DNA of 64,000 nt from Haloplanus sp. HW8-1 (GTDB lineage: Archaea > Halobacteriota > Halobacteria > Halobacteriales > Haloferacaceae), in contig NZ_CP098518.1 of NCBI RefSeq assembly GCF_023703795.1, positions 992,001 through 1,056,000 on the forward strand, written 5' to 3'. Numbering within the stretch: position 1 is the first letter of the stretch; every line of letters starts with the position of its first letter. The translations under genes and the position numbers were made by a program. Shown piece by piece: positions 1-64,000 of this stretch. The notes under the pieces were generated by a model that saw only the letters and a list, made by a program, of their open reading frames with translations, had not been told where the DNA came from and did no database searches.

Positions 1-15
1 CGCACCCACATACAC

Positions 16-540
16 ATGAGTGCAGAAGAACCACAGGACGGCTCCCCCGATGACGACGAAGACCTTCGGTACTTCGTCCGAATCGGCCAGACCGACCTCG
101 ACGGGACGAAAGCCGTCGAGCGGAGCCTCACCGACATGAACGGAATCGGCAAGCGCACGGCGCGCATCGTCGCCGACGCGGCCGACGTGGATCGAACCGC
201 CACGTTCGGTCGCCTCGACGACGACGAAATCGACCGCGTAATCGAGGTCGTGGAGAACTTCGCCGACGAAGTCCCCGAGTGGATGGTGAACCGCCGGGAC
301 GACTTCTACACCGGCGAAAGCAGCCATCGAGTCGGCTCCAACCTCAGCCAGACGCGCACGCAGGACATCAACCGGATGAAGATGATCGACTCCTACCGTG
401 GCGTCAGGCACAAGCGCGGCCAGAAGGTGCGCGGCCAGCGGACGAAGTCCACCGGCCGCACCGAAGGCACCATCGGCGTCAACGTCGAGGCCATCAAGGA
501 GGACATGGCCGAGGAAGCCGCCGAGGAGGAAGAGGCCTAA
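16..540 (+). CDS. rps13: 30S ribosomal protein S13 (uS13)
   Basis: This 174-residue protein of the small-subunit head contacts the P-site tRNA and the 50S subunit. The N-terminal half carries the S13 helix-two-turn-helix region (around [15 protein letters not shown]), and the C-terminal half is the basic tail ([16 protein letters not shown]) that enters the decoding region, followed by an acidic Glu-rich halophile extension. It is the first complete gene of the archaeal alpha-type operon with S4, S11 and RpoD. The window starts 15 bases upstream, so the promoter is not visible. Identity is certain from sequence and context. Confidence 0.97.
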
Positions 541-541
541 C

Positions 542-1069
542 ATGACGACCGGCAAGAACACCAAGTTCTACGAGACGCCGAATCACCCGTATCAGGGCGA
601 GCGCATCGCCGAGGAGGCGGACCTCCTCGATCGCTACGGCCTGAAGAACAAAGAGGAGCTCTGGCGGGCACAGTCCGAGCTACGCTCCATGCGTCGCGAG
701 GCGCGGCGACTGCTCGGCGACGCCCAGGGCGACGTCGAGGTCGCGGCCGAGGCGGGCAGCGAGTTCGTCGCCCGCCTCCAGCGACTCGGCATCCTCGGGA
801 GCGAGGACGACATCAGCGACGTCCTCTCGCTCGAGGTGACGGACCTGCTCGAACGGCGACTGCAGACGGTCGCCTACCGGAAGGGGCTCGCACACACGCC
901 CCAGCAGGCCCGTCAGTTCGTCAGTCACGGACACATCACCGTCGACGGCGCACGCGTGCAGACGCCCTCGAAGAAGGTGGAAATCGACGAACAGCCGACC
1001 GTCGACTTCGACGAGAACAGTCCGCTCGCGGACGACCTGCACCCCGAACGCGCGGAGGCCCAGGAATGA
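542..1069 (+). CDS. rps4: 30S ribosomal protein S4 (uS4)
   Basis: S4 is a primary 16S rRNA binding protein, here 175 residues. The start at 542 ([18 protein letters not shown]) lies one base after the S13 stop; a longer open frame upstream is overlap with S13 and has no family similarity. The S4 RNA-binding domain is visible in the second half ([19 protein letters not shown], then [10 protein letters not shown]). The C-terminus is acidic and its stop overlaps the S11 start by four bases (ATGA), which indicates translational coupling. Archaeal S4 lacks the bacterial N-terminal zinc cysteines, and none are seen here. Confidence 0.97.
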
Positions 1070-1455
1070 GCGCCGAAGAGGAGGACAAGTGGGGTATCGC
1101 CCACGTCCACGCGTCGTTCAACAACACGCTCATCACGATCACCGACCAGACCGGCGCGGAGACGCTCGCCAAATCCAGCGGCGGGACGGTCGTGAAACAG
1201 AACCGCGACGAGGCGTCGCCCTACGCCGCCATGCAGATGGCCGAAGTGGTTGCCGAGGAGGCCATCGCGGCCGGCGTCGAGGGCGTCCACGTCCGCGTGC
1301 GCGGCCCCGGTGGCAACGGCAACAAGTCCCCCGGGCCGGGCGCACAGGCGACGATCCGTGCGCTGGCCCGTGCCGGCCTGGAGATCGGTCGCATCGAGGA
1401 CGTCACGCCGATGCCGCACGACGGCACGCGCGCGCCGAAAAACAGCCGCCTCTAA
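1066..1455 (+). CDS. rps11: 30S ribosomal protein S11 (uS11)
   Basis: S11 forms part of the 30S platform. The 129-residue protein has the usual family length. Diagnostic stretches are [19 protein letters not shown] near the N-terminus and the highly conserved C-terminal segment [20 protein letters not shown]. It overlaps the S4 stop by four bases and is followed after four bases by rpoD, so the block is one polycistron. Confidence 0.97.
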
Positions 1456-1459
1456 CATC

Positions 1460-2209
1460 ATGGTAGCCGACTTCGAGGTCGAGTTCATCGAACGCGACGA
1501 CCGGAACGCGCGGTTCCTCGTGCGAGGAGTCACGCCGGCTTTCGCCAACGGCATCCGCCGGGCGATGATCGCCGACGTGCCGACCTTCTCCATCGACACC
1601 GTCCGGTTCGTCGAGAACTCGTCGGTCATGTTCGACGAGATGATCGGTCTCCGACTGGGGCTGGTGCCGCTGACGACCCCCCTCGACGACTTCGAGGTGG
1701 GCGAGACGGTGACGCTGGCGCTCGACGTCACGGGACCGGATACGGCCTACTCGGGCGACATCGAGACGTCCGAGCCGCTGGTCGAACCGGCGGACGACAA
1801 CATCCCGATCATCGAACTCAAAGAGCAACAGCGGATCGAACTCGAGGCGGACGCCGTACTCGAAACGGGCCGCGACCACGCCAAACACCAGGGCGGCGTG
1901 GCCGTCGGCTACCGCCATCTCCAGCGCGTCGAGGTCGTCGACGACGCCGGCGAGTTCGACGAGGGCGAACCGAACATCCTTCGCGGGGTCATCGAGACCG
2001 AGGACGGCGAACTCGTCCCGACCGACGAGTTCGATCACGACCTCACCAACCGGTATCCCGGCAAGGATCTGGCGGTACACGACGTGTCCGACGCGTTCGT
2101 CTTCCACGTGGAGACCGACGGGTCGTTCAGCGTCGAGGAACTGGTCACGCGCGCCGCCGAGTCCATCGGCGACCGCGCGGCGGAACTGGAAACGAAAGTC
2201 GCAGTCTAA
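1460..2209 (+). CDS. rpoD: DNA-directed RNA polymerase subunit D
   Basis: This is the archaeal homologue of bacterial alpha and eukaryotic Rpb3; it pairs with subunit L to nucleate polymerase assembly. It has 249 residues. The start at 1460 ([23 protein letters not shown]) was chosen over a longer frame that runs through S11. The conserved dimerisation motif ([17 protein letters not shown]) lies at about residues 25-42. The protein contains no cysteine at all, so the 4Fe-4S domain present in some archaeal D subunits is absent. It closes the first half of the operon before the tRNA gene. Confidence 0.96.
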
Positions 2210-2330
2210 CTACGAGACCCCATGCCCCGAACACCACTACCGACGCTCGCCCGCCCGCACAGCGATGCGGCCGCGGCCGGCGCGGGGACCGAAAGTGGTT
2301 TGAAGGGGCGACCGATACTGCGACGTGCGT

Positions 2331-2415
2331 GCAGGGATAGCCAAGTTAGGCCAACGGCGCAGCGTTCAGGGCGCTGTCCCATAGGGGTCCGCAGGTTCAA
2401 ATCCTGCTCCCTGCA
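2331..2415 (+). tRNA. tRNA-Leu (anticodon CAG)
   Basis: An 85-nt cloverleaf can be folded by eye. The acceptor stem GCAGGGA pairs with TCCCTGC plus discriminator A. The anticodon stem CAGCG/CGCTG encloses the loop TTCAGGG, giving anticodon CAG. A long class II variable arm (around TCCCATAGGGG) and the T arm GCAGG-TTCAAAT-CCTGC follow. CCA is not encoded. It lies between rpoD and rpl18e inside the ribosomal operon, a position I recall from other archaeal genomes. Confidence 0.95.
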
Positions 2416-2435
2416 CTCCTTTCTGGAGGTAGACA

Positions 2436-2786
2436 ATGAGTAAGACGAATCCGAGACTCAATAGTCTCATCGCCGAGTTGAAGGCGGTTTCCCGCGAGTC
2501 CGGTGCCGGTGTCTGGCAGGACGTCGCGGACCGCCTGGAGAAGCCACGGCGCACCCACGCGGAGGTCAACCTCGGGCAGATCGAACGCTACGCCCGCGAA
2601 GAGGAGACCGTCGTCGTGCCCGGCAAGGTGCTGGGCAGTGGTGTGCTCGAAAAAGAGGTTACGGTCGCGGCCGTCGACTTCTCGTCGACGGCGCGACAGA
2701 AGATCGAACGGGTCGGGGACGCCGAGCGACTGGAACACGTCGCCGAGGCGAACCCCGAGGGCGCCAACGTCCGGGTGATTCGATGA
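2436..2786 (+). CDS. rpl18e: 50S ribosomal protein L18e (eL18)
   Basis: This archaeal/eukaryotic large-subunit protein has 116 residues, the usual archaeal length. The N-terminus [20 protein letters not shown] and the core [20 protein letters not shown] are typical; the fold is related to L15. It begins 20 bases after the tRNA-Leu with GGAGG just upstream as a ribosome binding site, and overlaps rpl13 by four bases. Confidence 0.96.
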
Positions 2787-3220
2787 GCCTCGCCGAGTTC
2801 GACGCCGACGTGGTCGTCGACGCCGGTGACTGCATCATGGGCCGGGTCGCCAGCGAGGTGGCCCAGCGCGCCCTCGACGGCGACCGGGTCGCCGTGATCA
2901 ACGCCGAGGACGCGGTCATCACCGGTAACGAGGAGGACACGATGGAGACCTACCGGACGCGGGCGGGGCTCGGCTCCGACAGCGGGCCGTACTACCCGAA
3001 GCGGCCGGACCGCATCTTCAAGCGGTCCATCCGCGGCATGGTCCCCTACAAGAAGCCACGCGGCCGCGAGGCGTTCGAGAACGTCCGCGTCTACGTCGGC
3101 AATCCCTTCGACGAGGACGGCGAAGTGCTCGATGGCACGTCGCTGGACCGCCTCTCGAACATCAAATTCGTCTCCCTCGGAGACGTCTCCGAACAACTGG
3201 GTGCGAACGTCACATGGTAA
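2783..3220 (+). CDS. rpl13: 50S ribosomal protein L13 (uL13)
   Basis: An early-assembly large-subunit protein of 145 residues. The family signature is visible in [20 protein letters not shown] at the N-terminus and [20 protein letters not shown] in the middle. The frame overlaps rpl18e upstream and rps9 downstream (7 bases), so the three are translated as a coupled set. Confidence 0.96.
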
Positions 3221-3612
3221 CCAACACGAGCGGCAAGAAGAAGACGGCCGTCGCCCGCGCCACGGTGCGCGACGGCGAGGGTCGCGTGCGTATCAACTCC
3301 CAACCCGTCGAACTGGTCGAACCGGAGCTGTCGAAGCTGAAGATGCTGGAGCCGTTCCGCATCGCCGACGACGAACTCCGCGACACCGTCGACATCGACG
3401 TGACCGTCTCGGGCGGCGGCTTCGCCGGCCAGGCGGACGCGGTGCGGACCGCCGTCGCCCGCGGGCTGGTGCAACATCACAACGACGCCGAACTCCGCGA
3501 CGCGTTCATGGAGTTCGACCGCTCGCTGCTGGTCAACGACGTCCGTCAGTCCGAACCCAAAAAGTGGGGCGGCCCCGGTGCGCGGGCCCGCTACCAGAAG
3601 TCCTACCGCTGA
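3214..3612 (+). CDS. rps9: 30S ribosomal protein S9 (uS9)
   Basis: The 132-residue protein has a C-terminal tail that reaches the P-site. The N-terminus ([20 protein letters not shown]), the central [19 protein letters not shown] and the C-terminal [17 protein letters not shown] with terminal basic residues are canonical for archaeal S9. It overlaps rpl13 by 7 bases and is followed by rpoN after 12 bases. Confidence 0.96.
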
Positions 3613-3624
3613 GGTGAGCCACCC

Positions 3625-3816
3625 ATGATGATCCCAGTCCGGTGTTTCACGTGCGGGAAGGTCATCGGCGAGCACTGGGAGGAGTACCAGACCCGCCTCG
3701 AGGCGGGCGAGGACCCCGCCGACGTGCTCGATGACCTGGGCGTGAGCCGGCACTGCTGTCGACGGATGTTCGTCTCGCACAAGGACCTGGTCGACGTCGT
3801 CTCCCCGTACCAATGA
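3625..3816 (+). CDS. rpoN: DNA-directed RNA polymerase subunit N
   Basis: A 63-residue homologue of eukaryotic Rpb10. The zinc-bundle ligands are visible as CFTCGK near the N-terminus and the paired cysteines of HCCRRMF in the C-terminal part. The start [12 protein letters not shown] is the family start. Its stop overlaps the rpoK start by four bases. It is assembled with subunits D, L and P in the archaeal polymerase platform. Confidence 0.95.
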
Positions 3817-3992
3817 GTCAGGGACGCTACAACCGCTACGAGAAGGCACGCATCCTGGGGGCGCGAGCCCTGCAGGTGTCCTACGGGGCACCGGTCCTCG
3901 TCGAGACCGAGCAGAGCGAACCGATCCTCGTGGCGGCCGAGGAGTACGACGCCGGGGTGCTCCCCTTCACGGTCAGGCGGGAGGGCAAATGA
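3813..3992 (+). CDS. rpoK: DNA-directed RNA polymerase subunit K
   Basis: A 59-residue homologue of Rpb6/omega. Translation from the ATG at 3813 reads [20 protein letters not shown] and continues through the family core ([17 protein letters not shown]) to FTVRREGK. The start overlaps the rpoN stop and the stop overlaps the enolase start, the expected archaeal order rpoN-rpoK-eno. The subunit stabilises the largest polymerase subunit. Confidence 0.95.
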
Positions 3993-5194
3993 CGCGGATT
4001 CGCTCGGTGAGTCTGCGCCGGATCCTCGACTCGCGGGGGAATCCGACGGTCGAGGCCGACGTGTTGACCGAGTCTGGCGGCTTCGGCCGCGCGGCCGCAC
4101 CGAGTGGCGCGTCGACCGGCGAGTACGAAGCGATCGAACTCCCGCCGGCGGAAGCCATCGCGTCCGCTCGCCAACACGCCGTCCCGCGTCTCGTCGGCGA
4201 GGTGCACGCGGGTAACCAGCGCGACGTGGACGCCGCCCTCCACGGCGCGGATGGCACCGACGACTTCTCGGAGATCGGCGCCAACAGCGCCGTCGCCATC
4301 TCCATGGCGGCCGCGAAGGCCGGCGCCGACGTACTCGGCCTGCCGCTCTACCAGCACCTCGGGGGCACCTTCCGCGGCGACGACTTCCCGATTCCGCTGG
4401 GGAACGTCGTCGGCGGCGGCGAACACGCCAAGGAAGCCACCCACATCCAGGAGTTCCTCGCCGTCCCGTACGGCGCCCCGAGCGTCTCGGAGGCGGTCTT
4501 CGCCAACGCTGCGGTCCACGACCGGATCGGCTCCCTGCTCGACGAGCGGGGAGTACCGGCCGGCAAGGGCGACGAGGGAGCGTGGGCGCCACCCGTCGAC
4601 GACGCCGAGGCGTTCGAGATCGTCGCCCAGGCGACCGACGACGTGGCCGAAGAGGTCGGCTTCGACGTGGCCGTCGGACTCGACGTTGCGGCCTCCGAAC
4701 TCTACGACGCCGACAACGAGGTCTATCGCTACGGCGACGTCGAGCGGACGCCCGACGAACAGGTCGACTACATCGCCGACCTCGTCGACGAGTACGATCT
4801 CGCGTACGTCGAGGACCCCGTCGAGGAGAACGACTTCGGCGCTTTCGCCGACCTGACCGCTCGGGTCGGCGACCGGACCGTCCTGTGTGGCGACGACCTC
4901 TTCGTCACCAACGTCGACCGCCTACAGCGGGGGATCGACGAGGGGGCGGGCAACGCCATCCTCGTCAAACCCAATCAGATCGGGACGCTCTCGGACGCCG
5001 TCGACGCGGTGGAACTGGCCACCCGCAACGGCCTCGACGCCGTCGTCTCCCACCGCTCGGGCGAAACGGAGGATACGACCATCGCACACCTCGCCGTGGC
5101 GACCGACGCCCCGTTCATCAAGACGGGGACGGTCGGCGGCGAGCGAACCGCCAAACTCAACGAACTCATCCGCATCGCGGAGGACGCTGTATGA
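3989..5194 (+). CDS. eno: Enolase (phosphopyruvate hydratase)
   Basis: This cytoplasmic glycolytic/gluconeogenic enzyme interconverts 2-phosphoglycerate and phosphoenolpyruvate with Mg2+. It has 401 residues. The N-terminal [15 protein letters not shown], the metal site region ([11 protein letters not shown], then GDDLFVTN), the catalytic lysine segment ([11 protein letters not shown]) and the enolase signature [18 protein letters not shown] are all present. Its location between rpoK and rps2 is a conserved archaeal linkage. It overlaps both neighbours by four bases. Confidence 0.97.
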
Positions 5195-5967
5195 CAGACA
5201 ACGACATCGAATCCCCGGACGCCGAGGAGGAGACGCCGGCCACCGAGGCCGCCGACGCTCCCGACGCCGACGCCGGGGCCGAGGAGACGGAGGAACCGAC
5301 CGCCGAGGCGGCCGACGAGGCCGCGGAGGCAGAGCAGGCCGAGGACGACGCCTCGCCGTTCGACGAGAACGTGATGCCCGACGACGAGGCCGACCTTCTC
5401 ATCCCGGTCGAGGACTACCTCGGGGCGGGCGTCCACATCGGGACCCAGCAGAAGACCGAGGACATGGAGCGGTTCATCCACCGCGTCCGCGACGACGGCC
5501 TGTACGTACTCGACGTGAGCCAGACCGACAACCGCATCCGGACGGCCGCGGACTTCCTCGCGAACTACTCGCCCGAGCAGGTCCTCGTGACCTCCTCGCG
5601 TCAGTACGGTCGCTTCCCGGCCGAGAAGTTCGCCGAGGCGATCGGCGCCCGCGCCCGCACCGGCCGTTTCATCCCGGGCACGCTGACCAACCCCGATTAC
5701 GACGGCTACATCGAGCCGGACGTCCTCGTGGTGACCGACCCCATCGGCGACTCACAGGCGGTCAAGGAGGCCATCACGGTCGGCATCCCCGTCATCGCCA
5801 TGTGCGACTCGAACAACCAGCTCAGCAACGTCGACCTCGTCATCCCGACGAACAACAAGGGTCGGCGTGCGCTGTCGGTCGTCTACTGGTTGCTGGCCAA
5901 CGAGACGCTCGACCGCCGTGGCGCCGAGCCGGCCTACGCCCTCGACGACTTCGAGGCGGGCATCTAG
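5191..5967 (+). CDS. rps2: 30S ribosomal protein S2 (uS2)
   Basis: The 258-residue protein starts at 5191 ([20 protein letters not shown]), overlapping the enolase stop by four bases; a longer open frame upstream is a shadow of eno. About 60 N-terminal residues form a very acidic, Ala/Glu-rich extension typical of halophiles. The S2 core follows: [40 protein letters not shown], and the [11 protein letters not shown] stretch. It ends the operon. Confidence 0.96.
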
Positions 5968-6072
5968 GCCGTCGAGACACGTTCTGCGACGCGTTCGGCG
6001 ACAACCGGACCGAGAGCGGTGGTGCCGTCGTCGGCACGGAAACGTTTTCAGTCGGTACCGATACCCACGGAT

Positions 6073-7053
6073 ATGGACCTCTTTCGGAGCGTTCGAACCG
6101 TCACCGGCGCCGGTGTCTCAGGGACCGGCTACGTCGACTGGGCGGCCGTCGCCGAGGCTGCGAAGGACAGCACGGCGCCGGGTGACCTGACGCTCACCGA
6201 CGCCGAGCGGGAGGGGTACGCGTCGGACGTGCGCGACGCGCGTGATCGCCTCCGCTCGCTTGGGGGCGTCGCGTTCGACCTGCCCGACGCGGTCGAGATC
6301 CAGAACCGCCACCACTGGATCGACGCGAACGTCGACACCTTTCGCCGCGTGATGGCTCCCATCGAGCGCTCGGGACCGGAGATTCGCTTTCCCGGCGTCT
6401 CCCGCGTCGTCAACACCGGGACGCTCTCCTTCCTGCTCGCCTTTCTCGGTCGGAACGTCCTCGGTCAGTACGATCCGCTCCTCCTCGCGGAGGCGGATCC
6501 GGTCGACCGGGACCACGGGCTCTACTTCGTCCATCCGAACATCGTCTCGGTGGCGGCGGCACTCGACGTCGACGTGCCTCGGTTTCGGCGCTGGATCGCC
6601 TTTCACGAGGTGTCCCACGCCGCCGAGTTCGGCGCCGCACCCTGGCTCTCGGACCACCTCGAAACCCGACTGGAACGTGGGATCGACGCGCTCGTCGCCG
6701 GCGACCTCGATCGCGAAGCGTTTCGGGAACTCGACGCCGCCATGACCGCCGTCGAGGGATACGCCGAGTTGCTGATGGATCGTGCTTTCGACGACGACTA
6801 CGCGGACCTGCGGGCGAAACTCGACGCTCGCCGACGCGGGGGCGGACCGGTGGCTCGCCTGGCCCGGCGACTGCTCGGACTCGGTCTGAAGCGTCGCCAG
6901 TACGAGCGCGGGGCGGCGTTTTTCCGGGCCGTCGCCGACGAACGCGGCCTGGAGGGCGCGAGTGCGGTGTGGGAGCGGCCGGAACACCTGCCGACGGATG
7001 CGGAACTCGACGCCCCCGAGCAGTGGCTGGAACGGGTCGCTCCCGACGGGTGA
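6073..7053 (+). CDS. DUF2342-type zinc-dependent metalloprotease-like protein
   Basis: A 326-residue protein. The start at 6073 (MDLFRSVRTVTGAGVSG) is preferred over an upstream one because the family begins here. Residues around 178-182 read HEVSH in the context WIAFHEVSHAAEFGAAPWL, the HExxH zincin motif, with flanking segments matching the DUF2342 (F420-biosynthesis-associated, 'zincin_2') family as I recall it. The substrate is unknown; no signal peptide or membrane segment is obvious, so it is probably cytoplasmic. It is a single gene, convergent with the next one. Confidence 0.8.
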   Translation: MDLFRSVRTVTGAGVSGTGYVDWAAVAEAAKDSTAPGDLTLTDAEREGYASDVRDARDRLRSLGGVAFDLPDAVEIQNRHHWIDANVDTFRRVMAPIERSGPEIRFPGVSRVVNTGTLSFLLAFLGRNVLGQYDPLLLAEADPVDRDHGLYFVHPNIVSVAAALDVDVPRFRRWIAFHEVSHAAEFGAAPWLSDHLETRLERGIDALVAGDLDREAFRELDAAMTAVEGYAELLMDRAFDDDYADLRAKLDARRRGGGPVARLARRLLGLGLKRRQYERGAAFFRAVADERGLEGASAVWERPEHLPTDAELDAPEQWLERVAPDG

Positions 7054-7055
7054 GC

Positions 7056-7286
7056 CTACCGCCGCCGCCGCGAGGCCTTCCACTCGTTCCCGACCGACGC
7101 GAGATAGCGGAGGAGCGCCCACCCAACCAGGAGGCCGACGGTGACGGCGAGGAGGCTCTGTATCGGCGTGGCGTCGGCGGCGAGGGCTGTCAACCCTCCC
7201 GAGACGCCGACGAGCGAAACGAAGCCGAGTTTGAGGCGGCGTGATGCGACCTGCCGTTCGTCGTCCGTGATGCTGGGTCCGACCAT
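7056..7286 (-). CDS. Small two-helix membrane protein
   Basis: A 76-residue protein starting at 7286 (MVGPSITDDERQVASRRLKL). Two hydrophobic segments are seen: GFVSLVGVSGGLTALAADA and LLAVTVGLLVGWALLRYLA, followed by a basic C-terminus (KASRRRR). The start codon overlaps the stop of the upstream NTF2-like gene by one base (TGATG), so the two are co-translated. I do not recognise a named family. Confidence 0.7.
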   Translation of the reverse strand: MVGPSITDDERQVASRRLKLGFVSLVGVSGGLTALAADATPIQSLLAVTVGLLVGWALLRYLASVGNEWKASRRRR

Positions 7287-7660
7287 CACTCGACGTACGG
7301 CGTGCTGACGTGCATACCGACGAACAGCCACTCGTCGCCGAGGCGTTCGAGCGTCCCGCTCCACCGGGTTTCGGGGGCGAATTCGTGGTCGGCCTCCCGA
7401 TCCGTCCACGACATGAAGACCGCGTCGGAGAAGTACGCGAACCCGTCGCGCTCGGTGACACGCAGGTCCCGGCTTTCGACGGTCCAGTCCTCGGTCGTTC
7501 GGGTCTGCTCGCGCAGGCCCTCGGCGACGGCGTCGTAGCCGACGAGTCGTTCGCCGATTCCGAACTTCACCACGTCCGGACGCTCCGCGAAGTAGGGGTA
7601 GAGGGGTTCCCCGCGGCGAAGCGCCTCGTAGTACTCCTGGATGGTCCCGGTCGCGTCCAT
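7286..7660 (-). CDS. NTF2/SnoaL-like domain protein
   Basis: The start at 7660 (MDATGTIQEYYEALRRGEPL) was chosen because the preceding 21 residues of the open frame are not conserved-looking; this gives 124 residues. The pattern (YYEALRRGE, FGIGERLVGYDAVAEGLREQ, RDGFAYFSDAVFMSWTDRE, WLFVGMHVST) is that of a cone-shaped alpha+beta barrel in the SnoaL/DUF4440/nuclear-transport-factor-2 class. Such proteins bind small hydrophobic ligands or act as stress-linked enzymes. No specific function can be assigned. Confidence 0.65.
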   Translation of the reverse strand: MDATGTIQEYYEALRRGEPLYPYFAERPDVVKFGIGERLVGYDAVAEGLREQTRTTEDWTVESRDLRVTERDGFAYFSDAVFMSWTDREADHEFAPETRWSGTLERLGDEWLFVGMHVSTPYVE

Positions 7661-7724
7661 GCGCGGAGCCTCGCTCCGCCACCTGTTAACTCTTTCAGAC
7701 CCGCGGGCGGTGGGACCGCTCACG

Positions 7725-9377
7725 TCACCGGTCGACCTCGCCCATGATCGTATCGAGGCTGCCGAGGGACGCGATCAGGTCCGGCACGTACTCGCCGTTG
7801 GCTATCTCCGGCAGTGCCTGCAGGTTGGAAAACGACGGCCCGCGGATCTTGAAGCGGGCGGGTTTCTCGGTGCCGTCGGCGCGCACGTAGATGCCGAGTT
7901 CACCCTTTGCGGCCTCGACGGCACGGTAGATTTCGGTGTCGTCGTCCGGGCGGACGGTCCGGGGGACGTTCGACTGGATGGTCCGCTCGTCTTCGGGCCA
8001 GTCCTCCAGCAGGTCGACGCACTGTTCGATGATCTTCGCGGACTCCTCGATCTCTCGGAGACGGACGAGCAGACGCGAGTAGTTGTCACAGCCGTCCTCG
8101 ACGGCCACGTTCCAGTCGAGTTCGTCGTAGTAGCCGTACGGGTCGTCACGGCGCAGGTCGTAGTCGATCCCGGACCCGCGAGCGACCGGGCCGGTACAGC
8201 CGTACGACTTCGCCACTTCGGGGGGCAGAACGCCCGTGTCGACGGTTCGGGCCTGCAGGATCTCGTTGGCCGTGAGGAGGTCGTGATACTCCTCCAGACG
8301 CCGGGGCAGGTTGTCGAGGAACTCCCGAACCGTCCCGAAGAACTCCCCGCGGGGTTCGGGCAGGTCCCAGACGACCCCGCCAAGGCGGAAGTAGTTGAAC
8401 ATGAGTCGCTGGCCCGTGAGTTCCTCGAGGACGTTCTGGACCGTCTCACGGTCGGTGATGGCGTACATGAACGTCGCGGTGAAGTCACCGACCACGTCGA
8501 GGGCGTACGTCCCGACCGCGAGCAGGTGCGAGAGGATGCGCGAGAGTTCGGCGCCCATGGTCCGGATGACCTGTGCGTACTCGGGCACCGCGATGTCCGC
8601 GAGGTCCTCCGCGACCCGGGCGTACGCCCACTCGTTCAGTAGGCCGCCCCCGCCCCAGTCCCAGCGGTCGGGGTAGGGCATGATCTGGTAGCGATACGTT
8701 CCGCTCTGGGCCATCTGCTCCTCACACCGGTGGATATAGCCGATGTCGGGGTCGACGTCGACGACCTGCTCGCCGTCGAGGACGACTTCGAGGTGGAGGA
8801 CACCGTGGGTGGCGGGATGGTGGGGACCGACGTTGAGAAACATCGTCTCCCCGTGCCGGTCGTCCTCGCCGATCGGGTTGGCGTGTTCGCGGAGGGGGAC
8901 GATCTGGGGGCGGTCTTGGTCGTAGTCCCGGCCGAGAGGATGACCCTGCCAGGTTTCGGGGAGGAGGATGCGACGGAGATCGGGGTGGTCGTCGTACTCG
9001 ATGCCGACCAAGTCGTAGGCCTCGCGTTCGTGCCAGTCGGCGGTGCGGTAGACGGGGTCGGCCGACTCGCTGACGGGGTCGTCGGTCGGCGTCGGCACCA
9101 CCACGCTCACCTCGTCGGTGGGGTCGTCGTACTTTTTCAGGTGGTAGATGGATTCGTAGCGGTCTTCGTACTCCTGTGCCGTGACACAAGAGCAGTGATC
9201 GAAGCCCGCCTCGTCGCGTAGCGTGGACAATGCCGCATGCACCTCGTCGGGACGGATGACGAACGCGGGCGCGTTCAGGTGGTCGTCACGGCCGACCGCG
9301 TACGGGGAGAGCAGGTCGGCGAGCGACTCGTCGGTCGTGGTCGATTCGGGTCGTGGGTTCGGGTTTCGTACCGTCAT
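7725..9377 (-). CDS. nuoCD: NADH dehydrogenase-like complex subunit CD (stand-alone)
   Basis: A 550-residue fusion of NuoC (about residues 1-170, ending in WHEREAYDLVGIEYDDHPDL) and NuoD (from about 185, GPHHPATHGVLH, then HRCEEQM). The length and fused arrangement match the haloarchaeal Fpo/Nuo-like respiratory complex, where CD transfers electrons toward menaquinone together with B and I. Unusually no nuoA, B, H, I, J-N flank it: upstream is a membrane methyltransferase and downstream an NTF2-like gene. The NuoD segment RWDWGGGGLLNEWAYARVA differs from the YISAGLLNEWAYARAA I recall in operon-borne copies, which suggests a paralogue. Confidence 0.88.
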   Translation of the reverse strand: MTVRNPNPRPESTTTDESLADLLSPYAVGRDDHLNAPAFVIRPDEVHAALSTLRDEAGFDHCSCVTAQEYEDRYESIYHLKKYDDPTDEVSVVVPTPTDDPVSESADPVYRTADWHEREAYDLVGIEYDDHPDLRRILLPETWQGHPLGRDYDQDRPQIVPLREHANPIGEDDRHGETMFLNVGPHHPATHGVLHLEVVLDGEQVVDVDPDIGYIHRCEEQMAQSGTYRYQIMPYPDRWDWGGGGLLNEWAYARVAEDLADIAVPEYAQVIRTMGAELSRILSHLLAVGTYALDVVGDFTATFMYAITDRETVQNVLEELTGQRLMFNYFRLGGVVWDLPEPRGEFFGTVREFLDNLPRRLEEYHDLLTANEILQARTVDTGVLPPEVAKSYGCTGPVARGSGIDYDLRRDDPYGYYDELDWNVAVEDGCDNYSRLLVRLREIEESAKIIEQCVDLLEDWPEDERTIQSNVPRTVRPDDDTEIYRAVEAAKGELGIYVRADGTEKPARFKIRGPSFSNLQALPEIANGEYVPDLIASLGSLDTIMGEVDR

Positions 9378-9510
9378 GTGTGTGATCGTGGAGCGACGGC
9401 CTGACCGGCGTTCGGTGGCCGCCGGGGGTGGCGGGGCGTTCGACCTGCCGTCGTGAGGGCACGCAGGCCGGAAGTCGACCGCGACGGGGCGATCCGTTCG
9501 GCGCGGGCAG

Positions 9511-10101
9511 TCAGTGCGGCAGTTGGTCGTCCTCGACGTCGGAGAGCGTCCGGAGGCCGACGAACCGGGGGACCCGTGCCGCGTACCGCTCGTACTCCTC
9601 GCCGAACTCGGCGCGCAGGTGTGGCTCCTCGGCGCGGGGGAGGAGGAGTACCCAGCCGACGTGGGCGGCGGCGAGAACTGCCACGGCCGCCGAGTCGACC
9701 GCCAGCGCGAAGCCGCTCACGCCGACGATCATCCCCGCGTACTGCGGGTTGCGGGTGTAGGCGTAGGGCCCGTCTGTGTAGAGGGCGCCGGTCACGCCCA
9801 TCGTTTCGGCCGAGCGCATGGTCCGGGCACCCCAGACGAAGACGGCGGTACCGAGGAGCGCGAGGACGCCGCCGGCGAACGCCACGGGGCGGGGCAGTCC
9901 CCACACACCCCAGTCGAGGGTGGCGGTGACCAAGAGCGCGACGTCGAAGACGCCAACGAGCGTCCAGTGACAGTAGTACGCGGGCGTTCGATCCCCCGGC
10001 GGCCACCACTCGTGATCCGTCAGCAACGTTCCGACGATCAGCACGTACACGCCGATGGCCGACAGCACGCCGGCCCCGAACGCGAGTCGTGTCGGTGTCA
10101 T
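9511..10101 (-). CDS. Membrane methyltransferase of the isoprenylcysteine/phospholipid methyltransferase family
   Basis: A 196-residue protein with about four to five membrane segments in the first 140 residues. The C-terminal family signature is visible: GPYAYTRNPQYAGMIVG, then EEPHLRAEFGEEYERYAARVPRF, which forms the SAM-binding/active region in ICMT/PEMT-type enzymes. The methyl acceptor is unknown, a lipid or small hydrophobic compound being likely. It is divergent from the HTH gene at 10186. Confidence 0.8.
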   Translation of the reverse strand: MTPTRLAFGAGVLSAIGVYVLIVGTLLTDHEWWPPGDRTPAYYCHWTLVGVFDVALLVTATLDWGVWGLPRPVAFAGGVLALLGTAVFVWGARTMRSAETMGVTGALYTDGPYAYTRNPQYAGMIVGVSGFALAVDSAAVAVLAAAHVGWVLLLPRAEEPHLRAEFGEEYERYAARVPRFVGLRTLSDVEDDQLPH

Positions 10102-10158
10102 GCGACCGTCCCTACGTCCGGACGACAGGAGGCATCATTGCCTCACTGACGAGGCTTT

Positions 10159-10170
10159 TTCTTATATGGA
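10159..10170 (+). promoter_or_regulatory. Probable TATA promoter of the Bat-like regulator
   Basis: The stretch CTTATATGG (10161-10169) is centred about 20-25 bases before the ATG at 10186, the spacing expected for a leaderless haloarchaeal transcript. This supports the ATG at 10186 over the in-frame GTG at 10174. Confidence 0.55.
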
Positions 10171-10185
10171 CCCGTGATACGGACG

Positions 10186-10893
10186 ATGAAACACGCCCGA
10201 CTCCGCATCCACCACGACTCGGGAACGCTCCACCCGATGCACGCCTTCGAGATGGCACACGAACGAATCCACCGGGCCGACCTCCTGCACTGGAACACCG
10301 TCCTCGACGGAACGAACACGTTCGTCTTCCGGGTCCGAGGGGATCCGGCGCCGTTCCGTGCGAAACTCGACGCGCGGGACGTGACGGTGTCCTACAGCCT
10401 CTCGTCCGCCGAAAACGGCGTCTTCTACTGCTGTGTCCGCGACCGGGCGACCGAGTCGGACGAGGGATATATCGACGCCTTCGCCCGGGGGACGCTCGTA
10501 GTCGTCCCGCCGATCCGGTTCAACCCCGACGGAACGACCGACCTGGCGCTCGTGGGGACGGCCGTCGATCTGGAGGCCGCCGTCGAGGGGTTACCGTCCG
10601 GGTTGCGAGCGACCGTGCGCTCGGTCGGCCCCTACCGACACCGCGCGAGTGCGCCGGCACCCCGGCTCACCGACCGACAGCGCGAGGCCGTCGCCGCCGC
10701 CGTGGCGTGTGGCTACTACGAGTCGCCACGCGAGGGATCGGTGACGGACGTGGCAGCCAGCCTCGATGTCGCCCCCGGTACGGCGGCGGAACATCTCCGG
10801 AAGGCCGAGGCGTCGGTGATGCGGTCGGTCGTCACCCCCGGTGGTGACGGAGAGAATCAGTACAGCAGTTCGTCGTCGTTCTCGACCATGTAG
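10186..10893 (+). CDS. Bat-type HTH-10 transcriptional regulator
   Basis: A 235-residue protein starting at MKHARLRIHHDSGTLHP. The N-terminal about 150 residues are a GAF/bacterio-opsin-activator-like sensory region. The C-terminal HTH_10 domain starts at LTDRQREAVAAAVACGYYESPREGSVTDVA and ends near GTAAEHLRKAEASVM, matching the haloarchaeal bacterio-opsin activator family. The ligand and targets are unknown. The last 37 bases overlap the end of convergent phoU, and the C-terminal Ser-rich tail (YSSSSSFSTM) is read from that overlap. Confidence 0.82.
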   Translation: MKHARLRIHHDSGTLHPMHAFEMAHERIHRADLLHWNTVLDGTNTFVFRVRGDPAPFRAKLDARDVTVSYSLSSAENGVFYCCVRDRATESDEGYIDAFARGTLVVVPPIRFNPDGTTDLALVGTAVDLEAAVEGLPSGLRATVRSVGPYRHRASAPAPRLTDRQREAVAAAVACGYYESPREGSVTDVAASLDVAPGTAAEHLRKAEASVMRSVVTPGGDGENQYSSSSSFSTM

Positions 10894-11531
10894 AGCGTGC
10901 GTGCAGCGACGTTGACGGCGTGATCGCCCACCCGCTCTAGGTCGCGGATCGTCAGCAGCAGTCGGGAGACGTCCTGCATGAGCGACTCGATGTCGTCGTC
11001 CTCGGCGAGGTAGTCGCTCTCGATCAGGTCGCGGACGACGAGTTCGCTCGCCGCCTCGCACATCGCGTCCACCTCCTCGTCGCGGTCCGCGACCGCGTAA
11101 CACAGGTCGGTGTCGTCGTCCGCGTACGCGCTCATCGCTTGGTCGAGCATCTCCAGGGTCTCGCGGCCGATACGCTGCATATCCACGTCCGGGAAGAGGT
11201 CTCGTTCGGCATCGAGCGTGTAGCCCCCGAGGTTCACCGCGAGGTCGCCGATGCGTTCCAGATCCGTGATGATCTTGAACGAGGCGGCGATGAAGCGCAG
11301 GTCGCTCGCGACCGGTTGCTGGAGGGCGATCAGATCCACGCAAGTTCCCTCCAGGTCGAGATACATGTCGTTGATCTCGTCGTCGCCGTCGATCACCTCG
11401 CGGGCGAGTCGCTCGTCTTTCCGTTCGAGGGCGTCGAGTCCCGCCCGCAGTCGCTCCGCGACCACTTCGCTCATGTAGAGAACGTCGTCGCGGAGTTCCT
11501 CCAGCGACGACTGGTAGTCCGTTCGCGCCAT
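10857..11531 (-). CDS. phoU: Phosphate uptake regulator PhoU
   Basis: A 224-residue protein of two PhoU three-helix bundles. The repeated metal-binding signature is visible: RKDER-E-DEIND in the first half and DRDEEVDAMCE in the second, each with ERIGDLAVNL or ERVGDHAVNVA. PhoU negatively controls Pst-mediated uptake, probably by acting on PstB. It lies downstream of pstB in the same direction, separated by 95 bases carrying repeats of TATAGAT, so it may also have its own phosphate-responsive promoter. Confidence 0.93.
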   Translation of the reverse strand: MARTDYQSSLEELRDDVLYMSEVVAERLRAGLDALERKDERLAREVIDGDDEINDMYLDLEGTCVDLIALQQPVASDLRFIAASFKIITDLERIGDLAVNLGGYTLDAERDLFPDVDMQRIGRETLEMLDQAMSAYADDDTDLCYAVADRDEEVDAMCEAASELVVRDLIESDYLAEDDDIESLMQDVSRLLLTIRDLERVGDHAVNVAARTLYMVENDDELLY

Positions 11532-11581
11532 ACCACTACACTCGCCTCGACTCCCCTAAGCGTTATCCCCGGTCTACGGAT

Positions 11582-11622
11582 CTCTATGGAGTGATCTATA
11601 GGGCTCGGGAGAGATATCTATA
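11582..11622 (-). promoter_or_regulatory. TATAGAT repeats upstream of phoU
   Basis: On the minus strand the stretch reads TATAGATAT (11622-11614), TATAGATCA (11600-11592) and a weaker ATAGAGAT. The same TATAGATAT occurs before pstS and before the AbrB-PhoU gene. A TATA-like GATAACGCTTAG lies between this and the phoU start. This is a candidate Pho-responsive element; the assignment is inference. Confidence 0.4.
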
Positions 11623-11626
11623 GTCG

Positions 11627-12499
11627 TCACCCGAACTTGCCGGTGATGTAGTCCTCGACGCGTTGGCTCTCGGGGTTCTCGAAGATCTTCTCGGTGTCGT
11701 CGAACTCGACGAGTTCGCCGCCGGTGAGGAAGACGGCCGTCTTGTTCGAGATGCGGGCCGCCTGTTGCATGTTGTGGGTGACGATGACGACCGTGTACTC
11801 CTCGGCGAGTTCGGAGATGAGATCTTCGATCTTGGAGGTGGCGACCGGGTCGAGCGCCGAGGCGGGTTCGTCCATCAGGATCACCTCGGGGTCGGGGGCG
11901 ATGGCCCGGGCGATACAGAGGCGTTGCTGTTGGCCGCCCGAGAGGTCGAGTCCGGAGGTGTCGAGTTGGTCTTTGACCTCGTCCCACAGCGCCGCCCGTT
12001 TCAGGGACTCCTCGACGATCTCGTCGTAGTCGCCCTCCGTGTTCTGGATCTTCAGCCCGTAGGCGACGTTGTCGTAGATGCTCTTGGGGAAGGGGTTGGG
12101 CGACTGGAACACCATCCCCACGCGCCGCCGGAGCGCCACGGGGTCGACGTCGTCGTCGTAGACGTTCTTGCCGCGGAGGAAGAGGTCTCCCTCCACACGG
12201 GCGGCGTCGATCAGGTCGTTCATCCGGTTGATACACCGGAGGAACGTGGACTTGCCACAGCCCGAGGGACCGATCATGGCGGTCACCTGGTTCTCCGGGA
12301 TCTCCAGACTGATGTCCTGTAACGCCTGGTCGTCGTTGTACCAGACGTCGACGTTCTCCGCGCGGACGACGGTGTTTTCCCGCATCGTCGGTTCCGACGG
12401 CGAGACGCTCTCGCTGACGTCGGTCTGGACGAGCATGTCGTCGGTCGTCGGGTCGTCGGTCGATTCCTCGGCGTACTCCTGTTGTCGGTCGTCGGTCAT
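11627..12499 (-). CDS. pstB: Phosphate ABC transporter ATP-binding protein PstB
   Basis: The ATPase of the high-affinity phosphate importer, 290 residues. The first about 40 residues are an acidic Ser/Thr/Asp-rich halophile extension, then the ABC domain: Walker [20 protein letters not shown], signature [14 protein letters not shown], Walker [14 protein letters not shown] and the switch His in [12 protein letters not shown]. It begins 2 bases after the pstA stop, in the operon pstS-pstC-pstA-pstB(-phoU). Confidence 0.96.
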
Positions 12500-12501
12500 G
12501 G

Positions 12502-14100
12502 TTACTGATCAGCCTCGTATTTGTTCCGCAGTACGATCGCGATGGAGTTCATGCTCAACAGGACGACGAGCAAGACGACGACGCCCGCGGGAACGGCCGC
12601 CTGGTAGAAGGGTTCGCTGGCGAAGAGACTCGCCCAGGCGTACACCTGCAGGGGCATCGCGCTCACCTTCGAGGAGAGCGCGGTCGGCAGCGAGAAGAGG
12701 ACGTTCGGCGCGCCGATCATGATGAGCGGCGCCGTCTCGCCGATTGCGCGGCCGAGCGCGAGGATGGTCCCCGTCAGGATGCCCGGGAACGCCCGCGGCA
12801 GGACGACGTTCTTGATCGTCTGCCACCGCGTCGCACCCATTCCGTAGGACGCCTGACGCATCTCGTCCGGGACGCTCCGGAGCGCCTCCCGCGAGGAGAT
12901 GATGACGATGGGGAGGATGAGCAAGGCGAGCGTCGCACCGCCGATGAGGACGGTCCCGGTCGGCTGGCCGAGATACGCGACGAACACGCCGAGGCCGAGC
13001 AGCCCGTACACGACGGAGGGGACGCCCGCGAGGTTCGAGATGTTGACATCGATGAAGCGGGTGAGGCGGTTGTCGGGGGCGTACTCCTCCAGATACACCG
13101 CGGCACCGACCCCGAGGGGAAAGGAAAGCGCGGCGACGGTCACCATCAGGAGGATGGAACCGCCGATGGCCGGGTAGAGGCCGGCGTCCGATGCGGTTCC
13201 GCTGTGCGCGCTGGTGAGGAATCCCCAGTCGACCCAGGACTGTGGCCCGGCGAAGCCGAGCACCTCGGCGAGGACCGCGCCGACGACGGCGCCACCGAGG
13301 ATGACCGCAGCGAAGCCCAGCCCGGGTCGGCGGCCCGGGTTGCGGCGGACGTGCCCGATGGCGTAACCGCCCGTGGGGACGACGGCGACGGCGAGCAGTA
13401 CCGTCGCGGGGACCGACGTTACGCCGACGAGGGGACCGACGACGCCGCCGAGGCCGACAGCGACGAGCGCACCGGCGACCGCCAGTAGCCGCCGTCGACG
13501 ACCGTCGTCGACGGAGACGTAGCGGCCGACGAGGAGCGCGACGGGGGCGCCGAGCGAGACGGTCAACAGGAGGTCGTCGGTCGGATAGACGGGCAACGAC
13601 TGGACGAGTCCGGGGATGACGAACAGTGCGAGGAGGATGACCGCTCCGGCGCCGACGAAGCGAGCGGTGAAGGGGAGTCGGCGATCGAAGCGTTCGATGG
13701 CCACGACACCCGCCAGCGCGAGACAGAGCGCGAGTACGTAGGCGAACCAGGTGATCGGGGAGACGATGTCGACGAAGATCATCGCCGCACCGCCGGCGAA
13801 CATGGTGCTGACGGCGAGAGTGCCGACGACGGTAGCTCCGAACCGCAGCGACGCCGGGTCCGTTCGAAGCAGGTAGCCGCTGGCGACGAGCGTCGGAAGC
13901 ACGAGCGTCAGGAGGAAGGTGAGATGCCACCCCGGATCCGCGGTCAGCGGTCGGATCGCGTCGTTCGCGACGTAGATCAGGAGGATTGCCAGCGCGACGA
14001 TGCCGAACAGCGTCGCCGCAAGCAGGAGATATCTGAAGGCGGTGTCCACCGTTCGGCTGACGTGGCCGAAGCCGTCGATGGTTCTCTCTTCGGTCGCCAT
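12502..14100 (-). CDS. pstA: Phosphate ABC transporter permease PstA, long form
   Basis: A 532-residue permease, nearly twice the bacterial length. The C-terminal about 290 residues are the standard BPD permease domain ([21 protein letters not shown]; the EAA-like loop [39 protein letters not shown]). The N-terminal about 230 residues add some seven predicted membrane helices with no clear family. Similar long PstA proteins are known to me from other haloarchaea, so this is a lineage feature rather than a recent fusion. It is separated from pstC by one base. Confidence 0.92.
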
Positions 14101-14101
14101 C

Positions 14102-15061
14102 TCAGTACTCCTCCCGGTAGTGCTGGGCGACGAGGTCGCTGATGACGTTCATTGCGAGGGTGATGACGAACAGCGTGAGGCCGATGGCAAAGAGGCTCCG
14201 ATAGGCGATACCGCCGCCGGTGATGTCGCCGGTGAGCAGGTTCACCATCGCGGCGGTCATCGGCAGCGCACCCTCCAGATACGCGGCCGGGTTCAGCGGG
14301 TTGAGGAGGTTCGCCTGCGACCCGGCGGCGACCGTGACGGCCATCGTCTCGCCGATGGCCCGCGAGAGTGCGAGGATGAACGAGGAGAAGATTCCGGAGA
14401 GGGAGGCGGGGACGACGATGCCGACCGAGACGTCGAACTTCGTCGCACCCATGCCGTAGCCGGCCTGTCGGAGCGAGTCCGGGACGGCCGACATCGCGTC
14501 CTCGCTGATCGAGGCCACCATCGGGATGATCATGATGCCGACGACGATGCTCGCAGAGAGCATGTTGAACGTGCCGAGTCCGGGGATGATCGTCTTGAGT
14601 GCGGGAGTGATGTAGACGACGGCAAAGAAGCCGTAGACGACCGTCGGGACGCCGGCGAGTACCTCGAGGGCGGGCTTGAGGAGTGACCGCGCACGCGGGC
14701 TCGCGTACTCGCTGAGATAGATGGCGGTGGCGACGCCGAGTGGCAAGGAGACGACGGCCGAGCCGATGGTGATGGCGAGCGTGGCCGACACCAGCGGCAG
14801 GACGCCGAACTGCTCGTTGTTGATGATCCACTCCGTCCCGGTGAGGAAGTCGACGACCGACGCGGTAGGTCCCTCGACGCCCATCAGCGGCGCGGTCACG
14901 CTGAAGAACTTCGCCGCCTCGGTGGTCAACAGGACGATGATGCTGATCGTGGTGACGATGGACAGCACCGCACACAGGAAGAAAAACGAGCGTGTCAGTA
15001 GTTCCTGTGGCGCGTTCTCCGTTCGGCGGGTGAGATCCCGTGCCAGGTCGTCCGTGCTCAT
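14102..15061 (-). CDS. pstC: Phosphate ABC transporter permease PstC
   Basis: A 319-residue permease with six core membrane segments. Diagnostic parts are YLSEYASPRARSLLKPALEVLAGVPTVVYG-type sequence in the middle, the EAA loop DSLRQAGYGMGATKFDVSVGIV and RAIGETMAVTVAAG. It pairs with PstA to form the membrane channel for phosphate. It follows pstS after 55 bases, and a T-free gap between them shows no obvious terminator. Confidence 0.94.
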   Translation of the reverse strand: MSTDDLARDLTRRTENAPQELLTRSFFFLCAVLSIVTTISIIVLLTTEAAKFFSVTAPLMGVEGPTASVVDFLTGTEWIINNEQFGVLPLVSATLAITIGSAVVSLPLGVATAIYLSEYASPRARSLLKPALEVLAGVPTVVYGFFAVVYITPALKTIIPGLGTFNMLSASIVVGIMIIPMVASISEDAMSAVPDSLRQAGYGMGATKFDVSVGIVVPASLSGIFSSFILALSRAIGETMAVTVAAGSQANLLNPLNPAAYLEGALPMTAAMVNLLTGDITGGGIAYRSLFAIGLTLFVITLAMNVISDLVAQHYREEY

Positions 15062-15116
15062 CTACTGTGTGGTCGGTTTCGCGTTCGACTGAAAAAACCC
15101 TTCGTTCGGTCGCCTC

Positions 15117-16121
15117 TCAGCCCTGCGCGTTCTCGATGGCCGTTTCGAGGCGGTCCATCGCCTCGCTCTGGTCCTCGTCGTTCAGCGGGACGTAGCCGAC
15201 TTCCTCGGCGACGATCTCCTGGCTCGTCGAGTTCTCGAGCCAGAAGCGGGCGAACTCGGCGACGTGGTCCTCGGCGAGCGACGCCTGTTTGGCGTAGGTG
15301 AACAGCGGTCGGGAGAGGGGGGTGTACTCACCGGAGCGGGCGGTTTCGAGCGACGGATCGACACAGCCGTCGCCGTCGTCGATGCCGAGTGCCCTCACCC
15401 GGTCCTGGTTCTGTGAGTAGTACGCGAACCCGAGGTAGCCGATGGCGCCCTCCGAACCCTCGACGCCCTGGATGATCGTTCGATCCTGCTCGGTCGCGGA
15501 GTAATCCTGGCGGTGGCCCGCTCCCTCCTCGCCGAGGATGGCCTCGATGAAGTAGTCGTAGGTCCCGGAGGCGTCGGTCGGACCGTAGAGTTCCAGTTCC
15601 CGGTCGGGCCAGTCGTCGTTCACGTCGCTCCACGTCGCCGGCGGCGACTCGGCCGACCAGATTTCCCGCAGTTGGTCGACCGTCAGGCAGTCCACCCAGT
15701 CGTTGTCGTTGTTGACCACGACCGTCAGGGCGTCCGTGGCGACGGTGAGTTCGACCGGTGTCACGTCGTTCGACGAGCACGCTTCCTCCTCCTCGGGCTG
15801 GATCGGACGCGAGGCGTTGTTGAAGTCGGTTCGGCCGGGGCAGAAGTGATTCGCGAACCCGCCGCCGGAGCCGGTAGACTGGAGATTGATGTCGACCTCC
15901 GAGTGCTGAGACTGGAACCGCTCGGCCATCGCCGTCGCCAGCGGGAACACCGTCGAACTGCCCGCGATGTCGATGGTTCCGGAGAGGTCGCCGTCGCCCC
16001 CGTTCCCGTCTCCGCCGCTCCCACTCTGCGTACAGCCGGCGAGGCCGACTGCTCCGATCGATCCGGTCGCCGTGAGGAACTTGCGCCGTGATACGGAGCT
16101 ACCCGCGGGTTCGTCGGTCAT
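15117..16121 (-). CDS. pstS: Phosphate-binding lipoprotein PstS
   Basis: The extracellular phosphate-binding protein, 334 residues. The N-terminus carries a twin-arginine motif (SRRKFLTATGS) and a lipobox (GLAGC), followed by a Gly/Asp-rich linker, as in Tat-exported haloarchaeal lipoproteins. The phosphate-binding fold shows IDIAGSSTVFPLATAMAERF and STGSGGGFANHFC near the N-terminus. It is the first gene of the pst operon and is transcribed away from the AbrB-PhoU regulator. Confidence 0.95.
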   Translation of the reverse strand: MTDEPAGSSVSRRKFLTATGSIGAVGLAGCTQSGSGGDGNGGDGDLSGTIDIAGSSTVFPLATAMAERFQSQHSEVDINLQSTGSGGGFANHFCPGRTDFNNASRPIQPEEEEACSSNDVTPVELTVATDALTVVVNNDNDWVDCLTVDQLREIWSAESPPATWSDVNDDWPDRELELYGPTDASGTYDYFIEAILGEEGAGHRQDYSATEQDRTIIQGVEGSEGAIGYLGFAYYSQNQDRVRALGIDDGDGCVDPSLETARSGEYTPLSRPLFTYAKQASLAEDHVAEFARFWLENSTSQEIVAEEVGYVPLNDEDQSEAMDRLETAIENAQG

Positions 16122-16442
16122 CGCCCGAAAGTGGTCGACTGTGACGTAAGTACCCTTCTATGATAACTATATAGATATACATACGGGAACCGATGACGAG
16201 GGGTCGCCGCCGAGGGGCGACGGTCAGGCACACGTTTCGACTGTCGACCGAACACGGAACTCGAATATCGAAAATACTGGGCGACCAGACCCCGACAAAT
16301 CGACGTTACCGAAATGATTGTGTCTCGATAGCTCGCGATAGGTGGGTCGGTCACGCCGTGGGTTTCGTGACAGACGGACCGGGATTGACAAGAGTATATA
16401 GATATGGATGGTTTTATTTCGCCGAGTCCGTTCTCTCCGTGT
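16122..16442. promoter_or_regulatory. Divergent Pho control region between pstS and the AbrB-PhoU gene
   Basis: The 321-base gap contains two copies of TATAGATAT, at 16170-16178 and 16397-16405, in near-identical surroundings (CTATATAGATATAC and GTATATAGATATGG). Each lies close to one of the two divergent genes. For the rightward gene a TTTTAT box (about 16411-16416) sits 27-32 bases before the start codon, with the motif directly upstream of it. No credible gene is seen in the gap. Confidence 0.5.
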
Positions 16443-17444
16443 ATGGTCGAGACCCGCAAGGTGCAGGTGACGGGCGGATCGACGTACACGGTGTCGATTC
16501 CGAAAGACTGGGCGACCGACAACGGCGTCTCCGCGGGGAGCGAGGTGGCGTTCTACCCCGAGGGCGACTCGCTGTTCATGACGCCTCGGACCGACGAGGA
16601 CCGCACGGAGGGGACCCTCGACGTGGGCGATCTGGTCGGGGAGGAACTCATCCGTGCGGTGATGACGATGTACGTCAGCGGCTTCGACATCATCGCCCTG
16701 GAGAGTGCGCGGATCACGACCGAGCAGCGACGGACCATCAGGACGGCAACCCAGAGCCTCGTGGGGCTGGAGGTCCTCGAGGAGACGCGGGACCGGGTGG
16801 TCATCCGCGACCTGCTCGACTCCTCGGAACTGTCGATCAACAACGCGGTCACCCGGATGCGGCTGATCGCTCTCTCGATGCTCGAAGACGCGGTGACGGC
16901 ACTGGTCGATCTGGACGCGGACTTGGCGCGGGACGTCATCCAGCGTGACGACGACGTCGACCGCCTCTGGATGGTCGTCTCGCGGATCTTCCGGGCGACG
17001 CTCCGGAGCCCCCGCGCCGCGGAGGAACTCGGCGTCACCCGCGAGGTGTGCTTCGACTACCAGTCGGCGGCCCGACAGCTCGAACGCATCGCCGACCACG
17101 CGACGAAGATCGCCCACCTCTCGCTCAACTTCGACGAGGAGATCCCCGAGGACGTCGCCGAGGCCCTGTCAGAACTGCACGACGACGCCGCGGCCGTGAC
17201 GGACGTGGCGATGGACGCGCTCTTCATCGACGGCAGCGAGGAGGCGACCCATCGGGCGAACGAAGCCCGGGAGTCGGTCCAGGACATCGACAGCCACGCC
17301 CGCTCCATCGACGAACTCCTGCGTGATCTCGATCCGACCCGTGCACAGTTGCTGGGTCTCGTGGTCGACTCGCTCTCCCGCAGCGCCGACTACGGTGGCA
17401 ACATCGCGGAGACGGCGCTCCAGAAGGCGGCCCCGACGCCCTGA
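16443..17444 (+). CDS. AbrB-PhoU phosphate regulatory protein
   Basis: A 333-residue protein. The start at 16443 (MVETRKVQVTGGSTYTVSIP) is chosen because the SpoVT/AbrB swapped-hairpin domain begins there and spans about residues 1-45 (IPKDWATDNGVSAGSEVAFY). The rest contains two PhoU bundles (QRDDDVDRLWMVVSR; ARQLERIADHATKIAHLSL; SADYGGNIAETAL). The combination of a DNA-binding domain with PhoU bundles suggests a transcriptional regulator of the adjacent pst operon. Divergent placement and the shared TATAGATAT motif support this. Confidence 0.85.
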   Translation: MVETRKVQVTGGSTYTVSIPKDWATDNGVSAGSEVAFYPEGDSLFMTPRTDEDRTEGTLDVGDLVGEELIRAVMTMYVSGFDIIALESARITTEQRRTIRTATQSLVGLEVLEETRDRVVIRDLLDSSELSINNAVTRMRLIALSMLEDAVTALVDLDADLARDVIQRDDDVDRLWMVVSRIFRATLRSPRAAEELGVTREVCFDYQSAARQLERIADHATKIAHLSLNFDEEIPEDVAEALSELHDDAAAVTDVAMDALFIDGSEEATHRANEARESVQDIDSHARSIDELLRDLDPTRAQLLGLVVDSLSRSADYGGNIAETALQKAAPTP

Positions 17445-17561
17445 TCGACGTTACCGTTCCAGACCGTCGCCTGACGGGCGGTCGCCCGCGGCATCACGTG
17501 GCCGGCGTCCCGGCGTAGTCGAACGGAACACCGATATGGGAGACTCCCGAACCGCCTGCCG

Positions 17562-18053
17562 ATGACGCTGTCCCCCGAGGAACGCGAGCGACTGGCGGAT
17601 ATCGTCCGCCTCCAGCCGACGAAGAACAAGGAACTACAGGAGCGCTGGGGGCTCGACAGCGGCAGCGAGGTCCACGGCTATCTGGAGAACCATCTGAGCG
17701 ACTACTACTATCGCAACGACGACAGCTACATCTGTGCGACCCCGGAGGCGGCCGAACTCACCGGCGCGGACCCCGGGATGGAGGGCGACGAGGACGGACC
17801 GAACGTCATCCGCGTCCCGGAACTCGAAGCCCGGGTGTTCGAGGTCGTCGCGGGGCCGACGGACCGCTCGGAGAGCGTCGTGAGCGTCCTCCAGAAGGTC
17901 CGCGAGGCGTTCGACGCCGACCCGGAGGTCGACGCAGTGCGCGAGGCGCTCCAGAGCCTCCGGCGCAAGGGCGTCGTCGAGGTGGTCTACCGAACGGTGC
18001 CGACGTTCAAACTCGCGGTCGAGCGCGAGAGCGTCGACGTGGAAGTCGTCTGA
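17562..18053 (+). CDS. DUF5797 family winged-helix-like protein
   Basis: A 163-residue haloarchaeal protein. The start MTLSPEERERLADIVRLQPTKNKEL, the RWGLDSGSEVHGYLENHLSDYYYRND segment and the final EALQSLRRKGVVEVVYRTV match DUF5797 as I remember it. Both ends look like winged-helix units, so DNA binding is plausible but unproven. It stands alone between the AbrB-PhoU gene and a convergent DUF5787 gene. Confidence 0.75.
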   Translation: MTLSPEERERLADIVRLQPTKNKELQERWGLDSGSEVHGYLENHLSDYYYRNDDSYICATPEAAELTGADPGMEGDEDGPNVIRVPELEARVFEVVAGPTDRSESVVSVLQKVREAFDADPEVDAVREALQSLRRKGVVEVVYRTVPTFKLAVERESVDVEVV

Positions 18054-18066
18054 GGTGGTGGTGGGG

Positions 18067-19062
18067 TCACGGGTCGACGTCGCGACGGCGGCGCCGGCGA
18101 CGCGCCAGTAACCGCTGGATCGCCTTTCCCGGCCCGCCTTCGATGGGCCAGCCGCGGGTGCGCCACGCCGGCGGCTCCGGTTGGAAGTCGGCACACGACC
18201 CCGCACACTCGGCGGCCGTCTGGTGGCACTCCTTGGCCCCACACCAGGGGACGAAGGCTCCCGCCTCCCGCCGGAGTTCGAACCACCGGCAGTCGGGGCG
18301 CATCGTCTCGACGTAGGACCGCCAGCCCGACCCGTAGGCGCGCTCGGCGAGTTCGAGTCGCTTCGTCGCTTTCTCCGCCGGGGAAAGCGACGTCTCCACG
18401 TCCGGGTCGAGCGGGGCGGGATGCCACGCGACCTGTGCCGCGGGTGTCGACTCCTCGAAGTCGAGTGTCAACACGCCGGCCTCCACGGGCAGGTCTTCCA
18501 GCAGAGCGGGTTCGACCGTCTCGTCCGTGGCGGCGGTGGCGACCCACACCTCGTCGGCGAGGGCCGTCTCCACGTCGTGGGCGAGTTGCTCGCCGAGCGC
18601 GCGCGCCGCACTCGCCGAGAGGTCGGGCTTGTTCTCGACGGCGACGATCCGTCGCATCCAGTCGGGATAGGGGGCGATTCGGCGGATCTCGATCCGGTTG
18701 CCGGATCGCCGGGTCTCGACGACGCCGCGGTCCTCGGCACGGTGGACGTCGGCACGGACGTACCGCCAGGGGTAGCCGGGGTCGGGGAGCGCGTCCCGGT
18801 ACCACGCCCACTCGGCCGGGGCGTTGCGAACCACGTGTAACAGATCGGAGTCGAGGGCGTCCCCACCGAACGCGGCCCGGGCGGCGAGTCCGTTCGGATC
18901 GGCCTCGACGACGACGGTGTCCCAGCGGCGGTTCCGGGTGCCGAGTTGCCGGGCGACGACCGGCACGGCGTCGGTCTCGCGGTCGAGCGGCCACGCGCGT
19001 TCGGCCCACCGGCAGGTGACGAGTTCGAAGCCGAACTCCGCGTCGCCGGGGTACCCGCTCAC
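18067..19062 (-). CDS. DUF5787 family protein
   Basis: A 331-residue haloarchaeal protein beginning MSGYPGDAEFGFELVTCRWAE. The mid part (RIVAVENKPDLSASAARALGEQLAHDVETALADEVWVAT) resembles the PD-(D/E)xK nuclease-like pattern in which an acidic residue precedes ExK (VENKPD). The C-terminus holds a cysteine cluster (CRWFELR, WCGAKECHQTAAECAGSC) suitable for metal binding, then an Arg-rich tail. The biochemical role is unknown; the nuclease-like reading is my inference. Confidence 0.72.
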   Translation of the reverse strand: MSGYPGDAEFGFELVTCRWAERAWPLDRETDAVPVVARQLGTRNRRWDTVVVEADPNGLAARAAFGGDALDSDLLHVVRNAPAEWAWYRDALPDPGYPWRYVRADVHRAEDRGVVETRRSGNRIEIRRIAPYPDWMRRIVAVENKPDLSASAARALGEQLAHDVETALADEVWVATAATDETVEPALLEDLPVEAGVLTLDFEESTPAAQVAWHPAPLDPDVETSLSPAEKATKRLELAERAYGSGWRSYVETMRPDCRWFELRREAGAFVPWCGAKECHQTAAECAGSCADFQPEPPAWRTRGWPIEGGPGKAIQRLLARRRRRRRDVDP

Positions 19063-19147
19063 GGACGTTGCTGGGTGGCCGGGCGGCTAAGGCGTGTCGG
19101 TGGCGCCGTGACTACGGACGGCGAGGTCGGTGACGCCCCCGTCGCTG

Positions 19148-19612
19148 TTAGCCGACGTACGTCCGTTCGCCCTCCTCGGGGTCGGCTTCGGTCGCGAGGT
19201 CGTCGAGATAGTCGTGTGCCTCCTCGAGGATCTCGCGGGGACCGTCCTGGGTGATCGTGTTGATCGCCTGTTCGTAGTCCCGCCACTGGAGGTCGCGGTG
19301 TTCGGTCGAGAGTTCCGCACTCGCCTCGAACGAGTGGGCGATGAACAGATGGACCGTCTTGTGAATGGTGTTGCCGCCGGCCTCGAACACGTAGTCGTAC
19401 TCCTCACGGAAGCCGTCGATGAGCCGGAAATCTTCGATTCCGGCTTCCTCGGTAACCTCTCGGATCGCAGTCTGCTGCAGTTCCTCGTCCCCCTCGACAC
19501 CGCCTTTGGGGAACTCCCAGTCCCCCGGTCGACTCTTCAGGAGTAGGTACTCCCGGTGGCCGCGGGTGTCGCGGAAGAGGATGGCTCCAGCACTGGTCGC
19601 TTCGACCGTCAT
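19148..19612 (-). CDS. NUDIX hydrolase, diadenosine tetraphosphatase-like
   Basis: A 154-residue protein with its start at 19612 (MTVEATSAGAILFRDTRGHR). The NUDIX box is intact: GGVEGDEELQQTAIREVTEE followed by AGI. The preceding LLLKSRPGDWEFPKGG is typical of the bis(5'-nucleosyl)-tetraphosphatase (asymmetrical) branch, which removes Ap4A-type dinucleotides. The 38 codons of open frame upstream are rejected as non-family sequence. It is divergent from the uS10-like gene. Confidence 0.85.
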   Translation of the reverse strand: MTVEATSAGAILFRDTRGHREYLLLKSRPGDWEFPKGGVEGDEELQQTAIREVTEEAGIEDFRLIDGFREEYDYVFEAGGNTIHKTVHLFIAHSFEASAELSTEHRDLQWRDYEQAINTITQDGPREILEEAHDYLDDLATEADPEEGERTYVG

Positions 19613-19709
19613 TACCGGCAGTAAACGGTCACGGGTTAATAGAATGTCGGACGGGACGAGCGGCGGACGGGTGTGTTTTTGAGTGTCGAGCGCACAGGAA
19701 GGGATACCG

Positions 19710-20042
19710 ATGGCTTTCGTCACCAAACTCAGTTTTCAAAGTGGGGACCGCGAGGTGCTGGAATCGCTCGTGACGGATCTGAAGCGGATGGTCGAGCGGA
19801 AGGGCGCCGAGTGCAAGGGCCCCCACTCCTCGCCGCCGGAACGGCTCACCGTCCCGCAGTATCGGACGCTGGAGTCGGGCGAGCAGTTCGATCCTTGGGA
19901 GTACACGTGCTACTCCCGACGGCTGGAGATCCACGGGAGCGACGACGTGGCCCGCAAGGTCGGTCACATGGACTTCCCGGAGCGCGTTCACGTCGAAATC
20001 GAGGTCGATCGTAAGAAACCGCTGGGCTACCGAAACGGGTAA
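19710..20042 (+). CDS. uS10-like protein
   Basis: A 110-residue protein starting at 19710 (MAFVTKLSFQSGDREVLESL). The pattern LERMVERKGAECKGPHSSPPERLTVPQYRTL followed by YTCYSRRLEIHG resembles ribosomal protein S10 (uS10/mL48 fold). The true S10 of haloarchaea is elsewhere (with EF1-alpha), so this is a paralogue conserved in Halobacteria whose ribosomal association I cannot confirm. It is convergent with the next gene. Confidence 0.75.
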   Translation: MAFVTKLSFQSGDREVLESLVTDLKRMVERKGAECKGPHSSPPERLTVPQYRTLESGEQFDPWEYTCYSRRLEIHGSDDVARKVGHMDFPERVHVEIEVDRKKPLGYRNG

Positions 20043-20045
20043 CGA

Positions 20046-20306
20046 TTACGTCCCCGTCTCGACGACGTCGAGGAGTTCGCCGGTGCCCGCGGCGTCGGCG
20101 GCGTCGAACTCGGTGACGCGAAGCCGGACTAGTCGGTCGCCGAGCCCACGCTCCGCGTCCGGCAGCGAGATGTTCGTATCGCCGATACGCACCTGCGCGA
20201 CGCCGTTTTCGTAGCTCGTGACGAACGCGGTGAGTTCATCCCCCGTCGCGTACGTCGGTTTGTTCGTCCGGAACGTCCAGCCCTCGAAGAACTTGGAGAG
20301 GTTCAT
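20046..20306 (-). CDS. Small TRAM/OB-like conserved protein
   Basis: An 86-residue protein MNLSKFFEGWTFRTNKPTYATG. The short beta-rich pattern (DELTAFVTSYENGVAQVRIGDTNISLPDA, then RLVRLRVTEFD) looks like a small TRAM/OB-type barrel. Its start overlaps the stop of the nhaC-type gene by four bases, so it is translated from the same message. I do not know its function. Confidence 0.65.
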   Translation of the reverse strand: MNLSKFFEGWTFRTNKPTYATGDELTAFVTSYENGVAQVRIGDTNISLPDAERGLGDRLVRLRVTEFDAADAAGTGELLDVVETGT

Positions 20307-21844
20307 ACGCGGGCCACCTCCTCGCTCTGACGGTCAGGAACGTACTCAAGCCCGTAGCCGGTCCAGGCTGCAGCGAGGAAGACGGCCACGAGGAACCAGC
20401 CATGGAAGACGTAGGGCCAGACCGCGGCGGGGTTGGCGAGCATCGCCTGGGTGAACCAGTCGAACTGCTGGGGCAACTGGATCATCGCCGCGTAGCCCGC
20501 GAGGACGCCCCCGCCCCACGGGAAGATGTATCCGAGTGCGGAGGTGTTGGCGTCGAGGATGTTGGCCCGGCGGTAGCCGTTGATGTTGAACCGCTGACCG
20601 AGCGTTCGGATGAACGGCGCGATGGCGATTTCCGCGGCCGTGTTGATCGTGATGGTGGCGTTGACGATGGCCGTCCCGATGACCATCGTGGTCTCGGCGC
20701 GGCGGACGGTCGTGGCGACGTTCTCCAGCAACCACTCCTCGATGGCGGCGAAGCCGCCGCCGGCCCGCATCACCTGTGCGGCACCGACGATCAGGAGGAC
20801 GAGAACGATCAGCGGGAAGAATCCGAGCGCGCCGGTGTAGAGGCTCCCGCCGACCGCCGCCGACGCGTCGGGCGACACTTCGACGACGCTCCCGACGATC
20901 GGAAGGCCGTCGAGGGTCGCCGCGATCCCCGATTCGGCCGACGACCGGAAGACGAGCATCGCCGAGGCGGGCGCGAGGCCGAGCGCGAGGTTCAGCGCGA
21001 TGGAGGCGATCAGCCCCCACGAGACCGCCTCGATGATGTGTCGGCCCTGCACCGCGGTGCCGATGACGACGAGAATCGAGAGCAGGTGGACGAGGCCGAG
21101 CGGCCCGGTACCGGCGCCGGCGCTGGCGGCCACGTCGAGCGGTTCGCCGGCCATCGCCTGCCCGGCGAGGACGTAACTCACCAGGGCGAGCACCGCGGCG
21201 ACGAGAGCGTACTTGAACCGCGAAGCGACGACGCCCCCGATGTCGGCGTCCTGGGTTACCGCGCTCACGATGGTGGTGTCGGAGACTGGCGCGAGGTTGT
21301 CGCCGAAGACGGCCCCCGAGAGGATGGCGCCGAACAGGAGGACGGGATCGGCACCGAGCAAGACCCCAGCAGGGAAGACGAGGCTGGTGAAGGCGACGGC
21401 GGTGCCGTATCCGGTGCCGATGCCCGTCGCCAGCAGGGCGGCGAAGATGAACGTGAGCGCCGGGAAGAGCGCCGCGCCGACGTTGGCCGCGCTGGATGCC
21501 CACACGAGGCCGTCGACGAACCCGCCCGCCTGGATGGTGTCGGCGAACATGCCGGCCCAGAGCCAGGCGACGACGGCCGTCGCGGCCACCCGCTGGGTCA
21601 TGCCGTCGAAGATGGTGTCCGCGTAGGTCTTCCAGTCACCTTTCACGAACAGCATGCCGACGACGAGGCCGACGAGCATGCCGATGACGAGCCCCGAGGT
21701 GTCGCCGATGCCGAGCAGTCCGCTCTGGACGATCGCCCAGACGATGAACACCGCGAGGGGGAGCGCGCTCATCGCCCGCCCGCCGTAGAACTCGACGCGT
21801 GATTCGTCCGCCGGTGGACCGTCAGGAGGGTCGGTTTCGCTCAT
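20303..21844 (-). CDS. nhaC: NhaC-family Na+/H+ antiporter
   Basis: A 513-residue protein with about 11-12 membrane segments. Recognisable NhaC parts are GTGYGTAVAFTSLVFPAGV, GAVFGDNLAPVSDTTIVSA (the conserved GDxxSPxSDTT-type motif) and NINGYRRANILDANTSALGYIFPWGGGV near the C-terminus. It would exchange cytoplasmic sodium for protons or a related substrate pair. The N-terminus is acidic and cytoplasmic. It is cotranscribed with the small gene downstream. Confidence 0.88.
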   Translation of the reverse strand: MSETDPPDGPPADESRVEFYGGRAMSALPLAVFIVWAIVQSGLLGIGDTSGLVIGMLVGLVVGMLFVKGDWKTYADTIFDGMTQRVAATAVVAWLWAGMFADTIQAGGFVDGLVWASSAANVGAALFPALTFIFAALLATGIGTGYGTAVAFTSLVFPAGVLLGADPVLLFGAILSGAVFGDNLAPVSDTTIVSAVTQDADIGGVVASRFKYALVAAVLALVSYVLAGQAMAGEPLDVAASAGAGTGPLGLVHLLSILVVIGTAVQGRHIIEAVSWGLIASIALNLALGLAPASAMLVFRSSAESGIAATLDGLPIVGSVVEVSPDASAAVGGSLYTGALGFFPLIVLVLLIVGAAQVMRAGGGFAAIEEWLLENVATTVRRAETTMVIGTAIVNATITINTAAEIAIAPFIRTLGQRFNINGYRRANILDANTSALGYIFPWGGGVLAGYAAMIQLPQQFDWFTQAMLANPAAVWPYVFHGWFLVAVFLAAAWTGYGLEYVPDRQSEEVARV

Positions 21845-22137
21845 TCCGTTCGGTGGTCGTCAAGCCCCCGGATTAAACACCGCGGTTCCGTTCCGGTTGG
21901 ATCGAGATCGTTATAGTAGCCTTTGTAGGTCATCGCACACCCGATCGCACGCAGTCTGGCGATCAGGTGTACAAACAGTTCCACACGCTACCATCGCCGC
22001 TGCAACGGCCGAGGACTCCGGACGGACCGCCGAGTCGGCGCACCGCGGGGTCGTCCTGAGTCCGGCGAACCCGTGGACGGCTCCGGGACACAGTGCCGTG
22101 GTAACATTTAACACGAAACGAACCGTAGGCGACATCG

Positions 22138-22254
22138 ATGCTGGAACGGTCGTCGTTCGAATGTGAGTCGTGTGACGAACGCGTGAGTCCGACGGCGTAT
22201 CGAGCCACTTGTCCGGACTGTGGCGGGGCGCTCCGCCGACCGCGGGTTCACTGA
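22138..22254 (+). CDS. 38-residue zinc-ribbon microprotein (DUF7129-like)
   Basis: Too short for ordinary gene calling. It reads MLERSSFECESCDERVSPTA, then YRATCPDCGGALRRPRVH. Two CxxC pairs (CESC and CPDC) form a rubredoxin/rubrerythrin-like zinc knuckle, as in the haloarchaeal DUF7129 microproteins. A TTTAA box near 22106-22110 lies about 30 bases upstream. Such proteins are abundant in haloarchaea and mostly of unknown role. Confidence 0.72.
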   Translation: MLERSSFECESCDERVSPTAYRATCPDCGGALRRPRVH

Positions 22255-22292
22255 ACGATACGCTTTCCTCCACCGATCCCCTCGATCGACCG

Positions 22293-22721
22293 ATGTCGGA
22301 CGACGGATCCGCGGCTACCACCGATCCGACGGCCATCACCCGGATCGCGGTGACCGCCGACGACGTGGTGACCGCTCTCGAGACGAACTGGCGAAGCGAC
22401 CGCCACACCGTCCTTCGGATCACCCCACCGTTCTCCGCCCGGATGCGTGCGCGACTCCACCGCCGGGTCCCGGACGACGACGGCGACGCCGTTCACGTCG
22501 AACCGTCGGCGCTCGTGGCGGCCCCACCGGCCTACCCGCACCCCGACGAGACGGCGGATCGACTCCGTGAGGCGGGCACGTACACGACCGAACGTCATCA
22601 CGAACGCCACGCCGAGGCCGTCGAGGCCTGGCGCGAGGCGGTTCGGGACGCGTTCGTCGACGCCGTCGAACTGTCGACCCCGTCCGGATCTCACCGCGTC
22701 GGCGTCGCGTATCTCGGCTGA
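22293..22721 (+). CDS. Conserved haloarchaeal protein of unknown function
   Basis: A 142-residue protein from the ATG at 22293 (MSDDGSAATTDPTAITRIAV). The core ITRIAVTADDVVTALETNWR, then HTVLRITPPFSARMRARLH and VHVEPSALV, is followed by a charged helical region (ERHHERHAEAVEAWREAVRDAF). I do not recognise a characterised family. The ATG at 22293 avoids overlap with the zinc microprotein upstream. Confidence 0.65.
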   Translation: MSDDGSAATTDPTAITRIAVTADDVVTALETNWRSDRHTVLRITPPFSARMRARLHRRVPDDDGDAVHVEPSALVAAPPAYPHPDETADRLREAGTYTTERHHERHAEAVEAWREAVRDAFVDAVELSTPSGSHRVGVAYLG

Positions 22722-22950
22722 GGCGACGCGGACGGACCGCCCGACGACGGGCGTTCGGTGGTGGTTGCTACGGGCCGACGGGCGCCGACCGTCGCCCCGC
22801 GAGACTCCGAACCGGCATATTACCATTGGACATTTGCAAAGTATTTAGTATAACCAGAAAATATCCCATAACGAGCATGACACCCACACGGTCCCGGAGG
22901 CAGGCGACGGACGGACGGACGGCGTGGGCCCGTGGGGCGGTGGGTCGATG

Positions 22951-23574
22951 ATGGCGACGAAGGCCGGACTCGCCGGACAGCTTGCGGTCGTCGCCGGCTT
23001 CGAGAACCCCCAGGCCGCCCTCGAACAGTATCCGACGCCGCCGGAACTGGCCGCACACGTGGTCCACGTGGCGGATCTCAATGACGACATCGAAGGGCGG
23101 ACGGTCGTCGACCTCGGCGCGGGAACGGGGATGTTCACGCTCGGGGCGGCGCTGCGGGGTCCCGACCGTGCCGTGGGCGTGGAGATCGATCGCGACGCCC
23201 TCGATGTCGCCCGCGAGAACCAGCGTCGGGTCGGCACGCGTACGGAGATCCACTGGATCCAGGCCGACGCCACGCGCGTCCCGCTCCGTCCGGACGGCCC
23301 GACGACGGTCGTCATGAACCCGCCGTTCGGGGCACAGGCTGGGAACGAACACGCCGACCGTGCGTTTCTGGCGACCGCCGCCGAATTGGCGGACGTCTCC
23401 TATTCGGTTCACAACGCCGGCAGCCGGGAGTTCGTCGAGTCGTTCGCCGCCGACAACGCCGGCGAGGTGACCCACGCCTTCGCGGCGCAGTTCGACCTCG
23501 ACCGGCAGTTCGACCACCACGCCGCCGACCGTCACGAGATCGACACGGAAGTGTTCCGGATCGAGTGGTCCTGA
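22951..23574 (+). CDS. METTL5-like RNA N6-adenine methyltransferase
   Basis: A 207-residue protein (ATG at 22951, or the adjacent one at 22948). It begins MATKAGLAGQLAVVAGFENP and continues EQYPTPPELAAHVVHVA. The SAM-binding motif VVDLGAGTGMFTLGAA and the catalytic NPPFG motif (VVMNPPFGAQAGNEHADRAF) identify the METTL5 family of rRNA m6A methyltransferases. It stands alone, followed by a strong palindrome at 23581-23654. Confidence 0.87.
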   Translation: MATKAGLAGQLAVVAGFENPQAALEQYPTPPELAAHVVHVADLNDDIEGRTVVDLGAGTGMFTLGAALRGPDRAVGVEIDRDALDVARENQRRVGTRTEIHWIQADATRVPLRPDGPTTVVMNPPFGAQAGNEHADRAFLATAAELADVSYSVHNAGSREFVESFAADNAGEVTHAFAAQFDLDRQFDHHAADRHEIDTEVFRIEWS

Positions 23575-23580
23575 CTCATA

Positions 23581-23654
23581 CGGATTATTGTAACTGTTTA
23601 CCGGTGGTTCGCCGGATCGTCTCGGTGAACCACCGGAACTGACTTACAATAACG
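23581..23654. repeat. Long interrupted palindrome between convergent genes
   Basis: The left arm has TTATTGTAA followed by CCGGTGGTTCGCC; the right arm has GGTGAACCACCGG followed by TTACAATAA. The arms are about 33 bases each with one mismatch in the inner block and a short unmatched spacer, around a 10-base loop. It could act as a bidirectional terminator for the METTL5-like and rhomboid genes, or it may be a small mobile repeat. No second copy was seen in the window. Confidence 0.75.
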
Positions 23655-23656
23655 TA

Positions 23657-25321
23657 TCACTCGTAGGTCTCCCGGCGCGCCACCCGGACGCGCGTCGCGC
23701 CGCTGATCGCGTAGACCCGCCCCTCGACGTTGGTAAACTCGAGTCCGCCCACCGACGCCGTCTCGTTGACTTTCGGCATCGGCGCCCGAGCCGACCGGTT
23801 CCCCATCGAGACGTTGAGGCTGAACCCCGTCGGGGTCGCCTCGATGGAGACGTTTCGTCCGGCGACCACGGGGTCGGCCCGCGCCGGCGGCGACGTGTAC
23901 GCCGTCAGATTTCGTCCGTCGTGGGACAACCGGACCCGGTAGGCGGTGGGGCCGCCGATCGCGTTCCACCCGGTCCGCGTGACCTGGATCGAGTCCCGCC
24001 AGCCGACGCCGCCGATGCGGACCCGGGTCGTCCCCGTGAAGTCGAGTCGTCCCTTCGAGACGGCGGTCATCCAGATTCCTCGGCCCCGGTTCCTGACGAT
24101 CACTCCCGAAGTGTTGACCCGTGTCGTCTCGCCGAACGCGTCCACCTCGATCACCGACACCATGCCGTTCGGCACGTTCTCGGCGTACGTCACCTCGTAG
24201 CCCCGGACCGTTATCGGGTCGTTCTGGCCGCCCAAGTCACCGGACTCGGCCGTCATCAGGTTGATGGGGATCGCGGGACCGGCGATAGCGGCGGTACACA
24301 GGAGCAACACCGTCGCGCCGACCTGCCACCGCGGCACCGCCCGCAGCCTGCCCGACCGCCCGGGCGTCGCGACGAGCGGGCGGGACGACGCCGCCACCGT
24401 CCCGGCGACGAGCGTCGCGAGCAGAACTACCAAGGCGAGACCGGCCGCGCGATAGAGGACGTACGTCTCGCCACCACGGTACCAGTAGACCGCCCACAGC
24501 GACTGGGCGACGCCGAACAGCACGACGCCGGCGACGACCCGGGCGGCCGTCGGTCGATCCTCTGCCCGGTGCCGTACGATCCACACGCCGAGGAGGACGC
24601 CCGCGAGGAGGCCGATGGCGTGGCCCTGGATGGCGATGTCGGCCCACCAGGGAGAGGAGTAGGAGGGGCCGGCGCTCGCCGATACCGTCGGGGTTCGGAG
24701 CGCTCCGTAGATCGTTCGGGCGGCGTTGGCGGCGGTGACCGCAACGACAGTCGTGAGAGGATAGCGGACGAGTGCGACCCCCGCGAAAGCGAAGACGGCA
24801 CCGGAGAAGCCGATGACTGGGCCCAGCGCGAAGGCCGCGGTGAACAGGCCGACTGCGACGACCGCGGCAGGAAACGCCACGAACGCCCGGACGTAGGGAT
24901 CGGTCAGCGGCGACGTGAACGTCTGTGCGCCCCGTTCCCGAGGGAAATGCCCCCACGCGTACTCCGCGATCGGTGCCAGCACGACCGTTCCCACGAGGTT
25001 GCCCACGAGGTGACCCGGTCCGAAGTGTGCAAAGGCCGCGGTCAGCATCCCCAGCGGGTAGAAGTACGACCACGCCCGGAAGGGGATGGTGACCGGGCTG
25101 TACCAGTGGTTCCAGCCGTCCTGGACGAACAGATACACCGCGAGGACGACCCCGACGGTAACGAGCGTTCCCCACGGGACGCCGAGGAGGAACCGGGAGC
25201 GGAGGCGTGCGCCCCAACGGCCGCGGGGGCGGTCGAGGACGACGACGACGACGGCAGCGACGAGCAGAGAGAGGAGGACCGCCAGTCGAAAGAGCGTCGC
25301 CGAGTTCGGCACGCCGAGCAT
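23657..25321 (-). CDS. Rhomboid-family intramembrane serine protease with C-terminal extracytoplasmic domain
   Basis: A 554-residue protein. The rhomboid core shows the HLVGNLVG loop (about residue 105), the catalytic-serine motif GFSGAVFAFAG, and the catalytic histidine in IQGHAIGLLAGVLLG. Two further membrane segments follow, then about 190 C-terminal residues rich in beta strands (DPITVRGYEVTYAENVPNGM onward), predicted outside the cell. Substrate unknown. The C-terminal domain is common in haloarchaeal rhomboids. Confidence 0.88.
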   Translation of the reverse strand: MLGVPNSATLFRLAVLLSLLVAAVVVVVLDRPRGRWGARLRSRFLLGVPWGTLVTVGVVLAVYLFVQDGWNHWYSPVTIPFRAWSYFYPLGMLTAAFAHFGPGHLVGNLVGTVVLAPIAEYAWGHFPRERGAQTFTSPLTDPYVRAFVAFPAAVVAVGLFTAAFALGPVIGFSGAVFAFAGVALVRYPLTTVVAVTAANAARTIYGALRTPTVSASAGPSYSSPWWADIAIQGHAIGLLAGVLLGVWIVRHRAEDRPTAARVVAGVVLFGVAQSLWAVYWYRGGETYVLYRAAGLALVVLLATLVAGTVAASSRPLVATPGRSGRLRAVPRWQVGATVLLLCTAAIAGPAIPINLMTAESGDLGGQNDPITVRGYEVTYAENVPNGMVSVIEVDAFGETTRVNTSGVIVRNRGRGIWMTAVSKGRLDFTGTTRVRIGGVGWRDSIQVTRTGWNAIGGPTAYRVRLSHDGRNLTAYTSPPARADPVVAGRNVSIEATPTGFSLNVSMGNRSARAPMPKVNETASVGGLEFTNVEGRVYAISGATRVRVARRETYE

Positions 25322-25419
25322 GTCCCTCGTTCACGCCGCGGCGGTAATGAATCCGACGGGCATCGTCGGCCGTCGCGTGCGCCATCCGGCGTCTGGCCCG
25401 GCGGGCGACGACCCTCCAG

Positions 25420-25698
25420 TTACAGTTTGTTCTCCGCGTCCTCGGCGAGTTCGGCCATCCGCTTGCCGACCCGCCCGGCGTCCGAGAACTCGTCTTCGCT
25501 CATCGCCGTCGCCAGGGCGTTACCGAGGACGAACACTGCATGTTTGTGTTCGCTCTTGGACTTGTGGACGTGTGAGGGATCGACGCTCAGGGATTCGTAG
25601 GGGTCGAAGATGCTCTCGTCGACGGACTCCTGGCTCCGGAAATAGTTCATGATCGTCACCATCTGTTCGTGCAGTTCGAGGAGTTCTTCCTTGTGCAT
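25420..25698 (-). CDS. UPF0058 family protein
   Basis: A 92-residue archaeal protein starting MHKEELLELHEQMVTIMNYF. The family pattern SLSVDPSHVHKSKSEHKHAVFVLG is intact. Helical, cytoplasmic, of unknown function; the conserved His/Lys-rich centre suggests nucleic-acid or metal contact but this is not established. Confidence 0.85.
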   Translation of the reverse strand: MHKEELLELHEQMVTIMNYFRSQESVDESIFDPYESLSVDPSHVHKSKSEHKHAVFVLGNALATAMSEDEFSDAGRVGKRMAELAEDAENKL

Positions 25699-25799
25699 AC
25701 ACCGGAGTACGGACGAAGGCCCGTTAAGGATTGTTGCGTCTGATTCTCATGCGATCGGGTCGGCGACCAGCGAGGTCCATCTCCCGCCCTTGGGGCCGC

Positions 25800-26012
25800 T
25801 CAGAACACGTACTCGTCTTCATGGCCCATCATACCCTCGTCCTCGAACCCGGGCTCTTCCTCTTCGATCGGTCCGCTGGTCTTGTACGCCCGGAGCCCCG
25901 TCGAGAGCAGTTCCTGGATGGCTTCCTCCCGGTTCACGAACTCGCCCTGCTCGATCAGCTGAGCGATCTGCATCTCAAGATGTTCCGGGACCGTTATTTC
26001 CACGTTCGGCAT
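25800..26012 (-). CDS. Ribbon-helix-helix (CopG-type) protein
   Basis: A 70-residue protein. The N-terminal MPNVEITVPEHLEMQIAQLIEQGEFVNREEAIQELLS is a CopG/ribbon-helix-helix DNA-binding domain; the C-terminus is acidic (EEEEPGFEDEGMMGHEDEYVF). Known from other haloarchaea as a stand-alone regulator. Targets unknown. A TATA element sits 28-36 bases upstream of its start. Confidence 0.78.
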   Translation of the reverse strand: MPNVEITVPEHLEMQIAQLIEQGEFVNREEAIQELLSTGLRAYKTSGPIEEEEPGFEDEGMMGHEDEYVF

Positions 26013-26039
26013 TTGAACGTTCGTCGCTTTGGAGGGGGC

Positions 26040-26048
26040 GTATTTAAA
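26040..26048 (-). promoter_or_regulatory. TATA box of the ribbon-helix-helix gene
   Basis: On the minus strand TTTAAATAC lies about 28-36 bases before the ATG at 26012, the spacing of a leaderless haloarchaeal promoter. Confidence 0.55.
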
Positions 26049-26227
26049 TTCTGTGGGGGGTAATTCCGACTGCGAAAAGTAAAACTTTCACGATCCGAGT
26101 AAATTCGTCTCGAGCGCGAACTCGACTTCAGATTGGTGTAAGCACTCGCCTCGGCAGTCCCCCCCGACGGCGGCGTCGGTCGGTTCGCAAGCCGAGAGTA
26201 TAGGTGTCTCGATCCGTCACGAAACGT

Positions 26228-26821
26228 ATGGTCGAGGATCGAACGAAACTCTACCGGGAGTTCGGCGACGAACGCCTCCCCCCGGGACAACACCGGACCG
26301 AATCGTTTCCCGTCCTTTCGAAGGGATCGGTGCCCCGAGTGACCCGCGAGGAGTGGTCGCTCACGGTAAGCGGTTCCGTCGAGGAGTCGGTCACCCTCGA
26401 CTGGGAGGCGTTCACCGATCTGGGCGTCGAAACGCAACGACAGGACTTCCACTGCGTGACCGGTTGGAGTCGCTTTGACTGCGAGTTTACGGGCGTGCCG
26501 TTCACAACCCTCGCCGACCACGTAGGTGTCGACGCCGACGCTGAACACGTCCTCTTTCACGCGGCGGACGGCTACACCACCGATCTCCCCCTCGACGCGT
26601 GTCGCCGTCCCGAGACGCTCGTTGCCTTCGAGTTCGACGGCGACCCCCTGCCGCGGGACCACGGCGGCCCCGTCCGGGTGGTCACACCCCACCGGTACGC
26701 GTACAAGGGCGCGAAGTGGGTGACTGGCGTCGAGTTCCTCACCGAACCGGAACGGGGGTTCTGGGAGCAGCGCGGCTACTCCGTGACGGCGAACCCCTGG
26801 AACGAGGAACGCTACGGATAG
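26228..26821 (+). CDS. Molybdopterin-dependent oxidoreductase (sulfite-oxidase fold)
   Basis: A 197-residue protein consisting only of the SUOX molybdopterin-binding domain. The start at 26228 (MVEDRTKLYREFGDERLPPG) skips eight unlikely residues. The Mo-coordinating cysteine is in DFHCVTGWSRFDCEFTGVPF, and the C-terminal PHRYAYKGAKWVTGVEFL is the conserved cofactor region. It lacks a Tat signal and heme or dimerisation domains, so it is a cytoplasmic single-domain member with unknown substrate. Confidence 0.85.
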   Translation: MVEDRTKLYREFGDERLPPGQHRTESFPVLSKGSVPRVTREEWSLTVSGSVEESVTLDWEAFTDLGVETQRQDFHCVTGWSRFDCEFTGVPFTTLADHVGVDADAEHVLFHAADGYTTDLPLDACRRPETLVAFEFDGDPLPRDHGGPVRVVTPHRYAYKGAKWVTGVEFLTEPERGFWEQRGYSVTANPWNEERYG

Positions 26822-26857
26822 TTAGGTAAAAGGGTACGGCGGCCTCACGGATTTATA

Positions 26858-28195
26858 ATGGGTGTCCCGCGAAGCGACGAGACGGGAACGCGTCTCGTCA
26901 GTCGGTCGGTTCGGACGTCGGTTCCCTCGCTGCGTGCCGCCCTCGACACGTTGCCGGCACCGCGGACGTTCTGGACGGCCCCCGACGAAGCGACGGTCGT
27001 TGCCGGCGGCGTCGCCGCCGCCATCACCGCCGACGGACACGACCGCTTCGGTGCGATCCGGACGGGAATCGACCGGGTGCTGCGGTCCGGTGACGTCCAC
27101 GCCGGCACCGAGGCGGCCTGTCCACGCCTGTTCGGTGGGTTCGCCTTCCACGACGAGGGGGGCGAGGGCTCCGTGTGGGACGACTTCCCCGGCGCGCGCT
27201 TCGTCCTGCCGCGCGTCCAAGTGACCGAAACCAACCGCGGGACGTGGCTCACGGTCAACGCCGTCGGTCCCGACGCGACGGCGACGGCCGTCGAGGACCG
27301 ACTCGACGCCGAGCGCGAGCGACTGGCGGCCCTCGACGACCCCGACCCGGCCACGCCGCCCGATATCGTCGCACGCGAGCGGACGACGCCGCGCGCCGCC
27401 TGGCGCGATTCCGTCGAGACCGCCGTCGAGCGCATCCGTGCCGGCGACCTGCAGAAAGTCGTCCTCGCACAGGCACTCGACGTAACGCTGGATCGGCCCC
27501 TCTCCGTGCCGGACGTACTCGCCCGCCTCGGATCGACGTATCCCGACTGCTATCGCTTTCTCGTCGAACCGACGGCCGACCCCGACCGCCCGAGTTTCTT
27601 CGGTGCCACGCCGGAACGTCTGGTCAGCAGACACGGACGGACGGTCACTACGGGGGCGCTCGCCGGCACGACCGGCCGTGGCGACACGCCCGCCGAGGAC
27701 GACTGGCTGGCCGCGGAACTGCTCGACGACGAGAAGAACGTCCACGAACACGAACTCGTCGCGGAGACCATCCGGAAACAGCTCGCCCCGTTCGCGTCGT
27801 CGATCGGGACCGGCGAGCGCCGTGTCCGCCGCCTGGAGACGGTCCAGCACCTCTCGACGCCGATCACTGCGACCCTCGACCAAGACACACACGTCCTCGA
27901 CTTGGTCGAGGCACTCCACCCGACGCCGGCGGTCGGAGGGCTGCCGCCCGAACGCGCACTCGCGACCATCCGGGAGACCGAGCCCTTCGACCGCGGGTGG
28001 TACGCTGCCCCCGTCGGGTGGGTCGACGCCGCCGGAAACGGAACCTTCGCCGTTGCCATCCGCTCCGCGCTCGCCAGAGACACCTCGGCCACCCTCTTTG
28101 CCGGCGTCGGCATCGTCGCCGACTCCGATCCCGACCGCGAGTGGGACGAAGTGCAGCTCAAATACCGCCCGATTCTCGACGAACTGGAGCGATGA
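26858..28195 (+). CDS. menF: Isochorismate synthase MenF
   Basis: The first step of menaquinone biosynthesis (chorismate to isochorismate). 445 residues. The chorismate-binding domain occupies the C-terminal two-thirds: GDLQKVVLAQALDVTLDRPL, SFFGATPERLVSRHGRTVTT, then GALAGTTGRGDTP and HPTPAVGGLPPERAL. It overlaps menD by four bases. A TTTATA stretch directly before the ATG could place the transcript start inside the present N-terminus, so the first residues are uncertain. Confidence 0.9.
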   Translation: MGVPRSDETGTRLVSRSVRTSVPSLRAALDTLPAPRTFWTAPDEATVVAGGVAAAITADGHDRFGAIRTGIDRVLRSGDVHAGTEAACPRLFGGFAFHDEGGEGSVWDDFPGARFVLPRVQVTETNRGTWLTVNAVGPDATATAVEDRLDAERERLAALDDPDPATPPDIVARERTTPRAAWRDSVETAVERIRAGDLQKVVLAQALDVTLDRPLSVPDVLARLGSTYPDCYRFLVEPTADPDRPSFFGATPERLVSRHGRTVTTGALAGTTGRGDTPAEDDWLAAELLDDEKNVHEHELVAETIRKQLAPFASSIGTGERRVRRLETVQHLSTPITATLDQDTHVLDLVEALHPTPAVGGLPPERALATIRETEPFDRGWYAAPVGWVDAAGNGTFAVAIRSALARDTSATLFAGVGIVADSDPDREWDEVQLKYRPILDELER

Positions 28196-29958
28196 GCGCA
28201 CCCAACCGCAACGTCCTCTGGGGGCGGGCCGTGGTCGACGAACTCGTCCGCGCCGGCGTCGACGCTGCCGTCGTCTCTCCGGGCAGTCGCTCGACGCCGC
28301 TGGTCACCGCCGCTGCGGACGAGGACGACCTCCGGGTCTACTCGGTCCTCGACGAGCGGTCGGCGGCCTTCTTCGCGCTCGGCCGCGCGAGGCGAACGGG
28401 AGAGGTGACGCCCCTGATCTGCACCTCCGGTACCGCCGCCGCGAACTACCACCCCGCGGTGATCGAGGCCGACCGCGGGCGGGTCCCCCTGCTTCTCCTC
28501 ACCGCCGACCGCCCGCCCGAACTCCACGACAGCGGCGCCAACCAGACCGTCGATCAGGAGAAGCTCTACGGCGACGCCGTCCGCTGGTACGCCGACCTGC
28601 CCGAACCCGAGGCCGACCCGCGAAAGCTCCGATCGCTGCGGACGACGGCCGCCCGTGCCCTCGCCGAGGCGACGGGAACGCCGTCGGGACCGGTCCACCT
28701 CAACTGCCGGTTCCGCAAGCCACTGGAGCCGACGCCCGTCGAGGGCGACGTGCCCGCGGACCTCGACACCCTCGCCGCCGCCGGCCGCGACGACGACCGA
28801 CCATTCGTGACGACGACGGCGGGACCGCCCCGACTGGACCGGGCCGACCTCCGACCGCTCGTCGAGGGGCTGTCGGTGGGCCGGGGACTGATCGTCGCCG
28901 GGCCGACAGACCCCCCGGGAGTCGATCCCGAGGCGGTCACCGCGCTGGCCCACGCGACGGGCTTTCCGATCCTCGCCGACCCGCTCTCGGGGCTGCGCTT
29001 CGGCGGCCACACCCGCGTGACGACCACCGTCGGCGGCTACGACGGCTACCTCGACCCACGCGTGACCGGGGACTGGCCCGACCCCGAAGCGATCTTCCGG
29101 ATCGGGGCTTCGCCTACCTCGAAGCGCCTCCGGAAGTACCTGGCACGGACCGGCGCCCGGCAGTTCGTCGTCGACGCCGCCGGCGCGTGGCGCGAGGCGG
29201 AGTTCCGCGCGACCGACCTGGTCGTCGCCGACCCCTCGCGACTGGCGGCGCGGCTGGCGGAACTCGTCGGCGGCCCGGACGCCCCGGCGTGGCGCGAGCG
29301 GTGGAGCGAGGCCGACCGCGTCCACCGGGAGACGGTCGGCAGCGTTACGGGCGACGGCATGGGGGGCTACTTCGAGGGGGCCGTCCTCGCGGACGTGGCC
29401 GACCTCGCGCCGGAACCGTCGACGCTCGTCGTCTCGAACTCGAACCCCGTCCGCGACGCCGACCGCTACGCCTTGCCGGCGGCGGCGAGCTACACCGTCC
29501 TCGGCAACCGCGGCGCCTCGGGCATCGACGGCGTCGTCTCCACCGCGCTGGGTGCGGGCAGCGCCACGACGGACGCTCTGACGCTCGTCGTCGGCGACCT
29601 GGCGTACTACCACGACGGCAACGGCCTGCTGTCCGCCCTCCGGTGTGACGTCGACGCGACGATCGTCCTGATCAACAACGACGGCGGCGGCATCTTCCAC
29701 CGCCTCCCCATCGAGTCCTTCGACCCGCCATTCACCGAGGCGTTCAGGACGCCCCACGGCCGCGAGTTCGGCCCCACCGCCGACCTCTACGACCTGTCCC
29801 ACGTGGCCGTCTCGGACCGCGAGGCGTTCAGGGAGGCCTACGCCGACTCGGTCGGGAGCGACGGTACCGACGTGATCGAGGTGCGGACGGACGCCGAGGC
29901 GAGCCAGCGGACGCGGGAGCGGCTGGTCGAGGCGACGGTGGACGCGCTCGACGAGTGA
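28192..29958 (+). CDS. menD: SEPHCHC synthase MenD
   Basis: A thiamine-diphosphate enzyme that couples isochorismate with 2-oxoglutarate. 588 residues from 28192 (MSAPNRNVLWGRAVVDELVR); the long open frame upstream is a shadow of menF. Visible signatures are VSPGSRSTPLV near the N-terminus, CTSGTAAANYHPAVIEA, and the ThDP-binding GDLAYYHDGNGLLSAL with NNDGGGIFHRLPI. It is translationally coupled to menF. Confidence 0.93.
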   Translation: MSAPNRNVLWGRAVVDELVRAGVDAAVVSPGSRSTPLVTAAADEDDLRVYSVLDERSAAFFALGRARRTGEVTPLICTSGTAAANYHPAVIEADRGRVPLLLLTADRPPELHDSGANQTVDQEKLYGDAVRWYADLPEPEADPRKLRSLRTTAARALAEATGTPSGPVHLNCRFRKPLEPTPVEGDVPADLDTLAAAGRDDDRPFVTTTAGPPRLDRADLRPLVEGLSVGRGLIVAGPTDPPGVDPEAVTALAHATGFPILADPLSGLRFGGHTRVTTTVGGYDGYLDPRVTGDWPDPEAIFRIGASPTSKRLRKYLARTGARQFVVDAAGAWREAEFRATDLVVADPSRLAARLAELVGGPDAPAWRERWSEADRVHRETVGSVTGDGMGGYFEGAVLADVADLAPEPSTLVVSNSNPVRDADRYALPAAASYTVLGNRGASGIDGVVSTALGAGSATTDALTLVVGDLAYYHDGNGLLSALRCDVDATIVLINNDGGGIFHRLPIESFDPPFTEAFRTPHGREFGPTADLYDLSHVAVSDREAFREAYADSVGSDGTDVIEVRTDAEASQRTRERLVEATVDALDE

Positions 29959-29995
29959 GCGGGCTTTATTTTCGTCGCCGACGCAGGGCATTCCG

Positions 29996-30337
29996 ATGCC
30001 CTCCACGACTCGCCAGACGACGCTCCTCGCCGTCGCGGCCGCCGTCGTCGTCGCCGCCGTCGTCGCACAGCGCGCCCTGTTCGGCGTCTTCCTCGGTGCC
30101 GTCGTCTACACGGTCGGGTGGCTGATCGGTCGGCTGTCGCCCGGCAACCCGATCGACGACCTGACGCGACAGCGACTCCTCGCGACGGGCGCCGTCGTCC
30201 TGATCGTTCTCGCGTACGCGGTGGTCGTCGTGGCGAACCTCCTCCTCGGCGTCGTCGTCGCGCTGACGGTCGCGGTCGCCTCGTGGCTCACCAGCCCGTT
30301 CGGCCCCGTCGCGCGGTGGCTCGACCGGACGACGTGA
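29996..30337 (+). CDS. Small integral membrane protein
   Basis: A 113-residue protein with about four hydrophobic segments (LLAVAAAVVVAAVVAQRALF; GVFLGAVVYTVGWLIGRL; LLATGAVVLIVLAYAVVVVA; VALTVAVASWL). No recognised family. It lies between menD and menB in the same direction with its own TTTATT box 27 bases upstream, so a role linked to quinone synthesis is possible but only by position. Confidence 0.65.
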   Translation: MPSTTRQTTLLAVAAAVVVAAVVAQRALFGVFLGAVVYTVGWLIGRLSPGNPIDDLTRQRLLATGAVVLIVLAYAVVVVANLLLGVVVALTVAVASWLTSPFGPVARWLDRTT

Positions 30338-30384
30338 CGCCGCCGACCTGTATCTTTTTGCGCGCGCCGCCCCGCGTTCGGGGT

Positions 30385-31320
30385 ATGGTTTCCGACCTCT
30401 TCGATCCCGACCGCTGGACGACCGTCACCGACGAGTTCAGCGACGTGACCTACCACCGGGCAGACGACGTCCCCGCGGTCCGGGTCGCTATCGACCGGCC
30501 CGAGGTACGCAACGCCTTCCGTCCCCGCACCGTCGACGAACTCTACGCGGCGCTGGATCACGCCCGCCAGCAGGCCGACGTCGGCTGTGTCCTCCTGACG
30601 GGCAACGGGCCGTCGCCGAAGGACGGCGGGTGGGCGTTCTCGGCGGGCGGCGATCAGGCGATCCGCGGGGAGTCCGGGTACGAGTACCGAGGGGACGACG
30701 CCGCGCCCGACGACGCCACCGCCGCGGCGACCGACGACGCCGAACTCGACGCCGACGCGCCAACGGTCGGCCGCCTCCACATCCTCGAAGTCCAGCGGCT
30801 GATCCGCTTTATGCCCAAACCTGTCGTCGCCGTGGTCCCTGGGTGGGCCGTCGGCGGTGGTCACTCCCTTCACGTCGTCTGTGATCTCACGCTCGCGAGC
30901 GAGGGTCACGCGAAGTTCCTCCAGACCGATCCGGACGTGGCCTCCTTCGACGGCGGCTTCGGCTCTGCCTACCTCGCCCGACAGATCGGACAAAAGAAGG
31001 CCCGAGAGGTGTTTTTCCTCGGCAAGACCTACGACGCCGCCGAGGCGGCCGAGATGGGCATGGTGAACGAGGCGGTGGCTCACGAGGATCTGGAGGACGT
31101 AGCACTATCGTGGGCCGAGACGATGACCGACAAGAGCCCGACGGCGATGCGTATGCTCAAGTACGCCTTCAACCTCGCCGACGACGGGTTGGTCGGCCAG
31201 CAGGTGTTCGCGGGCGAGGCGACCCGGCTTGCGTACATGACCGACGAGGCCAGCGAGGGACGGGACGCCTTCCTCGAGGGACGGCCACCGGACTTCTCGG
31301 ACGTCCCGTGGCACTACTGA
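30385..31320 (+). CDS. menB: 1,4-dihydroxy-2-naphthoyl-CoA synthase MenB
   Basis: A crotonase-fold enzyme closing the naphthoquinone ring. 311 residues from 30385 (MVSDLFDPDRWTTVTDEFSD). Key stretches: VAIDRPEVRNAFRPRTVDEL, the oxyanion-hole region WAFSAGGDQAIRGESGYEY, the conserved KPVVAVVPGWAVGGGHSLHV, and the C-terminal DVPWHY. An acidic Ala/Asp insertion of about 20 residues after position 105 is a halophile feature. A CTTTTTG box lies 26 bases upstream. Confidence 0.94.
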   Translation: MVSDLFDPDRWTTVTDEFSDVTYHRADDVPAVRVAIDRPEVRNAFRPRTVDELYAALDHARQQADVGCVLLTGNGPSPKDGGWAFSAGGDQAIRGESGYEYRGDDAAPDDATAAATDDAELDADAPTVGRLHILEVQRLIRFMPKPVVAVVPGWAVGGGHSLHVVCDLTLASEGHAKFLQTDPDVASFDGGFGSAYLARQIGQKKAREVFFLGKTYDAAEAAEMGMVNEAVAHEDLEDVALSWAETMTDKSPTAMRMLKYAFNLADDGLVGQQVFAGEATRLAYMTDEASEGRDAFLEGRPPDFSDVPWHY

Positions 31321-31384
31321 CCGTCGGTACGCCGGCGAAAGCGAGAGGGTATATGTTCGAAGCCCACATTCCGGATAGTAACTG

Positions 31385-31867
31385 ATGACCCCGAATCGTG
31401 TGGACTTCTTCGTCGATCTGGTATACGGACTGTTGATCCTTCTCGCGGCGGGCCTCATCCTCGTGGTCGGGACGAACGTCGGCGTCGCGTTCGGTATCGG
31501 TGCCCTCGTATCGTACGTAGTTCACGTCGTATGGAAGATGGCTCGTTTCGATCCCGAGTGGATGACCCAAGAGATGACCGAGAAAGTCGAAGAGACGCTC
31601 ACCGAGGAGGTCACGGAGAGCGTCGAGCAGACCGTCGCCGAAGAGGTCACCGAGGAAGTGACCGAGGAAGTCACCGAGAAAGTCGAGCAGACGGTCACCG
31701 AGGAGGTAACCGAGAACGTCGAACGGACCATCTCGGACGAGGTCGACGACATCATCGAACAACTCGAACAGGTGAACCAGCGCGTCGACCGACGACCACG
31801 GACGGACCAGATCGACGAGATGACCAAAGAGGAAGGCGAGACTGGCGCCGAGAGTGGCTCTCGATGA
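31385..31867 (+). CDS. Membrane-anchored protein with regular four-residue repeats
   Basis: A 160-residue protein. Two membrane segments occupy about residues 9-52 (FVDLVYGLLILLAAGLILVV, then VAFGIGALVSYVVHVVWKMA). From about residue 59 to 126 a hydrophobic residue (V, L, I or M) recurs exactly every fourth position for some 17 tetrads, with Thr/Glu-rich residues between (VTEE, VTEK, VEQT). The C-terminus is hydrophilic. I know no function. The tetrad period differs from a heptad coiled coil. It sits between menB and a phosphate transporter. Confidence 0.72.
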   Translation: MTPNRVDFFVDLVYGLLILLAAGLILVVGTNVGVAFGIGALVSYVVHVVWKMARFDPEWMTQEMTEKVEETLTEEVTESVEQTVAEEVTEEVTEEVTEKVEQTVTEEVTENVERTISDEVDDIIEQLEQVNQRVDRRPRTDQIDEMTKEEGETGAESGSR

Positions 31868-31925
31868 ACGGGCGACGACAGCTACATGGGCCCACACGAC
31901 CGAACCCCTGGACCGGTAACGACGC

Positions 31926-33101
31926 ATGATCGGTCCACTCCTCTTGATCGGCTTCGCGGTATCGCTGTTCGTCGGGTTCAACATCGGCGGCTCGAACACC
32001 GGGCCGGCGTTCGGCCCGGCGGTCGGTGCGGGCGTCATCTCGAAACTGTTCGCGGGTGCGCTCATGGCCGTCTTCTTCTCGGTCGGTGCGTGGACCATCG
32101 GCCGCCGGGTCGTGAACACGCTGGGTCGCGAACTGGTGACGGATCCCGGCGTCTTCACCGTCCAGTCGAGCATCGTCGTCCTCTTTTTCATCGGCGGCGC
32201 GCTGTTCGTCGGTAACTACGCCGGCGTCCCGGCCTCGACGTCGATGACGGCCGTGGGCGCCATCGCCGGCCTCGGCGTCGCCGCGGGCGAACTCGACTGG
32301 GCGGTCATGGGCGAGATCGCGGTCTGGTGGATCGTCGCCCCTCTCGTCGGCTTCTGGGTGTCGGGCGTCGTCGGCCGGTACTTTTACCCGACCATCAACC
32401 GCTGGGTCGCCATCGAGCGCAGCGACGGGGCGCTCCTTACGTTCGATCGCTCCGGTACCGTCCCGGTCCCGCGTTCGGGACCCAACACGACCCGTCGCGA
32501 AGTCGTCGGAACGGTCGTCGTCATCGGCATCGGTTGTCTGATGGCCTTCTCCTCGGGCACGTCGAACATCGCCAACGCCATCGCGCCGCTGTACGGTGCC
32601 GGCGTCGATCTGAACCTCCTGATCCTGCTTGGGTGTGGCGCCGTGGCCGTCGGGGCGCTCACCATCGCCCGCCGGACGCTCGATACCCTCGGCAACGACA
32701 TCACCGACCTGCCGCTGACGGCGGCCATCGTCGTCGCCGTCATCTCCTCGGGCATCGTCATCGGGCTCTCGGCCATCGGTATCCCAGCCTCCTTCGTCAT
32801 TATCGCCACCATGTCCATCGTCGGCCTCGGCTGGGGGCGTGCCACCCGGTCGATCACCGTCTCCGAAGGGGTGCGCGGCGAGAAGACTCCGAACGTCTCC
32901 GTGGGGGCGCTCACCACCGAGGACCTGGGCGAGGAGGCCCCCGACATCGGCGAGGAGGCACCCGAGGACACCCCGAGTGCCGCCGAACTGTTCAACCCCG
33001 AGACGACGGGTCGGGTGGTACTCATGCAGAACGTGGTGCCGCTCCTCTCGACCATCGGCGCGTACGCGACCTTCCGCCTGCTCTTTGCCGTCTGGTGGTA
33101 A
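31926..33101 (+). CDS. PiT-family inorganic phosphate transporter
   Basis: A 391-residue PHO4-family permease with about ten membrane segments. The two pseudo-symmetric signatures are seen as FVGFNIGGSNTGPAFGPAVG near the N-terminus and FSSGTSNIANAIAPLYGAGV in the middle. A cytoplasmic acidic loop (TEDLGEEAPDIGEEAPED) precedes the last helix. It would import phosphate with a cation, independent of the Pst system. It lies inside the menaquinone cluster, 48 bases before menA. Confidence 0.88.
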   Translation: MIGPLLLIGFAVSLFVGFNIGGSNTGPAFGPAVGAGVISKLFAGALMAVFFSVGAWTIGRRVVNTLGRELVTDPGVFTVQSSIVVLFFIGGALFVGNYAGVPASTSMTAVGAIAGLGVAAGELDWAVMGEIAVWWIVAPLVGFWVSGVVGRYFYPTINRWVAIERSDGALLTFDRSGTVPVPRSGPNTTRREVVGTVVVIGIGCLMAFSSGTSNIANAIAPLYGAGVDLNLLILLGCGAVAVGALTIARRTLDTLGNDITDLPLTAAIVVAVISSGIVIGLSAIGIPASFVIIATMSIVGLGWGRATRSITVSEGVRGEKTPNVSVGALTTEDLGEEAPDIGEEAPEDTPSAAELFNPETTGRVVLMQNVVPLLSTIGAYATFRLLFAVWW

Positions 33102-33148
33102 GTCGGAAAAACGGCAGTCTTTACGCGCTCGGGTCCCACCGTCCGACG

Positions 33149-34090
33149 ATGAGCACACAGGAGACCAGCCGACGTCGGGCGTGGGTGATGGCCGCACGGC
33201 CACAGACCCTCCCGGCGACCGCCGCGCCGGTCGCCGTCGGCACCGGCCTCGCGGTCGGGCGCGGTGTCGAACACCTCCTCGCGGCCGCTGCCGCCCTGAT
33301 CGGTGCCGCCCTCATTCAGATCGGTACCAACTTCGCCAACGACTACTACGACGCCGTCAAGGGCGCCGACACCGACGACCGCGAGGGGTTCACCCGCGTC
33401 ACGCAGTCGGGGCTCATCTCGCCCAAGGCAGTCAAACGTGCCAGTTACCTCACCTTCGGGGCCGCCGTCCTCGTGGGTACAGGACTCGTCTACGTCGGCG
33501 GCCTCCCCATCCTGATCGTCGGACTGCTGTCGGTTACAGCCGGCTACGCCTACACCGGCGGTCCCTACCCGCTCGGCTACCACGGCCTCGGCGACCTCTT
33601 CGTGTTCGTCTTCTTCGGCGTCGTCGCCGTCACGGGGACGTACTACGTCCAGGCGGCCGCCGTCCTCGCGTCGCCGTTTCCCCTCTCGATTCCGTCGGGG
33701 ACGCTCCCCCCCGTGGCAGTCGTCGCCAGCCTCCCCGTCGCCGCGCTCTCGACGAACATCCTCGTCGTGAACAACGTCCGCGACATGGAGACGGACGCCC
33801 GGACCGGCAAGCGGACCCTCGCCGTCAGGCTGGGCTATCGCTGGAGCCGCGTCCAGTACGTCGCCTTGCTCGCGCTCGCGTACCTCGTCCCGCCCGCGAT
33901 GTGGCTCGCCGGCCCCGCCTCCCCGGTCGTCTGTCTGCCGCTGCTTACCCTCCCGCTTGCCGCGGGCCTGGCGCGCACCGTCAGTACCCGGACCTCGGGC
34001 GAGGCACTCAACCCCGCCCTCGAACGGACCGGCAAACTGCTCGCGGCCCACGCTCTCCTGTTCGGCGTCGGTCTGGCGGTGGGAGTATGA
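33149..34090 (+). CDS. menA: 1,4-dihydroxy-2-naphthoate polyprenyltransferase MenA
   Basis: A 313-residue UbiA-superfamily membrane enzyme attaching the polyprenyl chain. It starts at 33149 ([20 protein letters not shown]). The first Asp-rich motif is [20 protein letters not shown] and the second [20 protein letters not shown]. About eight membrane segments. The stop overlaps the menC start by four bases. Confidence 0.93.
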
Positions 34091-35160
34091 ACCGCCACGA
34101 GTTCTCCCTCGACCTCGTCGCTCCCCTGTCGACCGCTCGCGGCCGCATCGAGCGACGCGAGGGCGTCCTGGTCGGGATCGGCGCCGACGGCGTCCGCGGG
34201 GTCGGCGAGGCCACGCCGCTCCCCGGCTGGACGGAGTCGATCGACGACTGTCGGACGGCGCTCGACGCCGTCGCCGACGCGGACGCGATCGGCGGCCTCC
34301 GGGCCGTCGACGATCCGCGGGAGCCGTTGGCCGACGCGCCAGCGGCGATCACCGATCCGCTGGCCGACGCACCCGCGGCGAGACACGCCGTCGAGAGCGC
34401 CCTCCTCGACGCGACGGGTCGGCGTCGTGACCGTTCGCTCGCGGCCCTCCTCGCCGACCGGCCGGCAGCGACCGTCCCGGTGAACGCGACACTCGGCGAC
34501 GCTCCGGCGGCGGAGACGGTCGCGGCCGCCATCGACGCGGTGGACGCGGGGGTCGCCTGTCTGAAGGTGAAAGTCGGCGTCGGTAGCCTCGACCGTGACG
34601 TGACCCGCCTCCGGTCGGTGAGAGCCGCCGTCGGGTCCGACGTGGCGCTCCGGGCGGACGCCAACGGTGCGTGGGACCGAGAGACGGCGAGGGAGGCAAT
34701 CGAGGCGCTCGCGACGCTCGATCTGGCGTACCTCGAACAGCCCCTCCCCGCCACCGACCTGTCGGGTCACGCGGCGCTCCGGGGCCGCGGTGTCGACATC
34801 GCGCTCGACGAGACGCTGGCCGAGATGCCGCCGGCGGCGATCCTCGGCGCCGACGCGGCCGACGTGGTGGTGTTGAAGCCGATGGCACTCGGCGGTCCGG
34901 GACGGGCCGTCCGGACCGCGCGGTCCGCGCGCGCGGCGGGCGTCGACCCGGTGGTGACGACGACGGTCGACGCCGCGCCGGCCCGGACGGCAGCGGTCCA
35001 CGTCGCCGCCGCCATCCCCGAGATCCGGCCCTGCGGGCTGGCGACTCGCGACACCCTCGCGACGGACCTCTGTCCCGATCCCGTCCCCGTCGAAGACGGG
35101 GCGGTCGCCGTTCCCGACGGCCCCGGCGTCGCCGGGTCGGCCTTCGACGACCTCGTCTGA
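34087..35160 (+). CDS. menC: o-Succinylbenzoate synthase MenC
   Basis: An enolase-superfamily enzyme of the menaquinone pathway, 357 residues from 34087 ([20 protein letters not shown]). Catalytic and metal residues are seen in order: CLKVKVGVG (Lys), LRADANGAWD, YLEQPLPATD, IALDETLAEMP and VVVLKPMALGG (Lys). The protein is coupled to menA. No menE follows, so the next pathway gene is elsewhere. Confidence 0.9.
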   Translation: MNRHEFSLDLVAPLSTARGRIERREGVLVGIGADGVRGVGEATPLPGWTESIDDCRTALDAVADADAIGGLRAVDDPREPLADAPAAITDPLADAPAARHAVESALLDATGRRRDRSLAALLADRPAATVPVNATLGDAPAAETVAAAIDAVDAGVACLKVKVGVGSLDRDVTRLRSVRAAVGSDVALRADANGAWDRETAREAIEALATLDLAYLEQPLPATDLSGHAALRGRGVDIALDETLAEMPPAAILGADAADVVVLKPMALGGPGRAVRTARSARAAGVDPVVTTTVDAAPARTAAVHVAAAIPEIRPCGLATRDTLATDLCPDPVPVEDGAVAVPDGPGVAGSAFDDLV

Positions 35161-35201
35161 ACGCCGCCGGAGCTATACGAACCCGCACCGAACCACGGGG
35201 T

Positions 35202-35303
35202 ATGACGACGGGCCGCCTGCTCTACGTACTCGGACTGTTCGCCGTCCTCGTGTTCTGTGCCGGCATCGCCGCCGTCTGGGCGCTGTCCTACGGGCCGCTG
35301 TGA
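35202..35303 (+). CDS. 33-residue single-pass membrane microprotein
   Basis: An ATG at 35202 opens a 33-residue frame MTTGRLLYVLGLFAVLVFCA followed by GIAAVWALSYGPL, almost entirely one membrane helix. It follows menC by 41 bases and ends 16 bases into the convergent gene on the other strand. Reality rests on hydrophobicity and start context only. Confidence 0.4.
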   Translation: MTTGRLLYVLGLFAVLVFCAGIAAVWALSYGPL

Positions 35304-36163
35304 TCGCCGGTGTCGGTGTCGGTGGCGGCGGTCTCGCCGTGTGAGACCCCTTCGCGACGGTCGGCCTGCATCCGCCTGATGGCAGCCGCCGCGTTGCTCG
35401 CGTCGTAGCCGAAGTACACCGCGTCGGCGGAGGCTTCGGCGACCGCCGTCGCACCGACGAGGGCGTCGACGTCGACCTCGACGGCGTAGAGTTCGATCGC
35501 GAGGCGAGACTCCAGCCCTGCCAGCCGGCTCTCGAACCCCCTGGCGATGGTCTCCAGCCAGTACGTCGTGCCGTAGGCGGTGTCGTAGAGCGGAACGACG
35601 AACTCGTCGACCATCGGCGCCAGCGCCTCGATGTCGACACCACTCCGGGCGCGCAGGTGGCCGGCGTAGGGGTCCGGATAGAGCGTGAGATGGAGGTCGC
35701 CGGGGACGCGTTCGTGCACCGCGGACACGAAGTCGGTCACGACTGATGCGCGCCAGTCCGTGCGGTCGTCGAACTCGCTCCCGGCGAAGCGGCGGTCGCA
35801 CCGCTCACAGCGGCAGTAGCCGTCGCGTGGGAAGCCGACGTCGTCGAGACGGAGGGCCGGTCCGGCCTCGACGCAGTCGTCGACGATCTCGAGCAACCCC
35901 TCGCGGTAGCGGTCGTGGGTTGGACAGACGTACGACCAGTCGAAGTAGGAGCGCTCCCGCGTCGCGGGGCGCCCCTCGGCGTCGACGGCCGCCATCGAGG
36001 GATCGTCACCGACGGCCGCGTTGTCGCCGAAGGCCGACACCATGTTGACGCCGGTCGAGAGCGGCGCGGCCGCGCGCCCGGTCACGTCCTTCACCTCGTA
36101 GAAGCCGGCGTCGAACGCCGACCACTCCAACTCCTCGGCGTTCCGCGTGACGACGCCGTACAT
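35288..36163 (-). CDS. Conserved protein with cysteine motif, possible TIM barrel
   Basis: A 291-residue protein from 36163 (MYGVVTRNAEELEWSAFDAG); the open frame upstream of this ATG is Arg-rich and rejected. The order VCPTHDRYREGLLEIVDDCV, LRLDDVGFPRDGYCRCERCD, LHLTLYPDPYAGHLRARSGV and VDEFVVPLYDTAYGTTYWLE resembles glycoside-hydrolase-like TIM barrels, with a CxxC pair (CRCERC) probably binding metal. I recall similar haloarchaeal hypotheticals but no function. Confidence 0.7.
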   Translation of the reverse strand: MYGVVTRNAEELEWSAFDAGFYEVKDVTGRAAAPLSTGVNMVSAFGDNAAVGDDPSMAAVDAEGRPATRERSYFDWSYVCPTHDRYREGLLEIVDDCVEAGPALRLDDVGFPRDGYCRCERCDRRFAGSEFDDRTDWRASVVTDFVSAVHERVPGDLHLTLYPDPYAGHLRARSGVDIEALAPMVDEFVVPLYDTAYGTTYWLETIARGFESRLAGLESRLAIELYAVEVDVDALVGATAVAEASADAVYFGYDASNAAAAIRRMQADRREGVSHGETAATDTDTGDHSGP

Positions 36164-36300
36164 ACCTCTCGTAACGGGACCGTCGCTGGTAAGAATGTGG
36201 GTTATCGCCGCCGACCGGGGATCGAGAGATCTCCGGCCGGATCGGGCGACTCGATCCCCGCAACGACGGGGAGACGTACGCCCGCGTCCGGGGAGGAGGC

Positions 36301-36405
36301 TTACTCCTCGACGTCGACCTCGACAGGTTCCTTGTCGCCGGAGAGCAGGACGTAGCCGATTGCGATCAGTGCGAGCACCAGGATGAACTTCGTCTTTCCT
36401 GACAT
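36301..36405 (-). CDS. 34-residue membrane microprotein
   Basis: A short frame reading MSGKTKFILVLALIAIGYVL and then LSGDKEPVEVDVEE. One membrane helix with a basic N-terminus and acidic tail is a convincing small membrane protein. It lies between pyrI and the cysteine-motif protein in the same direction. Confidence 0.55.
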   Translation of the reverse strand: MSGKTKFILVLALIAIGYVLLSGDKEPVEVDVEE

Positions 36406-36426
36406 GGGTCTTCCTTGGACCACCGG

Positions 36427-36912
36427 TCACAAAGCGGTTTCGCCCGACTGGCGGGCGTCGATGTGCTCGGCCACGTCGCCTTCCCGGACGATGGTGTCAC
36501 AGTACGAACAGCGGACGCCGTCGGACAGCACCTCGAACTCGGTCCGGATCGGTTCGTCCGCGTTCGTGATGCAGTTGTGGTTGGGGCAGACGAGGATGCC
36601 CGTCACCGATTCGGTTCGTTCGACCCGGTTTTTATCGACCACGTCGAAATCGCGGATGATGTTGATCGTCGCCTCGGGCGCGATCAGCGAGAGGACGTCC
36701 ACCTCGGACTGGCTGAGTTCGCGTCCCTCGACCTTCACAACGTCCTTTCGGCCCAACTTGTCGCTGGGGACGTTCATGCCGATGCTGACGGTCTCGCCGC
36801 CGGTGCCGTCGATGCCGAGGATGGCGAGGACGTTGAGCGCCTGCCCGCCGGTGACGTGGTCGATGACGGTACCGTCACGGATCTTGCTGACGCGGAGTTC
36901 CTCGTCGGTCAT
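36427..36912 (-). CDS. pyrI: Aspartate carbamoyltransferase regulatory subunit PyrI
   Basis: A 161-residue allosteric subunit. The nucleotide-binding N-terminal domain ([20 protein letters not shown]) and the C-terminal zinc domain are clear, the ligands being in [10 protein letters not shown] and RCSYCDTIV. It overlaps the pyrB stop by four bases in the order pyrB-pyrI, and together they form the ATCase holoenzyme for pyrimidine synthesis. Confidence 0.95.
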
Positions 36913-37838
36913 CGACGGTCACCCTCTTCGTCGTCGCCGAGCAGACTGTCGAGCAGAGCCATCCGAACCGGGACGCCGTTGTGTGCCTGACCGAAGTACT
37001 TCGCGCGTGCCGTCCCGTCCACTTCCGGGGCGATCTCGTCGACCCGGGGGAGCGGATGCATCACGGTCAGGTCGTCCGACGCGTCGGCCAACACGTCGTT
37101 GTCGATGCGGTACTCGCCGGCGACGGCGCGGTACTCCCGCTCCTCGGGGAAACGCTCGCGCTGGATGCGGGTGACGTAGAGTACGTCCAGTTCCGGGAGC
37201 ACCTCGTCGAGGTCGGTGTGTTCGCGCACCTGTGCGCCCGCCTCGTGGAGGTCGTAGCGGACGTTGCGGGGGAGGCGCAGGCTCTCCGGACTGACGAAGT
37301 GCTGTCGCACGTCGAAGTTCGTCAGTGCGTGGGCGAGCGAGTGGACCGTCCGACCGTACTTCAGGTCGCCCATGATCCCCACGGTGATGTCGTCGAGACC
37401 GGCGTTCTCGCGGATGGTGTAGAGGTCGAGCAGGGTCTGACTCGGGTGCTGTCCGGCCCCGTCGCCGGCGTTCACCAGCGGTACGTCGACGAACTCCGAG
37501 GCGAGTTTCGCCGATCCCTCGCTCGGATGTCGGAGGACGAGGGCGTCGGCGTACCCCTCGATCACCCGGACGGTGTCCGCGAGGCTCTCGCCTTTCTTGA
37601 CCGACGACGACTCGACCGAGCCCATATCGATGGTCTCGCCGCCCAGGCGCTTCATCGCCGACTCGAAGCTCATCTTCGTCCGCGTACTCGGCTCGAAAAA
37701 ACAGAGCGCGAGGACGCGCCCCTCGTGTCGGCCGCTGACCACCGACGGGTCGGCGTCGATGGCCGCCGCGTGGTCGAGCACCGCCTCGATGTCGTCCCGG
37801 GAGAGGTGGGCCGCGCTGATGAGGTGGTCCTGTAACAT
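36909..37838 (-). CDS. pyrB: Aspartate carbamoyltransferase catalytic subunit PyrB
   Basis: A 309-residue enzyme forming N-carbamoyl-aspartate. The carbamoyl-phosphate motif [20 protein letters not shown], the catalytic [20 protein letters not shown] and the aspartate-binding HPLPRVDEI are intact. Start [20 protein letters not shown]. It is the first gene of pyrBI. Confidence 0.96.
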
Positions 37839-37888
37839 TACGTGTGTGAGTCACCCGGGGCGTCTTGAATCCCCCGGCACGCGATGAC

Positions 37889-39142
37889 CTATGGCCAGTT
37901 GCCGTGGTCGTCGAACGCGTCCACGACCCGCTCGATGGCGACGACGTACGCCGCGGTCCGGAGGTTCGGCACGTCGACGGACTCGTAGGTGTCGACCAGG
38001 CGGTCGAACGCCTCGGTAATGACACGTTCGAGTTCGTCGTTCACCCGCTTTTCGGTCCACGCGAACCGCTGGCGGTTCTGCACCCACTCGAAGTAGGAGA
38101 CGGTGACCCCGCCCGCGTTCGCCAGGATGTCGGGGAGCACGTAGACGTCACGCTCGGTGAGTACGTCGTCGGCGTCGGGGGTCAGCGGCCCGTTGGCCGC
38201 TTCGACGATCACGTCGGCCCGCACGTCGCGGGCGATGCTCTCGTCGACCGCGTTCTCCAGTGCCGCGGGCACCAGCAGATCCACGTCCGCGGTCAGCAGT
38301 TCCTCGTTGGTCAGTTCCTCGTCGGCGTCGGGATAGCCCACGACCGACCCGGTTTCGCGTTTGTGTTCTTTGACCGCCTCGGTGTCCAGGCCGTCGGCCG
38401 CGTACACCCCACCCCGGGAGTCGCTGACCGCGACCACGGTCGCCCCCTCGGCCTCCAACAGGGTCGCGGTGACCGATCCCGCGTTGCCGTAGCCCTGGAC
38501 GGCGACCGTCGCGTCCTCGATGCCACGACCCAGGTAGTCGAAGGCCTCACGGGCGGTGAGCATCGTCGACCGGCCGGTCGCCTCGACGCGACCCGCACTG
38601 CCCCCGGAAGACAGCGCCTTCCCCGTCACGACGGCGGGTTCGGTGGTCCGCTCCAGCGTCTCGTAGGTGTCTTTGATCCAGTTCATCTCTCGCTGTCCGG
38701 TGTTGACGTCGGGTGCGGGGATGTCGCGGTCAGCGCCGATGATCGGCCGGAGTTCGGCCGCGAACGCGCGCGTGATGCGTTCGAGTTCGCGCTCGGAGTA
38801 CTCCCGGGGATCGAACGCGATGCCACCCTTCGCCCCACCGTAGGGGATATCGACGACTGCGCATTTGTACGCCATCCACCCGGAGAGAGCCGTCACTTCA
38901 TCCTGCGTGACGTTCGGGTGATAGCGAATCCCCCCCTTGTAGGGGCCGCGGTCGCCGTTGAACTGGACCCGGTAGGCGTGAAACTGCTCGGCGCTCCCGT
39001 CGTCCATGTCGACCGAGAGGGTGGTCTCCAAGACGCGTTCGGGCCGTTTGAGCCGCTCGATCACGTCGCCGTCCGCGTCCAGATAGGCCGCGGCGTCGTC
39101 GATCTGCTCCTGGAGGCTCTCGAACGGGTTGATTTCCGCCAT
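37889..39142 (-). CDS. gdhB: Glutamate dehydrogenase
   Basis: A 417-residue hexameric-type dehydrogenase. Substrate-site stretches [20 protein letters not shown] and [20 protein letters not shown] and the nucleotide-binding [20 protein letters not shown] are present; [12 protein letters not shown] has an acidic-free tail typical of NADP preference, though this is not decisive. Single gene, co-directional with the lyase upstream. Confidence 0.93.
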
Positions 39143-39203
39143 CTGACCCGCCGGTTCGACCTCCTGTAATACAGTCCTTTCGACCTGCCGTTGGCGAGTC
39201 GTG

Positions 39204-40058
39204 TCACTCCGTCTCCGTCTCCGTCTCCGTCGCCCGATCGAGGATACGCTCGGCGCGGGCCAGCAGTGGCGCGTCGATCATCTCGCCGTCGACCTCGAAG
39301 ACGCCCCGGTCGTCGTCGGCCGCTTCCCGCGCCGCGAGCACCCGCCGCGCCCACGCTACCTCCTCGGAGTCGGGGGCGAACGCCTCGGCGACGATCGGTA
39401 CCTGATCCGGGTGGATGACCATCTTGCCGTCGTAGCCGAGCGTCGCGGCGAAGGTCGTCTCGGAGCGAAGCCCCTCGGCGTCGTCGAGATCGGTGTAGAC
39501 GGTGTCGATGGGTTCGACGCCCGCGGCCCGCGCCGCCACGACGACGCGTTCGCGGGCGTACAACACCTCCGTCCCCTCGGCGGTGCGAGTGGCGCCGAGG
39601 TCGGCCGAGAGATCCTCGGCGCCGAACCCGAGGGCGTCGACGACGCCGAGCGCCGCCACCTCGGGTGCGTCGAGGATGCCGGTCGCCGTCTCGATCAGCG
39701 CGATGACCGGGACCGACAGATCGTGTGCCGAGAGCGCGTCGGCGACGGCCCTCACGCTCTCGACGGTCGCTTTCGGCATCATCACCGCATCGAGGCGGCG
39801 TAGGTCTCGGTCGGTCAGGGCGTCGAGGTCTGCCGTCGCGGCGTCGGCGGCGCCGATCCGGACGGCCACCTCGACGCCCGCGGGATCGAACTCCGGATCC
39901 GCGAGCAGGTCGGCGACGGCCGCCCGCGCCTCGGCCTTCCGAGCGGGAGCGACGGCGTCTTCGAGGTCGAACACGACCGTATCGGCGCCGGTGGCCGGTG
40001 CCTTGCGGCAGAGTTCGGGGCGGTCACCCGGCGAGAACAGGACGGTGCGGCGAGCCAT
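39204..40058 (-). CDS. citE: HpcH/HpaI aldolase / citrate-lyase-beta-like CoA ester lyase
   Basis: A 284-residue TIM-barrel lyase. Motifs: [20 protein letters not shown] at the N-terminus, [38 protein letters not shown] and the Asp in [13 protein letters not shown]. Likely acts on malyl- or methylmalyl-type CoA esters. The C-terminus is encoded by a CTCCGT hexanucleotide array and reads TETETETE, an unusual variable tail. Confidence 0.85.
39207..39231. repeat. CTCCGT hexanucleotide microsatellite
   Basis: Four perfect tandem copies of CTCCGT plus one further base, encoding alternating Thr-Glu at the C-terminus of the CitE-like lyase. Slippage by one unit would add or remove two residues without shifting frame. 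Confidence 0.8.
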
Positions 40059-40091
40059 ACCGGGCCCTGGGCGGCCGTGGTGATGAATCCC

Positions 40092-40493
40092 CTAGATGAC
40101 GACAGCCCCGACGGTGAATAGGTTGACGAGGGCGGCGACCGTCCAGGGGACTGCCAGTCCGGCTGGAACGAGCCCCCGGTAGTCGGCGGGCATCACGACC
40201 CACCCCGCGAGGCCGACGGTTATCGCACCGCCTTTCAGCACCGCTAGTGCGGGCAGCACGCCGATGTCGGCGATGAGGCCGGCAGCGACGGGGTTGAGTT
40301 CGGTCAGACCGAGGCGGATACCGACGGCCGTGAGCGAACCGTCGAGAAGCAGTACGACGACCACGAGCGCCCAGAGCCACCCCGCGTACGCCGTGGTTCG
40401 GGCGGCGATCCAGTTGGCGTACGCGCCACCGACGGGCGGCCCCACCGGCTCCGACGACCGGGAGCTGCCGGTTTCAGTCCGGTTCGTTGCCAT
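40092..40493 (-). CDS. DUF5658 family membrane protein
   Basis: A 133-residue protein with a hydrophilic N-terminus (about 35 residues) and four membrane segments. The motif LLDGSLTAVGIRLGLTELNPVAAG matches the D-x-x-T...E-x-NP signature of DUF5658. Function unknown. It is read toward the lyase gene and separated by 33 bases. Confidence 0.75.
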   Translation of the reverse strand: MATNRTETGSSRSSEPVGPPVGGAYANWIAARTTAYAGWLWALVVVVLLLDGSLTAVGIRLGLTELNPVAAGLIADIGVLPALAVLKGGAITVGLAGWVVMPADYRGLVPAGLAVPWTVAALVNLFTVGAVVI

Positions 40494-40583
40494 ATCTCAC
40501 GGCTGGATCACCATCCCCGTGAGTATACGGCCCATACGCCGCGTAAATCATCGATTACCGCGCCGAACGCCCGGTCAAGGGGA

Positions 40584-41432
40584 TCAGTCGAGCGCCGCTT
40601 CCAGTCGGTCGATCAGGGACGCGTTCCCGAGGTGGACCGGCGTCCGGTCGTGGAGTTCGTCGGGGTCGACGTCGAGCAGCGACCGGGTGCCGTCGGAACT
40701 CCGGCCGCCCGCCGACTCGATCACGTAGCCGACTGGGTTGCCCTCGAACTGGAGGCGGAGTTTGCCCGCCGGCGAGGACTCCAGGGCGGGGTAGCCGAAC
40801 ACGCCACCGTAGGTCAGAACCTGGTTCACGTCACCGATCATCGCCCCGCCGTAGCGGAGTTTGAGTTCCGATTCGATCTCTTCGACGTAGGCCGCGAAGT
40901 CGGCCGGCCAGTCGGGGACCCGCCCGCCGAAGCCGTAGACCGTCGGCTCGTCGGGGAGGGTCACGTCCTCGCGGAGTGGCGTCGGGACGCCGTCCTCGAT
41001 CAGGTACTCGGTGACCGAGCCTTGGTGGGCGAAGGCCATGGTGGTGATCGGGCCGTAGAGGATGTAGCCCGCCGCGATCAGCTCGCGTCCGCGCGCTGGC
41101 AACGGCGCGTCGTAGACGCCGACGATGGTTCCCATGACGTTGTTGGGTTTGAGGTTCGAGGAGCCGTCGAGTGGGTCGACCGCGACCGAGAGGCCGGTCC
41201 CGGTGTCGACGACCGACTGTCGCTCCTCGCTGGCGTACGCGCCGACGCCGTCGAGGCCCCCGAGGCGCTCCTCGAACAGATCGTCGGCGTACTCGTCGGC
41301 CGCCAGCCGCCGATCGCCGGTGGGGTTCTCGGCATCCGACTTCTCGCGGCGACCGGGGAGTCCCGCCCGGATCTCCGGAGCCGCGGCGGCCACCGCCTCA
41401 CGGATCGCGCCGACGGTGTCGTGGTGGGACAT
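40584..41432 (-). CDS. fbp: Class 1 fructose-1,6-bisphosphatase
   Basis: A 282-residue gluconeogenic phosphatase. The start at 41432 ([20 protein letters not shown]) overlaps the fba stop by one base (TGATG). The metal-binding motif [20 protein letters not shown] and the later [20 protein letters not shown] and [19 protein letters not shown] are canonical. Longer upstream frames are shadows of fba. Coupling with aldolase suggests coordinated gluconeogenic control. Confidence 0.93.
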
Positions 41433-42244
41433 CACTCGTCGGCCGCGAGCCCGTCGCTCGTCGCGAGCGCCGCGTCGACGGACGCGTCCTCGAAGATGAC
41501 GGCCTCCAGTCCGTCGAGGATGGCCTCGGGATTCTCCCGCTGGAAGACGTTGCGGCCGACGGCCAGCCCGTTCGCGCCGGCGTCCATCGCCTCGCGGACC
41601 GTCGAGAGGAAGGCCTCGTCGCTGGTCTTCGATCCGCCGCTCATGACGACCCGCATGTCGCCCGCGCTGTCGACCGCCCACTCCATCGCGTCGGCGGAGC
41701 CGGGATATTTCACCTTCGCGATGTCGGCGCCGAGTTCCAGCCCCAGCCGGGAGGCGTAGGCGATGGTGCCCGGGCTCGTGTCGTCTTTCAGCCCTTGCCC
41801 GCGCGGATAGGACCACATCACGACGCCCATATTGTGGTCGCGGGCGGCCTCCTGGGCTTCCCGGAACTCCTCGGCCATCTCGACTTCGTGGTTCGAGCCG
41901 CCGTACAGCGTGAAGCCGATCGCGTCCGCGCCGAGTTCGGCCGCGTAGTCGACCGACCAGTTGACCGACGAGTCGGGCTCGCCCATCCAGAGGTTGCTCG
42001 TGCCGTTGAGCTTTGCCAGGAGGCTCACGTCGTCCTCGTAGGAGGGGTAGTACGCCTCGGCGACGCCCTTCTGGACGGCGACGGCCGTCACGGCGTCGTG
42101 GGTCGCCACGTCGAACACCGTCGCCGGGTCGGTCGTCTCCGGCACCGGTTCGAAGTCGACCGGGCCGTGTTCGAGGCCGTGGTCGTACGCGAGGATCAGT
42201 GCCTTGCCGTCGCGGGTGATCGCGGAGTCAGCGCCGGGGATCAT
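41432..42244 (-). CDS. fba: Class I fructose-bisphosphate aldolase (DhnA type)
   Basis: A 270-residue archaeal-type aldolase starting at 42244 ([20 protein letters not shown]). The loop [14 protein letters not shown] and the Schiff-base lysine region [20 protein letters not shown] identify the DhnA/archaeal class I family. A CTTTATGTG box lies 28 bases before the start. First gene of the fba-fbp pair. Confidence 0.92.
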
Positions 42245-42317
42245 GTGTGTAGACGTACCGGCGAATTCACACATAAAGCGTGTGGTCGGCGGCCACGCAG
42301 CCTCGACCGACGGTCGC

Positions 42318-42809
42318 TCACCAGTCGAACGCCCGGTGAACCGCCCGCCCCTCGTCGTTCAGAACGGGGCCGACGACGTCGGTCACGCCGTCGAGGATCG
42401 CGGCCGAGCGGACGGTCGGCTCCCGGCCGGTGAACGCCACCACCTCCTCGCCACCCACGCCGTAGACGACTCGCCCGAACCCGGCAGTTCGCATCCCACC
42501 GGCGCACATCGGGCACGGTTCCGTGCTGGTGTACATCGCCATCTCGGCGCGTTCCTCGGGGTCGTACTCCCGACACGCACGATACGCGAGGTGGAGTTCC
42601 GGGTGGCGTCGGCAGTCGGCCGCGGTGTTGATGCGGTTCGACTCGGTCATGACGACGGTATCGTCGCGGACGAGCACGGACCCGAACGGCTCGTCCCCGC
42701 GGGCGGCGGCCTCGCGGGCGAGGTCGAAGGCCGCCCGCATGTGTGACGGGTGGTCGAAACTGTCGAACTCGGGACGTGGCACGGACCGACCGAACGGCCG
42801 AAGCGACAT
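42318..42809 (-). CDS. Nucleoside/guanine deaminase of the CDA superfamily
   Basis: A 163-residue zinc deaminase starting at 42809 (MSLRPFGRSVPRPEFDSFDH). The zinc/catalytic motif reads HPELHLAYRACREY (His and Glu retained, with Pro instead of the usual Ala between them) and the second ligand pair is TSTEPCPMCAGGM. The family includes guanine deaminase and tRNA adenosine deaminase; the absence of basic RNA-binding features favours a free-base substrate. Confidence 0.83.
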   Translation of the reverse strand: MSLRPFGRSVPRPEFDSFDHPSHMRAAFDLAREAAARGDEPFGSVLVRDDTVVMTESNRINTAADCRRHPELHLAYRACREYDPEERAEMAMYTSTEPCPMCAGGMRTAGFGRVVYGVGGEEVVAFTGREPTVRSAAILDGVTDVVGPVLNDEGRAVHRAFDW

Positions 42810-42885
42810 ATCGGTTCGGGACGCCGGCGCTCCGGATCGCCACCGGGTCGCTATGCTTACAGTCCTGCCACGCCCAGGAGCGAGC

Positions 42886-43746
42886 ATGCGAACCTTACAG
42901 GACATCGACACCGTCGGGGTCGTCGGCGCCGGGACGATGGGCAGCGGCATCGCACAGGTGGCCGCCACGGCGGGATACGACGTGGTGATGCGCGACATCG
43001 AGGACGACCTGGTCGCGGCCGGCTTCGACCGCATCGACGACAGCCTCTCGCGGTTCGTCGAGAAGGAGCAACTCACGCGCGAGGAGGCCGACGCCGCCGT
43101 CGAGCGCATCGCCGGGACGACCGATCTCGACGACCTCGCGACCTGTGATTACGTCATCGAGGCCGCCGTCGAGAACATGGAGATCAAACAGGACATCTTC
43201 GCGGACCTCGACGACGCGGTGGACGACGACGTGATCCTCGCGACCAACACCTCCACGCTCTCGATCACCACCATCGCGTCGGCGACGGAGCGTCCCGAAC
43301 TCGTCGTCGGCCTCCACTTCATGAACCCCGCGCCGATCATGGAGGGGCTCGAACTCGTCGTCGGGGAGAAGACGGCCGACGACGTGGTCGACGTCTCGCA
43401 TGCCCTCGCCGAGGACTTCGGCAAGACGACCTGGGAGTCCGACGACAAACCCGGGTTCGTCGTCAACCGGGTGCTGATGCCGTGGATCAACGAGGGCATC
43501 CGCGCCTACGACGAGGGCGTCGCCACGAAGGCGGACATGGACGCCGGACTGAAACTCGGGACGAACGTCCCGATGGGGCCGCTCGAACTCGCCGATCACA
43601 TCGGCCTCGACGTCTGTCTCGATGCCAGCCAGACGCTCGCCGAGGAACTCGGCGACCGGTACAAGCCGCCCTACCTGCTCAAGCGGAAGGTCGACGCCGG
43701 CGACCTCGGCCGGAAGACGGGCGCGGGATTCTACGAGTACGACTAG
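42886..43746 (+). CDS. hbd: 3-hydroxyacyl-CoA dehydrogenase
   Basis: A 286-residue NAD-dependent enzyme of beta-oxidation/butyryl metabolism, from 42886 (MRTLQDIDTVGVVGAGTMGS). Rossmann motif GAGTMGSGIAQVAATAGYDV, catalytic His in VVGLHFMNPAPIMEGLELV, and the C-terminal domain ending GRKTGAGFYEYD are typical of 3-hydroxybutyryl-CoA dehydrogenase. Single gene. Confidence 0.93.
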   Translation: MRTLQDIDTVGVVGAGTMGSGIAQVAATAGYDVVMRDIEDDLVAAGFDRIDDSLSRFVEKEQLTREEADAAVERIAGTTDLDDLATCDYVIEAAVENMEIKQDIFADLDDAVDDDVILATNTSTLSITTIASATERPELVVGLHFMNPAPIMEGLELVVGEKTADDVVDVSHALAEDFGKTTWESDDKPGFVVNRVLMPWINEGIRAYDEGVATKADMDAGLKLGTNVPMGPLELADHIGLDVCLDASQTLAEELGDRYKPPYLLKRKVDAGDLGRKTGAGFYEYD

Positions 43747-43784
43747 CGCGGTCCTTTTTACCCCCGCGCTCCTCGGACCCGTCG

Positions 43785-44516
43785 ATGGAAGTCGCCATCC
43801 TCACCGTGGGCGACGAGGTACTCGCTGGTGACATCGAGAACACGAACGCGACGTGGCTCGCGGAACGGTTGACCGACGCGGGTGCGACGGTCGTTCGCAT
43901 CCTGACCGTCCCGGACGACCGAGCACTCATCGCCGAGACCGTCGACGACTGGTCGACGGCGTTCGACGCGGTGATCGTCACCGGGGGTCTCGGCGGAACC
44001 CACGACGATGTGACCGTCGACGCCATCGCCGACGCCTTCGGCCGCGACCTGGTCGTCCATCCGGCCGTCCGCGAGGACGTGATCGAGACCGTCGCCGCCT
44101 ACCGGGACGAGAACCCCGACCTGGTCGATGCCCACGACCTCGACATCGACGTCGACGCGTGGGCGGCCCTCCCCGAGGGGAGTCGGCCGCTGGTCAACCC
44201 AGAGGGACTCTGCCCGGGGTGTGTCCTCGAGAACGTCTATGCCTTCCCGGGCGTCCCGGCCGAGGTGCGCGCACTCTTCGAACTGGTGGCCGGCGAGTTC
44301 GGCGGCGACGCCGTCTCGGCGACGCTGTTGACGCCCCAGCCCGAGGGGTCGATGGTCGAGGCGCTCGCCGGGGTTCGCGAGCAGTTCGACGTGACGGTCG
44401 GGAGTTACCCGAGCACCGGCGAGCGAAACCGGCTGAAGCTCACGGGCACCGACCACGAAACGGTCGCCGCGGCGGCAGCGTGGCTCCGCGAGCGGATCGA
44501 CGTCGTCGACGAGTGA
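43785..44516 (+). CDS. CinA-like molybdopterin-binding domain protein
   Basis: A 243-residue protein from 43785 (MEVAILTVGDEVLAGDIENT), corresponding to the N-terminal COG1058 (MoaB/Mog-like) part of CinA without the nicotinamide deamidase domain. VIVTGGLGGTHDDVTVDAIA is the conserved nucleotide/pterin-binding loop. A CTTTTTACC box 25-30 bases upstream suggests a leaderless transcript. The archaeal role is not established. Confidence 0.83.
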   Translation: MEVAILTVGDEVLAGDIENTNATWLAERLTDAGATVVRILTVPDDRALIAETVDDWSTAFDAVIVTGGLGGTHDDVTVDAIADAFGRDLVVHPAVREDVIETVAAYRDENPDLVDAHDLDIDVDAWAALPEGSRPLVNPEGLCPGCVLENVYAFPGVPAEVRALFELVAGEFGGDAVSATLLTPQPEGSMVEALAGVREQFDVTVGSYPSTGERNRLKLTGTDHETVAAAAAWLRERIDVVDE

Positions 44517-44576
44517 GAATCACGACTGATTCTGCGAGCCGTGCGTTTATTCCCCCGCCGCCCGAGGCTCCGATCG

Positions 44577-45473
44577 ATGATCGAGGCCGACTCCCTCCGG
44601 AAGACCTACGGCGAGTTCCCCGCCGTCGTCGGCAGCACGTTCGAGGTGGACCGGGGCGAAATCTTCGGCATCGTCGGCCCGAACGGCGCCGGGAAGACGA
44701 CGACACTGAAGATGATCGCCGGACTCGTCGAGCCCTCGGGTGGATCGGCGACCGTCGCCGGCTTCGACGCCGCCGACCCAGAGATGCGCCGGTCGCTCGG
44801 CTTTCTCCCCGAGGAGTCACCGCTCTACGAGGATATGACTGCTCGCTCGTATCTCGACTTCTTCGCCGACCTCTACGACGTGCCCGATGGCGAGGCGACC
44901 GCACGCATCGAGGACACGCTCGACCGCCTCGAACTCGACCACCGCGACCGCCGGCTCGGCGACGTCTCTAAGGGCATGAAACGCAAGGTTGCCATCGCCC
45001 GGTCGCTGGTGAACGATCCCGACGTACTCATCTACGACGAGCCCGCGAGCGGGCTCGATCCCCTGACGACCAACTACGTGCTGGAGTTCGTGCGTGAACT
45101 CAGCGACGCCGGCAAGACGGTCCTCTTCAGCGCACACAACCTCTATCACGTCGAGAGCGTCTCCGACCGGGTGGCGATCATGAACCGTGGCGAGATCGTC
45201 GCCCGCGGGACCGTCCCCGAGATCCGCGAGGCGTACGGCACCACCGAGTACCGGGTGTTCACGTCGGTCGCCCTGGCGGACCCCGCGACCGAACCTGCCG
45301 GCGACCGCCACGTCGTTACCGTCCCCGATATGGACGCCGTCGAACGGATACGCGAGGCGGCGGCCGAGGCGGGCGGCGAGGTGGTCGACATCCGCACCGA
45401 GGAACCGAGTCTGGAGGAAATCTTTCTGGATCTGGCGGCCGATACGGTCGACGGCCCGCGGGGGACGCGGTGA
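44577..45473 (+). CDS. ABC exporter ATP-binding protein
   Basis: A 298-residue ATPase starting at 44577 (MIEADSLRKTYGEFPAVVGS). Walker A GPNGAGKTTTLKMIAGL, a divergent signature VSKGMKRKVAIARSL, and Walker B VLIYDEPASGLDPL are present; the C-terminal DUF4162-like region (VTVPDMDAVERIREAAAEAG) is typical of NatA/ABC-2 exporters. It overlaps the next gene by four bases; a TTTATT box lies 26-31 bases upstream. It drives the two permeases that follow. Confidence 0.9.
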   Translation: MIEADSLRKTYGEFPAVVGSTFEVDRGEIFGIVGPNGAGKTTTLKMIAGLVEPSGGSATVAGFDAADPEMRRSLGFLPEESPLYEDMTARSYLDFFADLYDVPDGEATARIEDTLDRLELDHRDRRLGDVSKGMKRKVAIARSLVNDPDVLIYDEPASGLDPLTTNYVLEFVRELSDAGKTVLFSAHNLYHVESVSDRVAIMNRGEIVARGTVPEIREAYGTTEYRVFTSVALADPATEPAGDRHVVTVPDMDAVERIREAAAEAGGEVVDIRTEEPSLEEIFLDLAADTVDGPRGTR

Positions 45474-47320
45474 CGGGCCCGCCGCAGTTTGCCGATCGAA
45501 TCCGTGAGACTCTCCGAGCAGTCGTCCGGATCGCCCGCTGGGAGGTGGGCCGGAGCGTCGGCGTCGTCGATCGGCACACGGCCGCACTTGGCCTCGTCGC
45601 CCTCCTGCTTGCGGGCGCGGTCGGCGGCGCGGCCGTCGCCACCGGCGGCGTCGCCCTTGACCGCGACGTCTACCGGATCGGCGTCGCCCCCGACAGCCCC
45701 TACTACGAGGTGGTGCGGGAGAGCCCGGCGCTTGCAGCGCGGCCGCCAGACCTCGACTCTGTCGGTCGTAGCGTCGAGGTGGTCGTCAGTGACGGTCGGT
45801 TCTACGTCGCCGACTCCCGGAAGGCCGAGGCCGCCCTGTCGACCTTTCGGAGCGCCGTCCGGCGTCACAATCTCGAAGCCATGGGAGACGAGACGAACGC
45901 TTCGGCGGCGTTCCCGGTCGTCGTCACGCTCCAGTACGCCGACCGTGGTTCGGGACCGGGGGGGACAGCCGCGAACCCGGCCGACAGCGAGGGAACTACT
46001 GACGGCACTGTCGACGTCGGCGACGCCGGTACCGGGGACGCGGGCCACGGATCGACGGCGGGCGGGGGGAGTGCCGTCGACGCCGCGACGGCCGCCGACG
46101 CTGGGGCCGGGGCCGGCGGCGGGTCGCTCGGCGTCCCCTTCCTCGGTGGGAGTCTCCTCGGCGGCGGTACCTCCGGTTCCCCGGCCGACATCTCGCCGCC
46201 CTTCCCCTTCGGCGCACTCGTCCTCGCCTTCGTCTTTTTCATCCCGATGAACTTCGTCATCCAGCCCTACGGGAGCAGCATCCTCAACGAGCGCATCAAC
46301 CGTCGAGGTGAACTACTTCTCGTCGCGCCCGTCTCGCCGGCGACCATCGTCGCCGGCAAGACGCTGCCGTATCTCGCGCTCCTCGTCGGTCTGACGGCGG
46401 CCATCGCCCTCGCCATCGGCGGCGGCGCGACGAGCATCGCCGCCGTCGCCCCCATCGCCGCGCTCTACCTCGCGGCCACGTTCGTCGGCGGCATGTTCGC
46501 CCGATCGTTCAAGGAACTCACGTTCGTCACGGTCACCGTCTCCGTCTTTCTCACATCCTATGCGTTCGTCCCGGCCATCTTCACGAACGTGACGCCGATC
46601 GCGCTCATCTCGCCGCTGACGCTCGTCGTCCACGACCTGCAGGGCACCGGCGTCACGGCCGCACAGTACGCCTTCTCGACCGGGCCGTTCTACGTCGGCT
46701 CGGCCGTCCTCTTTCTGCTCGGCGTGGGCGTCTACCGCGAGGAGGACATGTTCACCCAGCGGGCGGTGCCGCTGAAGTTCCTCGACGCACTCAACAGCCG
46801 GATCTCCGGCCGGCGCTCGATGGCCGTCCTGAGCGTTCTCTCGATCCCCTTCGTCTTCATCGCCGAACTCCTCGCCATCGCCGTCCTCTTCGTCCTCCCG
46901 GTGGACGTTTCGATCCCCCTCCTGTTGCTCGTCGTCGCCAGCGTCGAAGAGGTGGCCAAGAGCCTCCCCGTCTACGCGGGGTTTCGGGGAGCGTTCGCCG
47001 GCCGGCGTACGCTCCGGACCGCCGTCGTCCTCGGCTCGCTCTCGGGACTCGGGTTCTTCCTCGGCGAGAAACTGACCGCAATCGTCCAGTTCGTCGGCCT
47101 GCCTGACCTCGCGCTGGGTCAGGCGGCGTTCACGCCCGTCGGCGTCGGCTCGACGGTCGCCGTTGGCCTCCTGTTTGCCCCGCTCGCACTCCACGCGACG
47201 ACGACGAGCGTCGCGGCGGTGGGGGCGAGTCGGTCCCGAAACTGGTATTTCGCGGCGCTCGTACCCGCGATACTGCTGCATGCGGCCTACAACCTCGCGG
47301 TGGTGAGCGCCCTTGGCTGA
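45470..47320 (+). CDS. ABC-2 permease fused to a PrsW-type intramembrane protease
   Basis: A 616-residue protein with a GTG start overlapping the ATPase stop. The N-terminal part is an ABC-2 permease: one helix near residue 45, an extracellular region with a long Gly/Ala/Ser/Asp linker (about residues 165-235), and further helices with FIPMNFVIQPYGSSILNERI. From about residue 440 the sequence becomes PrsW-like: VVASVEEVAKSLPVYAGFRG (EExxK motif), FFLGEKLTAIVQF, a histidine in PLALHATTTSVAAVG and LLHAAYNLAVVSAL. A transporter fused to a site-1-like protease is unusual. Confidence 0.82.
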   Translation: MTGPPQFADRIRETLRAVVRIARWEVGRSVGVVDRHTAALGLVALLLAGAVGGAAVATGGVALDRDVYRIGVAPDSPYYEVVRESPALAARPPDLDSVGRSVEVVVSDGRFYVADSRKAEAALSTFRSAVRRHNLEAMGDETNASAAFPVVVTLQYADRGSGPGGTAANPADSEGTTDGTVDVGDAGTGDAGHGSTAGGGSAVDAATAADAGAGAGGGSLGVPFLGGSLLGGGTSGSPADISPPFPFGALVLAFVFFIPMNFVIQPYGSSILNERINRRGELLLVAPVSPATIVAGKTLPYLALLVGLTAAIALAIGGGATSIAAVAPIAALYLAATFVGGMFARSFKELTFVTVTVSVFLTSYAFVPAIFTNVTPIALISPLTLVVHDLQGTGVTAAQYAFSTGPFYVGSAVLFLLGVGVYREEDMFTQRAVPLKFLDALNSRISGRRSMAVLSVLSIPFVFIAELLAIAVLFVLPVDVSIPLLLLVVASVEEVAKSLPVYAGFRGAFAGRRTLRTAVVLGSLSGLGFFLGEKLTAIVQFVGLPDLALGQAAFTPVGVGSTVAVGLLFAPLALHATTTSVAAVGASRSRNWYFAALVPAILLHAAYNLAVVSALG

Positions 47321-48359
47321 TCCACGCCTGACGATCGCAAAGCGGGAGTTGGCGACCCTCCGCTCGGAGAAGACCATCGTCCTCGCGTTGCTCATCCAGC
47401 TTTTCATCGCCGCCTTCTCCTCGTTTCTCGTCGTCGGCCTGGTCTCGCTGTACGACCCCGGGAGCGTCGACGGGTTCGAGACCGAGGTGGCCGTCACGGG
47501 CGACGCGAGCGACGACCTGCTCCGGGTGGTCGACGACCGACCGTCGATCACGGGCACGGCCTATCCCTCACAGGCGACGGCGCGAGCGGCGTTCGAACGC
47601 GGAACGGTGGACGCCGTGCTCCTCGCGGACCGCCGGGCCGGACGGGTGTTCGTCACGGCGACGGTGCCCGACGGCAACGTGCGCACGACGGTTATCGTCG
47701 TCCAGTTGCGGGACACGCTGTCGACCTTCGAGCGGGTGGAGCGAACCGACCGCGCCGCGCTCCTCTCGGCGACGCCGCTCGAGCTCCCACCCCGAAGCGG
47801 CGCGTCGCCGTACTACGGGTTCAGCTACACGGTGTTGCTCCCCTTGCTCTGCTTTCTCCCCGTGTTCATCAGTGGCTCGATGACCGTCGACTCGCTGACC
47901 GAGGAGGTCGAACGTGGCACGCTCGAACTCCTGCGTGTCGCGCCCGTCTCCACCGTCGACATCGTCGACGGCAAGGTGTGGGCCGCGGCGGGACTCGCGC
48001 CCGTGCAGGCGGCGCTCTGGATCGCCCTCCTCGATCTCAACGGGACGAGCGTCCGCCACCCGCTCGCCGTCCTCGTCGTCGTCGGGGCGCTTGCGATTCT
48101 CGTCGTCACGCTCGGCGCGACCATCGCTCTGCTCTCGCCGGACCGCCGGGCGGCACAGTTCCTTTACTCCGTCGGCGTCCTCGTCGCCTTCGGCGGCGCG
48201 ACGCTCCTGCCGGTGAACCCCGTGAACACCGTGGCCCGCCTCGCCGTCGACAGCGTCGCCCCGACCTACCCGCTTCTCGTCGCCGGCTACGTCGTCCTCG
48301 GTGGCGCCGCCTACTCGCTCCTGCGGCGTGCGGTACCGCGGATCGGCGTCGCTCGGTGA
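47313..48359 (+). CDS. ABC-2 type permease
   Basis: A 348-residue permease whose best start is TTG at 47313 (read MADPRLTIAKRELATLRSEK), overlapping the previous gene by 8 bases. One N-terminal helix, a 130-residue extracellular domain, then five helices; EVERGTLELLRVAPVSTVDI is the ABC-2 cytoplasmic loop. It completes an exporter with the preceding two genes. Substrate unknown. Confidence 0.82.
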   Translation: MADPRLTIAKRELATLRSEKTIVLALLIQLFIAAFSSFLVVGLVSLYDPGSVDGFETEVAVTGDASDDLLRVVDDRPSITGTAYPSQATARAAFERGTVDAVLLADRRAGRVFVTATVPDGNVRTTVIVVQLRDTLSTFERVERTDRAALLSATPLELPPRSGASPYYGFSYTVLLPLLCFLPVFISGSMTVDSLTEEVERGTLELLRVAPVSTVDIVDGKVWAAAGLAPVQAALWIALLDLNGTSVRHPLAVLVVVGALAILVVTLGATIALLSPDRRAAQFLYSVGVLVAFGGATLLPVNPVNTVARLAVDSVAPTYPLLVAGYVVLGGAAYSLLRRAVPRIGVAR

Positions 48360-48404
48360 GTCCGCCCCGAAACACACTCAAGGCCCGCGTGAAAGGCATA
48401 CGGT

Positions 48405-48710
48405 ATGGGTCTTGGAAGTACGGCGAAGAAACTCCAGCAGGTCGCCGACATGGCCGAGGACGTGTACGCCCGTCTGAACCAGCTCAAAGAGCAGGTAACC
48501 GAGACGCGGGAGACGGTCGACGAGACGAAAGATCGGGTCGACGATCTGGATCGCGAACTGGCAGAACAGCGCGCCATCCTCGACGCCCTCGCCGAGCGCG
48601 AAGGGATCGACGTCGAGGCGCTCACCGCCGAAATCCACGTCGTCGACGCCGAGACGGTCGCCGGCGACGACGCGGCGTCCGCCGGGGACGAGGACGCGAC
48701 CGGCGCCTGA
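48405..48710 (+). CDS. DUF5798 family coiled-coil protein
   Basis: A 101-residue haloarchaeal protein MGLGSTAKKLQQVADMAEDV with a long amphipathic helix (LNQLKEQVTETRETVDETKD onward) forming a heptad coiled coil and an acidic disordered tail. Function unknown. Confidence 0.78.
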   Translation: MGLGSTAKKLQQVADMAEDVYARLNQLKEQVTETRETVDETKDRVDDLDRELAEQRAILDALAEREGIDVEALTAEIHVVDAETVAGDDAASAGDEDATGA

Positions 48711-48722
48711 TCGGCTCACCCC

Positions 48723-49142
48723 TCAGCGACGGCGCTCGTGTTCGACCTTCAGACACCGATCCTGCACGACGAGCAGACCGGCATCGCGGGCACGGGCGGC
48801 CGCTTCGTCGTCGCGGATGCCCAGTTGGAGCCAGAGCCCCTCGACGTCACCGCGGGTGGCTGCGCGCTCGACGACGGCGTCGACGATCCCGGGGACCTCC
48901 TCGCTCGGCCGGAACACGTCGATCAGATCGACCCGTTCGGTCACCTCGTCGAGACGGTCGGCAGCCTGCCGGCCCAGAATATCCTCTCGGTTCGGGTTGA
49001 TCGGGACGACGTCGTATCCCCGTACCTGGAGGTACGCCGGCACGTCGTGGGCGGCCTTTCCCGGCGTGCCCGAACAGCCGATCACAGCGATGGTGTCGGC
49101 GTCGAGCAGCGTCTCGATATCGGCGTCGCTGGTGTTCGCCAT
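48723..49142 (-). CDS. CoA-binding domain protein
   Basis: A 139-residue Rossmann-fold protein. IAVIGCSGTPGKAAHDVPAY with GYDVVPINPNREDILGRQA is the CoA_binding signature found in succinyl-CoA-synthetase-like and YccU-type proteins. The C-terminal CLKVEHERRR is standard. Convergent with the DUF5798 gene. Confidence 0.87.
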   Translation of the reverse strand: MANTSDADIETLLDADTIAVIGCSGTPGKAAHDVPAYLQVRGYDVVPINPNREDILGRQAADRLDEVTERVDLIDVFRPSEEVPGIVDAVVERAATRGDVEGLWLQLGIRDDEAAARARDAGLLVVQDRCLKVEHERRR

Positions 49143-49180
49143 CGTCCGTGGTGAGGGTCCACTACCCCAAGAATCGTCCG

Positions 49181-49792
49181 CTAGCGTCCGGGTAAGGTCG
49201 CCGTCGGCTCGCCGTCCTCCGTGGTCTCGATCACGCCGTCGAACAACTGTTTGAGCGTGTTCATCGTCTTGTCGTCGTGCGCCGAGGAGTCGATGGCGTA
49301 GAGACCGAGGCCGTCGACGCTCTGTACCCGTCCCGTGAAGACGTGGAGGAAACGAAACACCGTCTGGAGATCCGAGTACATCAGGAGCGTCGACAGCGAA
49401 TCCAGAAACACCCGGTTCCGTTCCACGCCCTGCGTCTCGTAGAACTCCTGGAGCAGTTCGGAGAATTTGATCCCGACGCCGGTCATGTCGACCGGTGACG
49501 AGGTGTACCGAACCTGTGCGTCGTCCCGAGCCTCGCTGACGCCCTGCTGTCGGGTCACACAGTCGACGACGGCGACGGGACGGTCGGTGTAGTCGGTGCG
49601 ATCGCCGATCTCCTCGAACACGCGCTTGGCGCCGTCCGTGTTGCTGACCACGATGGCCCCGTCGCCGTTTCGGATGCCGGTCGCGAGCGCGTCGAACGCG
49701 AGTCCCTTCTTCCCGGTGAGCGCGGGACCGGAGAGGAGCAAGTTGGTCCCCTGCTCGACCTCGACATCGAGCGGCGGACCGAGATCATACAT
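49181..49792 (-). CDS. RecA-like ATPase family protein with degenerate P-loop (DUF7504-like)
   Basis: A 203-residue protein starting at 49792 (MYDLGPPLDVEVEQGTNLLL). The Walker A position reads SGPALTGKKGLAFDALATG, with Lys in place of the usual Ser/Thr after GK, so ATP binding may be weak or lost. FLDSLSTLLMYSDLQTVFRF is Walker-B-like. This RAD55/KaiC-related family is common near haloarchaeal signalling genes. It is the last core gene before the tRNA-Arg. Confidence 0.75.
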   Translation of the reverse strand: MYDLGPPLDVEVEQGTNLLLSGPALTGKKGLAFDALATGIRNGDGAIVVSNTDGAKRVFEEIGDRTDYTDRPVAVVDCVTRQQGVSEARDDAQVRYTSSPVDMTGVGIKFSELLQEFYETQGVERNRVFLDSLSTLLMYSDLQTVFRFLHVFTGRVQSVDGLGLYAIDSSAHDDKTMNTLKQLFDGVIETTEDGEPTATLPGR

Positions 49793-50050
49793 CTCGGACC
49801 CTCGCAGGGGACGATAGATGGGAGTCTCTCTTACTCTGCGGACGACACGACTCACCGGAGATCATGAGGTAGTATGAACATATAGTGAGCCGGTAATATT
49901 CTTTTTGATTGCGTAGAATCAAGGGATGTGACGCTGATACTGAAGAATCCTGCCGCTGTTGCGTGTCACTCTTCCGATAATGCTTGCTACCCTGACGTGC
50001 CGCTTCGAATCGCGTCATTTAACATCCGGCGCCGATTGCTACTCTGACGA

Positions 50051-50125
50051 GGGCGCTTAGCTCAGCCTGGACAGAGTGTCTGGCTTCGGACCAGATTGTC
50101 GCGGGTTCAAATCCTGCAGCGCCCA
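50051..50125 (+). tRNA. tRNA-Arg (anticodon TCG), integration target
   Basis: A 75-nt cloverleaf: acceptor GGGCGCT pairs with AGCGCCC plus discriminator A; anticodon stem TCTGG/CCAGA around the loop CTTCGGA gives anticodon TCG; T arm GCGGG-TTCAAAT-CCTGC. CCA not encoded. The last 13 bases plus one more recur at 60555-60568, so the gene is intact and forms the left boundary of an integrated element. Confidence 0.95.
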
Positions 50126-50126
50126 T
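50113..50126 (+). repeat. Left att repeat
   Basis: CCTGCAGCGCCCAT at the 3' end of tRNA-Arg, identical to 60555-60568. Confidence 0.8.
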
Positions 50127-50677
50127 TCGTTTTCCGAACGATCCAAATCCGACAGACGGCGGTGGGTCACTTATAAAATGACCCCCGGCACGCGGGTTTG
50201 ATTTCGTTCGGTTATCGAACGATTCTGAAACGCGGCGGTGCTGTCCTGCGGTTCGCTACATCTAAACGGGGCGAAGAAGGGCATAATCATTGGGCCGTTG
50301 AACCGAACAGTGGCTGTTGGTGCGGGATCTTGTTCGGGCGTCGTAGAACAACCAAAATAAGATCGAGGTGGAGAACGCGAATCTTTCACCCACGTTCTCA
50401 CAGTGTCTCGAAATAGGCTGGTATAAGTGGTGGCCAACGAAGCAACCCCCGCTGGTCGGGTCTATCGGCAGGCGTCTTCCGCCAGCTACCACGCGCACAA
50501 AGGTGCCGCTCCGGTAGTTACAGACGGTCAATTAGGAGACGAGTGATCATACCACGCTACTATATTCGGTGTGTCGCGGGCTCTGTTGAGGCGAATACGG
50601 CCCCGTCAAGTCGAGAGCCCATCTGTTCTGACACCAATCGAGCTTTGGCGTTGACTTGCACCACCGTCGCCGAATCC
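50126..50677. other. Gene-free stretch after tRNA-Arg with tandem diverged repeats
   Basis: No credible gene in 552 bases. Two diverged copies of a repeat with TTCGTT...CGAACGAT followed by a GGCGGTG block lie at about 50127-50170 and 50204-50245. The second, extended to 50304, aligns base for base in length with 60646-60750 after the distal att copy (both end in TAATCATT-GG-CGTTGA). These may be integrase arm sites or traces of repeated insertion. A GGGCTCTGTTGA string at 50578-50589 also occurs at 51063-51074. Confidence 0.55.
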
Positions 50678-51022
50678 TCAAACGCTGTCTCGAACCTTGT
50701 CCATCTTGCACTGAACGCAGAGATCGTCGAAGACACAACCAACACTATCGTACGGACAGACGTGCTCTTCAGTCTCGACCGAAAGTCGACGTTTTTGTTG
50801 TCGCCACTCTATCTCCCAGTCGTCGATCGACATCTCTGCCGAGGTAAACACGATATCACCCTCGCGGTTCTCGATCTTCGCGACGACTCCCGACTCGAGT
50901 TCGTCCTTCACGATCGCGATCGCTTCCTCGTACGACGAGCAGTCACGCCGCTCACGGCTATCATCTAACAGAACGACAGTGATCGACCTATCTGTCGTCT
51001 CGGTTGGGCCGAGTCCGGACAT
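50678..51022 (-). CDS. Small conserved protein with C-terminal cysteine cluster
   Basis: A 114-residue protein starting at 51022 (MSGLGPTETTDRSITVVLLD); longer upstream frame rejected because it runs through repeat sequence. The body (SSYEEAIAIVKDELESGVVA, then IVFTSAEMSIDDWEIEWRQQ) is alpha/beta, and the C-terminus has four cysteines (VCPYDSVGCVFDDLCVQCKM) able to hold zinc. Similar tails occur in haloarchaeal hypotheticals. Function unknown. It lies outside the ArsR-motif units. Confidence 0.6.
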   Translation of the reverse strand: MSGLGPTETTDRSITVVLLDDSRERRDCSSYEEAIAIVKDELESGVVAKIENREGDIVFTSAEMSIDDWEIEWRQQKRRLSVETEEHVCPYDSVGCVFDDLCVQCKMDKVRDSV

Positions 51023-51239
51023 CACTACAAGAGATCGCGAAGGAAGTGAATATAAATTCGATGGGCTCTGTTGAACCTTCAGTTGGTGATACGTTTCAGA
51101 AGTCGTGCTGAATACAGAGCGCGAGTCGGTCAGCGCCATCAGCACCGTTTCACGATCAAACCATACTCGTCTCAGCGGCGGGTACGCGAATCCCCGCAGT
51201 ATTTGAATATCGCGGGAGACGACACGCTTGGTGCCCTCC

Positions 51240-51527
51240 ATGATCGATGAGATCGTGTTCGGCGAGCCCTCCAGAGGGGTTGGGCTGGTTTTCCTCTGTG
51301 GTGCACTTCTGCTGGCCGGGCAACAGGCGTACTACGTCATTGTAGAAGGGGCGACGCCGTTCTATGCTAGCCTGTTTCTGATCGCTGGGATGGCCCTCTC
51401 AGGCATTGCCGAGTCCTTGCCGAAATCTCGCCGACGGGCTGCTGGTGCCCTGCGACTTACGGCGATCGCTGTACTGGTGAGTCTTCTCGTAATCGGCTTC
51501 GTCACGCCCGAACTCCTCTCAGCGTAA
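51240..51527 (+). CDS. Small three-helix membrane protein
   Basis: A 95-residue protein from the ATG at 51240 (MIDEIVFGEPSRGVGLVFLC); an in-frame TTG 12 bases earlier is less likely. Three hydrophobic segments: VGLVFLCGALLLAGQQAYYV, FYASLFLIAGMALSGIAESL and LRLTAIAVLVSLLVIGFVT. No family recognised. It is divergent from the Cys-cluster gene. Confidence 0.6.
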   Translation: MIDEIVFGEPSRGVGLVFLCGALLLAGQQAYYVIVEGATPFYASLFLIAGMALSGIAESLPKSRRRAAGALRLTAIAVLVSLLVIGFVTPELLSA

Positions 51528-51592
51528 TCGAGCCGGTCGGATTGAGTTCACCGCTCTTGCTACGAGTTCATTCCCACGGAGACTCTTTTGGA

Positions 51593-51646
51593 GTGACCGA
51601 AAAGACAAGAGGTGAAGTTGCTACACGCAACCTCTGTATCGGTCAC
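51593..51646. terminator. Stem-loop after the small membrane gene
   Basis: Outer arms GTGACCGA (51593-51600) and TCGGTCAC (51639-51646), inner arms GTTGC and GCAAC around TACAC. It lies 65 bases after the stop at 51527 and may terminate that transcript, or it may be part of the adjacent repeat. No T-run follows. Confidence 0.4.
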
Positions 51647-51712
51647 GCTCTTACTGACAGCTATCGGGCAGTTTGTTGATTCCGTGCTGAATAGAGAGTG
51701 CATATCTATCAG
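51621..51712 (+). repeat. Dispersed ~85 bp repeat, copy A
   Basis: Shares with 59189-59274 an almost unbroken block from CTCTGTATCGGTCACGCTC through GACAGCTATCGGGCAGTTTG to TGAATAGAGAG. Diverged relatives are at 59633-59718 and 63370-63455. Confidence 0.75.
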
Positions 51713-51926
51713 TAGGATACAGTACTTAAATTAATACGAACCCACAAATGTTGAAGTAAGCATCTCGTATATAAAGAGAACACACCCGTTATTGACTGAA
51801 TGATTAGCTAGGGGCCCAATTCACTTCTTTAGCTCAGAATTTTCGTTTTCATGTTCCCGTATCTTGATCGTTTTGTAGACCAACGGATAGGAGATGTCGC
51901 TGCCAGTCTGAGAGTTAACGCTTTAG

Positions 51927-51937
51927 TATATTCGCAT
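51927..51937 (+). promoter_or_regulatory. Candidate ArsR operator before the glutaredoxin-like gene
   Basis: TATATTCGCAT, 21 bases before the start codon at 51958. The same string precedes three other units of the island. It overlaps the region where a TATA box would lie, consistent with repression. Confidence 0.65.
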
Positions 51938-51957
51938 CTTCTCATCTATCGCAATCC

Positions 51958-52218
51958 ATGCTGGAACTCTATCAGTCCGAAGGCTGTCCACACTGCGCGA
52001 AGGTTAGAGCGAAACTGTCGGAGCTCGGTGTCTCGTACGTCGCCCACAATCCCCGTCTCCCCGGCGACGAGGGCGGTGACGTGGCCAACGACGTCACTTA
52101 CGATGAACTCACGGCAGGCGGCGAAGACCAGATCCCGTATCTTGTCGATACCGAGCGCGGCGTGACCATGTACGAGAGTGGCGACATCGTCGAATATCTC
52201 GAAGAACACTACGAATAA
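51958..52218 (+). CDS. Glutaredoxin / glutathione-S-transferase N-terminal-like thiol protein
   Basis: An 86-residue thioredoxin-fold protein MLELYQSEGCPHCAKVRAKL. The redox motif CPHC is at residues 10-13 and the cis-proline region is DQIPYLVD; YESGDIVEYLEEHY is the terminal helix. It would handle thiol-disulfide or persulfide exchange in the cytoplasm. It starts the first unit of the ArsR regulon and is followed after 32 bases by an unknown gene. Confidence 0.85.
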   Translation: MLELYQSEGCPHCAKVRAKLSELGVSYVAHNPRLPGDEGGDVANDVTYDELTAGGEDQIPYLVDTERGVTMYESGDIVEYLEEHYE

Positions 52219-52250
52219 CGGCTAATGTCGAAACATAGACCAGTACGTAC

Positions 52251-52940
52251 ATGATCGAAGGAGAACAGGAGGACCAGTCGGCTGTGTTCGAGGATATCCT
52301 AGAAACAACCGACGACGAGATCAAGGAATTGGCGACGTCCGGTGGTATCACGGCAGACACGCGAGGGGACCTGTCGGTCGATACGCTGTTACGCATCGCG
52401 CGGTGGCGGTCCGTCCAGAGCGCTGTCCTCTACAGTAACTGGGCCGACCAGCACCACGTTACGGGGCTGGACGCTGATGTCGCACTCGCCGCGGCGTGGA
52501 AGGCGGGCCGATCCGTCGATCAGTACGAGGCTGCGACCGATCACCTCAGAAGCCGCGGTGTCGATCCCGAACCCGCCGAATACGAGCTTCACGGCGAAAC
52601 GTTACAGTTCATGGCCGACCTGACCGACCCGGTCGCCCGGCTCACCGCAGGGTTCGTCGTCGCTCCCAAACTTCGCGTCGTCAAGGACAAGCAGGCGACA
52701 CTGGTCGCCACCGGTAACGCCGATCCACAAACAGCCAGCCTCTACCGAGATACCATCGTCCCACCCGAGGAAGACGCCATCGAACGTGGGAGACAGCTGC
52801 TTTCCCGGTATTTCGAAGCCGACGCCTCTGCCGTGACGACCGTCAAGGAGACCGCCGATGCGTTCCTCAATATCGCGTGGAAAGCCCAAGAACAGGCGAT
52901 GGACGAGACCGGCGAGGTCGATCCGAAAACGATCTGTTAG
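52251..52940 (+). CDS. Unknown all-helical protein of the sulfur/SAM island
   Basis: A 229-residue protein MIEGEQEDQSAVFEDILETT. It is predicted almost entirely helical, with ARWRSVQSAVLYSNWADQHH, AAWKAGRSVDQYEAATDHLR and EEDAIERGRQLLSRYFEAD. The E/H spacing loosely recalls ferritin-like or TenA-like four-helix bundles but I cannot identify metal ligands with confidence. Only one cysteine, the final residue. It is in the same unit as the glutaredoxin-like gene, and its stop overlaps the stop of arsR by four bases. Confidence 0.7.
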   Translation: MIEGEQEDQSAVFEDILETTDDEIKELATSGGITADTRGDLSVDTLLRIARWRSVQSAVLYSNWADQHHVTGLDADVALAAAWKAGRSVDQYEAATDHLRSRGVDPEPAEYELHGETLQFMADLTDPVARLTAGFVVAPKLRVVKDKQATLVATGNADPQTASLYRDTIVPPEEDAIERGRQLLSRYFEADASAVTTVKETADAFLNIAWKAQEQAMDETGEVDPKTIC

Positions 52941-53266
52941 CCGTTCTGTTCTGAGACGGCCGCGTCGTCGGCCATCTGGTCAAGCAACACGTCACGCATC
53001 GTGTTCATGCCCTCGATGATCCGCTCGTCGGCAATCGAGTAGTAATTATTGAGTCCTGCACCCCGCTTGGTTACGACGCCCTGATCGCGCATCTTCCGCA
53101 GGTGTTGGGAAACCGTTGGTTGGGAAACACCGGTCTCATCGCTGATCTCGCCCACACTGTATTCGCCGTCTTTCAGAAGATGGAGGATCCGCAGGCGCTT
53201 CGGATTCGAGAACATCTTACAGAACTCGGCGTGGCGCTCGTATAGGGCGTCGTCTGGATCGGTCAT
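52937..53266 (-). CDS. ArsR-family transcriptional regulator of the island
   Basis: A 109-residue winged-helix repressor starting at 53266 (MTDPDDALYERHAEFCKMFS). The HTH is KDGEYSVGEISDETGVSQPT, then VSQHLRKMRDQGVV, with wing GAGLNNYYSIAD. The only cysteine is Cys16 in FCKMFSNPKRLRIL, so the classical ArsR CxC metal site is missing; a single-Cys or dimer-bridged thiol sensor is possible. The inverted repeat 53273-53292 lies 6 bases upstream of its start, suggesting autoregulation. Confidence 0.88.
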   Translation of the reverse strand: MTDPDDALYERHAEFCKMFSNPKRLRILHLLKDGEYSVGEISDETGVSQPTVSQHLRKMRDQGVVTKRGAGLNNYYSIADERIIEGMNTMRDVLLDQMADDAAVSEQNG

Positions 53267-53272
53267 AGCTCT

Positions 53273-53292
53273 ATATTCGACCCCACGAATAT
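53273..53292. promoter_or_regulatory. Inverted-repeat operator before arsR
   Basis: ATATTCG (53273-53279), six-base spacer, CGAATAT (53286-53292), a perfect dyad sharing the ATATTCG core of the other island motifs. A second dyad CCCCACG/CGTGGGG (53281-53287 and 53310-53316) overlaps it. Confidence 0.7.
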
Positions 53293-53331
53293 GTGCGTTC
53301 GCTTCTGCCCGTGGGGAATCCACACCCTTAT

Positions 53332-53357
53332 TATATTCGCATATTCAAATATATTCT
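53332..53357 (+). promoter_or_regulatory. Candidate ArsR operator before the cysteine desulfurase unit
   Basis: TATATTCGCATATTC followed by AAATATATTC, giving three overlapping ATATTC cores. It is about 60-85 bases before the start at 53418 and between the divergent arsR and desulfurase genes. Confidence 0.65.
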
Positions 53358-53417
53358 GTACAGGGACGACACCGTTCAGCGTCCCGTAGGAACTCCCCCT
53401 ACACCCCGTTCACAAAT

Positions 53418-54536
53418 ATGATCTACATGGACCACGCCGCGACGACGTATCCCCACGAGGACGTTATCGAGGCGATGCAACCGTATCTGGAGACGCACAC
53501 GTTCAACCCGTCGGCGAGCTACGTGAGCGAGGAGGCCGCTGCCGTTGCCAACGCGCGCGAATCCGTTGCCGACCTTCTGGGAGCCGACCCGGGCCACATC
53601 GTATTCACCGGCGGCGGTAGCGAAGCGGACAATCTCGCGATCAAAGGTGTCGTCGACACGGTGGATGGGGACCACGTCGTCACGACGACAATCGAACACT
53701 CGGCGGTCATCGAGACCGCTGACTGGCTCGAGAATCACGGTGTCAGCGTCACGAGAGTGTCACCAGGACCAGACGGCCGTGTCGACCCTGATGACATCGA
53801 GGACGCCATCCGGCTGGACACGGTGATTGTGTCCGTCATGCACGCCAACAACGAGACCGGAGTCATTCAGCCACTCGAAGCCATCGGCCAAATAACGGAC
53901 GAGTACGATGTGTACTTCCATTCAGATACCGTCCAATCGGCCGGGAAGATTCCGGTCGACGTTGACGACCTCGGGCTGGACCTGGCAAGTCTGAGCGCTC
54001 ACAAGTTCTATGGGCCGAACGGCGTCGGCGCGCTATACGTTCGCGACGGCGTCGATATCGAATCCCTCATTCACGGTGGGGGCCAGGAACACGGTCTCCG
54101 AAGCGGCACCGAGAATGTCGCCGGACTCGTCGGGATGGGGAAAGCCGCTGACCTTGCGAGAGCCGATATGGACGAGCGTCACAGCCGACTGTCGCGACTG
54201 CGTGACGAATTCGTCGCCACCGTTCGGGAGACGACGGATGCTGAGATGATTGGCCATCCTGAGCATCGACTCCCAGGTTACGCGATGCTTTGCTTCCCGG
54301 GACAATCCGGGGCGCAACTAATCGATGCCCTTGCGGACCACGACATCGCCGTCTCCGGTGGCTCGGCCTGTCACTCGGGCGGCCCGTCACCATCACGGGT
54401 CCTCATCGAGATGGGCGTCGACCCGGACTTGGCGATGGGTGCCGTCCGCTTCTCGATGGGCCGAGAGACGACCGACGAAGACGTTGCGTACGTCACCGAA
54501 AAGCTACAAGAAGTGCTTCACGAAGTCCCGGCATGA
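53418..54536 (+). CDS. Cysteine desulfurase (NifS/IscS-like)
   Basis: A 372-residue PLP enzyme that takes sulfur from cysteine and holds it as a persulfide. MIYMDHAATTYPHEDVIEAM is the family N-terminus, HANNETGVIQPLEAIG and HSDTVQSAGKIPVDV are conserved, the PLP lysine is Lys196 in SLSAHKFYGPNGVG, and the catalytic cysteine is Cys318 in SGGSACHSGGPSPS. No scaffold (IscU) gene is adjacent; instead a methyltransferase overlaps its stop by four bases. This points to a dedicated, not housekeeping, sulfur donor. Confidence 0.93.
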   Translation: MIYMDHAATTYPHEDVIEAMQPYLETHTFNPSASYVSEEAAAVANARESVADLLGADPGHIVFTGGGSEADNLAIKGVVDTVDGDHVVTTTIEHSAVIETADWLENHGVSVTRVSPGPDGRVDPDDIEDAIRLDTVIVSVMHANNETGVIQPLEAIGQITDEYDVYFHSDTVQSAGKIPVDVDDLGLDLASLSAHKFYGPNGVGALYVRDGVDIESLIHGGGQEHGLRSGTENVAGLVGMGKAADLARADMDERHSRLSRLRDEFVATVRETTDAEMIGHPEHRLPGYAMLCFPGQSGAQLIDALADHDIAVSGGSACHSGGPSPSRVLIEMGVDPDLAMGAVRFSMGRETTDEDVAYVTEKLQEVLHEVPA

Positions 54537-55147
54537 GCGACGTCGAGAGCTTCGTGCGGTTCTGTGAGAGCGAGTTCGGCTCGGCGGTGATGGACCGTGA
54601 GGCCGCATACATCGAGCAATATGTAGCTCCCGATGATCAGATCCTCGACGTCGGCTGTGGCATCGGCTCGCTCGAAGAGCGATTCACCGACTACGATATC
54701 GTCGGCATCGACATATCAGAGGCGATGGTACGGACGGCACGGCAGCGTACTCCTGCGCCGTTTCTGGTCGGCGATGCGCGAACACTTCCGGTACGAACTG
54801 ATGCAGTGGACGCCGTCGTCTTCGTGGCGACGCTGGAGTTCATTTCGGAGGTCGATGTTGTTCTCCAGGAAGCAACTCGTGTGCTCCGACCGGGCGGCAG
54901 AATCGTCGCGCTGATACTAAATACGCGGTCCGAGTACGTCCAGTCCAATCTCCAGCGAGACGGATCGTACTTCCAGCAGATGGTTCATCGCGACTCCGAG
55001 GCGCTGGCCGACAGAGTGCTGGCCACCGTCGACGGAACACAGGAGTACTTCCTGGGCATCGCCGACGAAACCGTCGTCGAGAGCAGCGATCCAACCACCG
55101 CTGCGATTACTGCGATTGTGGGGTCTTCTATCGGAGATTCAAAATGA
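54533..55147 (+). CDS. SAM-dependent methyltransferase (class I)
   Basis: A 204-residue methyltransferase from 54533 (MSDVESFVRFCESEFGSAVM). Motif I is ILDVGCGIGSLEERF, followed by YDIVGIDISEAMVRTARQRT, GDARTLPVRTDAVDAVVFVA and LRPGGRIVALILN. The acceptor is unknown. Its two N-terminal-half cysteines do not match the three-Cys pattern of ArsM arsenite methyltransferases. Coupled to cysteine desulfurase (ATGA overlap), it might methylate a thiol, sulfide or metalloid. Confidence 0.85.
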   Translation: MSDVESFVRFCESEFGSAVMDREAAYIEQYVAPDDQILDVGCGIGSLEERFTDYDIVGIDISEAMVRTARQRTPAPFLVGDARTLPVRTDAVDAVVFVATLEFISEVDVVLQEATRVLRPGGRIVALILNTRSEYVQSNLQRDGSYFQQMVHRDSEALADRVLATVDGTQEYFLGIADETVVESSDPTTAAITAIVGSSIGDSK

Positions 55148-55177
55148 CCTTTGCGACAGCATTCCACGGAGAACCTG

Positions 55178-55996
55178 ATGGCTGATTCTGACGAGCGATC
55201 TGACTCGCCGCTTTTCGAGGCGAAGCGGTACGATGAACCATCGGTCTTTACCCCGGAATCCCTGATCCGAGAAGCGCGTCGCCAGAAAGACCTCCCTGAG
55301 CGATCCGTCCCCGACATCTGTGTCCTCGATCCCGATGGGGACATCGTCCGACACTTGGTATCGACTGGCCGTGCCGAAGCGGACACGACGTGGCCCGGCT
55401 ATCACACGGAACTCTACAGGTTCGAGCTGAACGGCGAGGAGGTCGGAATAATCGGTTGTGCGGTCGGCGCGTCGTTCGCGGTCCTGGTCGCCGAACAGCT
55501 GTTCGCCGCCGGCTGTCAGTTTCTCGTGAGCGTGACTTCCTCCGGCCAAATCGTCCCGAAGGACAACCCACCGTATTTCGTGCTCATCGAAAGAGCACTA
55601 CGCGACGAGGGGACTAGTCACCACTACCACTCCCCAGCCCGGTATGCAACCCTGGACGCCGATCTCCGTGATCGGGTCGCATCAGCCTGTCAGTCCGCCA
55701 CCCGCCCAGTCTACACAGGCGCGACCTGGACGACGGACGCGCCGTTTCGAGAGACGGAAACGGCCATCGAGCGAGCTCGCTCGGTGGACATTCTCGCGGT
55801 CGAGATGGAAGCTGCCGCGCTCTATACGTTCGCCGATGAACGGAACCAGCCCGTCGTGTGTTTTGCCTACGTGACTAACGAGATGGGACAGGGAGATGGC
55901 GACTTCGAGAAAGGCGATGCGAACGGGAGTACTGCAGCCTTAGAGATTATTGAGTCCACCATTAGAGGCTGGAGATCCTCGGACACGAGTGAATGA
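55178..55996 (+). CDS. Nucleoside phosphorylase family protein
   Basis: A 272-residue PNP/UDP-phosphorylase-fold protein from the ATG at 55178 (MADSDERSDSPLFEAKRYDE); an upstream in-frame TTG is less likely. GIIGCAVGASFAVLVAEQLF and LVSVTSSGQIVP form the phosphate/base site, and VEMEAAALYTFADERN (about residues 207-222) is the ribose-binding Glu-Met-Glu motif. In this context adenosine or methylthioadenosine released from SAM is a plausible substrate. It is 31 bases after the methyltransferase. Confidence 0.83.
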   Translation: MADSDERSDSPLFEAKRYDEPSVFTPESLIREARRQKDLPERSVPDICVLDPDGDIVRHLVSTGRAEADTTWPGYHTELYRFELNGEEVGIIGCAVGASFAVLVAEQLFAAGCQFLVSVTSSGQIVPKDNPPYFVLIERALRDEGTSHHYHSPARYATLDADLRDRVASACQSATRPVYTGATWTTDAPFRETETAIERARSVDILAVEMEAAALYTFADERNQPVVCFAYVTNEMGQGDGDFEKGDANGSTAALEIIESTIRGWRSSDTSE

Positions 55997-56031
55997 TAGA
56001 GCGCACATCACAGGGTGCGGACTAATTTTAT

Positions 56032-56044
56032 CATATTCGCATAT
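56032..56044 (+). promoter_or_regulatory. Candidate ArsR operator before the methionine adenosyltransferase unit
   Basis: CATATTCGCATAT followed by TATAAT. It is about 168 bases before the start at 56212, so the transcript would have a long leader (about 130-150 bases) unlike most haloarchaeal genes. Confidence 0.6.
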
Positions 56045-56211
56045 TATAATCACTACGCAGCATTGATTCAGCCAGAAGTCGCGTTCCAACGGGAGCTCTG
56101 AATTGTGAGCTATGGTCATCAGGGTCGAATCGATTCCCTACAGAGCGATCGAACATCGTCTCAACCTCGACCCTTCACAAGCCGCGGGAGCCAAACGTAG
56201 TCACGCTACCA

Positions 56212-57420
56212 ATGATGACAGAACGGAATATCCACATCGAGGAAGCATCGCACAAGCCAGTCGAATCTCAATACACGGAGATCGTTGAGCGAAAAGGAAT
56301 CGGTCACCCAGATTCGATCTCTGATGGAGTTGCCGAACACGTTGCGCGACGGCTCTCACAAGAGTACCTCGACCGGTTCGGACGCGTGCTCCATTTCAAC
56401 ACCGACGAAACGCAGCTCGCCGCGGGAGAATCCGCTCCGGAGTATGGCGGTGGTGAGATGCAATCGCCGATCCATCTCCTAATCGTGGGACGGGCGACGA
56501 AGCGGTTCGAAGGCGAACGAATCCCGACTGAGTCGATCGCCCTCGACGCTGCGCGAGAATATCTCGCCGAACACATCCCGCGACTCGACTTCGGCACCGA
56601 CATCATCGTCGATACGAAACTCGGTGAGGGAAGTGGCGACCTGACAGGGTTCTTCAGAGAAGATGGCCCCGACGTGCCAGTGGCTATGGACACCAGCTTC
56701 GGGGTTGGTCACGCACCGTTGACGGAGACGGAACAACTCGTATTGAATACCGAGCGCCGCTTGAACGAAGACTACGCAGCCGAGAATCCCGAGATCGGCC
56801 CCGATATCAAGATCATGGGGAACCGCGAGGGCGATCGGATCGTTCTGACTGTTGCGGCGGCAATCATCGACGAGTACGTAGAAAGTTTTGAGGCGTACAA
56901 GGAGGCCGTAGCCGGCGTCCGAGAGTACGTCGAGGGAATCGCCACGGAGTATACAGACCGGGAGGTTGCTGTCACAGTCAACGCCGCAGACGAATACGAT
57001 TCTGAATCGGTGTACCTCACCGTCACGGGAACCTCGGCAGAGCACGGTGATGACGGGTCGGTCGGACGAGGAAACCGCGTCAACGGCCTGATCACCCCCA
57101 ATCGCTCGATGTCGATCGAGGCGTCGAGCGGCAAGAACCCGGTGAACCACGTCGGGAAGATCTACAACCTGTTATCAACCGAGATCGCACAGGCCGTCGT
57201 TGCGGAGGTCGACGGGATCGAGGATCTCCGAATCCGGCTGTTAAGCCAGATCAACACGCCGATCGACGACCCACAGGTTGCCGACGCTCACGTCGTTCTT
57301 GAGGACGGTCTCACCGTCGACGAGGTCGAAGCGGACGTCACGTCGATCATCGACGGCCAGCTGGCAAACGTGACGGATGTGACGGAACGCGTCATCAACG
57401 GCGACCTCACGACGTTCTAA
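56212..57420 (+). CDS. mat: Archaeal-type methionine adenosyltransferase (SAM synthetase)
   Basis: A 402-residue enzyme making S-adenosylmethionine from methionine and ATP. The archaeal family stretches are VERKGIGHPDSISDGVAEHV, HFNTDETQLAAGES, MDTSFGVGHAPLTETEQLVL, DIKIMGNREGDRIVLTVAAA and RGNRVNGLITPNRSMSIEAS with GKNPVNHVGKIYN. A second ATG three bases on is also possible. Codon use and GC are lower than in core genes, and an essential chromosomal copy must be expected elsewhere, so this is probably an accessory paralogue. It is followed after 25 bases by the DUF62-type gene. Confidence 0.92.
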   Translation: MMTERNIHIEEASHKPVESQYTEIVERKGIGHPDSISDGVAEHVARRLSQEYLDRFGRVLHFNTDETQLAAGESAPEYGGGEMQSPIHLLIVGRATKRFEGERIPTESIALDAAREYLAEHIPRLDFGTDIIVDTKLGEGSGDLTGFFREDGPDVPVAMDTSFGVGHAPLTETEQLVLNTERRLNEDYAAENPEIGPDIKIMGNREGDRIVLTVAAAIIDEYVESFEAYKEAVAGVREYVEGIATEYTDREVAVTVNAADEYDSESVYLTVTGTSAEHGDDGSVGRGNRVNGLITPNRSMSIEASSGKNPVNHVGKIYNLLSTEIAQAVVAEVDGIEDLRIRLLSQINTPIDDPQVADAHVVLEDGLTVDEVEADVTSIIDGQLANVTDVTERVINGDLTTF

Positions 57421-57445
57421 CGGAGACACCACTGGTACCACTCAC

Positions 57446-58219
57446 ATGAGCACCTTCATCCACTTGATCGCCGACTACGGCATCGGCGATCCGGCATTCT
57501 CTGAAGTCATCCATCGACTGAAATACGAGGATTCCTCGCTGGAAATCCACCCAACGACGGTTCCACCGCTCTCGACTGTCGCGACCGGGTTCTGGATCGA
57601 ACAGTTGGGACTTCATAATCCGCCCTTCGATGACCTCCTCATCTACTCGAATACGGCGCCCAGAACTGACGATCCGGGACCGCGTGATGCGAATGAAGGG
57701 GGAGACCTCTGTTATGCCCACCTCGAATCGGGTCTGGAGGTCGTCGCTGTCGACGCCGGCTACAACTTCTCGTTCGTCAAAGAGGAGATAGCGACCCTGC
57801 GGCGAATCGACGTCGCGATCAGTGGCTCACAATTCCGTTCCAGGGACTATTTCCCGGAGAAGGTGGCCGAGATCGCCAACGGTGATCTGTCGTCGGTTGC
57901 CGAAGAGAAACGGCTCGACGAAATCCCGGAGTCACCACACCAGACCGTCTGTCACGTGGACGGATACGGGAACATCAAGACCTCCATCCGGGCGTCCGAG
58001 TTCGGTCTCGATCAGGATTGTGTCGAGATCGACCTCGGCGGCCAGAGCCACACGGTCTCGGTTGCCAGTGGTGTCTTCGGTGTCGAGCAGGGGAAGCTCG
58101 TCCTCGCTCCCGGGTCGACCGGTGGCGACGATAGTTACCTGGAGATCTCTCAGCGGGGAGGCTCCGCTGCGAACCGCTTCGGGGATCCGTCTCCGGGAGA
58201 TCAAATCGAGTTCTCGTGA
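57446..58219 (+). CDS. DUF62-family (SAM hydrolase/halogenase-like) protein, divergent
   Basis: A 257-residue protein beginning MSTFIHLIADYGIGDPAFSE. The N-terminal DYGxGD, the middle VVAVDAGYNFSFVKEEIATL, the FRSRDYFPEKVAEIANGDLS segment, CHVDGYGNIKTSI, and the C-terminal YLEISQRGGSAANRFGDPSP match the two-domain fold of SAM hydroxide adenosyltransferases (SAM to adenosine plus methionine). The catalytic His normally found as FHGRD appears as FRSRD, and the usual DPGVG loop is DAGYN, so activity may differ. It is coupled to SAM synthetase. Confidence 0.8.
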   Translation: MSTFIHLIADYGIGDPAFSEVIHRLKYEDSSLEIHPTTVPPLSTVATGFWIEQLGLHNPPFDDLLIYSNTAPRTDDPGPRDANEGGDLCYAHLESGLEVVAVDAGYNFSFVKEEIATLRRIDVAISGSQFRSRDYFPEKVAEIANGDLSSVAEEKRLDEIPESPHQTVCHVDGYGNIKTSIRASEFGLDQDCVEIDLGGQSHTVSVASGVFGVEQGKLVLAPGSTGGDDSYLEISQRGGSAANRFGDPSPGDQIEFS

Positions 58220-58305
58220 TGTGTTCGAGTGACTCTGGGTCGTGATTGTTGAAGCGAGTCGCCAGGGGTGAATTGATGATTGGATGGACGTGGACCAGAT
58301 TTAAC

Positions 58306-58317
58306 TATATTCGCATA
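58306..58317 (+). promoter_or_regulatory. Candidate ArsR operator before the Cys-rich microprotein
   Basis: TATATTCGCATA, 12 bases before the ATG at 58330 and overlapping the expected promoter. Confidence 0.65.
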
Positions 58318-58329
58318 ATACAATCTATT

Positions 58330-58494
58330 ATGAGGTGCAGACGAACCGCTCCACGGCATCGTGGACACGGCTGTGGCTGCTGTTGTTGTGGTCCCCAGAG
58401 ACGCAAGCCGGAACGTCTCGAAGGGCGAAGGGGGATCGACGAGAAACTGGAACGGATCGAACAACGACTCGAAGCGCCAGAGCGCGACGGGTAG
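58330..58494 (+). CDS. 54-residue Cys-rich microprotein
   Basis: Starting at 58330 it reads MRCRRTAPRHRGHGCGCCCC, then GPQRRKPERLEGRRGIDEKL, ERIEQRLEAPERDG. The His/Cys cluster HGHGCGCCCC-like core (five Cys in six positions) could bind a soft metal or carry persulfide; the C-terminal part is a charged helix. The start sits directly behind the regulon motif and the stop is two bases before the next start, which supports coding. I know no characterised homologue. Confidence 0.62.
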   Translation: MRCRRTAPRHRGHGCGCCCCGPQRRKPERLEGRRGIDEKLERIEQRLEAPERDG

Positions 58495-58496
58495 CA

Positions 58497-58787
58497 ATGT
58501 CCCGAGACCTGCTGGTGCGGGCGATCGACGCGGTCGAGACAGCCCGTGACGCAACCACGAGTAGTGACAAACGAGATCGACTTGAGCAGCTCGGATCACA
58601 GCTACAGGCACAGGCTGACCGCGATGCGACCCCGGCACTCGGAGCCCTCGATAGAATTCAGACGAAGCTCCGAGAGATCGAGGATGACACAGACGAGGAA
58701 ACTGTCACAGACGCCCTAGCAGAAGCGAGGGAACACATCCTCTCGTTTCTCGGAACGCTCGACGACCGCGGTATGAAACAACACTGA
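58497..58787 (+). CDS. DUF7553-like helical protein
   Basis: A 96-residue protein from 58497 (MSRDLLVRAIDAVETARDAT). Three charged helices: DKRDRLEQLGSQLQAQADRD, ALDRIQTKLREIEDDTDEE and VTDALAEAREHILSFLGTL. The pattern matches small haloarchaeal proteins of the DUF7553 type as I recall. No function known. It follows the Cys-rich gene by two bases. Confidence 0.7.
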   Translation: MSRDLLVRAIDAVETARDATTSSDKRDRLEQLGSQLQAQADRDATPALGALDRIQTKLREIEDDTDEETVTDALAEAREHILSFLGTLDDRGMKQH

Positions 58788-58826
58788 GGAGGCACAGGTT
58801 CCTCGACCGGCGATTCCTGATCCAGT

Positions 58827-59150
58827 ATGCAACTCGCACTCGTTCTCGAAACGAACGATCCCGAATGGATTTGGAATGTGTTCCGGCTCGCGAACAAGGC
58901 GCTTGATGCCGGCCATACCGTCGAGACGTTTCTCGTCAATGATGGCGTCGAAGCTCCCGATGCTGAGCACGAAAAGTTCAATCCCCACGGGGCATTGTTG
59001 AAATATACTAAGAACGGAGGCGAGTTGGCTGCTTGTGGAACGTGTATGGATTCGAGAGGGTTGGAGGAAGACGAACTCCGGGCACGATCATCGATGGACG
59101 AATATCTTCGAATCAGTGAGGATGCTGATAAGGTCCTCACCTTCAGTTAG
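58827..59150 (+). CDS. DsrE/DsrF-family sulfur-carrier protein
   Basis: A 107-residue protein MQLALVLETNDPEWIWNVFR. The DsrE fold with FLVNDGVEAPDAEHEKFNPH and the conserved cysteines in GGELAACGTCMDSRGLEEDE are seen. DsrE-type proteins carry persulfide sulfur between enzymes, fitting a partner role for the cysteine desulfurase of the island. It is 39 bases after the DUF7553-like gene, probably in the same transcript. Confidence 0.87.
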   Translation: MQLALVLETNDPEWIWNVFRLANKALDAGHTVETFLVNDGVEAPDAEHEKFNPHGALLKYTKNGGELAACGTCMDSRGLEEDELRARSSMDEYLRISEDADKVLTFS

Positions 59151-59188
59151 ACAACTCGGATAGACGGCTAAACGCCGCCATCGTGCTG

Positions 59189-59274
59189 ACTACATACTCT
59201 GTATCGGTCACGCTCTTACTGACAGCTATCGGGCAGTTTGTTGATTCCGTGCCGAATAGAGAGCACATATTCAG
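59189..59274 (+). repeat. Dispersed ~85 bp repeat, copy B
   Basis: Near-identical to copy A over about 65 bases (CTCTGTATCGGTCACGCTC to GAATAGAGAG). It marks the right edge of the ArsR regulon as copy A marks the left. Confidence 0.75.
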
Positions 59275-59357
59275 CAAGTCTACTGTACTCTGGGGAGATC
59301 GGTACCTATTCGATATTCTGCCAAATGCTTATTCGGTTTCCCCACCTCCTTCAAACA

Positions 59358-59522
59358 ATGAGTCTATTCAAGAAAGCCGGAAAGACGTTCGAGGAAGCGA
59401 AACAGACGTTCGTAGAGGGGGAGGAGGCCGAGTACGTCTGCCGATCCTGTGAGGAGCCAGTAGCTGACAACTATGAGTACTGTTCCCACTGCGGCGAAGA
59501 GACGGTTGAACCAGTAGAGTGA
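59358..59522 (+). CDS. 54-residue zinc-ribbon protein
   Basis: From the ATG at 59358: MSLFKKAGKTFEEAKQTFVE, then GEEAEYVCRSCEEPVADNYE and YCSHCGEETVEPVE. An amphipathic N-terminal helix is followed by a CxxC...CxxC zinc ribbon. Common in haloarchaea, function unknown. A weak TATTCGATATTC (59307-59318) lies 40 bases upstream. Confidence 0.72.
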   Translation: MSLFKKAGKTFEEAKQTFVEGEEAEYVCRSCEEPVADNYEYCSHCGEETVEPVE

Positions 59523-59632
59523 CCTTCTGGCCCGGAATTTCCCGTCGTTGGGTATCGATCGATCTGTTCATCCCCTCTTAACGCCTGTTTCGGTCATCGT
59601 AGTCGGAATATCCAATCGGATTTTGCTGACTA

Positions 59633-59718
59633 GATCCTCTGTATCTCGCAGCATCTACCTGACAACTTCTGTATAGGTGATACCGGCGTCCGCAAAATGA
59701 AGGGCACATATTCAGCGG
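59633..59718 (+). repeat. Dispersed repeat, diverged copy C
   Basis: Begins TTGCTGACTAGATCCTCTGT as in the family consensus and ends GGGCACATATTCAGC like copy B; the middle is diverged. Confidence 0.55.
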
Positions 59719-59788
59719 ATACTGACGATGAGTTGGCAGAGGAACTCAGGCGGAACGGATTCGACGTGTGAACTGATCCACTATTCCG

Positions 59789-60205
59789 TCAGCGTGTGTC
59801 GAACGAGTCGATCACGTCACTCGTCGAGTACCGCTCGACTACGTCCTGTTCGTCGAAGTCGGAATCGTCACTCCAGATGGCCGCACCACTGGCGATCGCA
59901 CAAGCTAGGTAGAGCACGTCGCTGGGGTCGATGTCGCCGATCGCTGCGTTCGCCTCCTCAATAGCCGGATGGAACTCGTCGACGGGAACAATCTCGATGT
60001 ACTGGAACAGGAGGTCGACGAACTGCGCTACTCGGTTCGGGTCCATCCCTGATTTCTCCGCGATCAACTCCTCGTAGTTCTCGATTTCGTCGTGGACGAA
60101 CGCGGGAGTCAGGAGGTCCGGGTCTAGCGTGACGATGAGTTCCCACGTTTTCGAATCGGCGACGAGCGCGGAGATGACGACGTTGGCATCGACGACCAGC
60201 CTCAT
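59789..60205 (-). CDS. vapC: PIN-domain toxin (VapC-like)
   Basis: A 138-residue PIN nuclease. The acidic active-site positions are kept: Asp in MRLVVDANVVISAL, Glu in HDEIENYEEL, Asp in DIDPSDVLYLACAI and Asp in IWSDDSDFDEQ. It would cleave RNA (tRNA or rRNA in known VapCs). The upstream antitoxin frame is broken, see next entry. It sits 350 bases from the right att copy. Confidence 0.85.
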   Translation of the reverse strand: MRLVVDANVVISALVADSKTWELIVTLDPDLLTPAFVHDEIENYEELIAEKSGMDPNRVAQFVDLLFQYIEIVPVDEFHPAIEEANAAIGDIDPSDVLYLACAIASGAAIWSDDSDFDEQDVVERYSTSDVIDSFDTR

Positions 60206-60214
60206 TCGTCGGCT

Positions 60215-60444
60215 CTACGTCGGTTCCTCGTCAACACGCTTCCGCCCGCTCTCGTTGATTTTGTCGGCGATATCCCGAACGTCGCTCTCGGTGGGGTCGC
60301 TTTCGCTGGTAAGTTCGTCCATCACTTCGAGCGCGTCGATCTTTTTTCGATAGCCTGCCGCGTGACCTCGCTCCAGTTGATCTCCGGATGCTTCTCCATT
60401 CGCTCTTTGAGGTTGTCGTCGACATTGACCGTGATCGAAGGCAT
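60215..60444 (-). pseudogene. vapB: VapB-type antitoxin, frameshifted
   Basis: The frame from 60444 reads MPSITVNVDDNLKERMEKHP, EINWSEVTRQAIEK and then goes out of frame, stopping at 60322 after 40 residues. One extra base in the run of six T (plus strand, 60342-60347) would restore a 76-residue antitoxin (EVMDELTSESDPTESDVRDI and so on) ending at 60215, ten bases before vapC. The ribbon-helix-helix DNA-binding part is intact and the toxin-binding part is lost. A sequencing error in the homopolymer is the main alternative. Confidence 0.8.
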
Positions 60445-60554
60445 ACAGGATACTATGAAATCACAGAATACTGTGTCTTTTGATGTGTCCAGAAACCCTC
60501 GATTTCGACTGTTTCAGGCCCAGCAAGGGAAATCGTTCAGCGACCGACCGAGCG

Positions 60555-60568
60555 CCTGCAGCGCCCAT
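60555..60568 (+). repeat. Right att repeat
   Basis: CCTGCAGCGCCCAT, identical to the tRNA-Arg 3' end at 50113-50126, and followed by a diverged copy of the sequence that follows the tRNA. Confidence 0.78.
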
Positions 60569-60746
60569 CGCCGATTTCTCGTTCGTAATCGCACGACAAC
60601 GGCGGGGTGGTCGTCGATATCATCGTCTCTGACTACAATGTCGTTGATTTCGTTCAGCTACCGAACGATTCCAACAGACGGCGGTTTCCTCCCGTGGTTC
60701 GCTGTCTCTACGGCGTGGTGCACGGCCGCTAATCATTAGGTCGTTG

Positions 60747-60837
60747 ACCATCACTCGGTCACGAGCAACTGGATCCCAGCAACTTCGAGAACTGGAGTGG
60801 TTGGTAACGGAACTCCGTACCGTCGCCGAGTGATGGT
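60747..60837. repeat. 91 bp MITE-like inverted-repeat element
   Basis: Perfect 12-bp terminal inverted repeats ACCATCACTCGG (60747-60758) and CCGAGTGATGGT (60826-60837), with partial pairing continuing a few bases inward. No reading frame inside and no clear target duplication. Confidence 0.55.
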
Positions 60838-61149
60838 TCCGACGTAGGGGATCCGAGATACCTGGGTGGTACCTGAAAACGAAGTATCAGAGTCGTGGTT
60901 CGATCGTCGGATCTACTGGCAGTTGTTAGTTACGGGCGTTCCACATCGAGAAGCTACTAGTAGACGCAAGTCGGGGTGCACTGGCAATCAGAGCCGATTC
61001 TCCAAATCAAATCCCTCGATGTCTGATATGATTTTGGAGGGCTGTTGAATACAGAGCGCATGTCGCGCACCGAGGCAACCACTAGCAGAAGCGTAATCAG
61101 TCAATACAGAATCCGGATACAGTAGTCGAGACCAATTCTCTGAGAGTAA

Positions 61150-61158
61150 TTATAAATA
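61150..61158 (+). promoter_or_regulatory. TATA box of the sensor gene
   Basis: TTATAAATA, 41-49 bases before the ATG at 61199, implying a short leader. Confidence 0.5.
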
Positions 61159-61198
61159 GAATACAAAAGGTTATTAGTTTTGATTACAATGACAACAC

Positions 61199-63262
61199 AT
61201 GGTTAGCTCCGTCCACGTTCTCCATGTGGACGACGACCCCAGTTTTGGAGAGTTGGTGGCGGAGTTCCTCGACCGAGAGGGTGACCAATTCGAGATCAGT
61301 ACTGCGACCAGCGCCAACGAGGGTCTCGAATACCTCACCGATGACAGTCACGCAGTCGATTGTATTGTGAGCGATTTTGATATGCCACACACGAGCGGGA
61401 TCGAATTCCTCGAAGACGTCCGCGACGACCATCCCGAACTCCCGTTCATTTTATTCACCGGCAAAGGCTCCGAAGATGTCGCTAGCGACGCTATCTCGGC
61501 TGGTGCAACCGATTACCTCCAGAAAGGTGGCGGTACCGACCAATACACGGTACTCGCGAATCGGATTCACAATGCCGTCGATCAGTATCGGTCCCGACGC
61601 CGAGCCGCTGAACACGAGCGTATCACTGATGTAATGCGAGATCTCCATCGTGCCCTCGTCTACGCTGACACCGTCGAGAAGATTGAACGTGGCGTCTGCG
61701 AGATACTGAGCGACGCTGACCCGTATCTGACAGCCTGTATCGCGGGTGTCGATCCCAACACGATGCAGATTGAGCCACGAACCTGGGCCGGGAAGGATGC
61801 CGGCTATTTCGAGACGCTAGATATGTGTATCGACGCGAACTCTCCAGGTCGTCACGCCCCCGGTGGCCGGGCCTATCACGAGCGTGAGATTGCCATCTCT
61901 CAGAACATTCCGGACGATCCAGAGTACGAAGAATGGCGCAAACAGGCCATCAAGCGAGGCTTCCGGGCGCTCGCAGTCGTCCCATTAGAGCATAACGATG
62001 GCCTCTACGGTCTCTTGGCGGTGTTTGCCGACCGCCGCTACGCGTTCGATGAGCAGGAACAGGAACTACTCGCAGAATTGGGGGACGATATCGCTCACGC
62101 GATGCATGCACAACAGGTGCAGGCTGATCTACGAAACCGTGACCGAGCGATCAATGAGGCGCCCGTCGGAGTTACTATCACCGACCCCGAACAACCGGAC
62201 AATCCGACAGTTTATGTCAACGATGAGTTTACTAAGGTGACCGGATATACACCGAACGATATCCTCGGTGAGAACCACCACCGGATACTGCAGGGGCCGG
62301 AGACCAACGAAGAACCGGTGGCGGAAATACGAGAGGCCATCGATTCCAAAGAACGCGTGACGGTCGAGCTTCGAAATTATCGGAAGAACGGAGACCTGTT
62401 CTGGAATCGTGTCTCGGTCGCTCCAGTCTACGACAGCGAGGGAGAACTGGCAAATTACATCGGATTTCAAGAAGGAGTCACCGACCGCAAGGAGTCCGAA
62501 CAACAGTTACGTCGAAACGAACTTCGATTTGAGGCGCTGTTCAACGACCCGAATCTGCTGGTCGGTCTACTGGAAACCGATGGAACAGTCGTTGACGTGA
62601 ACGAGACGGCGGTAGAGTACATCGAGGCCGACCGAGACGCCGTGATCGGCGAACCGTTCTGGACGACACCGTGGTGGGGCGACGAGATGCGACCGGTCAT
62701 CAGCGAGAAGGTCGAACAGGCGGCAGCGGGACGATACGTCGAATATGACGCCGATCTGACGAAGCCGAACGGTAACCAATATAGCGTCACTGGCGTGATT
62801 CGCCCCGTAACAGACGAGAGTGGTGACGTGGTTTCGCTTATCGTGTCCGCCCGTGACGTGACGGATCGGGTTAGCCGCGAGCGGATACTCGATTCAATCC
62901 TCGAACACACAACGGTGCCGATGTTTCTGAAAAGTCGGGCTGGAGAGTACATTTTGGTTAATGACGCGTTCCGAAGTCTGTTCAACCTTGACGGCACAGA
63001 TGTGCACGGACAGACAGATGCCGATCTCTTTGATCGGGAGATGGCGTCTGAGGTACAAAAGAACGACAGACGAGTCCTCGAAACGGGTGACCCCCTCGAA
63101 ATCGAAGAGCGAATCATCGTTGACGGGGACGAGCGGGTTTATTTGAGTTCGAAGACACCGGTCTACGATATTGGAACCGCCTCGGATCCGGACAGTCCAG
63201 TTGCTATTTTCGGCGTTGCAAGCGATATTACTGACCGAGGCCGACCTCAATCCGATCAGTAG
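61199..63262 (+). CDS. Receiver-GAF-PAS-PAS-PAS sensor protein without kinase domain
   Basis: 687 residues. Receiver domain 1-120 with VDDDPSFGE, the phospho-acceptor Asp in CIVSDFDMPHTSG and Lys in YLQKGG; GAF about 150-305; PAS1 about 315-430, strongly LOV-like (RILQGPETNEEPVAEIREAI, NYRKNGDLFWNRVSVAPV) but with His where the flavin-adduct Cys should be; PAS2 about 445-560; PAS3 about 570-680 (FLKSRAGEYILVNDAFRSLF). The protein ends in DITDRGRPQSDQ with no HisKA or HATPase, so it is truncated or signals through a partner. Confidence 0.88.
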   Translation: MVSSVHVLHVDDDPSFGELVAEFLDREGDQFEISTATSANEGLEYLTDDSHAVDCIVSDFDMPHTSGIEFLEDVRDDHPELPFILFTGKGSEDVASDAISAGATDYLQKGGGTDQYTVLANRIHNAVDQYRSRRRAAEHERITDVMRDLHRALVYADTVEKIERGVCEILSDADPYLTACIAGVDPNTMQIEPRTWAGKDAGYFETLDMCIDANSPGRHAPGGRAYHEREIAISQNIPDDPEYEEWRKQAIKRGFRALAVVPLEHNDGLYGLLAVFADRRYAFDEQEQELLAELGDDIAHAMHAQQVQADLRNRDRAINEAPVGVTITDPEQPDNPTVYVNDEFTKVTGYTPNDILGENHHRILQGPETNEEPVAEIREAIDSKERVTVELRNYRKNGDLFWNRVSVAPVYDSEGELANYIGFQEGVTDRKESEQQLRRNELRFEALFNDPNLLVGLLETDGTVVDVNETAVEYIEADRDAVIGEPFWTTPWWGDEMRPVISEKVEQAAAGRYVEYDADLTKPNGNQYSVTGVIRPVTDESGDVVSLIVSARDVTDRVSRERILDSILEHTTVPMFLKSRAGEYILVNDAFRSLFNLDGTDVHGQTDADLFDREMASEVQKNDRRVLETGDPLEIEERIIVDGDERVYLSSKTPVYDIGTASDPDSPVAIFGVASDITDRGRPQSDQ

Positions 63263-63369
63263 GGGACGACTGAGTTATCGGCCGGATACCGGAATTGCAA
63301 TTCATTCAGTTCGTAGCCTTAGTGAGTGAACAACTCGGTAGTTACGACGCGAAGCGACGATGGCTGAAG

Positions 63370-63455
63370 TGTTGACTACATTCTCTGTATCTCGCACGCC
63401 ACTACTGACAGCGACTGGGTAGCTTGTTAAGGCTGTGCTGTATAGGGAGCGCAAG
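63370..63455 (+). repeat. Dispersed ~85 bp repeat, copy D
   Basis: GTGTTGACTACATTCTCTGT at the left and GTGCTGTATAGGGAGCGCA at the right match the family of copies A and B with divergence in the middle. It abuts the 3' end of the membrane gene at 63464. Confidence 0.65.
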
Positions 63456-63463
63456 TCCGTCGA

Positions 63464-63916
63464 TCAGGACTGTCTTATCAAAGGCTTCGGATAGAGCGCA
63501 AGTCCAACGACCGCTGATAGACATGCGATGACGTTCCCTTGCCAAGGCGGAGTCCCGGGCGTGTGCTGAAGCACCGACAGTGTCGCCCATAAGTTCGGGA
63601 GATAGAACAACAGGATGACTGTAGGCAACGCGTACACAGCCCATTTCCGGTCGTTACGGAATGGGAAAGCCAACAGCAGCAGAATCACAACTCCGACCGT
63701 GAACCACCCTCCTCCGGCAACGGTCATCAACGCTGATATCAATACCTGAGTCGCTGCCTCAACCTCGCCCCAACTCCGTGAGAATGCTTCCGCGTGGTAT
63801 GTCATAAACGTACGCTTGAGCGTGTATAATCCTCCCAGAATGAGACTCACTATGGCCGTAATACCGTACGAGAATCCAGCCGCCCATTTTCTGTGTTTAC
63901 TGTCACGGATCGGCAT
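63464..63916 (-). CDS. Four-helix membrane protein
   Basis: A 150-residue protein MPIRDSKHRKWAAGFSYGIT. Four hydrophobic segments: GITAIVSLILGGLYTL, TQVLISALMTVAGGGWFTVG, VGVVILLLLAFPF and YALPTVILLFYLPNLWATL, with a final one near the C-terminus. No family recognised. The remaining 84 bases of the window upstream of it hold nothing I can name. Confidence 0.65.
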   Translation of the reverse strand: MPIRDSKHRKWAAGFSYGITAIVSLILGGLYTLKRTFMTYHAEAFSRSWGEVEAATQVLISALMTVAGGGWFTVGVVILLLLAFPFRNDRKWAVYALPTVILLFYLPNLWATLSVLQHTPGTPPWQGNVIACLSAVVGLALYPKPLIRQS

Positions 63917-64000
63917 GAGATGTCACCAGCAGCGTCGGGTACATATCACCGCAAGGTATCGCCGCGACATGTTTATTTCTCACCGGAATGCTCTAGCGGC

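Follow-up and report, generated by a model that had tools for sequence, protein, structure and literature searches.

The metK2-HAT locus and its island

The window, by which we mean the whole stretch of 64,000 nucleotides analysed, belongs to a haloarchaeal chromosome, an origin with which its kin in homology searches agree. It carries a gene that we call HAT-like, preceded by a gene for S-adenosylmethionine (SAM) synthetase and surrounded by the following features (evidence in brackets):

51928..51941, + strand: island motif before the glutaredoxin/GST-N gene at 51958 (motif search)
52937..53323, - strand: ArsR-family (HTH_5) regulator, candidate reader of the motif (domain search, related loci)
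53333..53346, + strand: island motif between the arsR-type gene (-) and the cysteine desulfurase gene (+) (motif search)
53418..54536, + strand: cysteine desulfurase of the IscS/NifS type (domain searches)
54530..55147, + strand: class I methyltransferase (domain searches)
55151..55996, + strand: nucleoside phosphorylase superfamily protein, PNP_UDP_1 (domain searches)
56033..56046, + strand: island motif ATATTCGCATATTA in the metK2-HAT promoter region (motif search)
56212..57420, + strand: metK2, archaeal S-adenosylmethionine synthetase (domain searches, comparison to the second MetK)
57446..58219, + strand: HAT-like gene, 257 aa, assigned to an NxAPR/QFRSRD branch with the DUF62/fluorinase fold (PF20257, model, alignment, tree)
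58307..58320, + strand: island motif, 25 nt before the ATG of a Cys-rich ORF (motif search)
58332-58493, + strand: Cys-rich 54-aa ORF, followed by DUF7553 and DsrE genes (ORF, motif position)
58827..59150, + strand: DsrE-family protein adjoining the island (domain search)

The metK2 product is 66% identical to the other MetK of the genome, and its gene lies 25 nt before the HAT-like gene, with which it likely forms an operon. The coupling to SAM synthetase made in a preliminary description of this DNA stands for this locus, where only these 25 nt separate the metK2 stop from the HAT-like start, and is missing from all 27 other distinct loci; MetK coupling as a trait of the family (0/27) was consequently rejected. 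An Rfam search of the region 50.0-60.5 kb gave nothing but a tRNA-Arg, and hence no riboswitch match in the metK2 leader.

The island motif, ATATTCGCAT, is present in four copies, all inside 51928-58320. Allowing up to two mismatches, the window has four matches to the 14-mer ATATTCGCATAWTA, where 0.02 would be expected. Across the 3.84-Mb genome, the pattern ATATTCGCATMWT has four matches, on one strand and all within 6.4 kb, compared with 0.04 to 0.24 expected from composition and none for the reversed control; as the pattern was built from the four sites, this exact count is in part a result of its design. The metK2-HAT island is probably regulated, the ArsR protein being the putative reader of the motif. 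The content of the island comprises glutaredoxin-like, u229, arsR, cysteine desulfurase, methyltransferase, nucleoside phosphorylase, Cys-rich ORF, DUF7553 and DsrE genes, and related islands occur in two other genomes (G220 and G290).

Relatives of the island phosphorylase were found at 20 loci, among which only L158 and L159 have the motif; these two also hold strong relatives of the ArsR, glutaredoxin and u229 proteins. They are without metK2-HAT, and in them the phosphorylase gene is directly followed by a region resembling the fourth motif-bearing promoter of the window (scores of 70.5 and 76.5, as opposed to 27.5 and 22.0 against the metK2 promoter). From this arrangement metK2-HAT appears to have entered an already existing island, at a site bearing its own copy of the motif.

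Some further observations concern the surroundings of the gene. The Cys-rich ORF looks leaderless, starts 25 nt past the motif start, contains a CGCCCCG cluster and had no Pfam match; a similar small ORF was seen by eye after the motif in L158 and L159. That its product binds metal is a guess. The u229 gene (52251-52937, 229 aa) likewise had no Pfam match; in L158 and L159, relatives with 82-85% identity accompany the ArsR-type island. A PIN-domain protein encoded beside the island (59789-60205, - strand) is a possible toxin of a toxin-antitoxin pair. Within 50000-63000 of the window, the GC content falls from about 0.69 to 0.46-0.63 after the tRNA-Arg gene (50051-50125), which suggests a genomic island.

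Fold and active-site positions

The sole Pfam domain of the HAT-like protein is the C-terminal PF20257 (SAM_HAT_C; 33.9 bits, cut-off 25.5). The N-terminal domain PF01887 gave no match in Pfam at E 0.1, and among relatives it reached 25.5 bits at best against a cut-off of 26.3; NCBIfam and PADLOC had no match for the protein. A canonical DUF62 protein is encoded separately in the same genome (C1:358747-359151). Such a copy is present in 58 of 59 haloarchaea searched, and the canonical haloarchaeal proteins, including the one of this genome, keep HGRD in 31/31 and DPGVG..R in 30/31 cases.

The fold markers of the family recognized in the preliminary description are borne out by structure prediction. 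An AlphaFold2 model built from a 10-sequence alignment had a pLDDT of 85.4 and a pTM of 0.86, with poor loops at residues 74-79, 81-84 and 127-130; the loop 74-84 and residues 127-130, mostly with pLDDT below 50, adjoin the proposed nucleophile site. With an E threshold of 0.001, Foldseek retrieved 40 chains, and all 40 listed are DUF62-type, SalL, ClA or fluorinase structures. In VIA-align, 21 DUF62/SalL/ClA/fluorinase entries scored Z 19.5-24.3, the next and unrelated entry having Z 7.5. The best match was 2zbv (Z 24.3, rmsd 2.9, 237 aligned residues), and the overlay on PH0463 gave Z 22.4 (rmsd 2.7, 233 aligned), that on fluorinase 5lmz Z 21.0 (rmsd 2.9, 239 aligned) and that on SalL Z 20.6 (rmsd 3.5, 241 aligned). 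The model of a phage homologue (pLDDT 83.3) behaved similarly, with Z from 22.6 to 17.3 for the superfamily and then 7.6. In profile-profile comparisons with hhalign, the probability of a match to canonical DUF62 was 96-99.7.

As described in PMC4859513, D68-R75-H127 is the water-activating triad of the hydrolases, the halide residues are T80-S158 in FlA and Y70-G131 in SalL, and PxNGL, IDxxFGN, D16 and N215 are common across the superfamily. The corresponding segments of the HAT-like gene, all on the + strand, are:

57644..57664: YSNTAPR, residues 67-73, at the place of DPGVG (alignments; register ambiguous)
57752..57766: DAGYN, residues 103-107, a PDNGL-type loop and not DPGVG (phmmer, hmmsearch, hhalign, MAFFT)
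57833..57847: FRSRD, residues 130-134, at the place of FHGRD (phmmer, hmmsearch, hhalign, MAFFT)
57956..57973: VDGYGN, residues 171-176, adenine-site motif IDxxFGN (alignment; role of the motif as described in PMC4859513)

The replacement of FHGRD by FRSRD had already been pointed out, and all readable alignments agree on it: phmmer to MJ1651, hmmsearch, 3/3 MAFFT modes and 12/12 hhalign runs, these 12 being the runs with readable residue numbers (four '-M 50' runs, which number columns, were set aside). By alignment, R131 corresponds to His127 of PH0463 and Tyr157 of FlA, and S132 to Gly128 and Ser158, respectively. The second replacement proposed, DAGYN for DPGVG, has to be corrected. DAGY falls on the PDNGL loop in phmmer, hmmsearch and the three MAFFT modes, as well as in 6/12 readable hhalign runs (G105 on G92), being unaligned or elsewhere in the other six. 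What follows the DPGVG-bearing strand is instead the segment I-Y-S-N-T-A-P-R (residues 66-73). Its register is ambiguous, since the counterpart of Asp68 varies between Y67, N69, A71 and a gap from one method to another, and no conserved acid lies opposite Asp68 in any register. R73 could stand for Arg75, on which it falls in only 3/12 readable hhalign runs.

These positions were followed in 44 distinct sequences, namely that of the window, 21 from other haloarchaea, 10 from cyanobacteria, 9 from CPR/MAG genomes and 3 from phages; a fourth, truncated phage copy was left out of the alignment. The strand of each locus was picked by the presence of FRS, a choice by which 0/47 were lost, yet this check itself leans on FRS. 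There are 32 invariant columns, among them D10, N69, A71, P72, R73, Q129-F-R-S-R-D134, D172, N176 and K178, all 44/44, as well as G175 of VDGYGN; none is a histidine. NxAPR and QFRSRD are thus kept throughout haloarchaea, cyanobacteria, Patescibacteria/MAGs and phages, while the hydrolase triad Asp68-Arg75-His127 is missing in 44/44, with an arginine at the place of His127 in every sequence. Because no invariant Asp or Glu lies between residues 54 and 128, the aspartate of the triad has not merely moved by a few residues. A canonical triad displaced to other positions, against which the preliminary description was to be checked, was not found among the 32 invariant columns, which include neither a histidine nor an acidic residue in the DPGVG region. 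The ligand residues, on the other hand, are kept: D10/D7/D16, D172/D179/D210 and N176/N183/N215 (the last of each in FlA), with D10, D172 and N176 invariant.

A Y-x-x-T spacing had raised the idea of a fluorinase-like T80 at T70, which was dropped, as 15/44 sequences have Cys, Val or Ala in its place. No alignment puts T70 directly on Thr80 of FlA; in the three hhalign runs with Y67 on Asp68, T70 falls on Val71 of PH0463, which is likely the place of Thr80, and the idea is thereby weakened.

Branch position, selection and distribution

The tree, which comprises 49 rows, splits the family (27 rows) and the remote CPR proteins (8 rows) from canonical DUF62 and FlA with support of 100/100, and the family rows alone have 86/87; long branches (FlA, several remote CPR rows) leave the details unsure, and FlA is the only halogenase. 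The earlier suggestion of a separate branch within the family agrees with this split and with the full conservation of the alternative motifs. It is therefore well supported by sequence comparison that the HAT-like protein is a member of a deep, stand-alone branch of the DUF62/fluorinase superfamily, apart from both hydrolases and fluorinase.

Among weaker CPR matches, 13 could be read, three of them canonical (L083, L085 and L089) and 10 of the new type. Their frames were picked by FRS/FHGRD/FDGRD/PFRG, and L086 and L087, with none of these, were dropped, so that among the counts for the remoter CPR proteins only the retention of NxA[PS]R in 9/10 sequences of the new type is independent of frame choice. 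The remoter proteins (L077-L082, L084, L088, L090 and L091) have NxAPR and QFRS-like motifs. Three full-length ones were scanned for PF20257, which was above the cut-off, below it, or without a match.

The HAT-like gene is under purifying selection. Median dN/dS was 0.13 in 91 haloarchaeal pairs, 0.15 in 3 pairs and 0.07 in cyanobacteria, where it was computable for 10/21 pairs and not for the other 11/21. A decayed hydrolase is ruled out by these values (0.07-0.15) together with the invariant alternative motifs. Two broken copies of the family were seen, L075 with two stops and the frameshifted L032.

Homologues 35-64% identical to the window protein occur in 22/391 Halobacteria genomes, counting its own genome and one partial copy; none of the 8 other genomes of its genus in this search carries the gene. 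In 392 genomes of the phylum, 4 matched at E 1e-10, none of them outside the order of the window. Homologues are present in 10/292 genomes of the cyanobacterial phylum, in 6/379 genomes of a CPR phylum with E values no higher than 4.6e-60 (besides 15 weak matches) and in four IMG/VR phage contigs. Canonical DUF62 accompanies the HAT-like gene in all 4 haloarchaea and in the one cyanobacterium searched, and in 0/4 CPR/MAG genomes above the cut-off. A bacterial-type MetK was found in 4/8 gene-bearing CPR/MAG genomes, which are perhaps incomplete, the archaeal type being outside this search. No conserved neighbour was seen in 19 cyanobacterial/CPR loci, except among 3 near-identical cyanobacteria. 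Since neighbours are not conserved across the family, gene context would speak for SAM in the genome of the window only.

The four phage contigs are uncultured and have T4-type replication genes; the scanned proteins of L057, L058 and L059 include DNA polymerase, UvsX-like recombinase, DnaB-like helicase and dCMP deaminase. A transglycosylase-like gene lies upstream of the HAT-like gene on L056-L058 (domain scan for L057 only), and a DNA methyltransferase gene lies behind it on L058 and L059. PADLOC found the methyltransferase weakly like part of a Mads protein. As this neighbouring enzyme would need SAM, its presence speaks against a total depletion of host SAM by the phage protein. Neither the phage query nor P0001 matched any of 50,697 phage records, which gave no named viral relative, and P0001 had no match in plasmids; BFVD gave no structure match at E 0.001 or better, and PHROGs gave none for P0001, L056 and L034 and one weak match for L058 (E 0.045).

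Possible function of the branch

Compared with the DUF62 hydrolases PH0463, MJ1651 and StDUF62, the HAT-like protein shares the whole-chain fold, PF20257, the ribose Asp and the adenine FGN, and differs in the loss of the triad, in NxAPR and QFRSRD, in its separate branch and in the undetected PF01887 of the window protein. With FlA and SalL it shares the fold, a Ser at the place of Ser158 of the fluorinase and the absence of a D-R-H triad; however, it has an Arg at the place of Tyr157 and no clear match to Thr80 or Tyr70 (FlA sequence aligned), and FlA groups with canonical DUF62 across the 100/100 branch. Because K178 replaces Trp217 of FlA, the pocket may also be different on its methionine side. 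The branch thus has neither nucleophile residue set in full, only the Ser158-like S132, and keeps the adenosyl contacts, as would be expected if SAM were bound and the nucleophile differed. No description of the branch was found in the literature searched, from which subscription papers were mostly outside.

We consider it about an even chance (roughly 0.5) that the HAT-like protein is a SAM-binding adenosyltransferase whose nucleophile site has been rebuilt to suit anions. SAM, its putative ligand, or a close 5'-adenosyl ligand would be bound through D10, D172 and N176, the contacts to ribose and adenine retained from the ancestor. The triad would be replaced by a polar, positive set made up of Asn69 and Arg73 of the NxAPR loop together with Arg131 and Ser132; in the model a helix starts at R131, and these last two residues would thus lie where the helix begins whose fluorinase counterpart bears Ser158, a residue that binds fluoride. 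A nucleophile that is small and probably anionic could be held at this Arg/Ser/Asn set and attack C5' of SAM in an SN2 reaction, giving methionine and a 5'-substituted adenosine. The use of a different nucleophile, one of the possibilities raised at the outset, fits the conserved pocket. In this haloarchaeon the gene would be transcribed with its own metK2 from a motif promoter common to an ArsR-type island linked to sulfur and thiols.

A SAM nucleophile enzyme and a nucleoside phosphorylase make up the FlA/FlB type of pair. A PNP_UDP_1 gene is also found here, 215 nt upstream of metK2-HAT, but this phosphorylase stays in the islands where the HAT-like gene is absent, so their pairing may be accidental. 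As for the phage SAM lyases, they have in common with the HAT-like family the idea of a SAM-directed enzyme and the occurrence in phages, where they defeat restriction (PMC7877911). Nevertheless, T3 SAMase and Svi3-3 are described as having a PII-like trimeric fold and lyase chemistry (PMC12255297, PMC7877911), whereas the HAT-like fold matches DUF62, and a PII-like ferredoxin fold was absent among the VIA-align matches listed for the window protein and the phage homologue.

The same fold and adenosyl contacts would also suit a protein that still hydrolyses SAM with another water-activating set, for instance Asn69/Arg131, perhaps with another preference between (R,S)- and (S,S)-SAM. Epimer choice is reported to vary in the superfamily, StDUF62 hydrolysing mainly (R,S)-SAM and FlA1 preferring (S,S)-SAM (PMC12120602), and co-expression with metK2 would suit the removal of a wrong epimer. 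We regard this reading as doubtful, as most genomes with the gene also have canonical DUF62, which would often make another ordinary hydrolase superfluous, and the triad that a review describes as strictly conserved in, and confined to, DUF62 proteins (PMC10491745) is missing in all 44 sequences.

The charge of the pocket, to which the invariant R73, R131 and K178 contribute, raises the idea of another adenosyl ligand with a phosphate or other anion, such as a nucleotide or a SAM conjugate, cleaved or held by the two extra arginines. SAM-AMP is described as a signal for which phages encode lyases (PMC12255297). This seems improbable, considering that charge is its sole basis, that the places of D210 and N215 of fluorinase are kept, and that no type III CRISPR gene was seen beside the HAT-like gene, nor did PADLOC recognize the protein. 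Less likely still, and in our view very unlikely, is a non-catalytic protein that senses or stores SAM or an adenosyl compound: the lost triad and the metK2 neighbour in a regulated island would agree with it, but R131, S132, N69 and R73 are strictly conserved in unrelated lineages and phages, and the gene stands alone, with no partner domain.

The adenosyltransferase reading extends, tentatively and with much less confidence, to the whole NxAPR/QFRSRD branch, which might be a third class of SAM cleavage, transferring adenosyl to an anion or soft nucleophile that is neither halide nor water, spread over archaea, cyanobacteria, Patescibacteria and phages. Phosphate, yielding AMP, would be one example, and sulfur or metalloid species would suit an island with ArsR, cysteine desulfurase, glutaredoxin and Cys-rich proteins. 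A genetic test could be made with the window copy, which has its own SAM synthetase in an island that is probably regulated, and the 44 natural sequences are ready targets for assays. The literature searched describes two kinds of active site for the superfamily, the D-R-H triad of the hydrolases and the halide pocket of FlA or SalL; new chemistry is plausible for the HAT-like branch, and a third strictly conserved active site, if true, would suggest a new role for SAM.
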